This document shows positions 1-64,000 of a DNA stretch of 64,000 nt, one piece after another. Origin of the DNA: Clostridiaceae bacterium. Its GTDB lineage: Bacteria; Bacillota; Clostridia; Saccharofermentanales; Saccharofermentanaceae. The translations under genes were made by a program, and so were the position numbers. The stretch lies in the NCBI GenBank assembly GCA_012718915.1, contig JAAYBI010000049.1:1-64000 (forward strand). The letters are read 5' to 3'. The notes under the pieces are model-generated. The model saw nothing but the letters and a program-made list of their open reading frames with translations. It had not been told where the DNA came from and did not search any database. The stretch's first letter is position 1. The number at the start of each line of letters is the position of its first letter.

Positions 1-88
1 ATCAGTAAATATTTCTCATCATCAATTGAATATCGAATAGAGCGAAAATTCAAGAATATCAAGAACTCTATAACTCGAACAGATTAGT
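1..88. other. Window edge, no gene seen
   Basis: AT-rich sequence lying downstream of the first minus-strand gene. I see no open reading frame, no hairpin followed by a T-run and no RNA gene. It may hold part of a 3' untranslated region. Confidence 0.4.
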
Positions 89-3000
89 TTACGATTCAAG
101 CTTAACCGTAAACCGAATAACAAATATCTGGCCCGGAGGCAATGTCAATCCGGTGTTACGTTTGCCCGGTTGATAAGATGCCAAAAGCTTCCCATCTTCA
201 GCGTATTTTTCTACATGCACCGATGAATACGAAAAATCAGGAATGTAGGTAACGGATCGCGGTCGATCAGAAATATTGGTTACTATAATAGTAATTGAAT
301 TTTCATTAACAAAACTATATGCGTTCAGCCCGTCATTTTTGCTCTCATATGACGGTACATATTCTGATGATTCTTCCAGAAGGGCAACTTCTTTTAGAGA
401 AGGATTTATACTCACTTCGCCTAAGGAACCCTTGGCGTAAGGCATAATCGCTTCCAGAACCCTCATTCGAAGTATCGAGTTGTCATGGACGGCAGCAACA
501 AAAGAATCGTCTTCAAGATGGTCCTTAAATAATTCGTCTGTCCCCAAGTCATAAGGATTCATACTTGCGTCTAAGTCTACAGCTATACATGAGGTGTATT
601 GCCCCAAATCCCATAGTAAAAAATTCGCGAATTCAGCAGAATTCATCTCAATATACTCTCTATATTCAAGATCTTCGGTATTGGTTTGAATACGATATCG
701 AAGCATAGATGAACCTACCCACTCTCCTCCTGTATCGTATGGGCGGGATGTTATTCTGGGTATGCTGTCGTAATAATCGACGTACGACGCATTGACGAGT
801 TGCTCTCGTTCTTTATAACTCAAACTCAATCCCAATGACAGTCGATTATCCGATATCATCGTCGATGTATGATAATCTGCTATGGATGTCATAATACCAC
901 CGTCATAAGACATTCCGTCCAAAAATATGACCTTGTCCTTTATGTCCATGAAGTAGTTGGATGCAATAAATTGGCCAATAATATAGTCAACGTATGCTCT
1001 TCTCTGCAAGTCAGAAGTAAATACCCCTGATTTATCCGAAACTTCAAAGACGATTCGATCAAATTGACTGATCCAGGCAACTGCCGTTCCGTTATTCACC
1101 CTGATTTTTCCAATCGGATCGGTTAAGCTTCCGCAGAGATAAGACATCATCATATCAATGTCAGATTGGTCTGCATAAGAGTCAATTACAAACCACGGAT
1201 AGGCACCCGACTCTTTTGAGAGCATTAATGCGGATTCCAGAGACTCGCACCCATTGCTTTGCCACATAGTTCCGTCGAATTGAGATGATTCATTCCCAAT
1301 CGGCAACAAATAACGCTCCATCGAACTGTCCCGATCACCAATGACCATTTGAGACATTCGAAGATAGGTCGGAGCCATATTTACTATACGATCGCGGTAT
1401 TCCGAAGGGATTGAGTCGCCATCGTATGTGTCTCTGCCAAGATAAGCGCGATCCACATATAACGTTCCCGATCCGAAAAAACCGATATTAAAACGAATTG
1501 GCTCGTCGGATTTTGTATTCACTTCTGAAGGAATAACGAATCGAAAAGAATACTTTCTCCATCCGCTACCCACATCTGTAAAAGTTGTGCCGATCGATTC
1601 AAAATCGCCGGAGAGCCAAAGCATTACTTGATCATTTTCAACGCCCTCTTGCTTAAGCCATACATCGGCTCGATAAAAGGCGCCACTCATAAAAACATCC
1701 TTTGCTTCTTGCGAAATCACCTGAGACAAAATCCGATAATTATCCGCTTCCTCCGTAACTCCACCCGAAATTTTGATAGAAGTCTGTCCGCCGACTGTCG
1801 GCGCGTCTTCTACAGACATCACTGATGTGTTTGATCCAAATACTTCCCAGCCACCACTTGCTCCATCAGAATATTCTTCCCCAAATGCCGGAACAAAACC
1901 ATTGATATAACACATGTCTCCGTTTTTCAGCTCAGTATCTGACAAAGTATCCGAAAATTGTATTTTTAAGAGTAGCGACGCAGTATAGATTCGTCGATCG
2001 GAATATATGAGCACTTTCCCCCCGGGAATAGAGTAAAAACACTCTGCCTTTGCGCCTGTAGGGACAGAGGCCTCTTTCCATATTGCATTTATCGAGTCAA
2101 GTACGAATATTTGTCCGGCACCGGTCAACAACATGACTTCACCAGACTGATCAACCACAACCTCTTTGGGAACTTGTTCTTGTATTTTGTCACTACTTGA
2201 ATTTACTTCAGAAAAGCTGAATTTCGAGCCTTTATCGGTATAACTTCCCACCCAAGCCAATCCATCATCGGCAACTAAGACAAAGCGGTCCTTACCATAA
2301 GCCGCACATGCCCAATTCGGCAAACTCGAAATATCCGGCATTTCGGCAGCATTAACAGGGCGAAAAAGCAAACCATTTGAAGAAGTATACAATGCACCTT
2401 CTTCACCGGCCAATATCATGACAGAACCATCAGAGGCCGATGCACGAATGTCTTTATCGCCAAGATTCGTGAGCCGACTGACCTTACCATCACTCAAAAC
2501 TGCTAATGCTCCCGATTCTCCTGCTGCTACGACAACTCGATCAATCGAAGTCAATGTGTTTAGCCGTTCTTCAAAAGGAACGTCAGGAAAAAAACTATTA
2601 AAGTTCTTACCATCTGATGAAGTCGCAATAACGCCACCGTCGTAAACACTACTGAATCGGGACCCGACGGCAGAAGTTGCCGTAAGCTCCGAACCGGTAT
2701 TCAAATCGAGGATCAGAGTCTCAGCTGACCCGATCCCCGCTAATATTTTGCCCTGAGACGAAAATGCAACCGAAACAGACGCCGATGATCTGACCGAGAC
2801 AATATTATCTATTTCCAGAGGATCAATTGACAGAAGCTCTCTCCAGACACCAATCTGATTGATTTGAAAAGCCTCGACAACAGACTGCATTTTTTGAATA
2901 TATTGCCCATTTTCATCAAGCGCCATAACGCGAACTGTCCCGCCGATAAAGTCTCCATCCTTATACATACCCGTCTGAGAAGCATCCATCATAAGGTAAG

Positions 3001-3292
3001 CATAGTTTTCTCTACCTTCATGAACAACAAAAACCTGATCTGAAGCAACATTTTCAAAAGAAGCATTCTTAATATAGTTTCCGGTCGGAATATCAACTAG
3101 ATTAAGACCTACTCCATGAACAAGATCACCGGATGAAATGTTGCTGACTCGAATACGTTCAAAACCGGCGTGCCTGCTAAACACTCCCATATAGGTGATA
3201 AACCCAATTCCGACCACCAAAAAGGTACTCAGAACAATTGCCGCCACGACAAATGGGCGTTTATGAAATCTGTCGTTACGATTTCGCCTCAT
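89..3292 (-). CDS. Membrane-anchored surface protein with propeller, CBM-like and glycosidase-like modules
   Basis: Not a named family. A basic N-terminus and one hydrophobic segment (residues about 12-35) look like an uncleaved signal anchor, so most of the 1067 residues should lie outside the cell. Residues about 150-440 hold repeated short motifs such as SSDGKNF and SSNGLLF, as in beta-propeller repeats. Residues about 455-620 look like a galactose-binding or CBM4/9-type beta-sandwich ending in TLYVDRAYLGRD. Residues about 640-930 recall the barrel of GH51-type arabinofuranosidases, but where that family has WEIGNE this protein reads FEVSDK, so the acid/base glutamate seems absent. The C-terminal 90 residues look like a closing beta-sandwich. 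The ATG follows GGAG by 6 bases and overlaps the end of the CPBP gene. The gene is seen directly; the modules and carbohydrate role are inferred. Confidence 0.6.
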   Translation of the reverse strand: MRRNRNDRFHKRPFVVAAIVLSTFLVVGIGFITYMGVFSRHAGFERIRVSNISSGDLVHGVGLNLVDIPTGNYIKNASFENVASDQVFVVHEGRENYAYLMMDASQTGMYKDGDFIGGTVRVMALDENGQYIQKMQSVVEAFQINQIGVWRELLSIDPLEIDNIVSVRSSASVSVAFSSQGKILAGIGSAETLILDLNTGSELTATSAVGSRFSSVYDGGVIATSSDGKNFNSFFPDVPFEERLNTLTSIDRVVVAAGESGALAVLSDGKVSRLTNLGDKDIRASASDGSVMILAGEEGALYTSSNGLLFRPVNAAEMPDISSLPNWACAAYGKDRFVLVADDGLAWVGSYTDKGSKFSFSEVNSSSDKIQEQVPKEVVVDQSGEVMLLTGAGQIFVLDSINAIWKEASVPTGAKAECFYSIPGGKVLIYSDRRIYTASLLLKIQFSDTLSDTELKNGDMCYINGFVPAFGEEYSDGASGGWEVFGSNTSVMSVEDAPTVGGQTSIKISGGVTEEADNYRILSQVISQEAKDVFMSGAFYRADVWLKQEGVENDQVMLWLSGDFESIGTTFTDVGSGWRKYSFRFVIPSEVNTKSDEPIRFNIGFFGSGTLYVDRAYLGRDTYDGDSIPSEYRDRIVNMAPTYLRMSQMVIGDRDSSMERYLLPIGNESSQFDGTMWQSNGCESLESALMLSKESGAYPWFVIDSYADQSDIDMMMSYLCGSLTDPIGKIRVNNGTAVAWISQFDRIVFEVSDKSGVFTSDLQRRAYVDYIIGQFIASNYFMDIKDKVIFLDGMSYDGGIMTSIADYHTSTMISDNRLSLGLSLSYKEREQLVNASYVDYYDSIPRITSRPYDTGGEWVGSSMLRYRIQTNTEDLEYREYIEMNSAEFANFLLWDLGQYTSCIAVDLDASMNPYDLGTDELFKDHLEDDSFVAAVHDNSILRMRVLEAIMPYAKGSLGEVSINPSLKEVALLEESSEYVPSYESKNDGLNAYSFVNENSITIIVTNISDRPRSVTYIPDFSYSSVHVEKYAEDGKLLASYQPGKRNTGLTLPPGQIFVIRFTVKLES

Positions 3293-4139
3293 TTAGTGCT
3301 CCGTCTGAATTTGATTTTTTCTTCCGATAATAGTATACAAGAGAACCCGCTACAATGCCGATCGAGATCAGCTCGATTCTTTCAATCCAAGTCAAAAGAG
3401 CAATTTGATCACCGAATAACGTAACAACTGCAGAACCGAAAAAATTAAACACTAAGTGAACCCATATCGAAACTAAAATATTGCCCGACAAGTAATAAAC
3501 ACTTCCGATTGCCAAACCACAAATAAATGCATATCCAACCTGAATCGGCTGAACGTGAATTAAGCCGAAAATCAACGAAGAAAGTATAATCGCAGGAATT
3601 GGACGAAGCACTTTCATAAAGGACCCTTGAATCAGGCCTCGAAACAAAAGCTCTTCTATCACAGGAATAAATATGACCGTCGCGACGCTAAACAGAACAG
3701 TCTCACGATTCGATAATTTTGATTGAATCGAAACCATCTCAACGTAATCATTAATCGCTTCAGATATTGTTCCAATGTACTGAGAAAGAATCTGTATCGA
3801 AATAAAGTAAATTGTCGAAATTCCAATTAATCCTAATGCAAAAAATGTCCCTAACCCGATATCGGTTATCGACATTCTCTTGAAGGGAATTGTCTTTGGA
3901 TTTTTCAGGTTGGTCAGGTAAACAGCAAAGCAGAAAACCACGAGAAGAATAAGACCATAAATTAGAGAAATCGTGCCGCTATATGCTATTACATCTCTCT
4001 TTAGCAGTAATGAAAATGCTACTATGACAAAAAATTGGACGGAGTAATAGAGTGCCGCCCCGAGGAGCGGCACTGCGAATGCTGATACAATATCTGAAGC
4101 AGAGGGTCTTTGTACTGAATTACTATTTTTTTCGCGCAT
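3276..4139 (-). CDS. CPBP family intramembrane metalloprotease
   Basis: A 287-residue polytopic membrane protein of the CPBP (CAAX-protease/bacteriocin-processing, ABI) family. The three family motifs are present in order: EELLFR, then FGLIH, then HLVFN. The glutamates and histidines are thought to bind the catalytic zinc within the membrane. About seven to eight hydrophobic segments are visible. The substrate is unknown; characterised relatives process or protect against peptides. The gene overlaps both neighbours on the same strand by about 17 bases, so it is probably translated together with the DUF1292-like gene upstream and the large surface protein downstream. Confidence 0.88.
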   Translation of the reverse strand: MREKNSNSVQRPSASDIVSAFAVPLLGAALYYSVQFFVIVAFSLLLKRDVIAYSGTISLIYGLILLVVFCFAVYLTNLKNPKTIPFKRMSITDIGLGTFFALGLIGISTIYFISIQILSQYIGTISEAINDYVEMVSIQSKLSNRETVLFSVATVIFIPVIEELLFRGLIQGSFMKVLRPIPAIILSSLIFGLIHVQPIQVGYAFICGLAIGSVYYLSGNILVSIWVHLVFNFFGSAVVTLFGDQIALLTWIERIELISIGIVAGSLVYYYRKKKSNSDGALNEAKS

Positions 4140-4470
4140 CTGCGGTATAAAATCTCCTCATAAATATTACGAAAGCAGCATCCAACTCGGACTTGTCACG
4201 AATCGAATAAAACAGCTGTTCTCCGTTATCGGTAAAGGATGTTCTCATGATGACCAGTTCCGGCCCGGCATGGCTGCCATCATCCGGAGCATAGTTATGC
4301 ATGACAATATATTCTTTTCCTTCAATAACGAACGTGTCTATAATTGACATATAAAATACGCGTCTACTGATTACATCGCGAATTACAGCCAATTCATCAT
4401 CTGACTTCTTTATCTTTGGCAAGAGAATTCTCTTGCTATCAGACTTAGACTTACTCTTCGTCGTCTTCAT
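4123..4470 (-). CDS. Basic DUF1292-like protein
   Basis: A 115-residue protein with a Lys/Ser-rich N-terminus (residues 1-20) and a DUF1292-like core. The core shares PELVI and the surrounding strand pattern with the acidic DUF1292 protein just upstream, so the two look like diverged paralogues. DUF1292 (YrzB) proteins are small, usually acidic and of unknown function. This copy is unusual in being basic. It overlaps the end of the upstream paralogue by 20 bases and the start of the CPBP gene by 17, which points to one transcript. No strong ribosome site was seen, so it may depend on coupling. Confidence 0.65.
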   Translation of the reverse strand: MKTTKSKSKSDSKRILLPKIKKSDDELAVIRDVISRRVFYMSIIDTFVIEGKEYIVMHNYAPDDGSHAGPELVIMRTSFTDNGEQLFYSIRDKSELDAAFVIFMRRFYTADARKK

Positions 4471-4783
4471 CTTCTATTTCCGCCTCTTCACAAAGACGGT
4501 CATATTCGTTATAGACTTCTTCCATCTCATCATCTTCGAGGCTCATCAGCCCTTCCTGACCATCTTCTAAGTCGACAACCTTTGTGATAACCAACTCCGG
4601 CTCTTCCTCATCGACTGTCATCAAAACACAATAAGCTTGCTCCTTATAAAGAAAATCATCTACGATTGCAAATGTATATTCTTCTCCGGTTTCAGCATCG
4701 ACCATAGTAATTAATGCCTGATCTTCACAGCCACAAGCTTCATCGTGATCCATTCCCTCACAGCAATTTTTTTCTGTTGTCAT
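4451..4783 (-). CDS. DUF1292 domain protein (YrzB-like)
   Basis: A 110-residue, very acidic protein of the DUF1292 family, ending in a Glu/Asp-rich tail. The first 22 residues hold five cysteines (CC near 7-8, then C18, C20), which could bind metal; that is inference. In Firmicutes this family sits with ireB and ruvX (yrzL-yrrK-yrzB in Bacillus), and the same order is seen here. Function is unknown. A GGAGG-type site precedes the start. Confidence 0.82.
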   Translation of the reverse strand: MTTEKNCCEGMDHDEACGCEDQALITMVDAETGEEYTFAIVDDFLYKEQAYCVLMTVDEEEPELVITKVVDLEDGQEGLMSLEDDEMEEVYNEYDRLCEEAEIEDEDDEE

Positions 4784-4844
4784 ATTTACCTCCCGGACAC
4801 CATCGGCATCACCGTATTCAAAATTGTATTAATTATAACATGAT

Positions 4845-5285
4845 TTATAGAGACGTGCGATTTTTCTCGAGGTACTCGCGCAAGATAATTTGGGCTGCCA
4901 TATTGTCGACCATTTTCTTGCGATTCGCGCCGGAAATATTGACTTCTTGCATCTGCCTGTTTGCAATGACGGTCGTATATCTCTCGTCCCAATAAATAAC
5001 ACGTATCCCTGTCTTGTCGAATATTGATTGCGAAAAAGCATCAATATCCTGTTGAAGCTTACTCTCTTGACCATCTGTTCGTCGAGGCCGACCAACCACT
5101 ACGCCGACTACTTGTTTTTGAGTCATCAGTTCGAAAATTCGATTCATGACAAAGTCGATATCTTCGCCATTCCAAGAAATAGTCTCAAAACCCTGAGCAA
5201 TCATACGCAGAGGATCACTAAGCGCCACTCCGATACGACGAGTGCCGTAGTCAATTGCCATTATACGTCCGATATCTACACTCAT
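4845..5285 (-). CDS. ruvX: Putative pre-16S rRNA nuclease / Holliday junction resolvase-like RuvX (YqgF)
   Basis: A YqgF/RuvX protein with an RNase H-like fold. The N-terminal signature [20 protein letters not shown] contains the first catalytic aspartate, and [12 protein letters not shown] near the C-terminal half is the second conserved block. In Escherichia coli YqgF acts in 16S rRNA 5'-end maturation; a resolvase role is proposed for some relatives. The ATG at 5285 overlaps the ireB stop as ATGA, so translation is coupled. About 146 residues, normal for the family. Confidence 0.9.
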
Positions 5286-5536
5286 TTGAGACGCTGACAA
5301 TACTGTCTGATAATCACCTCAAGCAACTCGTCTCGCTCCATTCTTCGAATAATTCCACGTGCGCCCTTATAATTGGTGATGTACGTCGGGTCACCGGACA
5401 TGAAATATCCGACAAGTTGGTTAATCGGATTATAGCCCTTCTCTTCGAGAGCTGATAATACGAAAGTCATGAGTTCCTTGACATCTTCAGTCTTGTCCAT
5501 GTTAAATGAAAATCTTGCGGTCTCGGAATCTACCAT
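5282..5536 (-). CDS. ireB: IreB family regulatory phosphoprotein (UPF0297)
   Basis: An 84-residue protein of the IreB/YrzL family, recognised by the pattern TARFSFN, then [19 protein letters not shown], then [10 protein letters not shown]. In Enterococcus faecalis IreB is phosphorylated on threonine by the PASTA kinase IreK and lowers cephalosporin resistance. A Thr sits near the N-terminus here (T6), where the phosphorylated threonines of IreB lie. The gene heads the ireB-ruvX-DUF1292 operon, with a good GGAGG site and an extended -10 element upstream. A PASTA kinase is expected elsewhere in the genome. Confidence 0.92.
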
Positions 5537-5600
5537 AATTACCTCCGTAGCTAACTGAATTTATCGGATGCAAAGAATATACATAACTCTTTCTATTGAG

Positions 5601-5609
5601 ATTGTAACA
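5601..5609 (-). promoter_or_regulatory. Extended -10 promoter element for ireB operon
   Basis: On the minus strand the bases read TGTTACAAT, an extended -10 (TGn + TACAAT), about 65 bases before the ireB start. A weak TTCATT lies 17 bases further upstream. It falls in the gap between mtaB and ireB, so ireB can be transcribed separately from mtaB. Confidence 0.45.
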
Positions 5610-5653
5610 CGCTTTTGCGATAAAATGAAAATAAGATTTAATCAGACGACATA

Positions 5654-6982
5654 CTAACTATTAACCACTTCATAAGACATAGTTTTTCCGATAACTCCAT
5701 CCAAAAATAATGCTTCCGGAATGACCTGAATGACATTTGAAAGCAGGCGATCGTCACCAGACTGCAAATATACTCTGAGATATCCTTCGGAATAACCCGA
5801 AAGTAATCCGTCCTTTTCTCGGAGCTCAACCAAAACATTCTCCTGACATCCTATTCGTGACATTGCGTACACTTGATGACTCAAACGTGCCAATTCCAAA
5901 AAATCTTCAGTTCTTGATTTAATGATTTCAGGCGACACGACAGGCGTCAATTGCTCTGCAAGGGTTCCTTTTCGGGATGAATAAGGAAAAACATGAATTT
6001 TTGAAAATGAACACGACGCTGCAAAAGAGAGGCTCTCTTCATGTTCCTCCCGGGTCTCGCTTGGAAAGCCGGCGATAATGTCTGTAGTGATTGATGCTTC
6101 CGGCATTAATCTTTTAATCTCAAGAACGAGTTCTTTAAAAAAACCGGTATCATAATGTCTGTTCATCGCATTTAATACGCGATCCGATCCACTTTGAAGT
6201 GAAATATGAAAATGTTTGCAAAGCTTTTCGATGCCAGAGAAATTTTCAATAACCGACTTGCTCAGATACATCGGCTCCATTGATCCCAAACGAATCCGAT
6301 GAATACCTTTACAATCCGCAATTCCTCTGACAACATCGACCAGGCTAACGGATTCACCCGGAAAATCCAGTCCGTACGCACATATATTGATTCCGGTAAT
6401 GACCACTTCTTTATAGCCGGATGCACTCAGCATCCTCGCTTCAGAAATAATGTTCTCGAAACTGCGGCTTCGAGACCTGCCGCGCGCGTACGGAATGATG
6501 CAGTAACTACAGAAACGATCACAACCGTCCTGAATCTTGATAAAGGCCCTTTCTGAATCCTGAGCTACTACGGAACCATATTCTTGATAATCACAGCTTT
6601 TTCGATCAATAGAAGGCGACGCCTTCACCGATTGTAAAGAATTCAAGCGTTGAAGCAAAAGCGAAACAACTTCATCAACAATCTTGATTCGATCTTTTGT
6701 TCCGACAAATACATCCGCTTCGCATTTCTCGACGTTCATCTCGACTTGGCATCCCATCGCTGCGACGACGGCGTGGGGGGCGCGTTTTTTTGCTCTTCGT
6801 ATCATTTGTCGTGATTTTCGATCTGCCTCAGCAGTAACCGTGCACGTATTGATGAGAAATACATCCGCTTGCGCATAATCTTGCGTCAACTCAAAGCCCC
6901 TCTCGCGAAAACAATCGGTCAAGGCATCGGATTCATAACTGTTGACTTTGCACCCTAGTGTTTGAACAAATAGTTTGAACAT
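5654..6982 (-). CDS. mtaB: tRNA (N6-threonylcarbamoyladenosine(37)-C2)-methylthiotransferase MtaB
   Basis: Radical-SAM methylthiotransferase of 442 residues that converts t6A37 to ms2t6A37 in ANN-decoding tRNAs. The N-terminal UPF0004 domain begins FVQTLGCKVNSYESD and carries the cysteines for one [4Fe-4S] cluster (C10, C47 region, C78). The radical-SAM cluster motif is CDRFCSYC near residue 152. A C-terminal TRAM-like segment follows from about residue 370. The opening GCKVN pattern separates MtaB from MiaB and RimO. It is transcribed away from the HPr-like gene and lies upstream of the ireB operon. Confidence 0.92.
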   Translation of the reverse strand: MFKLFVQTLGCKVNSYESDALTDCFRERGFELTQDYAQADVFLINTCTVTAEADRKSRQMIRRAKKRAPHAVVAAMGCQVEMNVEKCEADVFVGTKDRIKIVDEVVSLLLQRLNSLQSVKASPSIDRKSCDYQEYGSVVAQDSERAFIKIQDGCDRFCSYCIIPYARGRSRSRSFENIISEARMLSASGYKEVVITGINICAYGLDFPGESVSLVDVVRGIADCKGIHRIRLGSMEPMYLSKSVIENFSGIEKLCKHFHISLQSGSDRVLNAMNRHYDTGFFKELVLEIKRLMPEASITTDIIAGFPSETREEHEESLSFAASCSFSKIHVFPYSSRKGTLAEQLTPVVSPEIIKSRTEDFLELARLSHQVYAMSRIGCQENVLVELREKDGLLSGYSEGYLRVYLQSGDDRLLSNVIQVIPEALFLDGVIGKTMSYEVVNS

Positions 6983-7063
6983 AGTATTCCTTTATCTGTG
7001 CGAAATTAGTATTATTAACTAGAACGACGACCTATTATGCACACGAATTGCGACAAGAGTCAA

Positions 7064-7091
7064 TTGACATGCCGTTTCCCTGTGATAAACT
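7064..7091 (+). promoter_or_regulatory. Sigma-A type promoter of the HPr-like gene
   Basis: TTGACA at 7064-7069 and TAAACT at 7086-7091, spacer 16 bases. It lies about 50 bases before the ATG at 7144. Confidence 0.6.
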
Positions 7092-7143
7092 AATATTTCG
7101 TAAGACAATTAATGACACAATACGATCTGCGGAGGAATTGATA

Positions 7144-7377
7144 ATGGTTCGATTTACGGTACACTTCAACTCAATTACAGACGTCAAGGATTTTGTTCAC
7201 ATCGTCAATTCATTTCCATATGATGTTGATTTATCTTCAGGCAGATATGTTGTCGACGCTAAGTCAATTATGGGTATATTTAGCCTCGAGCTTCAACGCC
7301 CGATTAGCATAGAAATTCACAGCGACAATTGCGACGATCTGGTCAAAGCACTCCAACCATACAAAATTCAAGACTAA
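7144..7377 (+). CDS. HPr-like protein lacking the phosphotransfer histidine (Crh-like)
   Basis: A 77-residue protein with the HPr fold pattern. The block around the regulatory serine is kept (KSIMGIFSL, serine at about residue 43, equal to Ser46 of HPr). The GIHARP active-site loop is absent: aligned without gaps from FTV, the His15 position is an aspartate within SITDVKDF. Such a protein cannot carry PTS phosphate from enzyme I but could be phosphorylated on serine by HPr kinase, as Crh is in Bacillus. That role is inferred. The start at 7144 is chosen because GGAGG precedes it by about 8 bases; the longer frame from 7048 has no such site and begins upstream of the promoter. Confidence 0.75.
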   Translation: MVRFTVHFNSITDVKDFVHIVNSFPYDVDLSSGRYVVDAKSIMGIFSLELQRPISIEIHSDNCDDLVKALQPYKIQD

Positions 7378-7384
7378 CGAGATA

Positions 7385-9325
7385 TTACTTTCGCCTATTT
7401 TTCTTTTTATTACTCGAGTCGCTCTTTATCGGGCGACTTTTTTCTGTTGAAACAATCTGTGGCTCAAAATCAATTCTTCTCATCGACAGATCAACCGATG
7501 CCACCCGAACCTTAAGCCTTTGTCCGATTCTTATAACATTACCGCTTCTCTTACCTCGAGCTTCAAGTCGTCTTTCGTCATATTCATAGTAATCATCCAT
7601 GACTCGAAACGCTGCCATCCCCTCAATACTACTATCAAGACGGATGAAAATTCCTCCGGAAATCATACCGGAAACGGTTCCGTCAAAGATTTCGCCAATG
7701 TGATCAGCCATGTACTCCGCTGTTTTAAGCTCAACAGAGGCTCGCTCCGCATCTACAGCGTTGCGCTCCATTTCAGAACTGTGAGCAGAGACATTCTCGA
7801 CCATTTGCGAAAAATGTGATAAACGTCCTCTATCGTGAATAACACTCTTAATTATCCTATGAATGTATAAGTCAGGATATCGACGTATCGGAGAGGTAAA
7901 ATGACAATAACTTTCCGAACTCAACCCGAAATGTCCCAAATTATCTTTTGAATAAACGGCTTTTGCCAAGGAACGAAGCAAAACCTGCGACAATGCCGGC
8001 GCAAATGGCTCATCCTTGACTCCTTCCATAAGCGTGGATAAATACTTCGATGTTGGTTTTCCCCTCAAATGACCGCCGGCGCCGAATAATTTCGCGAGCT
8101 TTAGAAATTCCGTGATCTTCTCTAAATCCGGATCTTCGTGAATACGATAGATAAACGGAGCCTTCATGCGTTCAAAACGCTCTGCAACGAATTCGTTGCA
8201 GACGATCATAAATTCTTCTATGATGCGATGGGCCTGATTGATCGGATATGGGAAAACGTTAACCGGCCGACCGACTTCATCCAAATCAACATGCGTTTCA
8301 GGAAAAGAAAACTCCATCGCTCCGCGATTCTTTCTTTTTCGAATTAATATGTCCGTCAAATCTTTCATCGACTCAAGCATCGGCCTCAACGGCTCTAATC
8401 TCTCCATTTCGCCGGGATCAAACAACAGTGCATACACCTCATTATATGATGTGCGCATGTTGCTATTGATGATACTTTCAAATACATCTCCTTCGATCAC
8501 AGTACCGTTATAATCGATCAGCATCGACGCAGTGAGCGTGAATCGAGGCGCATTGGGGTTCAAACTGCACAGTCCGTTAGATAACCTCGGAGGTAACATC
8601 GGCACAACACGATCAACCAAATAGACGCTGGTGGCACGCTTAGAAGCTTCATCATCAAGAACTGATCCTTCTTTGACATAATGAGAAACGTCCGCGATAT
8701 GAACCCACAGTCGATATCCTTTACCGGGAAGCCTCTCAATTGAGATAGCGTCGTCCAAATCCTTCGCGTCCTCACCGTCGATCGTGATTGTCATCAGGCT
8801 TCTTAGGTCTTTTCGACCGGATTGCAGTGCCTGTTCGATATCGTCGGCTCCCGGATTAAGAGGGAATTGATCCGCAAATGCTAACACCGAGTCATTGAAA
8901 GATGTCGCAAGACCGTACTGTCTCATGATGCCCAGCATCGCAACATCATGTCTTCCCGGATCACCTAAAACCTCCGAAATTCTACCATTGTATTCTCCGG
9001 GAGGCGCCGATGGGTTTAAAATTTCGCAAATGACCTTCATATCTATCGGAGCACCGTTCAAATGCTCTTTCGTAATTGAGATTCTGCCATACTGACCATT
9101 ACTGTAGCCCGGATCCGGCTCAACATAATATAGAGAGCCCAAAAGACGGAGCGTACCAACGCATTCATTCGATCGTGCCTCGGGACCTTTCGGAGGCAGA
9201 GAATCAATCGGCTCAAAAACTCGCGAAGCCACTTTCGACGGCTTTTTCACAGAGCGCTTCGGAGAGGAAAATTTTGCCTGGTTTCCATTTCTTCTCTTGC
9301 CGGATTTGCCATTCCTTTTTGCCAT
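7385..9325 (-). CDS. rnr: Ribonuclease R / RNase II family exoribonuclease
   Basis: A 3'-5' exoribonuclease of the RNB family, about 646 residues. The order is a Lys/Arg-rich N-terminal tail (1-40), one cold-shock-like region (about 45-130), the RNB catalytic domain with the signature DGEDAKDLDDA (magnesium-binding aspartates) and FTSPIRRYPDL, an S1 domain (about 545-620), and a basic tail. Bacillus RNase R is nearly 780 residues, so one N-terminal module (helix-turn-helix or a second cold-shock domain) appears to be missing. It degrades structured RNA. I chose the start MAKRNGKSG at 9325; an upstream frame adds 15 residues without support. secG lies upstream, with a terminator between. Confidence 0.88.
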   Translation of the reverse strand: MAKRNGKSGKRRNGNQAKFSSPKRSVKKPSKVASRVFEPIDSLPPKGPEARSNECVGTLRLLGSLYYVEPDPGYSNGQYGRISITKEHLNGAPIDMKVICEILNPSAPPGEYNGRISEVLGDPGRHDVAMLGIMRQYGLATSFNDSVLAFADQFPLNPGADDIEQALQSGRKDLRSLMTITIDGEDAKDLDDAISIERLPGKGYRLWVHIADVSHYVKEGSVLDDEASKRATSVYLVDRVVPMLPPRLSNGLCSLNPNAPRFTLTASMLIDYNGTVIEGDVFESIINSNMRTSYNEVYALLFDPGEMERLEPLRPMLESMKDLTDILIRKRKNRGAMEFSFPETHVDLDEVGRPVNVFPYPINQAHRIIEEFMIVCNEFVAERFERMKAPFIYRIHEDPDLEKITEFLKLAKLFGAGGHLRGKPTSKYLSTLMEGVKDEPFAPALSQVLLRSLAKAVYSKDNLGHFGLSSESYCHFTSPIRRYPDLYIHRIIKSVIHDRGRLSHFSQMVENVSAHSSEMERNAVDAERASVELKTAEYMADHIGEIFDGTVSGMISGGIFIRLDSSIEGMAAFRVMDDYYEYDERRLEARGKRSGNVIRIGQRLKVRVASVDLSMRRIDFEPQIVSTEKSRPIKSDSSNKKKNRRK

Positions 9326-9426
9326 TTTAATTCTCCACTTTCTGTATCTAATATTTTCTGATGGTTTCATTCTACACTATTTCAATCGATCGATGATTGA
9401 AATCCATTTTACTTAGTCATTTTGCG

Positions 9427-9458
9427 AAAAAAAAACGACCGGTCTTGCCGGTCGTTAA
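9427..9458 (-). terminator. Rho-independent terminator after secG
   Basis: On the minus strand AACGACCGG, a short loop and CCGGTCGTT form a 9-bp stem followed by a run of eight or more T. It separates secG from rnr. Confidence 0.85.
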
Positions 9459-9481
9459 AGTGATTCGATAGATGACTCCTA

Positions 9482-9727
9482 TCAAATTCCGCCAACAGCC
9501 AGAATCCTGAATAAAAGTACCGTCAAAACCGCAAAAGCAATTGCGACTACTGTGGTGAAGAACTTCAACTTGTTCTCCATTGTACGTCCCTTCTCTTTTC
9601 CGAAAAAAGTATCCGCACCACCACCGATAACACCCAAACCCTTATCATTACCCTCCTGAGTAATAACCAGAGCGACTAAAGCTATACAAGAGAGAATATC
9701 CAGAACTACTATTATGTATGTGAACAT
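9482..9727 (-). CDS. secG: Preprotein translocase subunit SecG
   Basis: An 81-residue protein with two membrane segments (about 3-23 and 57-77) and the SecG loop pattern, here QEGNDKGLGVIGGGADTFFG followed by KEKGRT. SecG joins SecYE in the inner-membrane Sec translocon and helps SecA-driven export. GGAGG lies 9 bases before the ATG. As in many Firmicutes it is next to rnr. Confidence 0.93.
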   Translation of the reverse strand: MFTYIIVVLDILSCIALVALVITQEGNDKGLGVIGGGADTFFGKEKGRTMENKLKFFTTVVAIAFAVLTVLLFRILAVGGI

Positions 9728-9821
9728 GAAATCTGCCTCCGTTCAACCATGGATCTCCATGAATCCGTTAGATTTTATCATAGGGAGAAAGCGAGTGCAA
9801 GCCCTTTGATCTCCATATAGA

Positions 9822-12602
9822 TTAAGATTTGCCGGTTTTAAATATTTTAAAAATTTCGCCCGCCGCGAAGGGAATGATTGCCAATCCAATAATCGGAAGC
9901 CATGCAATCAAAGGCAATGGCAAATTCTTAAATACCGTATTCATGCCGGGGACGTAGATGACAAGAATCATCATAATGGCAGAAAATGCAACTGCAACGT
10001 TCATTGATCGATTCGAAAACAGTCCTAACTTGAAAATACTGACAAGTTCAGAACGAGCGCTAAACGCCCGAAACAGCTCAGCCATAATCAGCGTCGCAAA
10101 AGCCATCGTTCTGGAAAGCGCCAAACGATCAGGACTGTCTACAAAAAGCACATTCAAAGCGATAAAAAACGAAATCGCAACAGCTATAAAAATAGCAATA
10201 CTTTGCACCAAGATCGTAATTTTCATCTTGTTGTTAATAATGGCCTCCGATTTTTTACGCGGGAGCTGCTTCATTATTCCGGGTTCACCCTTTTCTCTCC
10301 CCAAAGCAAGCGCCGGAAAACTATCGGTCACGAGATTCAACCACAGAAGTTGGATGGCCGTTAGCGGTGCCACCGAAAGAAGCGGCGTACCGGTTTTGTT
10401 GAAAAAAGATACAGGAATCAGAGAGATAAAGAATATGATTAATATCTCGGCTACGTTACAAGACAACAGAAACCCGACGAATTTCTTTATGTTGCTATAG
10501 ATGATACGTCCCTCTTCGACCGCATCTACGATGGTAGCAAAATTGTCATCAGTTAATATCATGTCCGCCGAATTTTTCGCCACTTCAGTTCCTGTAATAC
10601 CCATGGCCACGCCGATGTCTGCGCTTTTCAGTGCCATTGCATCATTCACGCCATCACCGGTCATAGAAGCTATGTGTTGATTGTGCTTGAGTGCATTCAC
10701 GATTCGAACTTTGTGATCCGGAGATACTCGAGCATATACCCGTATCTTCTCACAAGCGATTTGCAAATCCTCGTCCGTCATCCGATCAAGATCTGCTCCG
10801 GATAGACTCTCGGAATCACCCTCGATCATTCCGAGGTCCTTTGCGATCGCAACCGCTGTATCTTTATAATCTCCGGTAATCATTACCGGCCGAATGCCGG
10901 CATCTTTACAGACGCGAATTGCGTCTTTTACTTCCGTCCTTGCCGGATCAATCATTCCTACCAAGCCCATAAATACAAGGTCGTTTTCATGGGAAAAATC
11001 AGCGACAACCGACAAATCGTGCACACGATAGGCAAAAGCGAGCACTCGAAGCGCTTGTGTCGCTAATCCGTGATTAACTTCTTCAATCGCAGAACGAACT
11101 TCGTCTTTCATTTCTATAGCATGATTGCCATCGAAATAATGGGTACAACGATCCAAAATAATATCCGGAGCACCCTTTGTGAAAGAGATGATTGAATCTT
11201 TTTCGATATTGCTATGATAGGTTGTCATCATTTTCCGCTCAGAATCAAAAGGCAATTCCGTCACTCTGGTGTATTGCACATTGACGTGTTCCTTGTCATA
11301 TCCGGCTTTCGCAGCCATGGCAACCAGAGAGCCTTCCGTAGGATCCCCGATACATGTATACCGATTATCTTCAGTTTTCTTAATTGTTGCATCATTACAA
11401 AGTACCGAAGAAAGTACCAATCGACTTATCTCCGGATGATCTTTGTTGTATGTTACTTTGCTCTGATCGTCTGAGGTAGTTTTCGACAGAGAGATTACAC
11501 CTTCAGGAGCATAGCCAATGCCCGATACATCGAACATATCTTGTCCATTAAATATCGACTTCACGGTCATTTCGTTTTGAGTTAACGTTCCCGTCTTGTC
11601 CGAACAAATCACATCCACACAACCCAGAGTTTCAACGGCAAGAAGTTTTCGGACAATTGCATTGCGCGCTGCCATTCGAGTCATGCCAATTGCCAAGACG
11701 ATAGTTACAACAGCCGCCAATCCCTCAGGAATGGCTGCAACCGCAAGACTGATGGCAATCATTAAACTTTCTTCCCAAGGAGTGTTCTGGAAAAATACAT
11801 CTACGACAAAGACAACAAGACACACCGCCAAGCATACAAGACCCAATACTTTGCCTAAGCCGTTCAAATTTTTCTGTAGCGGAGTCTGCTCATTGTCAAT
11901 GGACTTCAGTCTCGTTGCAATCTGACCCAATTCTGAATTCGCGCCGGTCAATGTCACAACGCCTTTTCCGCGCCCGTATGTCACAGCAGTTCCCATGTAA
12001 AGCATGTTTTCACGATCGCCGATTCCGGTGTCGTCGGCAAGCAACACATCCGGATTCTTTTCGACCGGAACCGATTCTCCCGTCAGGGATGACTCATCAA
12101 CCTTCAATGTTTGTTGCGAATATAAACGCAAATCCGCGGCAATCATATCACCGGCTTCAAGTATGACCACGTCTCCGGGGACCAGTTGCTCAGATGGAAT
12201 TAAGCTGATTTCACCGTCCAGGATTACTTTTGTTTGTGGAGAGCTCATTTTTTTGAGCGCCGCGAGAGCCTGATCCGCTTTCCCTTCCTGATATACACCA
12301 AGAATCGCATTGACCATAACGATTGCCATGATGACTAATACATCAATCCAACCCTCAAGACCGCCTTCCCTGAGCGCCATAAAAGCCGATAAAACGGCTG
12401 CTGCAATCAATATCAGAACCATAGGATCTGCAAACTGCAGCAAGAAACGCTTCCAAAGCGGCACTTTTTCGTCTTCGCCGAGTTGGTTCAATCCATAAGT
12501 CATCAATCGTCGTTGTGCTTCTTGCGGTGACAGACCTTTATCAATATTGGTATCCAGTTCCTTAAGAACGGAATCCTTATTCATCGTATGGCTATTTCTC
12601 AT
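9822..12602 (-). CDS. Calcium-type P-type ATPase (PMCA/SERCA-like, P2)
   Basis: A 926-residue P-type ATPase. Visible in order are the N-terminal cation-ATPase domain, the actuator TGES motif (DESSLTGESVPVEK), the TM4 ion site PEGLAAVV, the phosphorylation site DKTGTLT near residue 333, KGAPD of the nucleotide domain, and the hinge GDGVNDAMALKSADIGVAMG, then six C-terminal membrane segments. IPEGL in TM4 and NLVTDSFPALALG in TM6 point to calcium export. The ATG at 12602 is 6 bases after GGAGG. It seems to be a single-gene unit; no regulator is adjacent. Confidence 0.9.
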   Translation of the reverse strand: MRNSHTMNKDSVLKELDTNIDKGLSPQEAQRRLMTYGLNQLGEDEKVPLWKRFLLQFADPMVLILIAAAVLSAFMALREGGLEGWIDVLVIMAIVMVNAILGVYQEGKADQALAALKKMSSPQTKVILDGEISLIPSEQLVPGDVVILEAGDMIAADLRLYSQQTLKVDESSLTGESVPVEKNPDVLLADDTGIGDRENMLYMGTAVTYGRGKGVVTLTGANSELGQIATRLKSIDNEQTPLQKNLNGLGKVLGLVCLAVCLVVFVVDVFFQNTPWEESLMIAISLAVAAIPEGLAAVVTIVLAIGMTRMAARNAIVRKLLAVETLGCVDVICSDKTGTLTQNEMTVKSIFNGQDMFDVSGIGYAPEGVISLSKTTSDDQSKVTYNKDHPEISRLVLSSVLCNDATIKKTEDNRYTCIGDPTEGSLVAMAAKAGYDKEHVNVQYTRVTELPFDSERKMMTTYHSNIEKDSIISFTKGAPDIILDRCTHYFDGNHAIEMKDEVRSAIEEVNHGLATQALRVLAFAYRVHDLSVVADFSHENDLVFMGLVGMIDPARTEVKDAIRVCKDAGIRPVMITGDYKDTAVAIAKDLGMIEGDSESLSGADLDRMTDEDLQIACEKIRVYARVSPDHKVRIVNALKHNQHIASMTGDGVNDAMALKSADIGVAMGITGTEVAKNSADMILTDDNFATIVDAVEEGRIIYSNIKKFVGFLLSCNVAEILIIFFISLIPVSFFNKTGTPLLSVAPLTAIQLLWLNLVTDSFPALALGREKGEPGIMKQLPRKKSEAIINNKMKITILVQSIAIFIAVAISFFIALNVLFVDSPDRLALSRTMAFATLIMAELFRAFSARSELVSIFKLGLFSNRSMNVAVAFSAIMMILVIYVPGMNTVFKNLPLPLIAWLPIIGLAIIPFAAGEIFKIFKTGKS

Positions 12603-12810
12603 CCTTGACCTCCAAGTATTAACTACAATTATTCGTAACCTTGTTAATATAACATCATATCGCGAAAAATTCTAGGAATTGAAGTGACAAAATGTTTGTT
12701 TATCTTATAAATGTCATATATATACTACAACTGATTCCGCCTGAATATTTCTTCGGCAACAACATATCGTTTTGCACATACGCAAAATGTTTCAAAGAAA
12801 AAATCCACAA

Positions 12811-12837
12811 ACAAAAACCCACCCGTTCAGGGTGGGT
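12811..12837 (-). terminator. Terminator of the tRNA-Val/Asp/Phe operon
   Basis: Minus-strand stem ACCCACCC with GGGTGGGT (8 bp, loop of 5) followed by a short T-run, just past the CCA of tRNA-Phe. Confidence 0.88.
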
Positions 12838-12839
12838 CA

Positions 12840-12915
12840 TGGTGCCCAGAGTCGGAATCGAACCAACGACACGAGGATTTTCAGTCCACTGCTCTACCGA
12901 CTGAGCTATCTGGGC
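12840..12915 (-). tRNA. tRNA-Phe (GAA)
   Basis: A full cloverleaf is readable on the minus strand: acceptor GCCCAGA pairs with TCTGGGC, the anticodon loop is CTGAAAA (GAA), the T-loop is GGTTCGATTCC, and CCA is encoded at 12840-12842. Last gene of a three-tRNA operon. Confidence 0.95.
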
Positions 12916-12921
12916 AAACAA

Positions 12922-12946
12922 TTGCCGGTCCTTTCGGACCGGTATT
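12922..12946 (-). other. Stem-loop between tRNA-Asp and tRNA-Phe
   Basis: ACCGGTCC and GGACCGG(C) form an 8-bp stem with a four- to five-base loop in the short spacer of the tRNA operon. There is no T-run, so it is not a normal terminator; it may guide tRNA processing. Confidence 0.5.
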
Positions 12947-12947
12947 G

Positions 12948-13024
12948 TGGCGACGCAGAAGGGGCTCGAACCCTCGACCTCCAGCGTGACAGGCTGGCAT
13001 TCTAACCAACTGAACTACTGCGCC
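12948..13024 (-). tRNA. tRNA-Asp (GTC)
   Basis: Cloverleaf with acceptor GGCGCAG paired to CTGCGTC (one G-T), anticodon loop CTGTCAC (GTC), T-loop GGTTCGAGCCC and encoded CCA at 12948-12950. Confidence 0.95.
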
Positions 13025-13029
13025 ATTTA

Positions 13030-13105
13030 TGGTGGGAACAACAGGGCTCGAACCTGTGACCCTCTGCTTGTAAGGCAGATGCTCTCCCAGCTGAGCTATG
13101 CTCCC
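13030..13105 (-). tRNA. tRNA-Val (TAC)
   Basis: Cloverleaf with acceptor GGGAGCA, anticodon loop CTTACAA (TAC), T-loop GGTTCGAGCCC and encoded CCA at 13030-13032. First gene of the tRNA operon. Confidence 0.95.
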
Positions 13106-13143
13106 GTTCCATCAACTGGACCGCGCTCTCAAGCGCAATTGGA

Positions 13144-13173
13144 AGTATACTTGATTGACTGTGTCTTTGTCAA
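13144..13173 (-). promoter_or_regulatory. Promoter of the tRNA-Val/Asp/Phe operon
   Basis: TTGACA (13168-13173) and TATACT (13144-13149) on the minus strand, spacer 18. The -10 is about 40 bases before tRNA-Val. Confidence 0.82.
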
Positions 13174-13205
13174 TAATACTTTTTCAAATCATCGAAATAA
13201 TTTTA

Positions 13206-14024
13206 TTAAGGCTCTTTGAAAGGAAGTTGAGGCGAAATTCTAAAAAGCCTCAATGCATTATTATACGTGACATCAGCCATTTTATCCGGACTAAGGCCCT
13301 TGATTTCTGCCACTTTTTCCAAGACATACCTCACATATGCCGGCTCATTACGCTTTCCTCGATGAGGGACCGGAGTCAGATATGGGCTGTCTGTCTCGAT
13401 AAGTATTTTATCTATAGGAACCGAAGCGATAATCTCGGGCGCATGACGGTTATTTTTAAACGTGACGGGTCCATCAAAGCCAATACAAAATCCCATCTTA
13501 ACCAGAATTCGAGCTGTCTCGACACTTCCGGAGAAACAATGAATTACACCTCTGTCTTCTGAGGCGCCAGCCCCAAAAAAATCTATAAGTATATCAAGCG
13601 TATCCTTTGTCGCCTCGCGCTCATGTATAATGACAGGCAATTTATAATCTGCTGCGATTTCAAGCTGGCTTTTGAATACATCGCGTTGCGTCTCTCTGGG
13701 AGAAAGGTCGTAGTGATAATCCAGTCCAATCTCTCCTACCGCAACGATTCGATTCTCCACCGAAGCATCAAGAAGGTTTCTCAAAGCAAGCTCGGAGTCT
13801 AAATCGAAGGATTTAGCTTCATGGGGATGAACACCGACGGAACAGTATAAATTCAACCGGTGAGACGCATGCTTCCCGATAAGCGCAACGGAGCGAAGAG
13901 ATTCATCGACATCTGCTGTTGCCAACAATACAGAACGAACGCCCGCATCATATGCACGATCTAATACTTCATCTATGTCATCAAAACGCGAGTCCGTTAA
14001 GTGCGCATGTGTATCAAACAGCAT
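13206..14024 (-). CDS. tatD: TatD family metal-dependent deoxyribonuclease
   Basis: A 272-residue TIM-barrel hydrolase. It opens with DTHAHL (metal-binding histidines), has GEIGLDYHYD with the metal glutamate, HEREA, IHCFSG and the late ETDSPYL aspartate. TatD proteins are 3'-5' DNA exonucleases linked to repair. The start overlaps the metG stop as TGATG, as in the metS-yabD pair of Bacillus. It ends the long minus-strand block that begins near 25.6 kb. Confidence 0.93.
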   Translation of the reverse strand: MLFDTHAHLTDSRFDDIDEVLDRAYDAGVRSVLLATADVDESLRSVALIGKHASHRLNLYCSVGVHPHEAKSFDLDSELALRNLLDASVENRIVAVGEIGLDYHYDLSPRETQRDVFKSQLEIAADYKLPVIIHEREATKDTLDILIDFFGAGASEDRGVIHCFSGSVETARILVKMGFCIGFDGPVTFKNNRHAPEIIASVPIDKILIETDSPYLTPVPHRGKRNEPAYVRYVLEKVAEIKGLSPDKMADVTYNNALRLFRISPQLPFKEP

Positions 14025-15988
14025 CAGCAGACCTCATCCCCCGGCTCTGAATCTGAAGATATTCCGGCCAAACGATATCCGTCTTTGGTATCCGCAGATA
14101 GTATCATGCCATGCGATAAGATTCCCCTGATTTTCTTGGGCTCGAGATTAGCCAATAGAAGTACGTCTTTGCCAACCAACTCATCCGGATTGTAATATTC
14201 TGCGATTCCTGACAGAACGCGACGTTGGCCTTGACCGTCATCCAGGATGAAATCCAACAATTTGTCTGCCTTAGGAACTTTTTGGCAGCTGATGACCCTG
14301 GCAACTCGAATATCGAGCTTTGCAAAGTCATCATACTGAATGGATTGCTTGAATGGCTTTGTAACATTTTCTGATAATACTTCTTTTTCAGGCTGAGGTT
14401 TCGTCGTTTGATTGATCGAAAATATTGCCGATAGCTCTTCCAATTCTTTATCTATGTCAAAACGAGGGAAAAGAATATCCCCTTTACTCACACGACAAGA
14501 CCGCGACAATACATCCATTTCATCACTTCTGTTCCATTCCGTCATGGACTCATCTGCACCGATTTGTCGCCAGACCTCAGGCATAGTATTTGGCATCACT
14601 GGATTCAATAGTACGCTGACTATACGAATGGCATCAAGCAAACGGTATAAGACGGTAGCTAATCTTACTCTGGATGAGTCATCTTTTGCCAGAACCCAGG
14701 GCGCTGTCTCGTCGATGTACTTGTTTGCTCTGGAAATAACCTTGAAAATCTCGGCCAGCGCCGCAGAAATATGAAGCGACTCGTAATTTTTTTCTACGAA
14801 AGGCCTCAGCGCCGAGAGCATACTCGTCAGCTCATCATCAATGGGCTTCGGTTCGCGATCGGGCGGCAGTTGGCCGTCGAAATATTTGATGACCATTGCA
14901 ACGGTTCTCGAAACCAAATTCCCTAAGTCATTCGATAAATCGCTGTTGACACGTGTCAGCATCATTTCATTCGTAAATGGACAATCAGCTCCAAACGGCA
15001 TTTCTCTAAGCAAATGATACCTCAGCGCATCAACACCATATCGATCTGCCAAAATAAACGGATCGATAACGTTACCCGTAGATTTACCCATTTTTGCCCC
15101 ACTGAATGTGATCCATCCGTGACCGTATATTTTTTGGGGCAAAGGCAAATCCAGGGCCATCATCATCGCCGGCCAAATAATTGAGTGAAAACGAACGATT
15201 TCTTTGGCCATGACATGAACATCTGCCGGCCAATAATGATCAAAATCGTTATACGTATTATTCATATATCCCAAGGCGGTAATGTAGTTTGAGAGAGCAT
15301 CAATCCATACATACACAACGTGTCCGGGATCAAAAGTAACCGGAACGCCCCAAGTAAAGCTTGTACGCGAGACACACAAGTCCTCTAATCCGGGCTTAAT
15401 GAAATTATTAATCATTTCGTTGACTCGACTCTTCGGCTCAAGGAATCCGCGTTCCTCATCAGACAATAGCGCTTCGAGTCGATCCGCAAATGCAGAAAGC
15501 TTGAAAAAATATGCCTCCTCTTTGGCATCACTTACATCTCTTCCACAATCCGGACATTTTCCTTCAACCAACTGACTGTCCGTCCAAAAGGATTCACAGG
15601 GCGTGCAATACTTTCCTGAATACTCACCTTTGTATATAAAACCCTTCTCATAAAGGGCAACGAAAATGTTCTGAACACTCTGAACATGATAGTCATCTGT
15701 TGTCCGAATAAATCGATCGTATGTTATGCCGATACGATTCCAGAGTTTCTGAAAGTTCGCAACATATTCATCAACGTACGCCTTTGGAGTGATGCCCATC
15801 TCCTGGGCTTTTTTTTCGATTTTTTGACCGTGCTCATCCGTGCCGGTCAAGAACATGACATCAAAGCCCTTCATTCTCTTGTATCGAGAGACCACGTCAC
15901 AAGCTAAAGTAGTGTAACAATGACCAATATGCGGATTTCCGGACGGATAATAAATCGGCGTCGTGATGTAGAATTTTTTTGAAGACAT
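14024..15988 (-). CDS. metG: Methionine-tRNA ligase
   Basis: Class I methionyl-tRNA synthetase of 654 residues, the long form. HIGH is seen in PSGNPHIGHCYTT, the zinc-binding CTPC and CPDC pairs lie near residues 127-147, the second signature is KMGKSTG near residue 298, and the anticodon-binding domain follows. Residues about 545-654 are a C-terminal tRNA-binding (EMAP/Arc1p) domain beginning DDFAKLDIRVARV. The ATG at 15988 is 8 bases after GGGAG; a frame two codons longer has worse spacing. tatD follows with overlapping codons. Confidence 0.94.
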   Translation of the reverse strand: MSSKKFYITTPIYYPSGNPHIGHCYTTLACDVVSRYKRMKGFDVMFLTGTDEHGQKIEKKAQEMGITPKAYVDEYVANFQKLWNRIGITYDRFIRTTDDYHVQSVQNIFVALYEKGFIYKGEYSGKYCTPCESFWTDSQLVEGKCPDCGRDVSDAKEEAYFFKLSAFADRLEALLSDEERGFLEPKSRVNEMINNFIKPGLEDLCVSRTSFTWGVPVTFDPGHVVYVWIDALSNYITALGYMNNTYNDFDHYWPADVHVMAKEIVRFHSIIWPAMMMALDLPLPQKIYGHGWITFSGAKMGKSTGNVIDPFILADRYGVDALRYHLLREMPFGADCPFTNEMMLTRVNSDLSNDLGNLVSRTVAMVIKYFDGQLPPDREPKPIDDELTSMLSALRPFVEKNYESLHISAALAEIFKVISRANKYIDETAPWVLAKDDSSRVRLATVLYRLLDAIRIVSVLLNPVMPNTMPEVWRQIGADESMTEWNRSDEMDVLSRSCRVSKGDILFPRFDIDKELEELSAIFSINQTTKPQPEKEVLSENVTKPFKQSIQYDDFAKLDIRVARVISCQKVPKADKLLDFILDDGQGQRRVLSGIAEYYNPDELVGKDVLLLANLEPKKIRGILSHGMILSADTKDGYRLAGISSDSEPGDEVC

Positions 15989-16061
15989 ATTCATTGCTCC
16001 CTTACGTTGCTCTGGATTAAGACATAATTATAATCAAAAAGGGAAGCAGTGACAAACTGAT

Positions 16062-18554
16062 TTAGGATTTGGTCGATTTTTTCTTGAAAAAACGTGATTC
16101 GAAGTCTTTTGGGCTCATCGGCCTTCCAAAATAGTAACCTTGAAGTAAATCTGCATTGAGCGCTTTTACCGACTGAGCCTTATCCTTATCTTCGACACCT
16201 TCAACGCAAACAGTTTTAGAAATACTGTGCGCCAGCAAAACGATCGCCGAAATAAAGGATCGATTAAAACGATCATTGTGTATGTCTTCAATAAATGCCC
16301 GGTCAATTTTTATCTCATCGATCGGCAATTCTCGCAAGTAATTCAACGAAGAATATCCCGTACCGAAATCATCCAACGCAATTTTGATTCCTTCTTTTCG
16401 CAAGCGTATGAGATTTTGGCGACATGTCGCTATGCTACGCATCAAGGAGGTTTCGGTTATTTCCAAGATAATATTGCCGGCATTAACAGAATATTTTTGC
16501 AATAGAGACAGAACCGATTCCGCATAATTGGGCTTAGCCAGATCTTCTGCTGTGACATTAACATGAACGAAAAAATCATTCTTGACACCGGCATCCAGCC
16601 ATTGACCACACTGGCTGATCGCCGTCTCAAGAATCCAGCGCCCGATCGCATCCATCTGTCCTGTCGCCTCAAGCGCCGCTATGACTTTCTCCGGTCGAAC
16701 TTCATCGTTTCCGGGTGTTTTCCATCGTAACAAGGCCTCTGCACCATCAACTTCTCCCGTTGTAGCATTAACAAGCGGTTGATAGAATACGTAGAAACTA
16801 TCCTTGCCGTTCCGAATCGATCTTGAGAGCTGAAATTCAAAGTCCAGACGCTCTTTAAGTTCGCGCTTATCGGTCGGGCAGAAAATGGCGTGCTTTTTTC
16901 TGTTATCTTGCTTGACTTTATGAAGTGTGATTTCCGCATTAACAAGTAACTCATCCGCAGAATTTCCGGAAGACGGGAAGAGTGCCGCACTCATCGAAAA
17001 CGAGACAAAGACAGCGTCCTTACCCACAACAACCGGATGAATTGCCTCTTCTTGCATAAACTCCATGAATCTTTCAATCTGGACCCGAGTAGCATGCGCC
17101 CAGAGCATTGCATAGGTGTCGATTCCGATGTGATAAAGTTCTGCGCCGCTCGGCAAGCGATCCTGCAGCATTTTACTCAAGGAAAGCAATATTTCGTCAC
17201 CGGTATTTCTTCCGAAACGGTCGTTGTAGGTATGGAATCCTTTTATGTCAAAAAGAATGACCGCCGCCGACAACACATTGCGATCGTGGATGACCTTTTC
17301 GGTATCTAAGAGCAATCGACCTCTTGTCGGCAAACCGCTAATCTCATGAAGATAGTTTGTTTTTTCGACCAGTTCACGCACTTCGTTCATGCTGGATAAA
17401 TCAAAAATAGTACCGACTAACATGGTGGTCTGCATACTTGAGTCGTAAAAAGCCTTACCTCGACTTGCAAGCCATACTCTTTTTCCATCTGCGCGCTGGA
17501 CTCGAAACTCAACAGAGTATCGATCTGTTCGTCCTTCTATAACTTGTTCGATCGGTTCGCGAAAACGATGTCTGTCTTCTGCGATAACGTACCCGGTCAA
17601 AATCGCCATAAGATCGCCACGAATTTCGAGATCGGCATCAGGGAAAATCTGTCGAAGATTTTCGGAAAAAACGAGTTCATTTCTCTTAAGGTCGGCAGTA
17701 TATACAATTGCGGATGTACCTTCAATAATATTTTTTTGAAGATAATCGGCTTTCATCTTGTCGGTAATATCAATAAGAAGTCCCGTAATATAACGGGTTG
17801 TTCCGGTAGAATCAAAATCAGAGGCCCCATAGGCATGAACCCATATTTCTCCGCGCGTCGGAGATAAAAACCGAAAATCACCGGACAAAAGCGGCGTCTT
17901 GCGTTGCAAAAATGATTCCATACTTTTTACAAATACGGCGTGATCATCCGGATGAATAATCTTTAGAATTTCGGAAGATGCATGTTCTATATAGTGACGC
18001 TTGAGGTCCAATGCTTCCATCATATACGTATTAATGTAACAAATATCGGTAATTGAATCATAATGATATACGAACGCAGAAATACCATCGGACATCAGTT
18101 GAGACAAAATGCGATCAGACATGGATTTACTCTTATCGATCAATAAGCCAAAAGCATAATTATTCTTCTCAAAATTAACATTCTTGATGAGAACCTTGAC
18201 CCACAACGTCTCTTCAAAGTTTTTACAAATAGCATGTTCGAAATTGACCACCGGAAGTTTCTTTTTGGAAAGAATTGCCATCGCATTCATGTATTCTGAC
18301 AATGTCCGGGATCGCTCCTTTTCCGGAAAATACTGCGCGTAAGCTTCTATGAGCATATCCTGAGAAGCCACTTTCCCGATGACATCCTGCATTCCGGAGG
18401 AGAATAATACTCTCTCCTCATCGTAATCCATTATAAAGTACGAAAACGCCAGTTCATCAATCAACTCTTGCAAACCAGATTGACTTACGATTTCAGGTAG
18501 TATAATTTCCAGATGACTGAGCATCGAGTCATTGTCTTCATCAAACAAGTTCAT
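16062..18554 (-). CDS. PAS-GGDEF(degenerate)-EAL protein, probable c-di-GMP phosphodiesterase
   Basis: About 830 residues with no membrane segment. Three PAS-like domains fill residues about 20-400 (typical ends GLLIDITDK and GTIFDLS). A GGDEF domain follows (about 400-560), but its signature site reads GIDTY in place of GGDEF, so cyclase activity is unlikely. The EAL domain (about 575-825) keeps EALLRW, the Asn of VHVNVT, the Glu of ILEITET, DDFGTGYSSL, KIDR, VEGVE and LQGYYFG, so it should hydrolyse c-di-GMP. The ATG at 18554 follows GTG and a very close GGAG; an internal Met 11 codons on is possible. It sits between rsmI and metG, an unusual place for such a gene. Confidence 0.88.
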   Translation of the reverse strand: MNLFDEDNDSMLSHLEIILPEIVSQSGLQELIDELAFSYFIMDYDEERVLFSSGMQDVIGKVASQDMLIEAYAQYFPEKERSRTLSEYMNAMAILSKKKLPVVNFEHAICKNFEETLWVKVLIKNVNFEKNNYAFGLLIDKSKSMSDRILSQLMSDGISAFVYHYDSITDICYINTYMMEALDLKRHYIEHASSEILKIIHPDDHAVFVKSMESFLQRKTPLLSGDFRFLSPTRGEIWVHAYGASDFDSTGTTRYITGLLIDITDKMKADYLQKNIIEGTSAIVYTADLKRNELVFSENLRQIFPDADLEIRGDLMAILTGYVIAEDRHRFREPIEQVIEGRTDRYSVEFRVQRADGKRVWLASRGKAFYDSSMQTTMLVGTIFDLSSMNEVRELVEKTNYLHEISGLPTRGRLLLDTEKVIHDRNVLSAAVILFDIKGFHTYNDRFGRNTGDEILLSLSKMLQDRLPSGAELYHIGIDTYAMLWAHATRVQIERFMEFMQEEAIHPVVVGKDAVFVSFSMSAALFPSSGNSADELLVNAEITLHKVKQDNRKKHAIFCPTDKRELKERLDFEFQLSRSIRNGKDSFYVFYQPLVNATTGEVDGAEALLRWKTPGNDEVRPEKVIAALEATGQMDAIGRWILETAISQCGQWLDAGVKNDFFVHVNVTAEDLAKPNYAESVLSLLQKYSVNAGNIILEITETSLMRSIATCRQNLIRLRKEGIKIALDDFGTGYSSLNYLRELPIDEIKIDRAFIEDIHNDRFNRSFISAIVLLAHSISKTVCVEGVEDKDKAQSVKALNADLLQGYYFGRPMSPKDFESRFFKKKSTKS

Positions 18555-18561
18555 CACTCCG

Positions 18562-19398
18562 CTACTTTTTGTTAAATTCTATCACTTTTAGCACTTGTGT
18601 GTATAGGTTTCTTTTACTTTCATTAAATTCCTTAGATAAAATAGCAGATATTTCTTTGGTTGGTAAGCCTTCGCTATGCAATTCCAAGATGCGATCTTCA
18701 ATGTTCGGACCTTTTTTCGAATCGTTTATCGGGTCTCCTTCACCGATAATAATCACGAATTCTCCCTTGGGCTTATGGGTCTCATAATAAATCGCTACTG
18801 ATTCGAGTGAACCCCTTTTCACCTCTTCATACTTCTTTGTTATTTCGCGTGCAACCGCTACCTGCCTTTGCGAAAATCCTTTTTCGCAAAGTTCACGCAA
18901 CGTTTTTTCCAATCTATGAGGCGCTTCATAAAGAATAATCATGCAACTGAAAGCTTGAAGGGCCGCTAGTCGCTTTTTTCTCTCCGAACCCTCCGCAGGC
19001 AAAAAACCCTCAAAATAAAAATGATCGGAAGGCAGTCCGGAAAGAGCAATGGCGCAAGATAGTGCCGTCGGCCCGGGAACGACGCTGATCTCAATGCCTT
19101 CCTCTATGCATGTTTTTACCAGTTCATACCCCGGATCCGATATGCAAGGCATACCTGCATCAGATACGAGCGCCACTGTCTGACCTGATTTCAGCCCTTC
19201 ACAGATAGACGCACCCTTCGCGAATTTATTGTGCTCATGATAACTCGTTAATCGAGCTTTAATACCAAAATCACTGAGTAATAAGCCCGTTACTCGAGTA
19301 TCTTCACATGCGATAATATCGGCGCTTTCAAGTATTCTTTTAGCCCGAAACGAAAAATCTTCGAAGTTGCCGATCGGCGTTCCAACAATGTACAGCAT
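18562..19398 (-). CDS. rsmI: 16S rRNA (cytidine(1402)-2'-O)-methyltransferase RsmI
   Basis: A 278-residue tetrapyrrole-methylase-fold enzyme that 2'-O-methylates C1402 of 16S rRNA using S-adenosylmethionine. It begins MLYIVGTPIGNFEDFSFRA, then IACEDTRVT, SDAGMPCISDPG and VPGPTALSCAIALSG, all diagnostic. The start at 19398 follows GAGGG; the open frame extends 9 codons upstream without reason. It starts only just after the stop of trmN6, as in the yabB-yazA-yabC order of Bacillus. Confidence 0.94.
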   Translation of the reverse strand: MLYIVGTPIGNFEDFSFRAKRILESADIIACEDTRVTGLLLSDFGIKARLTSYHEHNKFAKGASICEGLKSGQTVALVSDAGMPCISDPGYELVKTCIEEGIEISVVPGPTALSCAIALSGLPSDHFYFEGFLPAEGSERKKRLAALQAFSCMIILYEAPHRLEKTLRELCEKGFSQRQVAVAREITKKYEEVKRGSLESVAIYYETHKPKGEFVIIIGEGDPINDSKKGPNIEDRILELHSEGLPTKEISAILSKEFNESKRNLYTQVLKVIEFNKK

Positions 19399-19399
19399 A

Positions 19400-20179
19400 T
19401 TATCCCTCACTATTGTAAATATCATTCAACTCTTGGCAAATTTGACCTTCGGTATCTCTCAAAATCAGTGGCGGTAATACCTTAAAGCCGCCTGAAGCGG
19501 ACGACTTTTTTCCGCAAATCAAAAAAGCTGTTGCCGGTCGGGTGACGTCGGGATGAATAAATCGAATCTGCGTAGGCTCAATTTTTTGCTTTCGCATTAG
19601 TTCACAGACTTCTGCCAGTCGTCCGGCGCGATGTACCATCACAAATATACCCCCAAAGCGAAGTGAATAAGAAGCCGCAGATAAAAAGTCTTCGAGAACC
19701 CCATGAACTTCGAAACGCGATTCCAATCGATCCTCATTATCTTCTCGATTCGGAACCGGACCGCTTCCCACCCTAAAATACGGAGGATTACAAAAGCACA
19801 GATCATTTTCGGCGGCAATGACTTCAGATAAATTCTTGATATCACGAATGTCACCGAGTACCGGAACGATCACGTCGGACTGGTGGTTAAGATTGATATT
19901 CCTAACCAGCAGTTCAAAGGCGCAATCCTGTTTTTCGATCGCGACGATTTTAAAATTCGGACGTCTCGCCAGCAAAAGTAAACTTGCCGCGCCATTGTTT
20001 GCACCCAATTCTACAGCCCGAACCATTCGTTTATTCCCGGGTAACTGTAACGATGCAAAATGTGACAACAATACCGTGTCTTCTCCATATCGATAGCCAT
20101 TGCGACGCTGAATCAGCCTAAAGCCTTGCCGACCTAAATCTTCGATTGATTCCGTCAACCGGTTGTATTGATCATCCAT
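19400..20179 (-). CDS. trmN6: tRNA1(Val) (adenine(37)-N6)-methyltransferase
   Basis: A Rossmann-fold methyltransferase of about 260 residues of the YfiC/YabB group, which methylates N6 of A37 in tRNA1(Val) in E. coli. Seen are the SAM site ELGANNGAASLLLLAR and the N6-adenine motif NPPY in FCNPPYFRVG. Residues QRRNGYRYGEDTVLL near the N-terminus are typical of the group. I chose MDDQYNRL at 20179; the upstream part of the frame runs into the ferredoxin terminator. The ribosome site is weak. Confidence 0.86.
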   Translation of the reverse strand: MDDQYNRLTESIEDLGRQGFRLIQRRNGYRYGEDTVLLSHFASLQLPGNKRMVRAVELGANNGAASLLLLARRPNFKIVAIEKQDCAFELLVRNINLNHQSDVIVPVLGDIRDIKNLSEVIAAENDLCFCNPPYFRVGSGPVPNREDNEDRLESRFEVHGVLEDFLSAASYSLRFGGIFVMVHRAGRLAEVCELMRKQKIEPTQIRFIHPDVTRPATAFLICGKKSSASGGFKVLPPLILRDTEGQICQELNDIYNSEG

Positions 20180-20231
20180 AAATTTTTCACTGTAACTCTC
20201 TATATATTTTATGCGAAAAGCCATAAATAAG

Positions 20232-20274
20232 AACGAATGCAAGAGACCCTCCGAAACCAACGTCTCGGAGGGTC
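20232..20274 (-). terminator. Terminator after the ferredoxin gene
   Basis: A 10-bp perfect stem GACCCTCCGA / TCGGAGGGTC with a 10-base loop, then a loose T-rich stretch. It lies between the ferredoxin stop and trmN6. Confidence 0.7.
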
Positions 20275-20298
20275 GTCAAGGCGATAATCTGATCTTGA

Positions 20299-20469
20299 TC
20301 AACCTGCCGAAATTGCATCGGTCGGGCAAACCGATACGCAAGCGCCGCAATCAATGCAAAGATCTGCATCAATATTGTACTGTGTGTCTCCCTGGCTGAT
20401 TGCAGTTGTCGGGCATTCACCCTCACAGCTTCCGCAAGAAATACATGCATCGGAAATAACGTGTGCCAT
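20299..20469 (-). CDS. 2[4Fe-4S] ferredoxin
   Basis: A 56-residue clostridial-type ferredoxin with two complete CxxCxxCxxxC motifs: CISCGSCEGEC followed by P, and CIDCGACVSVC followed by P. It carries low-potential electrons for reductive reactions in anaerobes. The ATG at 20469 is 8 bases after GGAGG; the longer frame is not supported. It is placed between ricT and trmN6, where Bacillus has yabA, and appears to have its own promoter and terminator. Confidence 0.95.
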   Translation of the reverse strand: MAHVISDACISCGSCEGECPTTAISQGDTQYNIDADLCIDCGACVSVCPTDAISAG

Positions 20470-20495
20470 ATGAACTACCTCCATTCTTTGATAGG

Positions 20496-20538
20496 ATTTT
20501 ATCACTATGGTTCAACCTTAGTAAACCATTTGTGTCAA
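20496..20538 (-). promoter_or_regulatory. Possible promoter and inverted repeat before the ferredoxin gene
   Basis: On the minus strand TTGACA (20533-20538) and a GATAAAAT-type -10 (about 20496-20502) flank an inverted repeat ATGGTT / AACCAT (20507-20512 and 20524-20529). Spacing from that TTGACA is too long for a standard promoter; TTTACT inside the repeat gives about 18 bases. Tentative. Confidence 0.35.
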
Positions 20539-20561
20539 AATATATGCGAAAAGATCACTTG

Positions 20562-21491
20562 TTAGTTCTCATCGAATTCCTCATCCTGTGCATCATCTTT
20601 TGCGATATTGTTCAAACAACAATTTCCTGAACAAGATTGTTTTTGCCGATGTTCAGCATTAGGGACGAACTTTTTGCCTTTTCGCATAAGAACTTCCACT
20701 TCCTCTGCCGGGATTATTTCTAAGTCCGCGATATCTTCTCTCTCCAAACGAACCGCAACTCTTTCCCTAAGGATATCAACTGAAACAACGACGCCATTTC
20801 CCTGAACCGTAGAGACAACATCACCCTGCTTGGGAAGTCGGGCATGCGCATCTTCATAAGCATCCTGCTCATATTTTAAGCAACACATCAATCGTCCGCA
20901 GGCGCCCGATATTTTGGTCGGATTCATTGATAGCCCCTGTTCCTTAGCCATACGAATGGACACCGGCACAAAACCTTCCAAAAAAGTGCAACAGCAAAGC
21001 TCTCTTCCACATAGCCCCAGACCACCGACCATTCTGGCCTGATCACGCGCTCCAATTTGCCGAAGCTCGATTCGAACTCTGAAAATTGCCGCTAAATCTT
21101 TAACCAGCTCTCTAAAATCTACGCGTCCGTCCGCCGTAAAAAAGAATGTGACTTTCTTGCCGTCAAAAGAATACTCTGCGTTTATAAGATTCATGTCCAA
21201 TTCACGCGAAGTAATTTTCTCCATGCAAATATCAAAAGCTTCTTTTTCTCGAACCTTTTTTGCTTCATGCTCAGCCAAATCGTGAGCGTCAACATGACGA
21301 ACAACTGGTTTTAGCGGCTTTACAAGACGCTCTGCCGGGATGTCGAAAACCTCTTCTGAAACATATCCGATATCCGGTCCCGACTCCGTTTCGACGATGA
21401 CCGCATCTCCGAGATGAAGTTTCAGATTGCCGGGATCAAAATGATAAGATTTTCCGGCCTCCTGAAAACGTATACTAACTACTTTGGGCAT
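20562..21491 (-). CDS. ricT: PSP1 domain protein RicT (YaaT)
   Basis: A 309-residue PSP1-domain protein. The core has the typical sequence from VTFFFTADGRVDFRELVKDL through GARDQARMVGGLGLCGRELCC and SGACGRLMCCLKYE. In B. subtilis RicT joins RicA and RicF, binds [4Fe-4S] clusters and FAD, and helps RNase Y mature mRNA and Spo0A become phosphorylated. Here cysteines cluster at about residues 164-170 and 203-214, and a C-terminal CSGNCC adds more. It overlaps the end of holB by 17 bases. Gene order matches holB-yaaT of Bacillus. Confidence 0.93.
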   Translation of the reverse strand: MPKVVSIRFQEAGKSYHFDPGNLKLHLGDAVIVETESGPDIGYVSEEVFDIPAERLVKPLKPVVRHVDAHDLAEHEAKKVREKEAFDICMEKITSRELDMNLINAEYSFDGKKVTFFFTADGRVDFRELVKDLAAIFRVRIELRQIGARDQARMVGGLGLCGRELCCCTFLEGFVPVSIRMAKEQGLSMNPTKISGACGRLMCCLKYEQDAYEDAHARLPKQGDVVSTVQGNGVVVSVDILRERVAVRLEREDIADLEIIPAEEVEVLMRKGKKFVPNAEHRQKQSCSGNCCLNNIAKDDAQDEEFDEN

Positions 21492-22494
21492 TTGTAAACT
21501 CCTTTTTCAAGGTCATAAGCATTCTCGCTATTGTCGGTTCAAAACTACAATTCAACGCCAGCGCTTTCGACGCCAGAACGACAGACTCCGACGCTCGCAT
21601 CAGCCGATCGGGCGTCAAGCCGGTAGTTTTAATCATTCGCTTCATCATATCGGTTTTGTATGGGCTCTGCAAGTCTTCGGTATGAGCCGGATTCATCAAC
21701 GAAGGAAATTGACCTAGAAATGACATCAGAAGAGACAATACTTGATCAATATCACTCTTGTTCGCGTCGAAAAATGAAAAGTCACTCGTCAATATTTCCG
21801 AATCTGAGGTCTGATCCAGCCTTAATAAAATATTCTCGAGCTCATCTTTCATCTCGAGAAGATCGTTGTTTTTAGACATCTCAATCGCAACCCCGGGTAC
21901 ACCATTCGACAATCTTGCAAATAGTGCCGCATCTGAGGAACTAATATCAAAAGATGCTTTCAATATTTCAACCACTTCGTTCTCGGTATATCGATTCAGC
22001 GGAACAGTGACCGCTCTGGAGAGAACCGTTTTCTGCAGACGCTCAGCCTCGGATACCGTCAGAATGAAGTATGAAAAATCAGGCGGTTCCTCAAGCGACT
22101 TAAGCAGCGCATTCTGCCCTTCTTCACCAAGCGCATCACCATCGATAAGATATACTTTGCGCTTGGATATTTGCGGATACATTCTTAGATCAGAAATCAC
22201 TCGATTCCTTACAGTCGCGACTTTCACAGATTTATCGCCTGACTCCGGATAAAGACAAATAAAATCAGGATGTGTGCCTTGCTCAATATAATGGCAAGGA
22301 CCACACACCCCGCAAGCGCCTTCAGATGAAGGATTATCACATAAGAGCATTCGACTCATCTGCATGGCCATTGACCTCTTACCGATACCTTTGGGTCCGG
22401 TCAAAAGATAGGTCCTGGCCAAATCATTATCGAGAAGATGATAAATGCGCTCCTTGGCACGTTTTTGTCCGATTAACGAAGAGAACAAACGCAT
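21475..22494 (-). CDS. holB: DNA polymerase III subunit delta'
   Basis: A 339-residue clamp-loader AAA+ protein. Walker A is GPKGIGKRS near residue 34, the zinc site is formed by C of LLCDN, CGVCGPC and nearby residues, and sensor-like LLKSLEEPP follows QNA near residue 120. It helps load the beta clamp on DNA. The start overlaps the darA stop (TAATG), and ricT overlaps its end, so the group is translated together. Confidence 0.92.
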   Translation of the reverse strand: MRLFSSLIGQKRAKERIYHLLDNDLARTYLLTGPKGIGKRSMAMQMSRMLLCDNPSSEGACGVCGPCHYIEQGTHPDFICLYPESGDKSVKVATVRNRVISDLRMYPQISKRKVYLIDGDALGEEGQNALLKSLEEPPDFSYFILTVSEAERLQKTVLSRAVTVPLNRYTENEVVEILKASFDISSSDAALFARLSNGVPGVAIEMSKNNDLLEMKDELENILLRLDQTSDSEILTSDFSFFDANKSDIDQVLSLLMSFLGQFPSLMNPAHTEDLQSPYKTDMMKRMIKTTGLTPDRLMRASESVVLASKALALNCSFEPTIARMLMTLKKEFTNAQSS

Positions 22495-22823
22495 TACATT
22501 TTCTCAAAATGCTCGACGTTCACCACAAATACTGTCGCTCCGCCGACCATAACTTCAACCGGATACGGAATGTAAGCACCGCCCATTGCAGAGGGCGTAA
22601 CATTCGTATTGATTGCGGATTGTCTGCTGGATGAGTACTTACGGATTAATCCGATAACTTGCTCCTGTTGCTCGTCTTCAACAACGATCATAAGTGTCGT
22701 ATTCCCCGAGCGTAAGAATCCACCGGAAGAATTTAGTTTTGTAACACGAAAACCGGATTTGTTAAGCTCGGCCATCAATCGCGGGCTATCCTCATCGTGT
22801 ACAATTGCAAAAACGAGTTTCAT
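22494..22823 (-). CDS. darA: Cyclic-di-AMP receptor DarA (PstA/YaaQ)
   Basis: A 109-residue PII-like protein of the DarA family that binds c-di-AMP as a trimer. The diagnostic segment KLNSSGGFLRSGNTTLMI is present, as is the late GGATVFVVNVE strand. Its partner in Firmicutes is not firmly established. The ATG at 22823 is 10 bases after GGAGG and overlaps the end of tmk. Same order as tmk-yaaQ in Bacillus. Confidence 0.95.
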   Translation of the reverse strand: MKLVFAIVHDEDSPRLMAELNKSGFRVTKLNSSGGFLRSGNTTLMIVVEDEQQEQVIGLIRKYSSSRQSAINTNVTPSAMGGAYIPYPVEVMVGGATVFVVNVEHFEKM

Positions 22824-23452
22824 TTGCGTAATACCTCCCAAACCTTTTGTTCGATCTGAACTGAAACCCTGTCAACGGATGCACTCGCATCTATTATGAA
22901 GATTCTATCATATTTTCGGCTCATATCTATATATCCGTCACGAACCTTTTTCATGAAAGTTTGTCCTTCGTCTTCGAGACGATCATTAGAAGACTGTCGG
23001 TTGCTCATCCTCTGCGCTGCCAGTAACGGATCAATATCCAACAAGAAAGTGACATCCGGCTCGATACCTCCGGTGGATAAATGATTCAAGAAATCAACAG
23101 ACTCTATGCTCAAACCTCTTGCATAGCCCTGATAGGCTAATGTCGAATCGAAAAAACGATCACAAATGACAATCTTGCCCTCAGACAAAGCCGGAACGAT
23201 GACTTCGGAGACAATTTGTGCCCGAGCTGCTTCATAAAGCAATAATTCGGTCACCGGAGTCATGCCCGCATTTTCTCTTTCAAGCAGAACAGATCGAATT
23301 TGCTCTCCGATCTTTGTACCGCCTGGTTCGCGAATGAGAATGACGTCAGAGTTGTGCGACACCAGAGTCTTATAAAGCCGCTTGATCTGAGTGGATTTAC
23401 CACTCCCGTCAATACCTTCAAAAGAAATGAATGTACCTTTTTCCTTGTTCAT
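22820..23452 (-). CDS. tmk: Thymidylate kinase
   Basis: A 210-residue dTMP kinase. The P-loop is FEGIDGSGKSTQ near residue 10, the DRF motif is CDRFFDSTLAYQGYARG, and a LID region with several arginines follows. It makes dTDP for DNA synthesis. The ATG at 23452 follows GGTGGGTGAG; the codon before it is GTG. Its end overlaps darA. Confidence 0.95.
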   Translation of the reverse strand: MNKEKGTFISFEGIDGSGKSTQIKRLYKTLVSHNSDVILIREPGGTKIGEQIRSVLLERENAGMTPVTELLLYEAARAQIVSEVIVPALSEGKIVICDRFFDSTLAYQGYARGLSIESVDFLNHLSTGGIEPDVTFLLDIDPLLAAQRMSNRQSSNDRLEDEGQTFMKKVRDGYIDMSRKYDRIFIIDASASVDRVSVQIEQKVWEVLRK

Positions 23453-23518
23453 CACTCACCCACCTATATTGATTATATCTTACACTCACGTCACTTGTTA
23501 ATAGCCAGCTCAAACATA

Positions 23519-25078
23519 TTAAGCATTTGATTTTGTATTGTCCAGCACTTGGATGCAGTTATCTTCAATCCCGTCAAAGGCGAAGCCCCGATCAATCAAA
23601 AAGAGCATTTGACCGACCGTCTTTTTTGACAGAATTTCTCCCGGCCAAATGAATGGGATGCCGGGTGGATAAAGCAAGATCATAGCCGCTGAAACCCGGC
23701 CGACTGAATCCTCTAAAACACATGTTTTCGTCTTGATGTCCGAAAAAACGGCTTCACGAATGTGCATTGCCCGTTCAAGAGGTCTTGCGTAAAAAGAACT
23801 AATAATGTCCTCCGCTCGAGAAAAATCATCGGGGTTCAAGTTTTCCGCTTCTTGAAATCGAAGGACTATTCCTTTTATTTCGGAAAAGAGGCGATTCAGT
23901 TCCTCCTCGGTTCTGAAAATATTGAATAGCATCAATAAATATATCGGGCTGTGCATCTCAACGACAAAACCTTTTCGCTCCAGTTCAAGGGCTACTTCGG
24001 ATGCATTGATTCCGGCTTTTGAAAAGCTTACACAGACACGCATCGGATCACCCAGTTTTCCTTGTGTGTCGGGCATGATATCGACACCCGGCAAGGTTGC
24101 CAAGCGATCTCGGAAATCGCGAATCCGTTTTGCGGATAATGCGAACTGCTCCCTGCCGTGATAATCCATTCGCTTCAGCGCCATCTGAAGCGAAGCCGCT
24201 ATGATGAATGAAGGACTCGATGTTTCATATATCCGAAGCATCGTATTTAGGCGTCTTGGATTTACGCGATCCGTTTTTATAGCCTCCTCAGAGACATGAA
24301 GTAAAGAAGCCATCGTCAGTGCCGGCAGAGTCTTGTGCGCGCTTTGGACAACCATATCTGCACCACATCTTATTGCCGGCTCAGGGAACTCGGAGTCTCC
24401 GAAAACAAAATGTGCACCATGTGCCTCATCCACAAGCAAGCGGCATCCGAAACGATGCACAACTTCCGCAATTTGTCTTATAGGCTCGCACCTTCCGAAA
24501 TAGTCCGGAGAAGTAATAAGCACATCCGAAATATCTTTATAGTAGTCCAAGCATTTTTCGATCTGTTTCGGCAAATCCAATACGTCGCGTTCAATGACCG
24601 TATCGTCGCATATCGGAATATCCTCCGGTCTTATTTGCGTCGATTTTGTCTCATTGGAAAAATGAATATCTTGTATAAAACTATACCGGCAACCGATGAG
24701 ACTTACAGCGTACGCGGCAGACATATGACATCTTCGGTCAAGTAAGAGATGCGATCTCTCAGAAAGAGATGCCGAGAGCATCACCTGAATGCCGGTAGTT
24801 GATCCCGTCGTCAAAATCCGGGACAAACCGGATCCATACAAACTCTGAATCCATTGCTGTATTTCAAGAACCGTGCTCTTTGGATCATGAAGATTATCAC
24901 TGAGCGATAACTCGGTGGTGTCGATTCCAATAAGATATTTACAGTCATCATCAGAGAAAAAGTTATTCGAAACGTGCCCGGGCATATGCAAAGCGACCTT
25001 CTCCTCCTGCCATAAAGGCATTTCAGAGAAGGCGCGATCTCCCTCAGCGGAATAGAGTGACGATAACTGATCGGACAT
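23519..25078 (-). CDS. Orn/Lys/Arg decarboxylase family PLP enzyme (YaaO-like)
   Basis: A 519-residue fold-type I PLP enzyme of the large basic-amino-acid decarboxylase family, in its shorter form without the N-terminal wing domain. PLP residues appear as TTGSTTGIQ, VDEAHGAH (aspartate) and SAHKTLPALTMASLL (Schiff-base lysine). The C-terminal part has PPGIPFIWPGE. Substrate among arginine, lysine and ornithine cannot be told by eye. In Bacillus yaaO lies just before tmk, as here. No good ribosome site is seen; the start lies 6 bases after the upstream gene and may rely on coupling. Confidence 0.85.
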   Translation of the reverse strand: MSDQLSSLYSAEGDRAFSEMPLWQEEKVALHMPGHVSNNFFSDDDCKYLIGIDTTELSLSDNLHDPKSTVLEIQQWIQSLYGSGLSRILTTGSTTGIQVMLSASLSERSHLLLDRRCHMSAAYAVSLIGCRYSFIQDIHFSNETKSTQIRPEDIPICDDTVIERDVLDLPKQIEKCLDYYKDISDVLITSPDYFGRCEPIRQIAEVVHRFGCRLLVDEAHGAHFVFGDSEFPEPAIRCGADMVVQSAHKTLPALTMASLLHVSEEAIKTDRVNPRRLNTMLRIYETSSPSFIIAASLQMALKRMDYHGREQFALSAKRIRDFRDRLATLPGVDIMPDTQGKLGDPMRVCVSFSKAGINASEVALELERKGFVVEMHSPIYLLMLFNIFRTEEELNRLFSEIKGIVLRFQEAENLNPDDFSRAEDIISSFYARPLERAMHIREAVFSDIKTKTCVLEDSVGRVSAAMILLYPPGIPFIWPGEILSKKTVGQMLFLIDRGFAFDGIEDNCIQVLDNTKSNA

Positions 25079-25084
25079 CTTGTA

Positions 25085-25663
25085 TTAGTCCAATTTGGTC
25101 AAGTGTATGCCCGCAATCTCAATCCAAATCTCTTTTTCCAGCCGCTCATTCTCTTTGCGAACATCTTCATAAGTCTCAACCGGACGAAATTCTTTATTGC
25201 GCGTTCTTGACTCGTATCCGTCGTGACGACGCTCCTTAGGACGATGATCTTGGTTGGATCGCGACCTGGCTCCATCGCGGCGTTGCGAATCCGGCGGTAT
25301 CGTTGTGTCCTGTGAATCGCGAGGTCTTCGATCCTGCCGATTATCATTAATGTCCTGGTTCGGACGATTGGGTCTTCTGTTGCGGTTATTCTGCGAATAC
25401 GGTGCGCCGTTTCCGTTAGTGTTCGGATTTTTGGGCCTTGGCGAGTCATTACGATTGTTACTCTGAACATCCGTGTGCACAGCTTCCTTATCCGGAGAAT
25501 GGTCCTCGGAAGTTCCTTGAGGCCTGGGGTATTGATTATTCGACGGGCGACGTCTGCGATTGTTCTTATAATAATTCCTATTTCCCGATCGATTCTGATT
25601 TCCCCGACTATTCGATTCGCCTACATTTTGTTTGCTGCCGGACGGTTGGATATCTTGACTCAT
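25085..25663 (-). CDS. Asn/Arg-rich low-complexity protein with C-terminal helix
   Basis: A 192-residue protein I do not recognise. Residues about 1-150 are dominated by Asn, Arg, Gln, Ser, Pro and Asp with repeats such as NNRNRRPNRPN, and should be disordered and positively charged. Residues about 160-192 form a likely amphipathic helix (VETYEDVRKENERLEKEIW). The composition suggests nucleic-acid or ribonucleoprotein binding, which is inference. A strong AAGGAGG precedes the ATG. It directly precedes the YaaO-like gene. Confidence 0.72.
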   Translation of the reverse strand: MSQDIQPSGSKQNVGESNSRGNQNRSGNRNYYKNNRRRRPSNNQYPRPQGTSEDHSPDKEAVHTDVQSNNRNDSPRPKNPNTNGNGAPYSQNNRNRRPNRPNQDINDNRQDRRPRDSQDTTIPPDSQRRDGARSRSNQDHRPKERRHDGYESRTRNKEFRPVETYEDVRKENERLEKEIWIEIAGIHLTKLD

Positions 25664-25752
25664 CTATGCCTCCTTAATGCTCTAAAACACGTTCTTATTA
25701 TAGACTATTTTTGATACGGTTCAAGTGATAACGCATATACATCTCGAATCGG

Positions 25753-26604
25753 TTATATTTCTCCGAAGTATTCCACACCATCCGCATCTAGTTCAGGAAG
25801 GTCAATTGAAGGGGCAATTTGTCTCAACGGAACAATCACAAACGCCCGTTCAGACATTCGCGGATGTGGCAATACCAAACGTTCGGAATGTATCCGGACA
25901 TCGCCAAACATAATTATATCTATGTCGATTGTGCGTGGACCTTTTTGAACCGTCCGTACCCGACCTAATTCCAGCTCAATACTTTGAGTAAAGCGGAGCA
26001 GTTCATCAGGCGATAAACGAGTGTGAATATGACATGCAATATTCAAAAAATCGGGTTGCTGTAAATAGTCAACCGGCCGCGTTTCATAGACTGAAGACAC
26101 TCTGACAAAATCTATAGCGGGGTTGTCCTTTATCATCGTAATCGCATTTCGCAAATGATCTATCCTGTTGCCGATATTGCTACCCAAGCTTAAATATACA
26201 TCGTGCTTTAGGAAATCATCCTGTCTATGTCTGACCAGACGAACACCCATCGACTGAAACTTCCCGGAGACCGGCGCATCGGGTTTTCTGATACTGATAT
26301 CTATGGCACTAACTCTTTGGAAAACAGCAAATATGTCATCGACGACCATTTGTGCCAGACGCTCAATAAGCGATACAGGACTCGACTCCACTCTTGACTT
26401 CACCAAATCAAATACCTCGCCGTAATGGACGGTATCCGACAATTCGTCCGTCAGAGTCGCCGGAAGATCTGAGAAAAACAGAACGATATCCACGATGAAT
26501 TTCTGTCCGCTGCGCTTTTCAGAATCGAGACACCCGGTGTATCCCCAAAATTCCATAGCTTCCAGCAAGATACGATTCGAGAATTTATCCGTCATATTAT
26601 CCAT
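25753..26604 (-). CDS. folK: Fused dihydroneopterin aldolase / HPPK (FolB-FolK)
   Basis: A 283-residue two-domain folate enzyme. Residues about 8-120 are FolB (ILLEAMEFWGYTGCLDSEKRSGQKFIVDI, then TVHYGEVF, then SLIERLA), which makes hydroxymethyl-dihydropterin. Residues about 130-283 are FolK (VYLSLGSNIGNRIDHLRNAI, then ETRPV, then GPRTIDIDIIMF, then LPHPRMSERAFVI), which pyrophosphorylates it. The usual HG of FolB is replaced by YTG, a small departure. The start overlaps the folP stop as TAATG with GGAGAG before it. Last gene of folE-folP-folBK. Confidence 0.92.
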   Translation of the reverse strand: MDNMTDKFSNRILLEAMEFWGYTGCLDSEKRSGQKFIVDIVLFFSDLPATLTDELSDTVHYGEVFDLVKSRVESSPVSLIERLAQMVVDDIFAVFQRVSAIDISIRKPDAPVSGKFQSMGVRLVRHRQDDFLKHDVYLSLGSNIGNRIDHLRNAITMIKDNPAIDFVRVSSVYETRPVDYLQQPDFLNIACHIHTRLSPDELLRFTQSIELELGRVRTVQKGPRTIDIDIIMFGDVRIHSERLVLPHPRMSERAFVIVPLRQIAPSIDLPELDADGVEYFGEI

Positions 26605-27470
26605 TAAGACTCTCCTTCATGGCGTACTATGGCATCGACAACAGCGAGTGCCTCTACGGTCTGCCCGACCGAATGCACACGAACAAAGTCCGCGCCATTA
26701 GCAGATGCAACTGCACAAGATGCGATCGTCCCAAGATCTCGCTTTTCGATAGGAAGACCAAGAATATCGCCAATAAAACGCTTGCGAGAGGGGCCGATAA
26801 GTATGGGATATCCTAATTTCCTGAACTCAGAAAGAAATCGAATCATAGTTAATGATTGGTCCGTATTGAGTCCAAAGCCGATTCCCGGGTCAATCATTAT
26901 CTGTCCGTCTTGAACACCGGATCTCAGTGCCATTTCAATGCTCTCGGATAAATATGCCTTAGCTGTATCGATAAGATTATCACTCCCCGCAAAGCGTTGA
27001 TCTAATCTGGCGTTATACATAAGAATCAGTCCGGAATGATAAGTCGCGGCAATTCTCGCAATCGAAGCATCGTTATGCAAGCCCGTCACATCGTTGATAA
27101 TCGATGCACCTGCCAGGATCGCAGCCTCTGCGACTTGTCCCTTATACGTATCGATGGAGATCGGCACTTGAATTGACGATTTGAGCGCCGAGATGACAGG
27201 CGTTACCCTTGATATTTCGAGATCTACGTCCACTTCAGAAAAACCCGGACGGGTGGATTCGCCGCCAACATCAATAACTGACGCACCCTCAATACACATA
27301 CGATTAGCATGAGCCAAAGCAGCACTTTCGCCCTCAAAACAACCGCCGTCAGAAAACGAATCCGGCGTCACATTTAATATTCCCATCACCCATGTGCGAT
27401 GGCCGATAGGAAAAACATGTGAGCTGCAAGAAAAACCGGTTGACTTCATCATTTGTACATCACGTCTCAT
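26604..27470 (-). CDS. folP: Dihydropteroate synthase
   Basis: A 288-residue TIM-barrel enzyme joining p-aminobenzoate to the pterin pyrophosphate. Signatures are [46 protein letters not shown] and GPSRKRFIG. Start overlaps folE stop as ATGA. It is the sulfonamide target in bacteria. Confidence 0.94.
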
Positions 27471-28069
27471 CTGTTTTTATTGATCAATGACAACGCTTCA
27501 GAACGAGTTCGCGCATCGGAACGACACAATCCCCGCATAGCTGATGTCACAGTCATTGATCCCGGCTTTCGAATGCCACGCATGGTCATACAGAGATGTT
27601 CTGCCTCAATCACGACACACACAGCTTTCGCTTCCACTGCATCAAGGATTGTATCTGCTATCTCAGTCGTTAATCGTTCTTGCAGCTGCGGCTTTCTGGA
27701 GAGTGTATCCACGACACGGGCTACTTTTGAAAGGCCGAGTATCTTTCCATTGCCGGGAATATAGACCACATGAGCCTTCCCGTGAAAAGGAAGAAGATGA
27801 TGTTCACACATCGAATAGAACGGAATATCTCCGATCATGATCATCTCGTCGGTATCACTCTCGTGAAAGACTTTGATATCCTTCGAAATATCGCGTGCTA
27901 TACCGGCAAAAACTTCAGCATACATTCGAGCAACCCGAGAGGGCGTCTCCAACAGACCTTCTCTGTCCGGGTTCTCCCCGATCGCAATTAATATGTCGCG
28001 GACAGCTTTTTCAATCGCCGGAAGGTCCATTTCCGTTTTTTCGTTATTGGGTGATTGCAAATCGCTCAC
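27467..28069 (-). CDS. folE: GTP cyclohydrolase I
   Basis: A 200-residue type I enzyme that turns GTP into dihydroneopterin triphosphate, the first folate step. Zinc and active-site residues lie in [19 protein letters not shown] and the late cysteine in [14 protein letters not shown]. The start is GTG at 28069, 9 bases after GGAGG. It opens the folate operon, with the stop overlapping folP. Confidence 0.94.
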
Positions 28070-28111
28070 TCGATATTACCTCCATCTGCCAGACAAACCG
28101 TTAATACATGT

Positions 28112-29131
28112 CTATTTATCGTCCTTTAGAACTTGTTTTCGATATTGCATCGGTGTCATGCCCATCTGTTTTCTAAAAGCAACGTTAAACCTCTGCGGAC
28201 TCGAAAATCCAACTTGCGTCGCAATACCACTGACCTTAATTTCTCTCTGTGCCAACAACGCGCATGCCGCATTCACCCGTACCTGCATCAAAAACGCCAT
28301 CGGACTCATGCCAAATTCGTCGCGAAAAGCTCGAGTAAAGTAGCCCTGACTCAAAAACACGTAAGCCGCTGCGTCGGCAACCGAAATTCCACGGTCATGA
28401 TTTTGGGCTAAATAATCTCTTGCTATAATAACGAGCTCTCTTGCCTTTCCGTGACGGACGCGAAGTGATTCCTCCCATTCGTCTCTCAAGGCTCTTGAAA
28501 GCGTGACTAACAATTCCATAGTCATAAATTGCATCATTAATGCCTTTGCAAAATCGTCACGTACACTCTCTTTCATGATTCGCTCGACCAGTTCTCCGAT
28601 TTGTTGACGACCGCGGCCCGAGACCATCAAATATGAAGCAAAAGACGGGTCATCACTGCGATGGCCTTTGGCAAAATCCAAAAAAATCTCGATTGGTTTA
28701 CTGGATACACCGTAAATGGCTGCATGCGATGTCGGGCCGGTCTTCCGGGCCGACGGTTCAAGCCGCGCGTTTTCGGAACTATATTTTAACGCCTCCTGGG
28801 CCTGCCCTAAATCTTGGGAAAATCCGAAATACAGAACCACCATGTCAACACGCTTCGTTAAAACATCAATCGTATGTTTGACGTTCGGTCGAATAATCAT
28901 TGTGGATCCCTTATCGAGTTCTACACCTTTTCCGTCGATGGTTAACTTGGCCTTGCCACTTCTCAAATAGAGCAGTTCATGAGAACTATGCATGCTCGCC
29001 GACGGCACCGGTGTGCTTTTTTCAAAACAATGCTCAATCCCTTCAAAAACGACAGGAATAGATCCGACGGCCTCAAGAATACCTTTTTCTACTGCGGGCA
29101 GCAACTCTTCAAACAATGTTGTATCCTCCAT
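28112..29131 (-). CDS. AraC family regulator with N-terminal cupin
   Basis: A 339-residue regulator. Residues about 35-110 form a cupin sensor (SHELLYLRSGKAKLTIDGKG, then IIRPNVKHTIDVL). The last 100 residues hold two AraC helix-turn-helix units: ISVADAAAYVFLSQGYFTRAFRDEFG and VSGIATQVGFSSPQRFNVAFRKQMG. It lies about 30 bases downstream of the esterase-like gene on the same strand, so it probably shares its transcript and may control it. The ligand is unknown; sugars are common for the family. folE follows after 42 bases with no terminator that I can see. Confidence 0.88.
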   Translation of the reverse strand: MEDTTLFEELLPAVEKGILEAVGSIPVVFEGIEHCFEKSTPVPSASMHSSHELLYLRSGKAKLTIDGKGVELDKGSTMIIRPNVKHTIDVLTKRVDMVVLYFGFSQDLGQAQEALKYSSENARLEPSARKTGPTSHAAIYGVSSKPIEIFLDFAKGHRSDDPSFASYLMVSGRGRQQIGELVERIMKESVRDDFAKALMMQFMTMELLVTLSRALRDEWEESLRVRHGKARELVIIARDYLAQNHDRGISVADAAAYVFLSQGYFTRAFRDEFGMSPMAFLMQVRVNAACALLAQREIKVSGIATQVGFSSPQRFNVAFRKQMGMTPMQYRKQVLKDDK

Positions 29132-29161
29132 AATTTGTCATGGGCTGAAGCGATGTGAAGA

Positions 29162-31420
29162 CTATTCAAACCGTATATTGTCAACGAATAAGATGCCGGA
29201 TTTTTGTAAGTCAAAAAACTCAAACGTTAACTCGCTGAAAACCATTGAGTCCTCGCTCTGACGCTCAAGTGAGAGGGTCTGCCATTTGAGGCTCTTTTCA
29301 ATGGGTGCGTTCCCCAGAAAGCCATCAATGCGCAAAGACTTTTCGGACTGGTCCGGGTTAAAGACATCGATCTTTATTCGTCGGTAAGCCCTCAAATCAT
29401 AAGGAGCAAACAGACTGACATATGATAAGACCGGACCAAAGGCGACCAGACTGTTTTCTGTCTCATAATTGATTTTAACCGATGAAGCGCCCTCTGTCTT
29501 GTTGAGCGAATCTAATGTCAGCAAGCATTTTCCTTTTAAGGTATGAAAAACCGGGAGCATTTCAAACGGGGTATCCCAGGATTTCTTTCCGATGAACTCA
29601 AGTCGGTCACAAGACACAAAACTCAAATCAGGGTGATAGGTACATGGCTCTCTGTCAAAACGAAAGGGTAATACAGGTAAGCCGCTTCGATTTTTGAAAT
29701 TTGCCAGGTGCGGGACAGGCATATATGCATACATCACACCGTACGGTTCTTTGATTGCCTCGTTCCAAACCATTGCGCGAATTCCGTGCAACAGTTTTGC
29801 TTGGGCCGGCATATAGACGCGATCTTCTCCGCAAATCGAAAAACTTCGCAGCACGGATTCATTTTCGCCAAGTTTCAAACCATCCATTGTGTTGTCGAAC
29901 GTCAACATAATCTTGTTGGCGACGATCTCAACGCCGGTACACTCCGGGCAAGACGTCGGCATCTTGGGCGTAAAATGTAGTCCAAGCGCAATGCTTGCAA
30001 GCCTTTTGCCGACTCTGAAATTGGCTGATTTCTCGGGTAGCAACATATCATGATTACTCAAGATACCAATCGGCATCGGAATTTTTCTTCTAATAACCGA
30101 CAACTCCTCATTGAATTCCAAATATGACATTGGATGATCCGGATCAATTTTGTCCGGAGACACGGCGACCATAATCAGAGACGGCACCATCTGTTTGTCC
30201 ATGATTTTCCTTGGCCCGAAAACAGTGGAAAGATCTTTAAGTAATAGGGTTAGGAGATTGGAATAATTACCTTTTAGCGCAATATCTTTGGCATCAGGAG
30301 CCAATACAATTCCTCTGATGTTAACGTCACGAAGCATGCACATAAAAAGCTCATAACTTCCGAAAAGCAATTGCGAATCCGGTACTTTATCGAGGAAGTC
30401 CGGGTATTTGCTAATCTTGACCTCACCGGTCTTAAGTGTATCCATGGCTTCACTTAAGACTTTTAAGCCGGACGAAAGATTTTGGGGAGGATTGGCCGAT
30501 TGGTCTGATACAGTAATTGAATTCAATTCATCCGTCCGGATCGAATTATCCTCTTGGTCGCTCAGCACTTTTTCGTGATTCAGGTCCACATCCTCAAGCG
30601 TCGGCTCGGAATGCACGTCGGCATCACTATCTGTCTTCACACTTTTTGTGCAAATCGACTCTTTAATCTCATCTTTATTCGCATCGGCATTCAATCGTTG
30701 ATCCTGAAATAATCGGAACTCCTCTTGAGAATAGTATAGGTTCGACGATTTAAGTACCTCCATGAATCCTTCGGAAGATTCAACACTATCACGACTCAGC
30801 CAGGCATAAGTCGGAACGTCCTTGGCTGTCAGGTCAATGACACCTATCGGATAGTGAAGTTGGTCTGCCAGATGGTATGCCATAGAAAATGCCGCTCCGG
30901 AAACACCGGCAAGCCGTTGCGGATCTCTGACGTGAATCCAGGATTTTAATTGATGATGGTCGCAAAGACAATTTTGATTTCGTGCAAATACCGGCGGTTG
31001 GAAGAAACGAACCAGCTTCATCGGCGCATCCTTAAGCGGGGTTCTCGGAGAACCCGTCTTGCTTATGGGCGCGCAAAGCGGATCCGAACCCATGGTCAGC
31101 CAGACATCACCGCAACGCAAATCCTTTATGGTCACAGACGCAACGGACGCATGAATAATAATCGTATACGCATCACTTGAGGCACGATACGAAGGCAACT
31201 CAAAAGTAAAATCGCCGCTGTCCTTTGTCCTCGTTTCAAGACTGAGAATGACTCCATAATCCGTATCCAGCTTAGATACATGACGACCGTCTGTCGGATC
31301 CTTGACGACTTCCAAGGTTACAAGAGAATACGGATCTGTCTGACCCGAAATTCTAAGCGGCGTTCCTTGTTGAAACACCATTCCCGTCGCCAACCAATGG
31401 GGCAACCTTAGCATTGTCAT
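29162..31420 (-). CDS. Sialate O-acetylesterase-like protein without catalytic residues
   Basis: A 752-residue protein built like sialate O-acetylesterases: it opens LRLPHWLATGMVFQQGTPLRISG, has GDVWLTMGSDPL where the family has GDVWLCSGQSNM, NIRGIVLAPDAK where it has RGVIWYQGES, and a late LLPEKSANFRVGKRLA where it has IHP. The catalytic serine and histidine and the oxyanion block are therefore replaced. Residues about 245-350 are an acidic low-complexity insert. Residues about 590-752 form a beta-rich, CBM-like C-terminal domain. There is no signal peptide, so it is probably cytoplasmic. Start MTMLRL at 31420 is 9 bases after AAGGAGA. Function unknown; a glycan-binding or sensing role is inference. 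Confidence 0.78.
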   Translation of the reverse strand: MTMLRLPHWLATGMVFQQGTPLRISGQTDPYSLVTLEVVKDPTDGRHVSKLDTDYGVILSLETRTKDSGDFTFELPSYRASSDAYTIIIHASVASVTIKDLRCGDVWLTMGSDPLCAPISKTGSPRTPLKDAPMKLVRFFQPPVFARNQNCLCDHHQLKSWIHVRDPQRLAGVSGAAFSMAYHLADQLHYPIGVIDLTAKDVPTYAWLSRDSVESSEGFMEVLKSSNLYYSQEEFRLFQDQRLNADANKDEIKESICTKSVKTDSDADVHSEPTLEDVDLNHEKVLSDQEDNSIRTDELNSITVSDQSANPPQNLSSGLKVLSEAMDTLKTGEVKISKYPDFLDKVPDSQLLFGSYELFMCMLRDVNIRGIVLAPDAKDIALKGNYSNLLTLLLKDLSTVFGPRKIMDKQMVPSLIMVAVSPDKIDPDHPMSYLEFNEELSVIRRKIPMPIGILSNHDMLLPEKSANFRVGKRLASIALGLHFTPKMPTSCPECTGVEIVANKIMLTFDNTMDGLKLGENESVLRSFSICGEDRVYMPAQAKLLHGIRAMVWNEAIKEPYGVMYAYMPVPHLANFKNRSGLPVLPFRFDREPCTYHPDLSFVSCDRLEFIGKKSWDTPFEMLPVFHTLKGKCLLTLDSLNKTEGASSVKINYETENSLVAFGPVLSYVSLFAPYDLRAYRRIKIDVFNPDQSEKSLRIDGFLGNAPIEKSLKWQTLSLERQSEDSMVFSELTFEFFDLQKSGILFVDNIRFE

Positions 31421-31647
31421 AATTCTTAGTCTCCTTCTATGCGCGAGGTAGAAAAACGAAGCTTTCAATGCTTCGAAAGAATAAAGTTCAATGCACATTA
31501 TACGCCAGGATTCATTTTCGGTAAATTAAAAGCGAAAAAGGAATGACTAAGACCTCTTAATTATGACTCGATGTTTATAATTTTAAGATTCAACTATAAA
31601 AATTATGGTTTCTGTCAATATTATTGCATTATTTTGTATATATGCGA

Positions 31648-31675
31648 TTGACGATAGTCCTGTGTGCTATATAAT
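31648..31675 (+). promoter_or_regulatory. Promoter of the XRE regulator gene
   Basis: TTGACG at 31648-31653 and TATAAT at 31670-31675, spacer 16 bases, about 66 bases before the ATG at 31742. Confidence 0.72.
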
Positions 31676-31711
31676 AAATGTCAAACCAATTTGTTTTTTG
31701 CCGGACAACAT

Positions 31712-31731
31712 AGGACTTTCAGTCCTGAAAG
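31712..31731 (+). promoter_or_regulatory. Alternative overlapping hairpins before the XRE gene
   Basis: AGGACT/AGTCCT (31712-31717 with 31721-31726) and CTTTCAG/CTGAAAG (31716-31722 with 31725-31731) share bases and cannot form together. They end next to the GGGTGG ribosome site. They could be an operator or control translation; this is inference. Confidence 0.35.
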
Positions 31732-31741
31732 GGTGGCGTGT

Positions 31742-32056
31742 ATGACTCTGTTCAAATACAGAATTTACGACGAAAACCAACTCAGTTCAATTCTATCCAA
31801 GCAACTTGGTGTGATTTTCCGAGAGACGCGAGCGAAGAGAAATTTATCTCAACACCAACTTTCTGAATTAGCCAACACAAATCATTCATATTATTGCACA
31901 ATCGAAAACGGCAACGGGAATCTGACCTTGAAGAAATTTATGTACATTTGTTATGCATTAGACACTGATCCCGCCTCAATCATAAAGACTCTGAATGAGG
32001 CAACTTCAGTCGAACTTGACACTTTATGCGACTACGAAGATTTCAATTACTCGTGA
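31742..32056 (+). CDS. XRE family helix-turn-helix protein
   Basis: A 104-residue DNA-binding protein with one Cro/C1-type helix-turn-helix at residues about 20-75 (GVIFRETRAKRNLSQHQLSELANTNHSYYCTIENG, then LKKFMYICYALDTDP). No sensor domain is present. The start at 31742 is set by GGGTGG six bases before it; the longer frame begins before the promoter's expected transcript start. Target genes unknown. It is divergent from the esterase-like gene and 117 bases upstream of an AraC gene on the same strand. Confidence 0.85.
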   Translation: MTLFKYRIYDENQLSSILSKQLGVIFRETRAKRNLSQHQLSELANTNHSYYCTIENGNGNLTLKKFMYICYALDTDPASIIKTLNEATSVELDTLCDYEDFNYS

Positions 32057-32103
32057 TGATCCCGGACATTTTCTACCATAATATCAATATTTTGTTTATT
32101 TGA

Positions 32104-32133
32104 TTGGATTTCTCGCTAATTTTTCGTTATAAT
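32104..32133 (+). promoter_or_regulatory. Probable promoter of the second AraC gene
   Basis: TTGGAT (32104-32109) and TATAAT (32128-32133), spacer 18, 40 bases before the ATG. Confidence 0.5.
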
Positions 32134-32173
32134 TTGGACATTAAATACTCTGTTTTTGACATCGGAGGTCTTT

Positions 32174-33148
32174 ATGTCCATAACTTTATCTCATGCCGCT
32201 TCTATCGCAAAGGCGCAGTACGAAGATATTCGCAAATCCTTTAATACCGATGCCGTGTCTTTTTGTGCCCATTATCATGAGCGCTCCGGATTACCATCTG
32301 AAATCCCTGCACACTATCACGAATACATTGAGCTCATTTATGTTATTGAAGGTACCTTTGTTGCCACTGTCAGTGGCCGAGACTTTATTCTCAACGGTGG
32401 TGATTTACTCATCGTGAATGCCAACGAACCACATTCATTTTACCGAAAAGCAGAATCCAAGTTTATTTGTCTGCAATTTGATCCTTTCCTGCTTTTTTCG
32501 TCTATTCGAACTTCTTTCGAGGCTCGGTTCATTATGCCATTTATTATCTCTTCCTCTTCGCCACAACGTGTTGTCAAAAAGGCCGAGCTTGAAACCACCT
32601 TTATTCCAAGTCTGATTCACAACGTTCAAAATGAATACTCCCAAAAAGACTACGGATATGAATTAGCCGTTCGATCCGACATTTGCCGAATCTTCTTATG
32701 GTTTTTAAGAAAATGGCGCGCTCAAGGCTTAGAGATGGAAATTAAAGACAGCGTTCGAAACGAAGACATCGAGCGGCTCGAAAAAGTTCTTGAATATATT
32801 GATCAGCACTACATGCATACGGTCAGTGCCGACAAGATGGCCAAGTTATGCAACATGAGTTACAGTTACTTTTCCAGATTTTTCAAAGCTTCCGTGGGAC
32901 GGTCTTTTTCAGAATACCTCACTTACGTTCGTGTTACCGAAGCTGAAAAACGCCTAATCAGCACCGGAAAAAGTATCAGTCAAATTGCATATGAAACCGG
33001 ATTTACAAACGCGAGTTATTTTATCACTCAATTTAAACGTTATCGCAATATGACACCGAAAAAATTCAAGCAAAGACTTTTTAACGAAGATATTTCTCTT
33101 GAATCATCCGACGAGAAGGAAATTGTCTCCGTATACGCCGCGCGCTAA
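32174..33148 (+). CDS. AraC family regulator with cupin sensor
   Basis: A 324-residue regulator. The N-terminal cupin has PAHYHEYIELIYVIEG and GGDLLIVNANEPHSF, a metal or sugar pocket pattern common in carbohydrate regulators. The C-terminal AraC domain has VSADKMAKLCNMSYSYFSRFFKASVG and ISQIAYETGFTNASYFITQFKRY. The ATG at 32174 is 5 bases after GGAGG. The gene converges on the DeoR gene 15 bases away. No sugar transporter or enzyme gene is next to it, so its regulon must be elsewhere. Confidence 0.9.
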   Translation: MSITLSHAASIAKAQYEDIRKSFNTDAVSFCAHYHERSGLPSEIPAHYHEYIELIYVIEGTFVATVSGRDFILNGGDLLIVNANEPHSFYRKAESKFICLQFDPFLLFSSIRTSFEARFIMPFIISSSSPQRVVKKAELETTFIPSLIHNVQNEYSQKDYGYELAVRSDICRIFLWFLRKWRAQGLEMEIKDSVRNEDIERLEKVLEYIDQHYMHTVSADKMAKLCNMSYSYFSRFFKASVGRSFSEYLTYVRVTEAEKRLISTGKSISQIAYETGFTNASYFITQFKRYRNMTPKKFKQRLFNEDISLESSDEKEIVSVYAAR

Positions 33149-33163
33149 GGAATTAATAAATAT

Positions 33164-33946
33164 CTATACAACTGTCGGGGCGATTACCAACTGTATGCCT
33201 ACTGATTTTATTTTTCGAGCCGTCGCCTCGTCAATTCCAGAGTCCGTGATGAGAATATGTATTTCTTCCGGCGCGATGAAAGTCGAGGTCGAATCAGAAT
33301 TGAGTTTTCCTGAATCTACCATCACAACAACACGTTTACATTTCTCAGCGCATCGCTTTTTCAGCTCTAGTTCGTAAAAATTGTGACCGGTCAAACCTGA
33401 CTCTGCAGAAAAACCGTTGCCTGATACAAAGTAAGCATCCGCGCTGATTCTTCGCAGCATTTCTTCACATAACAACCCTTCAATCGCTCCGGAATGCGGT
33501 CGCAAAACACCGCCGATGATTACCGTCCTGAATTTTCCGATTCGCTGAACTTCCATCGCAGTATGTATTCCATTGGTGACCACCGTGAGATTATCCAAAT
33601 GACGGATGTGCTCAATCATATGAAAAGCAGTAGAACTCGCATCAATAAAGATCGTTTGTCCGTCAGAGACAAATGCGGACGCCGCTTTGCCAATGGCACT
33701 CTTCTCCGCAACCATCATCACGCTTCTTCTCATATAATTTTCGTTTGGAGCAGAGGATCGATTGAGCTCTGCGAGACGCGCACCGCCGTGATATCTAACA
33801 ATTGCGCCTTCACGCTGCATCTCGCGAAGATCGCTACGAATAGTCGCCCCAGTGACACCGAGTCGATCGATCAGTTCTTGTGTCGGCACATCCGTACCTT
33901 TTTCAAGAATATCTAATATCCGCTTACGACGCTCCAGATTAATCAT
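33164..33946 (-). CDS. DeoR family transcriptional regulator
   Basis: A 260-residue DeoR-type repressor. The N-terminal helix-turn-helix reads RRKRILDILEKGTDVPTQELIDRLGVTGATIRSDLREM, and the rest is the sugar-phosphate-isomerase-like sensor domain with IFIDASSTAFHM and VTNGIHTAMEV. Members sense phosphorylated sugars. The ATG at 33946 is 8 bases after GGAG; the codon two before it is TTG. It stands alone, convergent with the AraC gene. Confidence 0.9.
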   Translation of the reverse strand: MINLERRKRILDILEKGTDVPTQELIDRLGVTGATIRSDLREMQREGAIVRYHGGARLAELNRSSAPNENYMRRSVMMVAEKSAIGKAASAFVSDGQTIFIDASSTAFHMIEHIRHLDNLTVVTNGIHTAMEVQRIGKFRTVIIGGVLRPHSGAIEGLLCEEMLRRISADAYFVSGNGFSAESGLTGHNFYELELKKRCAEKCKRVVVMVDSGKLNSDSTSTFIAPEEIHILITDSGIDEATARKIKSVGIQLVIAPTVV

Positions 33947-34039
33947 GTCCAATACTCCTATAAAATTTGCAAGTATATGAAAATCGTATCAGCCTATAGG
34001 ACGAAAGTCAACGAATGATTTTCATTTTGAAATCGTATG

Positions 34040-34073
34040 AAAAAGCAGCCTGTCAACCAACAGACTGCTTTTC
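34040..34073 (-). terminator. Terminator after tRNA-Gln
   Basis: A 10-bp stem AGCAGTCTGT / ACAGGCTGCT (one T-G pair) with a 6-base loop and a T5 tail on the minus strand. Confidence 0.88.
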
Positions 34074-34094
34074 TTTGTCCGAAAACGGAACAGA

Positions 34095-34168
34095 TGGCTG
34101 CCGAACTAGGATTTGAACCCAGACAAACTGCTCCAGAGGCAGTCGTGCTACCCTTACACAATTCGGCA
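34095..34168 (-). tRNA. tRNA-Gln (CTG)
   Basis: Cloverleaf on the minus strand: acceptor TGCCGAA paired to TTCGGCA, anticodon stem ACTGC/GCAGT with loop CTCTGGA (anticodon CTG), T-loop GGTTCAAATCC, CCA encoded at 34095-34097. Single-gene unit with own promoter and terminator. Confidence 0.93.
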
Positions 34169-34173
34169 ATGTA

Positions 34174-34204
34174 CGTCGGCCAAAAGTCATCTTCAGCCGA
34201 CGAG
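34174..34204 (-). other. Leader stem-loop before tRNA-Gln
   Basis: CGTCGGC and GCCGACG form a 7-bp stem with a 15- to 16-base loop immediately before the tRNA 5' end. It may aid 5' processing. Confidence 0.4.
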
Positions 34205-34208
34205 AAAA

Positions 34209-34237
34209 AGTATATCAAATGCTTCGTTTCATATCAA
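34209..34237 (-). promoter_or_regulatory. Promoter of tRNA-Gln
   Basis: TTGATA (34232-34237) and TATACT (34209-34214) on the minus strand, spacer 17. It lies directly after the stop of the CoA-disulfide-reductase-type gene. Confidence 0.8.
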
Positions 34238-34240
34238 GAG

Positions 34241-36739
34241 CTAAATAAACAAGTTAGTATCCGATGTTTCTGCTTCGGCAAGATATGTCGCGACACCTGC
34301 CAGCTCCACACCGTCAATCAGTTCTTCTTGCTTAATCCCCATTACATCCATCGACATTTGACATGCCAAAAGTCGAATGTTCGACTGTCTGGCCATATCA
34401 ATAAGTTGCTCAAGCGATTGAATGTTTTTCTTTTTCATGACCGAGCGAATCATGATCGAGCCCATGCCCGCCATGTTCATTTTCGAGATGCCAAGTTTTT
34501 TCGTGCCTCTCGGCATCATCCGGCCAAACATTTTTTCTATAAAGCTTTTTGCAACGGATACCTTTTCGGGTCGTCTTAAGACATTAAGACCCCAGAAAGT
34601 GAAAAACATTGTGACCTTTCTGCCCATTGCGGCCGCCCCGTTTGCGATGATAAAAGATGCAATCGCTTTATCCAGATCTCCACTGAAAACAACGATGGTC
34701 TTATCATGATCTTCAGTGGGATTTGCCGCCTTTAATGTCTCGTTTTCAGCTGCGTCATGCGTGCCTTTTTTAATTTTGACACAAATTATGCCCTTCTCTT
34801 TCGTAACTCCGAGAACTGTGTTTCCTGTTCTTCCGGCCCAGGCATAAACATCCGTACCAAATGCAGGATCCGTCGATGAAATTTCGAAAACGTCTCCGAC
34901 AGAACCCGCGTTTATAGCACCGGCCGTCTTCATAATCGGACCGGGACAAGATAAGCCGGTTGCATCCACTTGCGTGACAGTCTCGGCCGAATCTGTTGCT
35001 TCAGATTGAACTTCAGAAGACGTTGTATTCGATATCGGCAATTCACGGATTGTCTCTCCCGAATTCATAGACGTTAACCCTGCAGTCAGCATATTGTTAT
35101 ACAGTCGATATCCTCCGGACAGATTATAAACGTCAAAACCATTCTGAGAGAGCATTCGCGACGCAATATAACCGCGCAGACCAACCTGACAATACACATA
35201 TATCGGCCGATCCTTGGGCAGTCGGTCGATTGCACCTCTGAGTTCATCCACCGGAATACACGTAGCGCCGTCAATCATGCCTAAATCCGTTTCAATCGTC
35301 GTTCGCGTATCCAAAAAATAGGCACCGTTTTCAATCAACGCATCCACTTCTTCCGGATAGAAAACCTTCACATCACCTTTGAGTATATTCGCTGCCGTAA
35401 ATCCGAGCATGTTAACCGGGTCTTTGGCCGAAGAATAAGGCGGCGCATAACAAAGCTCCAAGTTTTGAAGATCGTATACCGTTGCGCCCAAGCGCATGGC
35501 TGTGGCAGCGACGTCTACACGTTTTTCTACTCCATCATAGCCTACGGCCTGAACACCGAAAATTCGGCCATCCTCACCGAATAACATCTTCATTGTCATG
35601 TTTGTCGCATTCGGATAATATGTTGCATGACTTGCAGGGAAAATATAAGTCTTTAAGTACTTGGTGCCCATTTTCTTAAGCTGTCTCTCATTAAGTCCTG
35701 TAGAGGCGGCAGTTAAATCAAAAACCTTGACGACACTGCTGCCCTGAACAATTCGAGCAGAGGACTCATTAATGAGGGTATTTCCGCTCAACAAGGTAGC
35801 AACTTGTCTTCCCTGGCGGTTCGCAGGTCCTGCCAGAGGAACCAGAACTTCTGTCTCTGATTGCATCTGCTTCACAGAAATCGCATCACCGACCGCGAAA
35901 ATATTCGGATCTGAAGTGGTAAACACGTCATCCACGCCGATACTGTTGCCAATACCCGATTCAAGACCACACGCATCTGCAAGTCGATTGTCCGGGACAA
36001 CTCCTGCCGCAACAATTACAATCTCAGCCTCGATTGACCGCCCATCTGTCAAGTGCACATCAATGGGCGAGAAATCGGCTTGCCGAGAAAATGACGCTAC
36101 ACCAACACCAAGATTCAATCCTATGCCTTCATCCGTGATTGCCTTGTGGACGTCAATTACTATTTCCGAATCAAGAAAGCTAAGCACTTGAGGCGCAAAC
36201 TCAACGATACTGACTTGAAGTCCACGATCTTTCAGGTTCTCGGCCATCTCAACTCCAATAAAACCGCCACCAACAACCACCGCTCTTGCGGGGTCCTTAT
36301 CAACGATGTAGTCGTCAATTTCAATCGTATCCTCAAGATTTCGAAGATTGAATATTCCTTCTAAGTCTTCTCCCTCAACATTCAGCTTTCTCGGCATTGC
36401 GCCGGGAGATAGAACGAGTTTATCGTAAGATTCATAATACGTAGCCTGTTCCTGCAAATTCTTGACTTGGATACGCTTATTTTCTCGATCAATAGAAATA
36501 ACCTCACTTCTAACGCGAACATCAATATTAAATCGATCGCGAAAAAGTTCAGGCTTTGTAACTACCAGCTTGTCACGCTTGGTAATCGTTCCTCCCAAAT
36601 AATACGGTAAACCGCAATTAGCATATGATATGAATCCGCTTTTTTCGAATATGATAATTTCGTCTTTTTCAGACATTCTTCTGAGACGAGCAGCTGTACT
36701 GGCACCTCCGGCAACACCGCCGACAATAAGGACTTTCAT
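34241..36739 (-). CDS. CoA-disulfide reductase-type flavoprotein fused to rhodanese, TusA and DsrE domains
   Basis: An 832-residue fusion. Residues 1-450 are a pyridine nucleotide-disulfide reductase of the Nox/CoA-disulfide reductase group: FAD site GGVAGGAS, redox cysteine C42 in SYANCGLPYY, NAD site VVVGGGFIGVEMA, FAD site FAVGDA. Residues about 455-545 are a rhodanese with YCQVGLRGY. Residues about 590-665 are TusA (DATGLSCPGPIMKT). Residues about 680-832 are DsrE-like (VVFSGDLDKAIASFIIANGAAAMGRKVTMFF). Such fusions are known in anaerobes and are thought to handle persulfide sulfur. GGAGG precedes the ATG. A PerR-like palindrome lies upstream. Exact substrate is not shown by sequence. Confidence 0.92.
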   Translation of the reverse strand: MKVLIVGGVAGGASTAARLRRMSEKDEIIIFEKSGFISYANCGLPYYLGGTITKRDKLVVTKPELFRDRFNIDVRVRSEVISIDRENKRIQVKNLQEQATYYESYDKLVLSPGAMPRKLNVEGEDLEGIFNLRNLEDTIEIDDYIVDKDPARAVVVGGGFIGVEMAENLKDRGLQVSIVEFAPQVLSFLDSEIVIDVHKAITDEGIGLNLGVGVASFSRQADFSPIDVHLTDGRSIEAEIVIVAAGVVPDNRLADACGLESGIGNSIGVDDVFTTSDPNIFAVGDAISVKQMQSETEVLVPLAGPANRQGRQVATLLSGNTLINESSARIVQGSSVVKVFDLTAASTGLNERQLKKMGTKYLKTYIFPASHATYYPNATNMTMKMLFGEDGRIFGVQAVGYDGVEKRVDVAATAMRLGATVYDLQNLELCYAPPYSSAKDPVNMLGFTAANILKGDVKVFYPEEVDALIENGAYFLDTRTTIETDLGMIDGATCIPVDELRGAIDRLPKDRPIYVYCQVGLRGYIASRMLSQNGFDVYNLSGGYRLYNNMLTAGLTSMNSGETIRELPISNTTSSEVQSEATDSAETVTQVDATGLSCPGPIMKTAGAINAGSVGDVFEISSTDPAFGTDVYAWAGRTGNTVLGVTKEKGIICVKIKKGTHDAAENETLKAANPTEDHDKTIVVFSGDLDKAIASFIIANGAAAMGRKVTMFFTFWGLNVLRRPEKVSVAKSFIEKMFGRMMPRGTKKLGISKMNMAGMGSIMIRSVMKKKNIQSLEQLIDMARQSNIRLLACQMSMDVMGIKQEELIDGVELAGVATYLAEAETSDTNLFI

Positions 36740-36752
36740 GTGGCACCTCCGT

Positions 36753-36767
36753 TTGTAATGATTACAT
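36753..36767. promoter_or_regulatory. PerR/Fur-like palindrome before the CoA-disulfide-reductase-type gene
   Basis: TTGTAAT-G-ATTACAT matches the PerR box TTATAATNATTATAA at 11 of 14 defined bases. It lies 14 bases before the ATG and next to a TATAAT on the minus strand (36778-36783), around the expected transcript start. A redox role fits the downstream gene, but the regulator is unknown. Confidence 0.45.
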
Positions 36768-36849
36768 GATGAAAATAATTATATCACTGGCGAACAGATA
36801 TGAACATGGTGCCTCAAAAAATCTCTCATTGTTAAGAGAAGACTCTTTA

Positions 36850-37455
36850 TCAGCCTCTTCCCTCAGGCATTTCAGGCTTTTCCGAAAGCGAGGGAATCAG
36901 ATTAAGCGCCTCCATTTTTTCTCGTACGTGCCCGATATCTTGCCACAGCGTCATACGATGATTATTGTTGCGCAATATAAACGCGGGATGAAACGTCGGG
37001 AAAATAAGATAATTATTCTTTTCGAAAAATTGGCCCCTAACTTTGCCAATGGCTTCATCAGAACCGGTGAAGTATTTGTATGCCGTCTTGCCCATAAGTA
37101 CAATCACCTTTGGCTTAACAAAACGCACTTGTTTTGCAAGTAGCGGCATGCAGGATTTAGCTTCGGAAGGCGTCGGGACACGATTCTCGGGTGGCCGGCA
37201 TTTGACTATATTACATATGTGATAATCATCAGAAGTAAAACCATATCCCTCAAACAGCAAATTCAATAATCTTCCGGCTTGCCCGACAAATGGGAGGCCC
37301 TGTTCATCCTCGCTGGCTCCGGGTCCCTCGCCGACGATCATGAGCGGCGCTTCAACCGAACCACGAAAAACGACGACATTCTTCCTTGTCTTTGAAAGTT
37401 CACAAGACTGACAATGCTTGCATTCCTCGACAAAATCCGGCCAGTAATACGCCAC
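36850..37455 (-). CDS. Family 4 uracil-DNA glycosylase (Fe-S type)
   Basis: A 201-residue UDG-superfamily protein. The active-site block is GEGPGASEDEQGLPFVGQAGRLL, followed by NIVKCRPPENRVPTPSEAKSC and TFHPAFILRN. The cysteines CKHCQSC near residue 14-20 with KCRP and KSC can bind the [4Fe-4S] cluster typical of family 4. It removes uracil from DNA. The start is GTG at 37455, 8 bases after GGAGG. It follows phoR after about 30 bases and may be co-transcribed with it. Confidence 0.91.
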   Translation of the reverse strand: MAYYWPDFVEECKHCQSCELSKTRKNVVVFRGSVEAPLMIVGEGPGASEDEQGLPFVGQAGRLLNLLFEGYGFTSDDYHICNIVKCRPPENRVPTPSEAKSCMPLLAKQVRFVKPKVIVLMGKTAYKYFTGSDEAIGKVRGQFFEKNNYLIFPTFHPAFILRNNNHRMTLWQDIGHVREKMEALNLIPSLSEKPEMPEGRG

Positions 37456-37486
37456 GGCTCAATCCTCCGACTCTACTTTTTAAGTA

Positions 37487-38926
37487 TTATACCAAATCCT
37501 CAGCAATTTTGAGATGAACGGTAAAAGTCGCCCCGGCACCTTGCCGGCTTTTAACGCTGACCGAGCCTTCATACAATTGAGCAATATGCTTCACGATCGA
37601 GAGCCCCAGCCCCGTTCCGCCCACTTCTCGGGAACGGCTTTTGTCCACTCGATAAAAACGTTCAAAAACACGTTCCAGGTGTTCTGTTCCAATGCCGTCT
37701 CCGTCATCCGTGACTTCAATGGAAACAAACCGATCCGGCTCTCTTTTTAACAGAACTCTTACCTGCCCGTCTTCTTTTCCGTACTTGATAGCATTGTCGA
37801 GCAAATTAACCAATATTTGTCGAATGCGATACGGATCAGCTAAAACCGGCAAATTCTCGGGAGTTTCAACCATAATGCTCGTATTTTTATGCGATGCAGT
37901 ATCCTTTAGTTCTGAAACAACATCTTCAACCAGAATCTCCAGATTAAATACCGTAGTTTCTTCATCACCTTTCCCGGTCGTCTCAATCTCAGACAGTTGC
38001 AGAATGTCATTAATTAATTGATGAAGTCTTTCCGCCTCAATATCGATGATTTCAAGAAATCGTTCCGCGACGGCCATATCATCAATCTTTGTATTTCTTA
38101 ATGTATCAATGAAACCCCGTATAGAAGTAAGCGGCGTCTTCAGTTCATGACTAACATTTGCAACGAATTCAGCTCGCATTTCTTCCAACTGAGCCAGTTT
38201 GCGATTTTGAGCCTCAAGATCTCGAAGTTTTGTCTCTATATCATCTGCCATATTGTTAAAAGCAGCAGTTAATATTCCAACCTCATCGTCCGACAAATTC
38301 TGAATGCGCGGGAAGTAATTTGAGCGTTTGTACATCTCGGTAGAATTTTTGAGTTCAATGAGAGGGCGCGTCCATTTGCGTGCAAAATGATAGCCCAGAT
38401 AACTGTATAAAATCAACGCCGTAAGCATAATCGCAAACAGCGACCCTCGCATCTGCACCATTCGGTCTTTATAAGCCAGCATCGGAATGGACGTTCGTAC
38501 AACCAGATTCTCTGTTTCATGATATCGGGCCAAATACAACGTTTGCACGCCCAAGGTATTACTGAAGCGAATTTTAAAAGCACTACCCCTGCTCTTTATT
38601 GCTTGAGCTATTTCTTCTCGATCGGCATGATTATCCATCTGAAAAAAGTCTTCGTTGCTGTCATATATGACCGTTCCATCGAGTGCAACAATCGTCATGC
38701 GAACAGCTCGACCGGATTCGGAAAAAACTCTTTGACAAGTTTTTGTTGCCTCTTCAAAGTCTTTACCATCTTCCAATTCCATATCGAAAAGTTTGTTCGC
38801 AGATATGAGTAGATTGCGATTCATTTCGTTGGAATATGCATTCATAAAATACGCTGCAACTAAACCGGTGGTAACAACAGAAGTCACAACAATGAAGAAT
38901 AACAGCAGTTGAATCTTTCTTAACAT
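37487..38926 (-). CDS. phoR: Phosphate-sensing histidine kinase PhoR
   Basis: A 479-residue membrane kinase. TM1 is residues about 7-30, an extracytoplasmic domain follows to about 155, TM2 is about 158-178, then HAMP, HisKA with VSHELKTPLTSIRG (phosphorylated His near 259) and the ATPase domain with NLLDNAIKYG, DDGDGI, FERFYRVDKSRSREVGGTGLGLSIV. Last gene of the pst-pho set, so its identity as PhoR rests on context as well as on sequence. Confidence 0.9.
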   Translation of the reverse strand: MLRKIQLLLFFIVVTSVVTTGLVAAYFMNAYSNEMNRNLLISANKLFDMELEDGKDFEEATKTCQRVFSESGRAVRMTIVALDGTVIYDSNEDFFQMDNHADREEIAQAIKSRGSAFKIRFSNTLGVQTLYLARYHETENLVVRTSIPMLAYKDRMVQMRGSLFAIMLTALILYSYLGYHFARKWTRPLIELKNSTEMYKRSNYFPRIQNLSDDEVGILTAAFNNMADDIETKLRDLEAQNRKLAQLEEMRAEFVANVSHELKTPLTSIRGFIDTLRNTKIDDMAVAERFLEIIDIEAERLHQLINDILQLSEIETTGKGDEETTVFNLEILVEDVVSELKDTASHKNTSIMVETPENLPVLADPYRIRQILVNLLDNAIKYGKEDGQVRVLLKREPDRFVSIEVTDDGDGIGTEHLERVFERFYRVDKSRSREVGGTGLGLSIVKHIAQLYEGSVSVKSRQGAGATFTVHLKIAEDLV

Positions 38927-38987
38927 ATCTTATCCTTCTTGAGCGCGGATCACTAGAATAACAATCACATGATGTTCTGAGTGAATT

Positions 38988-39779
38988 CTACGCCTCCTTG
39001 AACCGATAACCTCTTCCCCGTACGGTTTCAATCATTTCAGGATTCGCATCGTCCTTTTCTATTTTTTTGCGAAGCTGACGAATGTGAACGTCTACCGTTC
39101 TGGTTTCACCGACATATTCGTAACCCCAAACATGATTCAATAGTTCATCTCTGGAATATGCAATCCCTTTATTGGTCATCAGAAATTTGAGTAGTTCGTA
39201 TTCTCGATTGGTCATTTCAATTTCTTGATCGTTAAGATATACACGGTGTCTTATATCGTCGAGAATTAATCCCTCAAATTCAATCGTCTGATTCAAACGA
39301 TGCCCATCCTGAGAAATAGCTGTCGAAGAAGATATAGTTCTTGATGAAATCGTACCACCATCGGATGAAGGGATGATGTCATTCGATTTGCTGACCCGGG
39401 TCTTTCTTCTGACGTGAGCATTTACTCGAGCTAAAAATTCTCGTATGCCAAAAGGCTTCGTCACATAGTCATCCGCTCCGGCCTCAAGACCTCTGACTTT
39501 ATCCGATTCCGTCGCTCTTGCAGTCAGCATCATGATAGGCGTCAAATCCATCGTCGCATCGGAACGAATCCTTCGACAAATTTCAAAACCATCTATTTCC
39601 GGAAGCATCACGTCAAGAATGAATAATACGACATCCGCGTATTGAGGAAGCGCCTTAAGCATTTCGGCTCCGCGCGAGAATTTATGAACCGAAAACCCCT
39701 CGCTTCGCAAATTGTACTCGATGAGTTCGGCAATTGCCGCATCATCTTCAACCAAAATAACAACCGGTTTTTCGCTCAC
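38988..39779 (-). CDS. phoP: Response regulator PhoP/PhoB
   Basis: A 263-residue OmpR-type regulator. The receiver has acidic EDD at 11-13, the phosphorylated D56 in FILDVMLPEIDG, and TKPFG. The winged helix ends RTVDVHIRQLRKKIE and RGRGYRF. Between them is an unusually long Ser/Thr-rich linker (about residues 128-165). Start overlaps the phoU stop. It should bind the Pho box before pstS. Confidence 0.92.
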   Translation of the reverse strand: MSEKPVVILVEDDAAIAELIEYNLRSEGFSVHKFSRGAEMLKALPQYADVVLFILDVMLPEIDGFEICRRIRSDATMDLTPIMMLTARATESDKVRGLEAGADDYVTKPFGIREFLARVNAHVRRKTRVSKSNDIIPSSDGGTISSRTISSSTAISQDGHRLNQTIEFEGLILDDIRHRVYLNDQEIEMTNREYELLKFLMTNKGIAYSRDELLNHVWGYEYVGETRTVDVHIRQLRKKIEKDDANPEMIETVRGRGYRFKEA

Positions 39780-40435
39780 TTTTCTTCCGGCCTCCGCCCT
39801 TTAATGAAAAAGATAACCCACTCCGCAACGTTCTGTGCATGATCGGAAATCCGTTCAAAGTATTTGCAAATTAATAGGAGCTCAATAAGCGGTTCGATCG
39901 ACTCTGTTTCTTGTCGCATTCTTTTAATCAAATACTCTTTAATCTTATCATAAAGAGCATCTACTTTGTCGTCCATATGAACTACGGTTTGTGCGACCTC
40001 TTCATTTTTCGATACATAAGATTCAAGCGCAGACTTGATCATTATCTTGGCATAATCTGACATGCGTATGACGTCTGCAGGTATGACCATTGTATCTCTG
40101 TACTCTTGAAGCAAAATGACTTTTTCACATATGTCGGATGCATGGTCGGCAATACGCTCTAAATCCATAATCAACTTCAGTGTTGAAATTGCATCACGCA
40201 AATCCGCCGCTACGGGTTGCTGTTTTACAATCATCTGAAGGCAAGCTTTATCAATATCGCGCTCCATATCATCGATAATGTCATCATTGGCAATGACTTT
40301 CTCTGCCATTGCGACATCAAAATCAACCAATGCCTGAACCGCATCAGATATTGATTGCTGTGTTGCAACGCCCATTCGAATAATCATCTCGTGAATTTTA
40401 ATCAGTTCTTTTTCGAATTCTTCCCGTACTACCAT
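39776..40435 (-). CDS. phoU: Phosphate-specific transport system accessory protein PhoU
   Basis: A 219-residue all-helical protein with the two PhoU repeats; metal-binding ExxxD patterns are seen in LERIADHASDICE and FERISDHAQNVAEW. It links PstB activity to PhoR signalling and stops excess phosphate entry. Gap to pstB is 15 bases with AAGGAGA before the start. Confidence 0.95.
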   Translation of the reverse strand: MVVREEFEKELIKIHEMIIRMGVATQQSISDAVQALVDFDVAMAEKVIANDDIIDDMERDIDKACLQMIVKQQPVAADLRDAISTLKLIMDLERIADHASDICEKVILLQEYRDTMVIPADVIRMSDYAKIMIKSALESYVSKNEEVAQTVVHMDDKVDALYDKIKEYLIKRMRQETESIEPLIELLLICKYFERISDHAQNVAEWVIFFIKGRRPEEK

Positions 40436-40450
40436 ATCGCTCTCCTTTAT

Positions 40451-41209
40451 TCAGCCAAATCTTCCCGTAACATATTCTTCTGTCTTCTTGTTAACCGGAT
40501 TGTTGAAAATATCAATTGTGTTAGAATATTCGATGACCTCTCCCATCAAAAAGAATGCCGTTTTATCAGAAATTCTGACCGCTTGCTGCATGTTGTGAGT
40601 CACGATAACCACAGTGTACTTCTTTTTGAGATCATACATCAAATCTTCAATTTTAAGCGTCGAAATCGGATCCAGCGCTGATGTCGGCTCATCCATCAGA
40701 AGAATATCCGGTTCAACAGCTAACGCTCTTGCAATACACAAACGCTGTTGCTGTCCTCCGGAGATACCAAGTGCAGAACGCTTTAACCGGTCCTTGACCT
40801 CATCCCAAAGTGCTGCGTCGCGAAGCGATTTTTCTACGATTGCATCCAAATCAGACTTGTTCTTAATCCCGTGAACGCGAGGGCCATAAGCGATATTGTC
40901 ATAAATGCTCATCGGAAAAGGATTAGGCTTCTGAAATACCATGCCGGCGCGCTTTCTTAAAGCAGTCACATCGCAACTTCTGTCATAAACATCACAATCT
41001 TCAATTAGAATTTCTCCTGTGATTCGGCAATTAAAAACGAGATCATTCATTCGGTTTATAGACTTAATGCAAGTTGATTTTCCGCAACCTGACGGCCCAA
41101 TAAATGCTGTGATTTCGTTGGATGCGATATCAATGTTTACGTTTTTCAACGCTTGAAAATCACCATAGTACAAATCCAGATTATGTATTTTTATCTTACT
41201 GTCGCTCAT
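40451..41209 (-). CDS. pstB: Phosphate ABC transporter ATP-binding protein
   Basis: A 252-residue ABC ATPase. Walker A is GPSGCGKST, then [22 protein letters not shown] (PstB-specific), the signature [18 protein letters not shown], Walker [14 protein letters not shown] and the switch VTHNMQQA. The ATG at 41209 is preferred over a GTG three codons before. Confidence 0.96.
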
Positions 41210-41249
41210 TAGTTTCACTCACTTTCAGACTTTTTAGGACTAATAAGTA

Positions 41250-42122
41250 TTATTTTCCGCCAAAACGATTCAGTCTACGATATATCAGATCCGCCAAACG
41301 ATTAAGTATAAATATTAATAGAATAAGAACTGCTGCTGTTGCGAACGGAACAGAAACCGGGTCTTTGCCATTCATTGCCGAATTGTATAAGTGCAGAGCA
41401 AGCGTATTGCCTTGCTCAAATACATGCCCAAAAGTCGCATCTAAGATATTGTCACCCTTGGGGAAAAAGTTCCCGGAAACACCAACGGTGAAAAGCAACG
41501 CAGCGGTTTCACCGACAATTCGACCCATTGCCAGTATGATTCCTGTCAGAATTCCCGGCAAGGCATTGGGCAAGACGATCCCCATGGTCACACGAAGTTT
41601 TCCGGCACCTAATGCTAATCCCGCTTCCTTATACATGCTTGGAACCGACAATAACGACTCCTCCGTCGTCCTCATGATAATCGGCAGAATACAGATCATC
41701 ATGGTCAAACTACCCGATAAAATGGATAACTTTAATTGAAACAACACTACAAACACCGCATATCCGAAAAGTCCGAAGATAATTGAAGGGATGCCTGACA
41801 ACACTTCCGTAGCGAATCGGATTGCGTGTACAATTCGTCCTTGCCTTGCGTACTGCGTCATATATATCGCACCGCAAAGGCAAAGCGGCACAGCGAGTAT
41901 CAAGCTAATGATTACAATATACAGCGTATTAATAATCATTGGAAGCACACCCTTGCTCCCGCCCTTAACCGCAGAATACCCGGAGGTTAAAAATGATAAA
42001 CTCATATGGGGTAAGCCGTTTATTAATATATATCCGATAATACCCGACAAAATCATCAAAGTCATAACGGCGCACGACCAAATCATTATTGTTAACACGA
42101 CGTCTTTTTTCTTAATTTTCAC
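41250..42122 (-). CDS. pstA: Phosphate ABC transporter permease PstA
   Basis: A permease of about 290 residues with six membrane segments and the EAA-like loop (MYKEAGLALGAGKLRVTMGIVLPNALPGI). SGIPSIIFGLFGYA is typical of PstA. Start is GTG; 42122 has better spacing from GGTGG than the GTG at 42134. It overlaps the end of pstC slightly. Confidence 0.94.
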   Translation of the reverse strand: MKIKKKDVVLTIMIWSCAVMTLMILSGIIGYILINGLPHMSLSFLTSGYSAVKGGSKGVLPMIINTLYIVIISLILAVPLCLCGAIYMTQYARQGRIVHAIRFATEVLSGIPSIIFGLFGYAVFVVLFQLKLSILSGSLTMMICILPIIMRTTEESLLSVPSMYKEAGLALGAGKLRVTMGIVLPNALPGILTGIILAMGRIVGETAALLFTVGVSGNFFPKGDNILDATFGHVFEQGNTLALHLYNSAMNGKDPVSVPFATAAVLILLIFILNRLADLIYRRLNRFGGK

Positions 42123-43512
42123 CCGTGAATCCACCCTTCTTGGATATGTATGAGAAACTGATGTTCACGATCATAATAAAAACAAATAGTACCAAACCGA
42201 TTCCGAATAATGATTGCCTGTGGAGTCCGGCTTCGGCATATCCCATTTCGAAAGCAATACCCGCAGTCATCGGACGAACCGACGAAAACAGCGTCGGGAA
42301 CTTGACAATATTCCCGGCTACCATAATCACTGCCATCGTCTCACCGATTGCGCGCCCGACACCCAAAATGACGCCTGCGAGAATACCTGATCTTGCAGCC
42401 GGAATCTGAACCGAAAAAATAGTGGATATTTTTGTGTTACCCAGCGCCAAGGCAGCTTCGGTATATGAGCGGGGAACACTGCGAAGCGTGGTCTCAGTGA
42501 CACGGACAATTGTCGGTAATATCATGACCGCCAAAACGATAATAACTGCAGCCAGTCCGGAGCCTGTGGTGTTAAATCCCAGCTTCACACCTATTTCCCG
42601 CAAAAAAGGCACCAGAATCTTCATTCCGATAAATCCGTATATGACTGAAGGAATACCTGCAAGCAGATCTACAGCCGGCCGAATAATGTCACCGATTCTT
42701 TTCGGCGCAACTTCTGCGAGAAATACAGCCGTAAATAAGCCAACAGGAACTCCGATGGCAATGGCCCCGACGCAACCGAAAAGGGTTGCAAGAATCATAT
42801 GTAATATTCCGAATTTCGGCTCACCTGCTGTAGGCCGCCATTCTTGTCCGAAAAGAAATTCCGAAAGTCCGATTTCTGCAATAGCAGGCGTTCCATATGC
42901 AAACATGTAAACTGTCATCGTGACCACAATGCCAACAGAAATAAGAGCTGTAAACTTGAATACCTGCTCGGCCGCTTTTTCGAGCCCCTCTTGCGCCAAG
43001 ATTGAAAGCGAGAGAATCACAGTCAATATCAAAAATAATACCCATCCGTAACGCATTGAGACTTCCGGCCGCCCGATTCCATTTGAGACGAGACTTTTAG
43101 AAATTTCTGATGAAAATATTGAAGCGATAATTTGAAACAACATTGCACTTATGGAAAACGCTGATGCCAAAACGTGCTTTTTCAAGACAAAAGACGTTAC
43201 CCCCGCCGCAAGCAATAATACAGACGAGGCGATAATCAGAAATCTTAACAATAAGGGGAAGACGAGCAGATATTCAAGCGATACGCGGATATTTGCAATC
43301 AACACCATAACAGCCGAGAGTTCAACGCTTTTTGTGCCAAGATCAATTCGAATAAACGGCAAGCCAAGTGTCATCAATGAAACAAGCGTCACAAAAGGAA
43401 CCAGATATTTGATGATGACTTCAATACGTCTCTTACGCAGCTTGATTTGGCAGTTTGATTTGCTGCCATCGCTATGACTCTGTGGTATTTTATCCGTTAT
43501 ATCTGCGATCAT
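42112..43512 (-). CDS. pstC: Phosphate ABC transporter permease PstC, N-terminally extended
   Basis: A 466-residue permease, against the usual 290-320. The C-terminal 270 residues are a normal PstC (SEFLFGQEW, then LLAGIPSVIYGFIGM, then SYTEAALALGNTKISTIFSVQIP). The first 180 or so residues add about four more hydrophobic segments not needed for the transporter. The start overlaps the pstS stop as ATGA. Function of the extension is unknown. Confidence 0.92.
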   Translation of the reverse strand: MIADITDKIPQSHSDGSKSNCQIKLRKRRIEVIIKYLVPFVTLVSLMTLGLPFIRIDLGTKSVELSAVMVLIANIRVSLEYLLVFPLLLRFLIIASSVLLLAAGVTSFVLKKHVLASAFSISAMLFQIIASIFSSEISKSLVSNGIGRPEVSMRYGWVLFLILTVILSLSILAQEGLEKAAEQVFKFTALISVGIVVTMTVYMFAYGTPAIAEIGLSEFLFGQEWRPTAGEPKFGILHMILATLFGCVGAIAIGVPVGLFTAVFLAEVAPKRIGDIIRPAVDLLAGIPSVIYGFIGMKILVPFLREIGVKLGFNTTGSGLAAVIIVLAVMILPTIVRVTETTLRSVPRSYTEAALALGNTKISTIFSVQIPAARSGILAGVILGVGRAIGETMAVIMVAGNIVKFPTLFSSVRPMTAGIAFEMGYAEAGLHRQSLFGIGLVLFVFIMIVNISFSYISKKGGFTGEN

Positions 43513-44360
43513 GAGATTTTGTTGGGAACAACGCCATCATCCGAGATGATGCTCATTCCCTCCTCCGAATATACAAATTCCATAAAAGCGGACGTCAGTT
43601 TATCGACTGAGGAAATATCAGTAATCATCAAAAAGGGACGAGTCAACTTATATTCACCGCTAAGAATCGTCTCCTCGCTCGGAAAAACGCCATCAACGGC
43701 CAATACCTTTACGGTATCATCTACAGCTGACAACGAAATGTAACCGATTGCATCCGGATTACTTGATACGGATTGCTTAATATTTCCGGTTGAATTCTGT
43801 TCTTCTTCATAATGAGAAGAATTCGAGATGCCAAGAATATCTTCAAATGCGGATCGCGTACCCGAGGCCGCCTCTCGTCCGATGCGCTGAATCAATGTTT
43901 GATCTCCGTCAAATTCAGCCCACGTATTTATTTTTCCGGAAAACATGTCTGCCAAATCTGATAAAGAAATTGAATCGATCGGACAGTCCTTGTGCACGAC
44001 TACAACGACGCCATCGTATCCGATGATATTGAGATTGAAGTCCACAGGATTCTCCGCATCCTTTATCGGTCTCGACAAAAGCCCGATTTGAGCCGTACCG
44101 TTGCGGACAGAAATCGCGCCTTCGCCGGAGCCATTTCCGCCAACCGTAACCGTAACGTTTGGGTATCGATTCATAAACGCCTCCGAAAGCGCATTTGACA
44201 CATCGGCCATGGAGGTCGATCCGGTAAGCGTGAGAGTACCTGATAATACTGAAGATTCACCGCTGATATCATCAACCAATGATATTTCCATACATCCCGA
44301 AATAATCAAAGAGAATGACAAACAAAATAATAATATGGATTTGCTAATTTGCTTTCCCAA
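43509..44360 (-). CDS. pstS: Phosphate-binding lipoprotein PstS
   Basis: A 283-residue solute-binding lipoprotein. The start is TTG at 44360, 6 bases after GGAGG, giving a proper signal peptide with lipobox LIISGC (C23). Phosphate-binding pattern includes LTGSTSMADV, GGNGSGEGAISVRNGTAQIGLLSR, and GREAASGTRSAFEDI. A longer open frame upstream runs through the promoter and is rejected. First gene of pstSCAB-phoU-phoPR, behind the Pho box. Confidence 0.94.
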   Translation of the reverse strand: MGKQISKSILLFCLSFSLIISGCMEISLVDDISGESSVLSGTLTLTGSTSMADVSNALSEAFMNRYPNVTVTVGGNGSGEGAISVRNGTAQIGLLSRPIKDAENPVDFNLNIIGYDGVVVVVHKDCPIDSISLSDLADMFSGKINTWAEFDGDQTLIQRIGREAASGTRSAFEDILGISNSSHYEEEQNSTGNIKQSVSSNPDAIGYISLSAVDDTVKVLAVDGVFPSEETILSGEYKLTRPFLMITDISSVDKLTSAFMEFVYSEEGMSIISDDGVVPNKIS

Positions 44361-44410
44361 ACGGACACCTCCATTACTCGGTTTTATAGTATCAATGCAC
44401 CGGGAAATGA

Positions 44411-44449
44411 ATGTTATGTGCAAATTAAGCTTTGTAAAATCCATGTAAA
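44411..44449 (-). promoter_or_regulatory. Pho box upstream of pstS
   Basis: On the minus strand four hexamers lie at exact 11-base steps: TTTACA (44444-44449), TTTACA (44433-44438), TAATTT (44422-44427) and TAACAT (44411-44416). The first two match the Bacillus PhoP consensus TT(A/C/T)A(C/T)A. A -10-like stretch follows near 44381-44392. Confidence 0.75.
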
Positions 44450-44454
44450 AACAA

Positions 44455-44505
44455 AAAAAATAACAAACCCCCAACAATGAATCCATCATTCAGTCGTTGG
44501 AGGAT
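44455..44505 (-). terminator. Terminator after the Smr-domain gene
   Basis: A minus-strand long stem (CTCCAAC with GTTGGGG, and inner TGAAT with ATTCA) followed by TTTGTTA and T8. It lies between the Smr-domain stop and the Pho box of pstS. Confidence 0.8.
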
Positions 44506-44526
44506 ATCAATTTATTAGGGAAATAT

Positions 44527-44871
44527 TCAGCGAAGAATAACGACCGTAATACCGTCGTTGCCCCGAGCCCAATCCGGATCAGATCTGAAAGCAGGACACA
44601 AGTCGATCAAAGCTCTTCCGGCTTTCTCAAAAGGCCCAAACTGCTCACCCGGACAAAAGGCCTTAATCTTACCCGCTTGAAGCATATCCTTCAAGCAATC
44701 CATGGTAGCAAACTTCAAAGACCCACCTTCGCCGGAAGAACCATACCCATGGATAATCTTGACCTGACTGATTCCGATTCTGCGCATGGTATTCAACTCG
44801 AAGCGAAGCTTCTTCATTGCGGTTTCAACAACCGGCATACCCTCTTCGATATTAATTATACTGGCTGCCAC
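44527..44871 (-). CDS. Small Smr domain protein
   Basis: A 114-residue protein made of a Smr domain, as at the C-terminus of MutS2. Seen are LDLR-like spacing replaced by INIEEGMPVVETAMKKL and the core VKIIHGYGSSGEGGSLK. Smr domains cut branched DNA or RNA; stand-alone forms are common and poorly studied. The LDxH motif of active nucleases is not evident. Start is GTG at 44871, 5 bases after GGGG. Confidence 0.82.
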   Translation of the reverse strand: MAASIINIEEGMPVVETAMKKLRFELNTMRRIGISQVKIIHGYGSSGEGGSLKFATMDCLKDMLQAGKIKAFCPGEQFGPFEKAGRALIDLCPAFRSDPDWARGNDGITVVILR

Positions 44872-44993
44872 AAATACCCCTATTTTCTATGTTGTTGCAA
44901 GAGCGAATTGACCCGGCGCGTTATTATGTCACGTCCCCAGAAAATGGCTGCAAGACAACGAAAACATCGTGAATAAAATCTACTTACATAAGA

Positions 44994-45002
44994 ATTATAG
45001 CA
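44994..45002 (-). promoter_or_regulatory. Extended -10 promoter of the Smr gene
   Basis: TGCTATAAT on the minus strand (44994-45002), an extended -10. The leader is about 120 bases. Confidence 0.6.
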
Positions 45003-45038
45003 CAATTCTCATCTGATTATTCATCCGTGCCTTGTTTT

Positions 45039-45047
45039 TGTTATAAT
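45039..45047 (+). promoter_or_regulatory. Extended -10 promoter of the pseudouridine synthase gene, leaderless
   Basis: TGTTATAAT (45039-45047) ends 6 bases before the ATG at 45054. Transcription normally starts 7 bases after the -10, which falls on the A of the ATG. Confidence 0.65.
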
Positions 45048-45053
45048 GCGCTC

Positions 45054-45794
45054 ATGAGATTAGATCGAATATTATCCAACTCCGGATATGGCACACGCAC
45101 CCAGGTGAAGGCTCTGATTAAGAGAAAAGCTGTGTTTTTGAAAGATACTGTGTTGACGGACGCCGGTATCAACATTGACGAGTCTGATATCCGATATATT
45201 ACGGCAGATGGAAAACCCATATGCTTTCGACGGCACATATACTTGTGTCTGAATAAGCCCGACGGTTATCTTACTGCATTAAGCGATTCAAGACTCCCGA
45301 CAATCGCCGAATTTATTCCGGAAGAATTTCGATATAAAGGTATCTCTCCTGTAGGACGGCTGGATTTTCACACAACCGGCGTGTTGTTGCTGACCAATGA
45401 CGGAGATTTATCACATCGGCTCACGCGGCCGCAAAGTCTAAAACCAAAGACCTATCTGATCTCGCATGCCGGCCTTCCGACCGGAGATGACGAAGTCAGA
45501 ATTTTTAGTAATGGCGTAGTATTGTCTGACATTCCCGGGGAAACGACAAAGTTATCACCGGCTATTCTCGAACCGATCTCCGAAACCGTATGCAGAGTTA
45601 CTATTACCGAGGGAAAAACGCACCAAATCAAACGAATGATGGCACAGATTAATCGACCTGTACTTACACTTCATCGCGAGGCATTTGCAGGGATCCGCTT
45701 GAATCCGGCCCAAATATCAGGTCAGATACGCGAGCTTGAAGCTGAAGAGCTTCGGCAATTACTCGATACGAGTACCCCGCCGAGTATGAATTAA
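45054..45794 (+). CDS. RsuA/RluB/RluE family pseudouridine synthase
   Basis: A 246-residue enzyme. An S4 RNA-binding domain fills residues 1-60 (MRLDRILSNSGYGTRTQVKALI). The catalytic block is GRLDFHTTGVLLLTNDGDLSH with the aspartate of RLD, and TEGKTHQIKRMM is the late motif. It isomerises uridine in 16S or 23S rRNA; which site is not clear. There is no ribosome site before the ATG and the promoter is only 6 bases away. Its end overlaps the convergent J-like gene by 4 bases. Confidence 0.91.
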   Translation: MRLDRILSNSGYGTRTQVKALIKRKAVFLKDTVLTDAGINIDESDIRYITADGKPICFRRHIYLCLNKPDGYLTALSDSRLPTIAEFIPEEFRYKGISPVGRLDFHTTGVLLLTNDGDLSHRLTRPQSLKPKTYLISHAGLPTGDDEVRIFSNGVVLSDIPGETTKLSPAILEPISETVCRVTITEGKTHQIKRMMAQINRPVLTLHREAFAGIRLNPAQISGQIRELEAEELRQLLDTSTPPSMN

Positions 45795-46774
45795 GCTGCG
45801 GAATCGATAACGGCATCGTTAACGTAATCTAAAATGATACTATAAATAAATTCCTCTGCATCTTCACGATCATTTTCCGAGTTTGAAAACGAAAATACCA
45901 AAGAGGGCCTTTGAGTTCTCCAGCGGTTGTCAAAACCGACAGATCGAACAAAATCGTCGTCGAGGATCAAGACTCCATATACATGAATCGTATCAGAATC
46001 CGGCAACCTCTCATCTTCGGAATTGGATTGATCGATTTTTTCCAAATAATCGTAATGATCATTCATCGAAAAATACAAAGGCGTTATTCGACTTAGTTGT
46101 TCTTCCGTTAATTCCGCTTCCAATCGGGCATAAAAATCATCCATCGGTGACATATAAGGCAGAAACGATAATGTCGTTTTATTGTCCGTAATAATGACAT
46201 CCGCCCCAGCCGACAAAAAAGCCGAAGCAGCCAGCGTCCCATATTGAGAGTAGCCATCAGCTTGCTCAGAATTATCAACTATTATGTCTGCAACACCAAT
46301 AAACGGGTTCTTATAGTTCATGCGTTCAATCGCAACCTCTTCCAAGTAACTTCCGCTGTTTTGAAAGTGCCCCAGAGCAACGATTTGAAAATCTATCTTG
46401 GACGTGAAAAAGACCTGTTTAACAATCAGAAACACAACCAAGATTGCCACAGCGCCCAAAACATACTTCCACCATGAATAATATATATAGTTCTTTATGT
46501 CGAATTTTTTCTTTTCAGCAGGAAGGCCGTTATCAAGTGACGTGCTCACTTCTTTTCCCGAAGCAATCTGGTATATAGCGTTGATACGATCCAAAATATC
46601 CGCGTTGCTTTTGCGATCGACACGAAAACGCTTAATATATTGCCAATACTTTTCTTCGATCATGTAATCTGTTGCATCTTCATTTAAACCAAAAAATTGC
46701 AATGAACTCATTTTGTCCATCACTCGAATTTCATCAGAAGAAGGCACAACAAATTTAGTATCCTTGTTATCCAC
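45791..46774 (-). CDS. Membrane protein with a degenerate J-like domain
   Basis: Unrecognised as a family. About 327 residues. Residues about 25-72 read like a DnaJ domain (FFGLNEDATDYMIEEKYWQ, then INAIYQIASG), but the HPD tripeptide is RVD. One membrane segment follows at about 103-123. The outer 200 residues hold a mixed alpha/beta domain with ASAFLSAGADVIITD, reminiscent of solute-binding folds. Topology puts the J-like part in the cytoplasm. I chose GTG at 46774 with GGGGTG six bases before it; another GTG at 46783 is too close to that site. It follows lysS by under 20 bases, so it is probably in the greA-lysS transcript. Confidence 0.7.
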   Translation of the reverse strand: MDNKDTKFVVPSSDEIRVMDKMSSLQFFGLNEDATDYMIEEKYWQYIKRFRVDRKSNADILDRINAIYQIASGKEVSTSLDNGLPAEKKKFDIKNYIYYSWWKYVLGAVAILVVFLIVKQVFFTSKIDFQIVALGHFQNSGSYLEEVAIERMNYKNPFIGVADIIVDNSEQADGYSQYGTLAASAFLSAGADVIITDNKTTLSFLPYMSPMDDFYARLEAELTEEQLSRITPLYFSMNDHYDYLEKIDQSNSEDERLPDSDTIHVYGVLILDDDFVRSVGFDNRWRTQRPSLVFSFSNSENDREDAEEFIYSIILDYVNDAVIDSAA

Positions 46775-46789
46775 AAACTTCACCCCAAT

Positions 46790-48325
46790 TTATTGTCTTT
46801 CGGCCTGATTAATTGTTGCGGTGATCGGCCTCATCGTCGGGAACAAAAGAACATCTCGAATCGACGGATTGTCCGTCAACAACATAACTAAGCGATCAAT
46901 TCCAATTCCCATGCCCCCGGTTGGAGGCATGCCGTATTCAAGTGCGACACAGAAGTCCTCATCGTGCAAATTCGCTTCATCGTCTCCCGCATCACGCTTC
47001 TTAAGCTGATCTGCAAAACGATGACGCTGGTCGATTGGATCGTTCAACTCAGAGTAAGCATTAGCGTATTCCCTACCTCCGATAAACAGTTCAAATCGGT
47101 CTGCATACTTTGGATTGCTCGGATTCTTCTTAGAGAGTGGTGACACTTCAACGGGGTAATCCGAAATGAAGGTTGGCGCAATAAGCTTTTCTTCGCAGTA
47201 AAAATCAAAAAACATATAAAGGATATCGCCTCTAGTCGAAGCCTTTGAAGGTTCGAGACCCTTTTGAATAGCGGCCTCGAGAGCCTGTTCATCAGTATTT
47301 ATTTTTGAAAAATCGACTCCCGTGAACTTAAGCACCGCTTCTTCCATCGTGAAACGTTGAAACGGGGGCGCCAGAGATATCTCTGTACCCTGATAATTAA
47401 TCTCGGTCGTGCCCAAAACTTCCGTTGCGACCGTAGATAGTAATTGCTCCGCCAAATCCATCATGCCCTGCATGTCCGTATAGGCTTGATACATCTCGAT
47501 TGTCGTAAATTCAGGATTGTGCTTGATTGACATGCCTTCGTTGCGGAATAAGCGTCCAATTTCATAAACACGTTCAAATCCACCGACAATGAGTCGCTTC
47601 AGATATAATTCCGGTGCGATTCTAAGATACATGTCCATATCCAAAGTATTATGATGCGTTACAAATGGCTTTGCAGTTGCGCCACCGGCTATTGGATTCA
47701 GAATCGGCGTTTCGACCTCGATGAAATTCAGTCGATCCATATAGTTTCGGATGGCTCTGATGATATGCGAACGCTTTTCGAAGGTATCTTTGACCTCAGG
47801 ATTTATAATTAAATCCACATAGCGTTGTCTGTATCGCATCTCTGTATCCTTTAGCCCATGATACTTCTCAGGAAGCGGACGAAGTGACTTTGAAAGCAAT
47901 ACATATGATTTTGTCCGAATCGATATTTCTCCGGTCCGCGTACGAAATACATCGCCGGTAACACCGACTATGTCTCCGAGATCAAGTCTTTGCCATCTTT
48001 CATATGCGTCTTCGCCAATCTCATCTATCTTCGTGAATAGCTGGATTCTTCCCAATCGATCATGAATATCCGTAAAGCTAACCTTACCCATACCTCTTTT
48101 AGACATGATACGTCCGGCCACAGATACAACTTTTCCCTCAAAAGCATCAAAAGCATCCGTTATATCTTTAGAATGATTCGTCACATCAAACTTGAGCTGT
48201 GTGAACGGATCCATACCCAATTGTGACAACTCGCTGAGCTTACCCAGGCGAATCCTCATCTGTTCCTGTATATCAACCTGTGGTTCTTCATTCGATGGGT
48301 TAGTCGCTCCAGTATTGTCTTGCAT
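46790..48325 (-). CDS. lysS: Lysine-tRNA ligase, class II
   Basis: A 511-residue class II synthetase. The N-terminal OB fold ([20 protein letters not shown]) binds the anticodon; motif 2 is [23 protein letters not shown] and motif 3 is [15 protein letters not shown]. It charges tRNA-Lys. Upstream greA is about 40 bases away. Confidence 0.96.
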
Positions 48326-48365
48326 ATGAATAATACGATCCTTTCGATGTCAATTACGTTCCGAA

Positions 48366-48851
48366 TTACTTGCCGATTTTGACAATTTTGTACTTGAATG
48401 TTCCTGAACTTGTGCCAACCTCGACAATTTGACCTTTTTTCTTGCCAATGATTGCTTTGCCGACAGGCGATTCAATAGAAATACGATTCATGAAAATGTC
48501 GCCCTCGTTAGCATTGACCAAGCTATAAGCATCTTCTTCTTTAGTCTGCTCATCTCGAAGCGTAACAAGCGAACCCAGAGATACCTTTGTCTTACTGATT
48601 TCGTCTTCATCTATGACTCGAGCATTTTTTAATATGTCCTCAAGCTCCATAATTCTCGACTCATTTTTGGCCTGCGCCTCTTTGGCATCATCATATTCAG
48701 AGTTTTCAGAAAGGTCGCCCTGCGCGCGAGCATCCTTTAATCTCTCCGAAATTTCTGCGGCCTTAATAGTCTTGCGATCAGCCAACTCGTCCTGAAGTCT
48801 CTTGAGTCCTTCTTCGGTAAAAGCATTTTTTTCCATTTCGTTTTCTATCAT
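48366..48851 (-). CDS. greA: Transcription elongation factor GreA
   Basis: A 161-residue protein with the N-terminal coiled coil and the tip acidic residues (ARAQGDLSENSEYDDAKEAQ), then the FKBP-like domain with SPVGKAIIGKKKGQIVEV. It lets stalled RNA polymerase cut back its transcript. The ATG at 48851 is 6 bases after GAGGAG; the long upstream frame is rejected. greA-lysS is a common pairing. Confidence 0.95.
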   Translation of the reverse strand: MIENEMEKNAFTEEGLKRLQDELADRKTIKAAEISERLKDARAQGDLSENSEYDDAKEAQAKNESRIMELEDILKNARVIDEDEISKTKVSLGSLVTLRDEQTKEEDAYSLVNANEGDIFMNRISIESPVGKAIIGKKKGQIVEVGTSSGTFKYKIVKIGK

Positions 48852-48868
48852 AGTGCACTCCTCTTTCG

Positions 48869-48886
48869 TTTCACCAAACGGTGAAA
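48869..48886. promoter_or_regulatory. 18-base palindrome before greA
   Basis: TTTCACC-GTTT-GGTGAAA, a perfect 7-bp inverted repeat, lies between guaB and greA and next to a TATACT on the minus strand (48887-48892). It may be an operator or a leader hairpin. No matching -35 was found. Confidence 0.4.
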
Positions 48887-48903
48887 AGTATAATAATAAA
48901 TGT

Positions 48904-50409
48904 TTATCTGGGGCGGTCGCTTTCTTTGGCGATGACATCATGTGCACCACCTTCAACAATAGAAGTTGAAGAAACAACAACCAGCCTTGCTTTCTCTTGA
49001 AGTTCCTGTATATTTGATGCGCCACAAGAGCACATAGTTGATCTCACCTTCGCCATTGAGCCGTCAACATTATCTTTGAGAGATCCGGCATATGGGACAT
49101 ATGAGTCTACGCCCTCTTCAAAAACCATCTTGCCGCCTTGTCCGCCATCATCATAGCGTTGCCAGTTGCGAGCACGGTTAGAACCCTCACCCCAATACTC
49201 TTTGACGTAATTGCCGCCGACAAGCATCCGGCGCGTCGGGCTTTCGTCAAAACGAGCAAAATAGCGGCCGAGCATTACAAAATCCGCGCCCATCGCTAAC
49301 GCCAAAGTGATGTGATAATCGTGAACAATACCACCATCGGAGCAAATCGGAACATAAATTCCGGTCTCTTTGAAATATTTATCGCGTTCAGCAGAAACAG
49401 CCAACACGGCAGACGCCTGACCGCAGCCGATACCTTTCTGTTCCCGAGTGATACAAATGGACCCTCCGCCGATACCGACCTTGATAAAATCTGCCCCGGC
49501 ATTGACTAAGAATCGAAAACCTTCCGCATCAACGACGTTACCCGCACCAACCGGAATATCCGGGTGATTCGACTTAATCCATTCTAATGTCTCTTTCTGC
49601 CAGGAAGAAAAACCATCCGAAGAATCAATACACAAAACATCGGCATTGGCATCAATCAAAGCCGGAACGCGTTCCTTGTAATCTCTGGTGTTTATTCCTG
49701 CACCAACTATCAGTCTTTTCTTGTCGTCAAGTAATTCCAGTGGATTTTCCTTGTGGAATTCATAATCTTTACGAAAGACCAATCCGACTAAGCGATTGTC
49801 CTCATCGACGATCGGTAACTGATTGATCTTGTGCTCCCAAATGATATCATTCGCTTCCTTAAGCGTTGTACCTTCACGCGCATAGACCAGATGATCAAAA
49901 GGTGTCATGAATTCTGAAATCTTAGTACTCGGGTCCATACGACTGACCCGATAGTCACGGGACGTAACGAGCCCGAGCAGCACACCATTCGGAGAACCGT
50001 CATGTGTAACAGCAATGGTGCGATGACCACTTCGGGTTACCGCTTCCAAAACATCTTCAAGCGAATTATCAGGTGTCAGATTTGAATCAGAGGTTACTAA
50101 TCCTGCCTTGTACTTCTTGGCCTTGCGAACCATGTCGCATTGCGACGCAATCGACTGCGACTGATATACAAAAGACAATCCGCCACAACGAGCTAAAGCG
50201 ACCGCCATGCCTGAATCTGAAACCGCCTGCATGATTGCCGATACCATAGGAATATTAATCTTGAGCTTGGACTCTTCCTGACCTTTTCGGTATTTGCATA
50301 CCGGGGTCGACATATCCACCTGATCCGGCGTATTCTCCGATGTGGTCAGATTAGGAATAAGCAAATATTCGCTAAAGGTACGTGATACTTCAGAAAAAAT
50401 CTTGGCCAT
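48904..50409 (-). CDS. guaB: IMP dehydrogenase
   Basis: A 501-residue TIM-barrel enzyme with a CBS pair at about 100-220 ([20 protein letters not shown], then [18 protein letters not shown]). The catalytic loop is [17 protein letters not shown], with the active cysteine. It oxidises IMP to XMP for GMP synthesis. The GGG and ITREQ form differs from the usual GPGSICTTR but is seen in a known subgroup. ATG at 50409 follows GGAGG by 6 bases. Confidence 0.93.
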
Positions 50410-50608
50410 GAACAACCTCCGTCAAAAAGAAACATCCCTAAATATAAAATAGTTTCCTAGTATGATATCACAAAAAATCCACATACAACAAAGCATTTGC
50501 TCGAACCCTAAAGATTATACCAAAAATGCGCCTGCTGCGATACGTAAAGAAGCAAGCGTATCGTATCGATCCGACAATGTCGAGCAATCAAAATTATCTG
50601 TTGAAATC

Positions 50609-50633
50609 GAAAAAAGGATCTGTGAAGATCCTC
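50609..50633 (-). terminator. Terminator after thiT
   Basis: Minus strand AGGATC / GATCCT, 6-bp stem with 6-base loop, then T6. It lies about 46 bases after the thiT stop. The rest of the 270-base gap to guaB shows no gene. Confidence 0.75.
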
Positions 50634-50679
50634 TTCTCTACACCATTAATCATCTATTATATGCCGATTCCTAGACTTA

Positions 50680-51321
50680 TCAAGCTTTTTTCGCGCTTGA
50701 TTTGTTGGTTGATTTGTTGGTCTTGATCATGCCGTAAACTAATAAAAAACTCATCAGGAGAATCACCGTAATAATAAATTCAATCAGCAAGAAACTACCA
50801 TTGTAAATGAATGAATAAACCAGGGCGCTTTGTCCCTCCGGTGCGTAAGATGCATAGAATATGACACCGGATAATACAGAACAGACTAAGCGACAGAAGA
50901 CACCGATAAATACTGCGATGAATATTTTGTAGATCGGAATGAGCGTCAAACGATTAAGAATATTGCTTTCATTTTCTCTTAACGCTCTTGCCGGTGCGAA
51001 GAAACCGGCAAGGCCCAACATCGAGAACGCCAAAATGTAGTCAAGAAAAACCTGAGCCGGATGCAACATATACCCCGAGAGCATTTGCAAGATACTAAAA
51101 ATAAAAGCGACTGCGAGTCCGGGTCCTATGCCAAAACACAGAGCAAAAAACACAATCGGCAACATTGACGCCGGCGTAACGGATCCACCTTGCGGCATCT
51201 CAAAGATTTTTAGCAAAGATAAGGCATGAGCGACGGCGATACATATTCCGCCGGCAGCAATCGCAAGAATCTTCTCTCTCATTTTACGTCTGTTATTTGG
51301 TTGATCATGATGATTTGACAT
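50680..51321 (-). CDS. thiT: Thiamine ECF transporter substrate-binding protein ThiT
   Basis: A 213-residue S-component with six membrane segments. GGSVTPASMLPIVFFALCFG is the known thiamine-site loop region of ThiT, with HPAQVFLDYILAF further on. It takes up thiamine with an ECF module coded elsewhere. The ATG at 51321 is 8 bases after GAGGAG. The TPP riboswitch lies 60 bases upstream, which supports the assignment. Confidence 0.93.
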   Translation of the reverse strand: MSNHHDQPNNRRKMREKILAIAAGGICIAVAHALSLLKIFEMPQGGSVTPASMLPIVFFALCFGIGPGLAVAFIFSILQMLSGYMLHPAQVFLDYILAFSMLGLAGFFAPARALRENESNILNRLTLIPIYKIFIAVFIGVFCRLVCSVLSGVIFYASYAPEGQSALVYSFIYNGSFLLIEFIITVILLMSFLLVYGMIKTNKSTNKSSAKKA

Positions 51322-51378
51322 AATAAAAGCTCCTCTCATAGTCCGGCAAAAGAACAAGGAAGAGCTTACGCTTCCGCT

Positions 51379-51466
51379 TTGATCCCTCCGCCGGCATTAT
51401 CCGGTTCAGGTTATTAGGGTCGATACGAAGGTATCCTCTCAGCCGGTCAACCCAGCTCCCCGATGT
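51379..51466 (-). ncRNA. TPP riboswitch (THI element)
   Basis: Minus strand has the conserved parts in order: GGGGAGC, GCTGAGAGGATA, ACCCTAATAACCTGAACCGG, ATAATGCCGGCGGAGGGA. Thiamine pyrophosphate binding should lower thiT expression. A small GGAAG/CTTCC hairpin and T-rich stretch downstream could be the expression platform. Confidence 0.93.
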
Positions 51467-51565
51467 GATTAATAAGTCAAATATTCTGCCGTAAATCTCA
51501 AAAAACAAATGACTCGCCTACATATTAGTTAAGAATTCAGACGAAAGCAAGAGATTTGTTTGAAT

Positions 51566-52552
51566 TCAAACGGATAACTTGCATACCTTCATGAATTTCT
51601 CAACCTCAGCGACATATGTTGATGGCCGATCATTAAATGCCATAATATGCGATGAGCCATCAATCATTAACAATCGCTTGGGCGAACGTATTCGATTATA
51701 GATTTCCTCGCTCATTTCAGGCAGAACGAAAGTATCTTCGGTTCCATGAAACATCAATACCGGCGTCTTAATCTTAGACGCCACAGCAACGACTGAGGCC
51801 CGCTTGACCGGAAATCCGATTCTCGATGCCGCAATACGACCAATTGCTTTGACCATAAATCGCGGACTGACGCGATATCGTTTTTTCAAGACAAAACCAA
51901 TTTGATTTTCAAGAGTATCAAAGGGACTATCCGCTACGACGCCTTTGACCCCTTCCGATATCTTCATACTTCCTGCCGCCATTAATGCCGCCGATGCGCC
52001 CATGGAGCGCCCATGGATAATTATTTTTAATTTACGATTCAAGCGCTTCTCCATCAAAGCAATCCACATGATCAGATCTTGACTGTCATATAGTCCGAAG
52101 CCAACATGCTTCCCTCGACTCATTCCATGGGCTCGTAAATGAGGTATCAATATATGTGAATCTTTGATTTTGAGGTACATTTGCGCATATGCGCCCATAT
52201 CTGAGGGATGATCCCGCCATCCATGCACAAGAACTATCAGTTGATCTGAATCTTTATGATCAGCAGGGCGATAATAAGCATATAGTTTTAAATCATCAAA
52301 TGATGTCATTTGTATGTCCATGAAGTTGTTACGATTCGTATAAAACCAATTCTTACCCACTCCATAAATCGTATCCTGCTTAATTTTTAGTGGCGATTTA
52401 TCGTACGGCATCCTGGGATACGGCCGATCAAATATCTTGTGAAATGATTTGAGCGCGAACACATATAATGCAAGAGTAACCCCCAAAGTCAAAACGACTA
52501 CGGCGATTAAGGTTATTGCCACCCACACATAGATGTTGTTTCCGAACGGCAA
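51566..52552 (-). CDS. Alpha/beta hydrolase with N-terminal membrane anchor
   Basis: A 328-residue protein. One membrane segment at residues about 6-32, then an alpha/beta hydrolase domain: oxyanion VLVHGWRDHP, nucleophile HGRSMGASAAL, acid in FHGTEDTFVLP and histidine in SSHIMAF. It resembles Bacillus YqkD and other esterase-like proteins; substrate unknown. The start is TTG at 52552, 7 bases after GGAGG. The open frame reaches further but would overlap the M24 gene by 66 bases. Confidence 0.85.
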   Translation of the reverse strand: MPFGNNIYVWVAITLIAVVVLTLGVTLALYVFALKSFHKIFDRPYPRMPYDKSPLKIKQDTIYGVGKNWFYTNRNNFMDIQMTSFDDLKLYAYYRPADHKDSDQLIVLVHGWRDHPSDMGAYAQMYLKIKDSHILIPHLRAHGMSRGKHVGFGLYDSQDLIMWIALMEKRLNRKLKIIIHGRSMGASAALMAAGSMKISEGVKGVVADSPFDTLENQIGFVLKKRYRVSPRFMVKAIGRIAASRIGFPVKRASVVAVASKIKTPVLMFHGTEDTFVLPEMSEEIYNRIRSPKRLLMIDGSSHIMAFNDRPSTYVAEVEKFMKVCKLSV

Positions 52553-52566
52553 CCCGACTCCTCCTC

Positions 52567-53820
52567 TTATGATAAAATAATATTTTCGATTTCGTCTGAA
52601 TCTGCGGGTATCCCACTCGACAAAAGCCGACAACCGTTTGCGGTAACAACTACATCATCTTCAATTCGGAATCCGAATCCCCACTCCGGAATATATATTC
52701 CCGGTTCAACTGCCAATACATTATTCTCACACAGAGGTTCATATCTATAAGAGACATCATGAACATCCAAACCTAAATGATGCGCACTATTATGCCAAAC
52801 ATACGACGAGATGTCTTGATCCTGAATCAACACGCCTGCGTCAGTAAGCAATTGTGTCGCAAGATCAGCAACTTCTCGATTAATATCCGCCAATTTCACT
52901 CCCGGTTTTATCGATATAAAAGCCTTCTTTTGGCAAGCTCTCACGATATCATACAGCTGTTTTTGACGCGGTGAAAAACGTCCGCCCACAGGGAAGACCC
53001 GAGAGATGTCCGCACTATAGCCACCGGCAATGCCACCGATATCAACTTGTATCAGCACACCCTTTTCAAGAACGCGCCGATCCGGGTCGATATAATGGAG
53101 GCAAAGAGTATTTTCCCCTCCCGCAACGATCGTTGTAAATGCAGGCAATAAGCACCCTTGCTTGGCCATTTCGTAATCCAATTTGGCATATATTGATAAT
53201 TCAGAGACGGGGGCGCGCATCTCGTTTGCTGTCGCGAGCAAGGCCGTCCCGGTCAGATCGATGGCGTTTTCTATCATTTGGATCTCACAAGACTGTTTCA
53301 CCATTCTCATTCGCGTGAGATAAGAAGAAATGTCTATGGTCTTATTATTCTTAGCTTTATCCTGTATGCAATCTCTGAGAGCCTTCATCTCCTGGCGACA
53401 ATCCGAATAATCGATACAAAATGTCTCGTCCTCTTGATTAAGCATATCGGATATCTTGTCTTCCAACGCCGGCAACCAACGTATATTATCAATCAACGAG
53501 ATTGATTGTGCTTCATCGGGAGTCATCAACTTCCCATTCCATCGCTCACGGGTCGGGTCGTTTGGGTGAATATATAAAGCATGCTCTGTCTTTTCAGGAG
53601 ATTTTCTCAACAGTAAAACTGACCCGGTTTGCTGTATTCCGGTCAAATAGTAAAAATTGCGATTAACAGAATATCTATAGTCTGTATCGGACGATACTTT
53701 GACCGTATTACCTGCGTACACAATCACAAAACAAGACTCCGGGAGTTGCTCCAGGAGCTTATTCCGATTACCGAGATAGAAGTCGGCAGGTAATGTCAAA
53801 CTTCTGGCATCCGAAATCAT
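52567..53820 (-). CDS. Aminopeptidase P family M24 metallopeptidase
   Basis: A 417-residue Xaa-Pro aminopeptidase. The N-terminal domain ends near 180. Metal ligands are seen as VDIGGIAGGYSADISR (two Asp), HHLGLDVHD (His), AVEPGIYIPE (Glu) and RIEDDVVVT (Glu). It trims N-terminal residues before proline. Start overlaps the stop of the acetyltransferase gene as ATGA. Confidence 0.92.
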   Translation of the reverse strand: MISDARSLTLPADFYLGNRNKLLEQLPESCFVIVYAGNTVKVSSDTDYRYSVNRNFYYLTGIQQTGSVLLLRKSPEKTEHALYIHPNDPTRERWNGKLMTPDEAQSISLIDNIRWLPALEDKISDMLNQEDETFCIDYSDCRQEMKALRDCIQDKAKNNKTIDISSYLTRMRMVKQSCEIQMIENAIDLTGTALLATANEMRAPVSELSIYAKLDYEMAKQGCLLPAFTTIVAGGENTLCLHYIDPDRRVLEKGVLIQVDIGGIAGGYSADISRVFPVGGRFSPRQKQLYDIVRACQKKAFISIKPGVKLADINREVADLATQLLTDAGVLIQDQDISSYVWHNSAHHLGLDVHDVSYRYEPLCENNVLAVEPGIYIPEWGFGFRIEDDVVVTANGCRLLSSGIPADSDEIENIILS

Positions 53821-54473
53821 CTCGAGGGATCTCCGGAACGAACATTGTATTCATCAAACAGAATCGTGTTATTGATATATCCGAGAGTCGCACCGGGGGA
53901 ACGTCGAATCAACCCCGGATTACCGATTACTATGGAGTTATCGGGTACGTCAAAATTGACAAAAGCACCGGGAGCAACCAAAACGTTATTTCCGACACGA
54001 ATATTACCTACGATAACAGCATTCGCGCCAATCCATACATAGTTACCAATACATGGCGCACCTTTACGCGGCCCTCTGAATTGCGTGCCGATGACAACAC
54101 CGGTCGATACATTCACATTATGTCCAATAACCGTCTTCGGATGAATAATGAGCCGTCCAAAATGCGCAATATAAAATCCCTTGCCGATTCTTGTATCGTA
54201 GGGTATCTGAAAATGATACTTTCTGGATTTACGGTCTAAACTTGCATTGAAGTATTTGAAGGCAATCGAAGCTAAGTAGAAGTGAATATCCTTCTTATCG
54301 GATTGCATCTTGTAGTAATAATACTGGGTTCGTCGAAGCGTGCTGATGAATCGAAATTCAGGACAAGATAACAATTCCTGAACATACGTCAGGAAAAGTT
54401 TGTCGTGTCTGCGATTATTACCTGTATATCGATACAAATCGCTATAGATGATGTCCTTCAGTTCGTCGCTCAT
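53817..54473 (-). CDS. Serine acetyltransferase-like hexapeptide transferase
   Basis: A 218-residue left-handed beta-helix acyltransferase. Hexapeptide repeats run from IGKGFYIAHFGRLIIHPKTVIG to IGANAVIVGNIRVGNNVLVAPGAFV, and the catalytic-type His is in AHFG. The pattern is like CysE, but surface-sugar O-acetyltransferases share it. The N-terminus is helical. No other cysteine or capsule genes are adjacent, so substrate is open. Confidence 0.82.
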   Translation of the reverse strand: MSDELKDIIYSDLYRYTGNNRRHDKLFLTYVQELLSCPEFRFISTLRRTQYYYYKMQSDKKDIHFYLASIAFKYFNASLDRKSRKYHFQIPYDTRIGKGFYIAHFGRLIIHPKTVIGHNVNVSTGVVIGTQFRGPRKGAPCIGNYVWIGANAVIVGNIRVGNNVLVAPGAFVNFDVPDNSIVIGNPGLIRRSPGATLGYINNTILFDEYNVRSGDPSR

Positions 54474-54670
54474 CCGACCTTACCTTATGTTTTATAGAAT
54501 TAATCTTATCGCTTTTCTATCAATTGAGCAACACAAATAGAATAAGCAAGTATTCCTTTTCGAAAGAAGCTTCGCAATTTCGAGATTTTGGAAACGGAAG
54601 GGACTTTCGGCATCCATATCCGAAAAAATAACCGAATCGAATTCTATCACAAGCCCCATATTTTGAGTGC

Positions 54671-54699
54671 TTGACGACAGAGAATTGTCACTTTATAAT
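54671..54699 (+). promoter_or_regulatory. Promoter of tRNA-Ser
   Basis: TTGACG (54671-54676) and TATAAT (54694-54699), spacer 17, ending 25 bases before the tRNA. Confidence 0.85.
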
Positions 54700-54723
54700 C
54701 TAGAAGCGTTTAACTGCGCATAT

Positions 54724-54815
54724 GGAGACGTATCGAAGTGGTCATAACGAGGCGCACTCGAAATGCGTTTGTCGGGGTAACCGGCACGAGAGTTCGAATC
54801 TCTCCGTCTCCGCCA
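54724..54815 (+). tRNA. tRNA-Ser (CGA)
   Basis: A 92-base class II tRNA: acceptor GGAGACG/CGTCTCC, anticodon loop CTCGAAA (CGA), long variable arm GTCGGGGTAACCGGC, T-loop AGTTCGAATCT and encoded CCA. Confidence 0.95.
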
Positions 54816-54819
54816 CAAT

Positions 54820-54858
54820 AACAGCCTGTTTTCAAAACTGACAGGCTGCTATTTTTTT
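54820..54858 (+). terminator. Terminator after tRNA-Ser
   Basis: CAGCCTGT / ACAGGCTG stem (8 bp) followed by CTA and T7, right after the tRNA. Confidence 0.88.
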
Positions 54859-55038
54859 CTCTGACTCTCCCCGACACGAAAGTCACCCCTTTGATTAACA
54901 CTATTTTCGATTATTTCCTGCAGAGATTATCTCTCGATATGACAATTGGCGTTGCTAGATATCGTACCATTGATGTAATATATATCTATATCTCGAGATA
55001 CTCAAGAATATTTAGACTCTATGTAATGAGGGATTCAT

Positions 55039-56622
55039 ATGGATTTGATCGCATTTCGCAATTTCAGAAATCGTTCTTTCCCTCTTTCAATGGGCTTCTT
55101 TGTGTCATTGATGATTTCGGTTTTTGTATATTTCTCCGGCGGAACCAATACCGTTTATACCAATTTCATGTACATTCCGTTGGCTTTTATCGCATCGGCT
55201 TACGGATGGCGCTGGGGCTTGGCTCACGCATTTTTCAGCGGTTTTTTGGTCGGACCCCTAATGCCTTTGAATGTCGATACCCAAACGCCACAATCACCTC
55301 TGAATTGGATATTCAGAGTCATTATATACATGCTCATTGCTATGACTGTCGGGATTTTCACCGACATCGCGCATCGTCGCGAAGAGCGCCTGACCTACTT
55401 AATGACTCATGACAGTTTAACCGGGTTGCGCAATTATGAAGCGCTCCGGCAAAGTTCAGTGAATTCCGACGACCCGGTATCCCTGATTTCTCTTGATATC
55501 GTAGATTATGAAGAATATCTCGGTTTTTTCGGCTATGATTTTTTCCAGAAAATTATATTTTCTTTTTCTAATGAGCTCATACAAACCATGAGTATTTTTT
55601 CAAATGTCAGCATCTTTAGATATTACGGTTTACGCTACGCTATCATGATAGAGCACGACGACCAGGAGGCCAGTACCGAAAAGATTCTGTCTGCTCTCAG
55701 CGAGATTAACGACAAGATTATCCAAGTCGAAAATGTACCCATTTATCTTCATTTCCGGATAGGTATCGCGCGACTGATGAATGCTGATCGACCAATGGAT
55801 GGCATGCGAAAGTCAATGATCGCCCTTCGTCTTGCCGCACATAATGATCAGAAACTCGTGCGTTTTTCTGACAAACTCGAGCAATCCTACGCCAGCACCG
55901 TTATTATTCCGAACACCTTCCGCGAGGCTCTGTCCAACAATTCAATTCGTTCAGCATATCAGACGATACACGATTCCGTCAGTTCTAAGCCAATCGGCGC
56001 TGAGCTTCTGGCCAGATGGATACAGGAAGACGGCACACGAATACCTCCGGATATATTTGTCTCAGTATTGGAAAAAACCGAACTGATTCATGATTTGACG
56101 GAATTTATGTTAGATCGAGCAATCCAGATGCTTAAGCAACCAACATTTTCCAATTACTTTTTCAGCGTCAATTTCTCGGCGACCGACTTCAACGAAAAGA
56201 ATATTTTGACAATGGTAAAGCGCGTGCGACAAAGCGGCGTCGATCCTTCTCGTATTCACGTAGAAATTACGGAACGAGTACTTTTATCTGTAGAAAAAAT
56301 TCAAGATCATCTTTCCTTTCTCAGTAAGCATGGGTTCCCGATTGTCATCGATGATTTCGGAACCGGTTACTCATCTTATCGCTACGTCGCGGATCTACCC
56401 ATCGATGTTATCAAAATTGATCGTTCCTTGGTCTTAAAGGCAAATACCGAAAAAGGGTTCGGGCTACTCAAGAGCATCGTCGATTTTTGCAGAGACTTTG
56501 GTATAAAAACCATTGCTGAAGGCGTCGAAAATAAAGAGTACGCAGATATCTGCGAAAAACTCGGGATCGATGCCCAGCAGGGGTATTTTTACAGCAAACC
56601 TGAGTTTTTCAATCCGGTCTGA
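55039..56622 (+). CDS. Membrane GGDEF(degenerate)-EAL protein, probable c-di-GMP phosphodiesterase
   Basis: A 527-residue protein. About four membrane segments lie in residues 15-115. A GGDEF-like domain (about 125-285) starts THDSLTGLRNY, but the GGDEF site reads YGLRY. The EAL domain (about 290-525) has GAELLARW, Asn in FSVNFSATDF, Glu in HVEITER, DDFGTGYSSYRY, KIDR, AEGVENKEY and QQGYFYSKP, so catalysis looks possible even though EAL is ELL. GAGGG is 6 bases before the ATG. It stands alone on the plus strand after tRNA-Ser. Confidence 0.88.
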   Translation: MDLIAFRNFRNRSFPLSMGFFVSLMISVFVYFSGGTNTVYTNFMYIPLAFIASAYGWRWGLAHAFFSGFLVGPLMPLNVDTQTPQSPLNWIFRVIIYMLIAMTVGIFTDIAHRREERLTYLMTHDSLTGLRNYEALRQSSVNSDDPVSLISLDIVDYEEYLGFFGYDFFQKIIFSFSNELIQTMSIFSNVSIFRYYGLRYAIMIEHDDQEASTEKILSALSEINDKIIQVENVPIYLHFRIGIARLMNADRPMDGMRKSMIALRLAAHNDQKLVRFSDKLEQSYASTVIIPNTFREALSNNSIRSAYQTIHDSVSSKPIGAELLARWIQEDGTRIPPDIFVSVLEKTELIHDLTEFMLDRAIQMLKQPTFSNYFFSVNFSATDFNEKNILTMVKRVRQSGVDPSRIHVEITERVLLSVEKIQDHLSFLSKHGFPIVIDDFGTGYSSYRYVADLPIDVIKIDRSLVLKANTEKGFGLLKSIVDFCRDFGIKTIAEGVENKEYADICEKLGIDAQQGYFYSKPEFFNPV

Positions 56623-56702
56623 TTTTCGTGTTGGGTACAATAAATATTGGGGTATATGCTGTCAGCGCAGTATCTCCATGATATTTCGAACTAATTTGTC
56701 AA

Positions 56703-57887
56703 CTATTTAAATGGAACCGTGATAATTTCTTTGGCTCCTCCGGTTAGACACCTGGCGCCATCTGAAGTCACGAGGAAGGTCTCTTCAACACCCACCATTC
56801 CAACATCTTTTATGCCGCATTTTGGCTCAAGAGCAATCACCATGCCTTCTTCAAGCGGAACATGATATTTAGAGGTTATGACCGGAAGCTCATCAATAAA
56901 CAAACCGACACCATGACCTAAGAAGCGAACCGACTCACCGTAACCCATGAAATTTTCAGAGAGCTCCACCGGCAAGTCTGCCATCGCTATGTCATACACA
57001 AGGCCCGGGTCGGCGCCCGGAACAATAAGTGCTTCGGCCTTTTTCATGACACGGATACAAGCATTGTGAATCGCTGCAACGTGCTCATCCGGCGGCGTGC
57101 CGAATGAATAGACTTGCGTCTTGTCACTATGATAGCCTTCAAATCCAAAACCAACGTCGACGAATACGAGATCGCCTTTTTTGAGCTTTCTGTTACGGTC
57201 ACCCAAGATAGGCACCGCCGGACTCATACCCTTCATACCACCGGGGCCATCAAAGTTTGTCGGGTATATAGTAGTGTCTCCAAACCCAAACTGGCCTATG
57301 ATCATTTCCATCTGAAACATCGAAAATCGGGAAACACCGTGATGCCCATGTTTGATCATTTCTGCATACAATTCGGCTGCAAAATCAGTCTCAGACATGC
57401 CTTCTCTCAATATTGCCGGGACGACCTGCATCATCACCTGATTATGTTTTTGCGATGATAATTCTATTAGTTCGATTTCTTCCGGCCCCTTCTTAGCTCG
57501 CATCGTCGATATGATTCCATCCAACCCATGAATCGCTTCCATGTCAAAATATTTCCGGATTCGATTGAGCATCGCCAAAGGAATCACTTCGGTCTCAAGA
57601 TAGACATGCCCAAGATTCTTTGGAAGGTATTGACTCATGTCCGCATAGGATCGAATTTGAAGAATGTTATCAAACGAAGACTCCTCAATGGCTCGCGTGT
57701 AACTCTTGCGAACGAAAAAATAGGATTCTCCGTTGTGTCGTAAGACAAACATACCATCTTGAATTGTGCCTAAATAGTAATATAGATTGACTCGCCCGAT
57801 TATTATGGCCGTATCAAAGTGTTCTTTTTCTGCTAAAACCATTAAGAGGTCTCTTCTTCTTTTAGCAAATATTTCTGCTTGGATCAT
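56703..57887 (-). CDS. M24 family metallopeptidase (Xaa-Pro peptidase type)
   Basis: A 394-residue creatinase/prolidase-type protein. Metal ligands are visible in VDVGFGFEGYHSDK (Asp pair), FLGHGVGLFIDE (His), ALEPKCGI (Glu) and GVEETFLVT (Glu). The N-terminal domain is typical. It differs clearly from the M24 protein at 52567. Convergent with the EAL gene. Substrate is probably proline-containing peptides. Confidence 0.9.
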   Translation of the reverse strand: MIQAEIFAKRRRDLLMVLAEKEHFDTAIIIGRVNLYYYLGTIQDGMFVLRHNGESYFFVRKSYTRAIEESSFDNILQIRSYADMSQYLPKNLGHVYLETEVIPLAMLNRIRKYFDMEAIHGLDGIISTMRAKKGPEEIELIELSSQKHNQVMMQVVPAILREGMSETDFAAELYAEMIKHGHHGVSRFSMFQMEMIIGQFGFGDTTIYPTNFDGPGGMKGMSPAVPILGDRNRKLKKGDLVFVDVGFGFEGYHSDKTQVYSFGTPPDEHVAAIHNACIRVMKKAEALIVPGADPGLVYDIAMADLPVELSENFMGYGESVRFLGHGVGLFIDELPVITSKYHVPLEEGMVIALEPKCGIKDVGMVGVEETFLVTSDGARCLTGGAKEIITVPFK

Positions 57888-57985
57888 TTCTTTTTCCCCA
57901 TTTCAAATTGCTATATGTTACTTCAGCATTGAACCATCCATTCAATTCATCTGTCCGGAATTCTTAAGCGACATCCGTGCATAAA

Positions 57986-58014
57986 GCGAAGGTCCTCACT
58001 AAGAAGACCTTCGC
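57986..58014 (-). terminator. Hairpin after the ABC-2 operon
   Basis: GCGAAGGTC / GACCTTCGC, 9-bp perfect stem with an 11-base loop, downstream of the last permease stop. The T-run is weak, so strength is uncertain. Confidence 0.6.
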
Positions 58015-58054
58015 AATTTCTTTACGTAAATGATAATAACATAATTTCAGAAGA

Positions 58055-59284
58055 TCATGACTCTTGCAGTTCAAAATTGTCACTAGCTATAGATCTTCTA
58101 CGTCTTTGCATTGATACGAGCAATGATAGCGCAACGAAAGCGATTGCAAAACATATTTGGATGACAAAGCAAGCGATGAGTTTTTGGCTTGAGTATCCGG
58201 CTTCTGTTGTAAGTTTTGAACTTTCTTGAATGGCGCCGATATACCAGTATGTCGGTGTAAATGAGGCAATTCGAAGAACTGATGCGCCCAAATATTCTTG
58301 AGGAACAAACACTCCACTGATAAATGAAAACCCAAGGCCCATAACATTCGCGAACGCATTGTGCGCATTTCGAGAAGATGTCAGATTTCCGATCAGGAAA
58401 CCGAGGCTCAAACTAACCAGTGAAAAAACGAACGAGTTGAGTATCAGTAGTAGTTTATATTGATCCAGGACAAAATCTTGAAACACGAGTGCAATTACAG
58501 CGTTGAGCAATAAACAGAACAAGACCGCTAAGCATAGATTGCCCAGGAAAAGTTGAAATTGCAGATTCCTGGTTTTCACAGGAGAGCATCGCATCCTCGA
58601 ACGCACTTCGGACTGTATAAATACCGATGTGACACTCGTAACTGCCAATATCATAAGAGACATAAGGGCATAGGAAAGATATCCATATCCCATACTAACC
58701 TTGAGGCCCGAAATATCATTCTTCGGTGGCGCTTCAGAAAAAGACAATGAAGATGACTTATCGAGATCAAGTATCGTTTGATTGACCAAATTCTCTTGAA
58801 CAGCAGTTTCCGTGATGTCTCCGGTTTCGACTTCAGCATACAAGCGTACAGTACTCAAATATCGATCGATCAGCATATCTGCATTAATTGAAGATGTCAT
58901 GTCCGGAGCTGCATTTTTTTCAAGAGCTACCATTCCTGTGTCTTTCAGAAGAGAATCTCCAAAACCCTCCGGGATTGTTAATACATATTCTACTTCCTGG
59001 TAGAACAAGGCATCCGCGACTGCATCTTTCTTGATTTCAATATCGACTAGTCTGACTCTTTCAGAAAGATAATTCTCAAGTCCATCCGAAACGGGGTTAC
59101 CTTGATCTTCGTTAAGAATGAATACTTTGCTCTTGTTCGGAGTAAAACTACTTATTACCTCTGTGTCTTCTCCGCCGTACATCGAAGTCATTAATATCAT
59201 CATGGCCATAAATACAGAAAAGTAAATTGCCAACTCGACAATATGCTTGCCGGTAACTTTTAACATTGCATTAAATACTCTCAT
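58055..59284 (-). CDS. ABC-2 type transporter permease
   Basis: A 410-residue permease with an N-terminal membrane segment, a 180-residue outer domain and five membrane segments at the C-terminus, the ABC-2 (YhgE-like) form. The ATG at 59284 is 7 bases after AAGGAGG. It overlaps the end of the upstream permease gene by 14 bases. Probably forms a heterodimer with it. Confidence 0.88.
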   Translation of the reverse strand: MRVFNAMLKVTGKHIVELAIYFSVFMAMMILMTSMYGGEDTEVISSFTPNKSKVFILNEDQGNPVSDGLENYLSERVRLVDIEIKKDAVADALFYQEVEYVLTIPEGFGDSLLKDTGMVALEKNAAPDMTSSINADMLIDRYLSTVRLYAEVETGDITETAVQENLVNQTILDLDKSSSLSFSEAPPKNDISGLKVSMGYGYLSYALMSLMILAVTSVTSVFIQSEVRSRMRCSPVKTRNLQFQLFLGNLCLAVLFCLLLNAVIALVFQDFVLDQYKLLLILNSFVFSLVSLSLGFLIGNLTSSRNAHNAFANVMGLGFSFISGVFVPQEYLGASVLRIASFTPTYWYIGAIQESSKLTTEAGYSSQKLIACFVIQICFAIAFVALSLLVSMQRRRRSIASDNFELQES

Positions 59285-60407
59285 AACTGCGCCTCCTTGC
59301 CAAGAAAATAACAACTGCATACATCGCGACAATTAATCCGACCAGGATCGCAATATTAATCCAATAGCGACGATAGTCCGGATAATAGTAGAGTGCATAA
59401 AACGCATCAGCGATCAGATTGGCCGGATTTATATACGATAAGACCGGTGCGTTCTTGTAGATCTGGTATTTAACCGAATGCACCATCAGACCGGCAAAAA
59501 ATGACATGATCATCGAAACTCCGGTTAACATTGAGTTCTTGACATCATAATTCTTTTTGCTGATCAGCGCCACGAAAGCACCGAGCGCTACGCCGGCTGC
59601 CGCACCTACGATTGTTGCCAGAGCCAGCGCCGGAGCGCGATTGCCCATATCGATTTTCAATACAAACGTAATAAAGAGTAGCAGCAAGGATATAGAAAAC
59701 ACTTGGATCGTCGTTGCTGCCAACAGCCCGCCCACGTATATTTTGCTTTTTTTGGCAGGAGATACTTGGATCCTGGCACCGGTAGAGGATTGGTTAGCCT
59801 CAACAAAACTGGTTTCTTTGAGCCCTAAAAAGCTGCCGAAAAGGCACGCCATAGCGATCAGCGCATAATAGTATCCCAACATCGGATCCACATTACCTCG
59901 TTGTTGATTCTGATCGCTGATGTAGTCCGACGCATCGAACTCAAAATTTGCAAGTACTGAGAGTGATTGCGGGTTTGTCTCTGCTAAATGAGCGAACATC
60001 GATTCCGTTTGGGTATACTGGTCGGCAAAGTGTTTTGCAACGGTTTGATTCATTCCTTCTTTTTTTACTCTTATTTCAAGTGCCTCATCATAAATAAACA
60101 GAACGTCAACTTCTTCATTGTGCATCGCTTCTTCTGCTTTACTAACGCTTTCAAAAGTATGCGCCTCAAATAACTTCTGATCATCCATTTGCACGGATGA
60201 CAAAGTATCTAAAAAATTGTCGGAATAGACAGATTCGGACTCCACAACAACAGCCACAGGGATAGTATTGAAATATTCACTGCTGGCTATGTTACTAAAG
60301 GCTAATGAAAAGAACGAGGACAGTATTATCGGGAATATCATTGTCCAAAACAAGTTGCCAAAGTCCATCAGATGCGACTTCATACGATACTGGTAGATAC
60401 GCCACAT
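59271..60407 (-). CDS. ABC-2 type transporter permease
   Basis: A 378-residue permease of the same layout: N-terminal segment (about 15-38), outer domain, then about five segments from residue 175. The FLGLKETSF loop is near the inner segments. Gap to the ATPase gene is 3 bases. Exported substrate is unknown; such systems often export peptides or antimicrobials. Confidence 0.88.
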   Translation of the reverse strand: MWRIYQYRMKSHLMDFGNLFWTMIFPIILSSFFSLAFSNIASSEYFNTIPVAVVVESESVYSDNFLDTLSSVQMDDQKLFEAHTFESVSKAEEAMHNEEVDVLFIYDEALEIRVKKEGMNQTVAKHFADQYTQTESMFAHLAETNPQSLSVLANFEFDASDYISDQNQQRGNVDPMLGYYYALIAMACLFGSFLGLKETSFVEANQSSTGARIQVSPAKKSKIYVGGLLAATTIQVFSISLLLLFITFVLKIDMGNRAPALALATIVGAAAGVALGAFVALISKKNYDVKNSMLTGVSMIMSFFAGLMVHSVKYQIYKNAPVLSYINPANLIADAFYALYYYPDYRRYWINIAILVGLIVAMYAVVIFLARRRSYESI

Positions 60408-60410
60408 AAC

Positions 60411-61370
60411 TTACTCCACCTTTCCGTTACCATTGCCATCACGAAGTTCTCTTCCCGTGATTTCAAGAAAAACGTCGTTTAGTGTCGGTCTTTCAGAAAA
60501 GACTCGACCGAGGGCAATATTTTTTGACGAAAAGAAATTGAGGATTTGGTTAAGGCCGTTACTATCCTGCCGCGTTTTGATTATTATATGTTGCTTATCA
60601 CATATGACATCAACCACAAAGGGCAAAGCCAACAGGTCTTTTTCAAAACTGTCACACACTTTATCCAGGAGCTCTATATCGATTTTTTCTCCGATCTGGA
60701 TCATATTCTTAAGTTCATCCTTTGTACCTTGTGCCACTACTCGACCTTTATCCATGATTGCTATTCTTGAGCAGATCAATTCGACCTCTTCCATATAGTG
60801 AGAAGTGTATATGACGGTCGCGCCTTCTCTATTGAGTTTTTTGATCCCTTCCAGAATATTGTTTCGGCTCTGGGGGTCGACGGCAACCGTGGGTTCATCA
60901 AGAATTATTAGTTTGGGTTTATGCGCTATACCACATGCAATGTTCAGTCGACGCAGTAAACCTCCACTGAGCTTTTTCGGACGGAACTTCACGAAGTCAT
61001 TGAGACCGACAAAGTCAATCGCCTCTTGAACCTGTGCCTTTCTTGTGGCTCGATCATTCGTATATAATCCGCAGAAATAGTCAATATTCTCGTAAACACT
61101 CAGTTCCGGAATAACCGCAACGTTCTGCATTACGACGCCGATATCCTTCTTGATATTATAAGAACCCGGTGTCATTTTTTGATCGAAAATCTGCACGTCG
61201 CCTTTTTCGTATTGCAGTAGTGAGAGAATACAATTGATAGCTGTTGTTTTGCCGGAGCCGTTCGGTCCCAGCAAGCCAAACACTTCACCCTCTTTGATTT
61301 CTAAACTCAGATGATCCAAGGCCGTTAATTCGCCGTACCTTTTAACTAAATCATTTACACGAACTATCAT
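60411..61370 (-). CDS. ABC transporter ATP-binding protein
   Basis: A 319-residue ATPase. Walker A GPNGSGKTT, Q-loop MQNV, signature KLSGGLLRRLNIACG, Walker B LIILDEPTVAVDP and switch SHYMEE. The signature has LL in place of the usual MK or QQ. It heads the operon whose promoter overlaps the inverted repeat at 61433-61479. Confidence 0.93.
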   Translation of the reverse strand: MIVRVNDLVKRYGELTALDHLSLEIKEGEVFGLLGPNGSGKTTAINCILSLLQYEKGDVQIFDQKMTPGSYNIKKDIGVVMQNVAVIPELSVYENIDYFCGLYTNDRATRKAQVQEAIDFVGLNDFVKFRPKKLSGGLLRRLNIACGIAHKPKLIILDEPTVAVDPQSRNNILEGIKKLNREGATVIYTSHYMEEVELICSRIAIMDKGRVVAQGTKDELKNMIQIGEKIDIELLDKVCDSFEKDLLALPFVVDVICDKQHIIIKTRQDSNGLNQILNFFSSKNIALGRVFSERPTLNDVFLEITGRELRDGNGNGKVE

Positions 61371-61416
61371 CTTTCTCCTCCATTACCAATCATGATTTCT
61401 ATGAGCTCAGAATAAC

Positions 61417-61444
61417 CTTATAACGATTCCCGAAGAAGTGACAA
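61417..61444 (-). promoter_or_regulatory. Probable promoter of the ABC operon
   Basis: TTGTCA (61439-61444) and TATAAG (61417-61422) on the minus strand, spacer 16. The -35 lies inside one arm of the inverted repeat. Confidence 0.55.
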
Positions 61445-61479
61445 ATGACTATTATTTAACGTGACATTTGTCACTTCTT
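61433..61479. promoter_or_regulatory. Large inverted repeat, likely operator of the divergent ABC/two-component genes
   Basis: Two 15-base arms (61433-61447 and 61465-61479) are perfect inverted copies, 17 bases apart. The right part also holds a 14-base palindrome GTGACA-TT-TGTCAC (61461-61474), and the left arm a partial copy GTGACAAATGAC. It sits between the ABC operon and the kinase gene, so the NarL-type regulator is the likely ligand. Confidence 0.7.
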
Positions 61480-61531
61480 TTCATCCTGCTGTCGATTATC
61501 ATGATAAAATACCGTTGAGAGGAAGGGTAAT

Positions 61532-62644
61532 ATGATGTCGAGCCATTTTTTGGAACGTGTGATCATCATTTGTATCTGCGTGACATTATTTGTCTTCGCC
61601 GGCGGCTCCGAATTTGACGTAATATATATACTTATAGCCATTTCGATATTCAGTCTCACCACCTATTTGAATCATAGGAATATTTCGATTATCGTATTTA
61701 CCGGAACTGTTGTTTTGACTGTCCTCTTTCCTGCGATTGCCTTTTTTATTCCATTTCCCACGTATGACATTCGTTACGGAAAAAAGAATTTGTTGGCTCT
61801 CCTGACTCTGTTACCGCTTGTAAACCTCATCGCCACCGGTAATATCAATGCTTTTTTCATTGTCTTTTCTGTTACCGTCTTAGCATACTTACTAGCCGCA
61901 GGACAAAGTACCGGTGACGAATTGAAAGCCAGAAATTTCGAACTGGCCGACCAGCTGCGTCAAATCGCTTTAAACGATAGTCTGCAGATGCATGAATTAA
62001 TGGATAAACAGGATTATGAATTACACCTTGCGACCATGAACGAACGCAACCGAATCGCCCGGGAATTACACGACAGCATCGGCCATGTACTGACATCCGC
62101 TATTTTGCAGGTTGGAGCAATATCTTCAGTGACAGACGATCCTCAAACTCTTGATTCACTTGAAGTTTTGAGTCAGAGCCTTACGGGTGGTATGGATGAC
62201 GTCAGAACGAGTATACACAACCTCTACGACCAGTCTGTTGATCTGCGCGCAGGACTCGAAAACCAATTATCCGCGTTTCATCACATTCCAATTGATTTTA
62301 AATGTCAGATCAATGAACAACCGCCAAGAGCTGTGAGCATTGCTCTTTCTTCTATACTCAGAGAAGGCCTATCCAATATGGCCAAACATTCCGACGCGAC
62401 CAAGGCGACTCTCATTGTTTATGAACATAATGATTTCTACCAGTTCGTTTTGCGGGACAACGGTCAAGCATGTCGAACTAAATCTCCGGATTCACTGTAT
62501 AATAATGGCGTGGGACTATCCGGTATGATACAGCGCGTTAATGCTCTCGGAGGAAACATAAATCTATCTTGTCATAATGGTTTTGAAATACACTTGACTA
62601 TACCAAAGGAGTCTTCTCATGAAACTAATCATCATAGACGATGA
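61532..62644 (+). CDS. NarL-family sensor histidine kinase
   Basis: A 370-residue kinase. About five membrane segments fill residues 10-125. HisKA_3 has ERNRIARELHDSIGHVLT with the phosphorylated His, and HATPase has EGLSNMAKHSDATKA, RDNGQ and NGVGLSGM. No large outer sensor, like DesK or LiaS types. It overlaps the regulator gene by 26 bases. Divergent from the ABC operon. Confidence 0.92.
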   Translation: MMSSHFLERVIIICICVTLFVFAGGSEFDVIYILIAISIFSLTTYLNHRNISIIVFTGTVVLTVLFPAIAFFIPFPTYDIRYGKKNLLALLTLLPLVNLIATGNINAFFIVFSVTVLAYLLAAGQSTGDELKARNFELADQLRQIALNDSLQMHELMDKQDYELHLATMNERNRIARELHDSIGHVLTSAILQVGAISSVTDDPQTLDSLEVLSQSLTGGMDDVRTSIHNLYDQSVDLRAGLENQLSAFHHIPIDFKCQINEQPPRAVSIALSSILREGLSNMAKHSDATKATLIVYEHNDFYQFVLRDNGQACRTKSPDSLYNNGVGLSGMIQRVNALGGNINLSCHNGFEIHLTIPKESSHETNHHRR

Positions 62645-63248
62645 CCCGATTGTTTCTTCTTCGCTAAAAAAAATAATTGAGTCTCATAGCAATTACACTG
62701 TCGTGGCAATCGGAACCGATGGTGCAGATGCCATGCCACTATTTATCCAATATTTACCGGATGTTATTCTCATGGATATACAAATGAAGCATCAGAGTGG
62801 CCTGGAAGCAGCCTCAGCGGTTCTTTCTTTTCAACCAAGTGCGAAGATTATTTTACTGACCACCTTTTCAGATGATGAGTACATCATTGAAGCACTCCGC
62901 ATTGGAGTTAAGGGCTATCTGTTAAAACAGAATTTTCAAAGCATCATCCCCTCCCTGGAAGCTGTCGCATCCGGTCAGCATGTATATGGTGCCGAGATCA
63001 TTCATAAGCTTCCTTCACTTTCGAGTCCTACAAAGTACTCCTTACCGGCCCAGTATGAGTCATTAAGTGAAAAGGAAAAGGAAGTTCTGACTTTAGTGGG
63101 CCAAGGATTAAATAATAAAGAAATTGCTGATTCTCTTCACATGAGCGAGGGCTCCGTCCGAAACTGTGTCAGCACACTTCTTGATAAGCTCTCACTCAAA
63201 AGCCGCACACAGCTTGCGATCTTTTTCTTAAAGCACTTCCGGAAATAA
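62619..63248 (+). CDS. NarL/LuxR-family response regulator
   Basis: A 209-residue regulator. Receiver with IDDDP at the N-terminus, phosphorylated Asp in VILMDIQM, and KQNF near the end. The LuxR helix-turn-helix is LSEKEKEVLTLVGQGLNNKEIADSLHMSEGSVRNCVS. GGAG is 7 bases before the ATG. Partner of the kinase above. Confidence 0.93.
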   Translation: MKLIIIDDDPIVSSSLKKIIESHSNYTVVAIGTDGADAMPLFIQYLPDVILMDIQMKHQSGLEAASAVLSFQPSAKIILLTTFSDDEYIIEALRIGVKGYLLKQNFQSIIPSLEAVASGQHVYGAEIIHKLPSLSSPTKYSLPAQYESLSEKEKEVLTLVGQGLNNKEIADSLHMSEGSVRNCVSTLLDKLSLKSRTQLAIFFLKHFRK

Positions 63249-63326
63249 TTAAGAATTGTTTAAAGATTTTTTTCGTTTTTCATATTATACTAGCCTTGCT
63301 TATTCTTGTATCTTCAGAGGAGTATC

Positions 63327-64000
63327 ATGAACATCGCAATTGTTACGGACACCTACTTCCCGGATATAAACGGCGTTACTTCTTCGATCTTCACCTTGGC
63401 CGAATCGCTGCGTGTGAGAGGCCATAATGTCTATGTGTTTACAGTTTCGGAGCCCAAGGAGATATTAAGGCAAGTCAAGGCCGATCCTTGTGTCTATCGA
63501 TTTCCGAGTGTACCTTTGTTCTTTTTGAAACCCCATCGTGCTGTTTTACCATTTTCAGTCAGGTTGATCCGTATGATGCGTAAACTGAAAATTGATATCA
63601 TCCACACTCAAAGTGAGTTTTTTATGGGATTTGTAGGCCTGTATGTCGGCTATTCAATGCATATCCCGATTATTCATACATATCATACGATGCTCGAAGA
63701 TTACACGCATTACATCGCCGGCGGCAAGTTAGCAACACCAAAAATGGCGCGCAAGTTTAGCGAGGCCTTCTGTAATCTAACAAACTCTGTCATCGTGCCG
63801 ACACAGAAAGTCGAAAAATCTTTGATTTCATATGATGTGAAAAGACCAATATATGTCATACCTACCGGTATTAATTTAGAGCCCTTCCGCTCCAATCGTT
63901 ATTCCGATGCCGAAATTCTTAAGCTCAAACAAAAGCTCGGCATAGATCCCAAACATCGGTTGATTCTATGCTTGGGAAGAGTTGCACGAGAAAAAAGCAT
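63327..64000 (+). CDS. Glycosyltransferase family 4 (partial, runs off the window)
   Basis: The first 224 or so residues of a GT-B glycosyltransferase. It begins MNIAIVTDTYFPDINGVTSS, has IDIIHTQSEFFMG and HTYHTMLEDYTHY, and VIPTGINLEPF with LCLGRVAREK at the edge. This is like diacylglycerol glucosyltransferases and mannosyltransferases of Gram-positive bacteria. The ATG is 5 bases after GGAG. Acceptor unknown. Confidence 0.9.
   Translation, partial: MNIAIVTDTYFPDINGVTSSIFTLAESLRVRGHNVYVFTVSEPKEILRQVKADPCVYRFPSVPLFFLKPHRAVLPFSVRLIRMMRKLKIDIIHTQSEFFMGFVGLYVGYSMHIPIIHTYHTMLEDYTHYIAGGKLATPKMARKFSEAFCNLTNSVIVPTQKVEKSLISYDVKRPIYVIPTGINLEPFRSNRYSDAEILKLKQKLGIDPKHRLILCLGRVAREKS

Follow-up and report, generated by a model that had tools for sequence, protein, structure and literature searches.

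The window analysed here, a stretch of 64,000 nucleotides from the genome of a Clostridiaceae bacterium (GCA_012718915.1, contig JAAYBI010000049.1, positions 1 to 64,000), encodes an rsuA-like pseudouridine synthase and, divergent from it, a gene with an smr domain. The -10 boxes of the two genes lie in one intergenic region, and a short region of this kind is common to most members of the family to which the genome belongs, referred to as f1 in the current analysis. The features of the locus are as follows.

45039 to 45047, plus strand: TGTTATAAT, an extended -10 element serving the rsuA-like gene; 55 of the 57 orthologues in the family have the box at a distance of 6-7 bases to the ATG.
45048 to 45053, plus strand: six-base spacer GCGCTC, of which the length is kept while the letters at -2 to -4 are free, with a pyrimidine at -1.
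45054, plus strand: predicted transcription start at the first base of the start codon, from the spacing and the C(-1)A(+1) step.
45054 to 45794, plus strand: rsuA-like pseudouridine synthase of 246 residues with S4 and PseudoU_synth_2 domains, from the reading frame and domain matches.
44994 to 45002, minus strand: TGCTATAAT, the conserved extended -10 element from which the divergent smr-domain gene would be transcribed, on the strand opposite to the rsuA-like gene.
44877 to 44881, minus strand: AGGGG, resembling a Shine-Dalgarno (SD) sequence, ahead of the GTG with which the smr-domain gene begins, read in the window.
44527 to 44871, minus strand: smr-domain gene, the divergent neighbour with an ordinary leader that serves as a contrast case, from a domain match.

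The S4 and PseudoU_synth_2 domains have been assigned to the product of the rsuA-like frame in Pfam, and its score against TIGR00093 (124.9 bits, cut-off 109.3; NCBIfam) places it among the pseudouridine synthases of the RsuA/RluB/RluE/RluF type. The best-scoring equivalog is that of RsuA (NF008097, NCBIfam) with a score below the cut-off (142.6 against 275 bits), and the protein is RsuA-like only, as distinct from RsuA proper, the synthase of pseudouridine 516 in 16S rRNA; its target site is putative. The best solved relative, 1ksk (E-value 5.3e-36), which we take to be the RsuA of E. coli, has the same two domains and is matched over residues 1-235. The N-terminus MRLDRIL lines up with residue 1 of the relatives. 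The first-pass annotation had referred to this enzyme as a ribosomal RNA modifier, a description that is likely by family, RsuA being the best match, although the cut-off of the RsuA equivalog is missed. A protein of 330 residues encoded at 45791-46783 on the minus strand, adjoining lysS, has no match in Pfam and NCBIfam searches.

The start codon of the rsuA-like gene is ATG (45054-45056), directly after the spacer GCGCTC. The earlier claim that an extended -10 element ends 6 bases before this codon and that no SD sequence precedes it is confirmed at 45039-45056, and an SD-like purine run is absent in 45027-45053 as read by eye. Upstream of TGTTATAAT the best candidate for a -35 hexamer, also read by eye, matches at most 3 of the 6 positions at spacers of 16-18 bases.

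Such a motif in a single genome proves little, because the pattern TGNTATAATN{5,7}ATG occurs 2 times in the genome of 2.2 Mb against 3 times in a reversed-pattern control, and the per-gene chance of a box with one mismatch at either of two spacings is about 0.5%. The second of the two matches (C77), situated before a GGDEF gene, has been rejected in favour of a better, SD-led start downstream.

A search of 98 genomes gave a match in all 98, and 83 clear orthologues have been used, leaving out 14 genomes with a weaker paralogue only and one (G071) with a partial match at a contig end. The family f1 is represented by 57 orthologues from five genera, which are about 38-79% identical in protein to the synthase of the window; a box was accepted as TATAAT-like with at most one mismatch. 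A box of this kind ends 6 (41 orthologues) or 7 (14 orthologues) bases before the ATG in 55 of the 57, a count that overstates independence as the orthologues share descent, and it occurs in none of them at spacings of 0-5 or 8-10. It is this retention that takes the arrangement of the rsuA-like gene beyond chance, and the same spacing in related genomes, proposed earlier as a check, has thus been found. The two exceptions without a box are L069, which has AGAGGT before its ATG, and L088, in which the gene overlaps the upstream frame. All 57 orthologues start with ATG.

The base at -1 is C or T in all 55 leaderless orthologues of f1 while -2 takes all four letters; for comparison, a pyrimidine stands at -1 in 120 of 201 SD-led starts sampled in the window's own genome and in 95 of 175 sampled in a genome of genus g2. 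Among the 23 orthologues with a spacing of 6 outside g2, all six letters of the box are invariant, the TG before it is largely kept (T in 100%, G in 91%) and -1 is C in 22, the positions -4, -3 and -2 of the spacer carrying 0.37, 0.13 and 0.10 bits. Since the step from a pyrimidine to A is where transcription commonly initiates, the start is predicted on the A of the ATG. The proposal of the first-pass annotation that transcription begins at the first base of the start codon finds support in both features, the spacing (55 of 57 orthologues) and the pyrimidine (55 of 55).

Other families of the same order have the leaderless arrangement in 5 of 12 (f3), 3 of 8 (f4) and 0 of 6 (f2) orthologues. 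At the level of the class 29 loci were read, and with L187, L188 and L192 left out as family members, 26 from other orders remain. An SD match of at least 4 bases is found at a candidate start in 22 of these 26, and the sole box match among them (L193) lies 5 bases before an ATG with GGAGG between. On a gene tree of 109 rows, based on the N-terminal 162 residues and with many weak deep branches, the leaderless state (63 rows) needs 9 changes, which the tree does not separate into gains and losses. Taken together, the counts in f3, f4 and f2, the SD-led starts of other orders and the changes on the tree suggest that the rsuA-like gene became leaderless within the order or close to its base and stayed so through f1. 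An SD match of at least 4 bases is absent in 59 of the 63 leaderless orthologues; codon 2 is AGA in 59 of the 63 against 4 of the 12 others, a difference that is confounded with descent.

A genome-wide leaderless habit has been considered for the window's genome and rejected. In a sample of 459 kb with 351 crudely called genes, 2 genes carry TATAAT (or TGn with one mismatch) at 6-7 bases and there is no spacing peak; the two are the rsuA-like gene and dusB. The whole genome holds 66 sites of the form TATAATN{6,7}ATG (the 64 loci holding them were read), among which the only plausible gene starts are those of the rsuA-like gene, dusB and an IS605-type orfB (L285). Better, SD-led starts are present in L291, L294 and L298, L055 is without a family match and probably not a gene, and a number of frames that are short or lie inside genes were discarded on visual reading.

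The dusB-like gene (C41:4487, L137:4487) encodes a tRNA-dihydrouridine synthase with a Pfam Dus domain, scoring just under its equivalog cut-off (289.9 against 293.3 bits), and has the leaderless-type spacing together with a 4-base SD-like match. Matches to it, some of them weak, are found in 36 of 38 genomes, and 30 loci (L236-L265) were read, of which L252 falls short of the start. The arrangement is kept in both of the g1 loci. In 10 of the 16 loci of genus g4 a box with at most one mismatch is situated at 6-7 bases without an SD match, and the remaining g4 loci include two with the box at 8 bases and three with a weaker TATCCT at 6, as judged by eye. The single g5 locus is SD-led, and among the 11 loci of g2 only L255 fits (and L256, with GTG). 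That two of two leaderless genes are RNA modifiers is striking, but the observation is post hoc and comprises two genes only.

Genomes of genus g2 have many genes with this spacing. In a sample of 400 kb from one of them (G034), the box stands 6-7 bases before the start in 11 of 308 genes and never at 1-5 or 8-11, all 11 lacking an SD match there. Genome-wide counts of the pattern against a control are 429 against 101 in 26 g2 genomes, 232 against 96 in 23 g4 genomes and 7 against 5 in two g1 genomes. The g2 genes with leaderless spacing (L167-L186) are of mixed function. Among 28 g2 loci, the divergent gene itself has a box at 6-7 bases in L030, L064, L067, L073, L076 and L097, and from these back-to-back promoters both divergent genes would be leaderless; in L074, L086 and L087 its box is at 8 bases, and the divergent genes of L087 and L097 also have a 5-base SD match. 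In L030 the intergenic region is just 27 bases long and the two -10 boxes are three bases apart.

Two genes serve as contrasts to the rsuA-like gene, and neither is leaderless in the window's genome. In g4 the smr leader measures about 30 bases: the -10 box lies 29-31 bases before the smr ATG, and most loci have 4-5 bases matching an SD sequence. The leader is longer in the genus of the window, at about 115 bases, and there AGGGG precedes the GTG (44872-44987 of the window, minus strand). The paralogous, RluB-like synthase was read by eye at 21 loci, comprising the own locus and 20 picked from the list of the orthologue search; a -10 box 6-7 bases from the start is absent in all of them, and the gene is often close behind another gene. 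A start codon followed by a stop codon (ATG, GTG or TTG, then TAA or TAG) stands right after the smr -10 box in 23 of 29 loci, the 29 being the window's own (minus strand, 44984-44993) and those of 28 relatives in g1, g3, g4 and g5. It may be just an initiation-site motif.

The promoter with its fixed distance to the start codon, the pyrimidine at -1, the absence of an SD sequence, the conservation in the family and the behaviour of the contrast genes are observed directly. Based on the sequence comparisons, the rsuA-like gene is very probably expressed from an extended -10 element without a recognisable -35, transcription beginning at the A of the start codon and yielding a leaderless, SD-free mRNA; we infer both the actual 5' end at the ATG and leaderless translation. 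The RNA polymerase with its housekeeping sigma factor would start at 45054, give or take one or two bases, and the mRNA would begin with 5'-AUGAGA and lack an SD sequence. In leaderless initiation a 5'-terminal AUG is read by an undissociated 70S ribosome, or by a 30S subunit with IF2 and fMet-tRNA, and the rsuA-like mRNA would be translated in this manner. Selection may keep the mRNA leaderless if the RsuA-type rRNA modifier is needed at times or places in which SD-dependent initiation works badly, and our hypothesis is that the leaderless mRNA lets the family make the enzyme while SD-dependent initiation is impaired.

A serious rival, to which we give perhaps one chance in a few, accepts that the gene is leaderless and regards the spacing as neutral inheritance, kept by a compact divergent promoter that changes slowly. 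The short region shared by smr and the rsuA-like gene in most members of the family is in line with this. However, in g4 the smr promoter, situated in that region too, retains a leader of some 30 bases, the letters of the spacer vary freely while its length does not, and the leaderless arrangement persists in L066, L089, L090, L092 and L097, where the start of the neighbouring gene, in translation, is unlike that of smr. A wider form of the selective explanation is more doubtful than neutral inheritance: the family would keep, by selection, a small group of RNA-modification genes without leaders, namely the rsuA-like gene and dusB, as a feedback from ribosome quality to RNA modification. The mRNAs with a 5'-AUG would be readable by SD-independent or immature ribosomes, and the enzymes that finish rRNA and tRNA would be made exactly when normal initiation fails.

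Transcription might also begin 1-4 bases upstream of the ATG; such a leader would be too short to hold an SD sequence and functionally similar to none. Polymerases of the housekeeping type initiate roughly 5 to 9 bases downstream of the -10 box, which would accommodate such a near-leaderless mRNA, but the conserved step from pyrimidine to A at -1/+1 points to the A itself and makes this improbable. Less probable still is a longer leader from an upstream promoter, or a protein start at GTG 45027, with the TATAAT near the ATG being coincidental or secondary: one weak promoter-like site is present on the plus strand at 44952-44979, the GTG is in frame and some in-frame upstream start exists in 28 of the 55 leaderless family orthologues, but the number of promoter-like sites equals that in shuffles, the spacing and the -1 pyrimidine are fixed in 55 orthologues, the distances of the upstream starts are scattered, 27 of the 55, among them the sister species L003, have no such start downstream of the nearest in-frame stop, and in some g2 relatives the intergenic region measures just 27-39 bases with the divergent gene's promoter included. 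The in-frame GTG itself is not conserved, and its use, named in the first-pass annotation as an outcome that would speak against a leaderless start, is disfavoured. An additional upstream promoter may exist beside the leaderless one.

Leaderless genes are usually treated as a genome-wide habit or as scattered accidents. According to passages of the survey of Zheng et al. 2011 (PMC3160421), they are predicted in 56 of 209 Firmicutes genomes, mostly of Lactobacillales and Mycoplasma, with a TATAAT-type signal near the start codon replacing the SD sequence and, in several low-GC genomes, a TG before the box. Both traits are shared by the rsuA-like gene; in the case described here, unlike in those passages, a single gene stays at leaderless spacing through a clostridial family (55 of the 57 orthologues), and the window's genome is on the whole SD-led. 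Excerpts from transcription start maps give 15 leaderless candidates in C. difficile (PMC7438776), 2-3% of transcripts in three solventogenic clostridia (PMC9045289) and 4% of intergenic starts in C. phytofermentans (PMC5171806), a low share similar to that in the window's genome. The C. phytofermentans cases differ in that, as the excerpt has it, they generally keep another upstream start and a ribosome-binding site. The first-pass statement that leaderless genes are rare in Firmicutes holds for these maps and for the window's genome and fails for the sister genus g2 with its sharp spacing peak. The word pseudouridine is absent from the main texts of PMC7438776, PMC9045289 and PMC5171806, and searches of titles and the beginnings of abstracts, which also covered bidirectional promoters and RNA modification in Firmicutes, listed no report of leaderless genes for pseudouridine or dihydrouridine synthases.

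The RsuA of E. coli modifies U516 of 16S rRNA and prefers an assembly intermediate, as stated in a portion of PMC10525438, within which a title on leaderless translation by MazF-made ribosomes is cited. In the parts of PMC2646832 that concern it, RsuA is still made, 2.1-fold up, after induction of MazF, its deletion lowers survival and it is called a survival gene under this stress. The same enzyme family is thus made while normal synthesis is off. The two systems differ in that MazF is an endonuclease acting on mRNAs, whereas the rsuA-like mRNA would owe its leaderless 5' end to its own promoter.

As judged from sequence, the SD-dominated genome of this uncultured clostridial lineage appears to hold a predicted leaderless mRNA that is deeply conserved. 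Leaderless genes as such are already known, and it is the conservation that is unusual. One gene would be leaderless across a whole clostridial family, with the switch points visible on the gene tree, and the other convincing case in the window's genome, the transposon gene aside, is a second RNA-modification enzyme. The rsuA-like case also parallels the synthesis of RsuA in times of stress in E. coli. With the family-wide conservation, the visible switches and dusB, whether and why leaderlessness is selected can now be tested by comparison.
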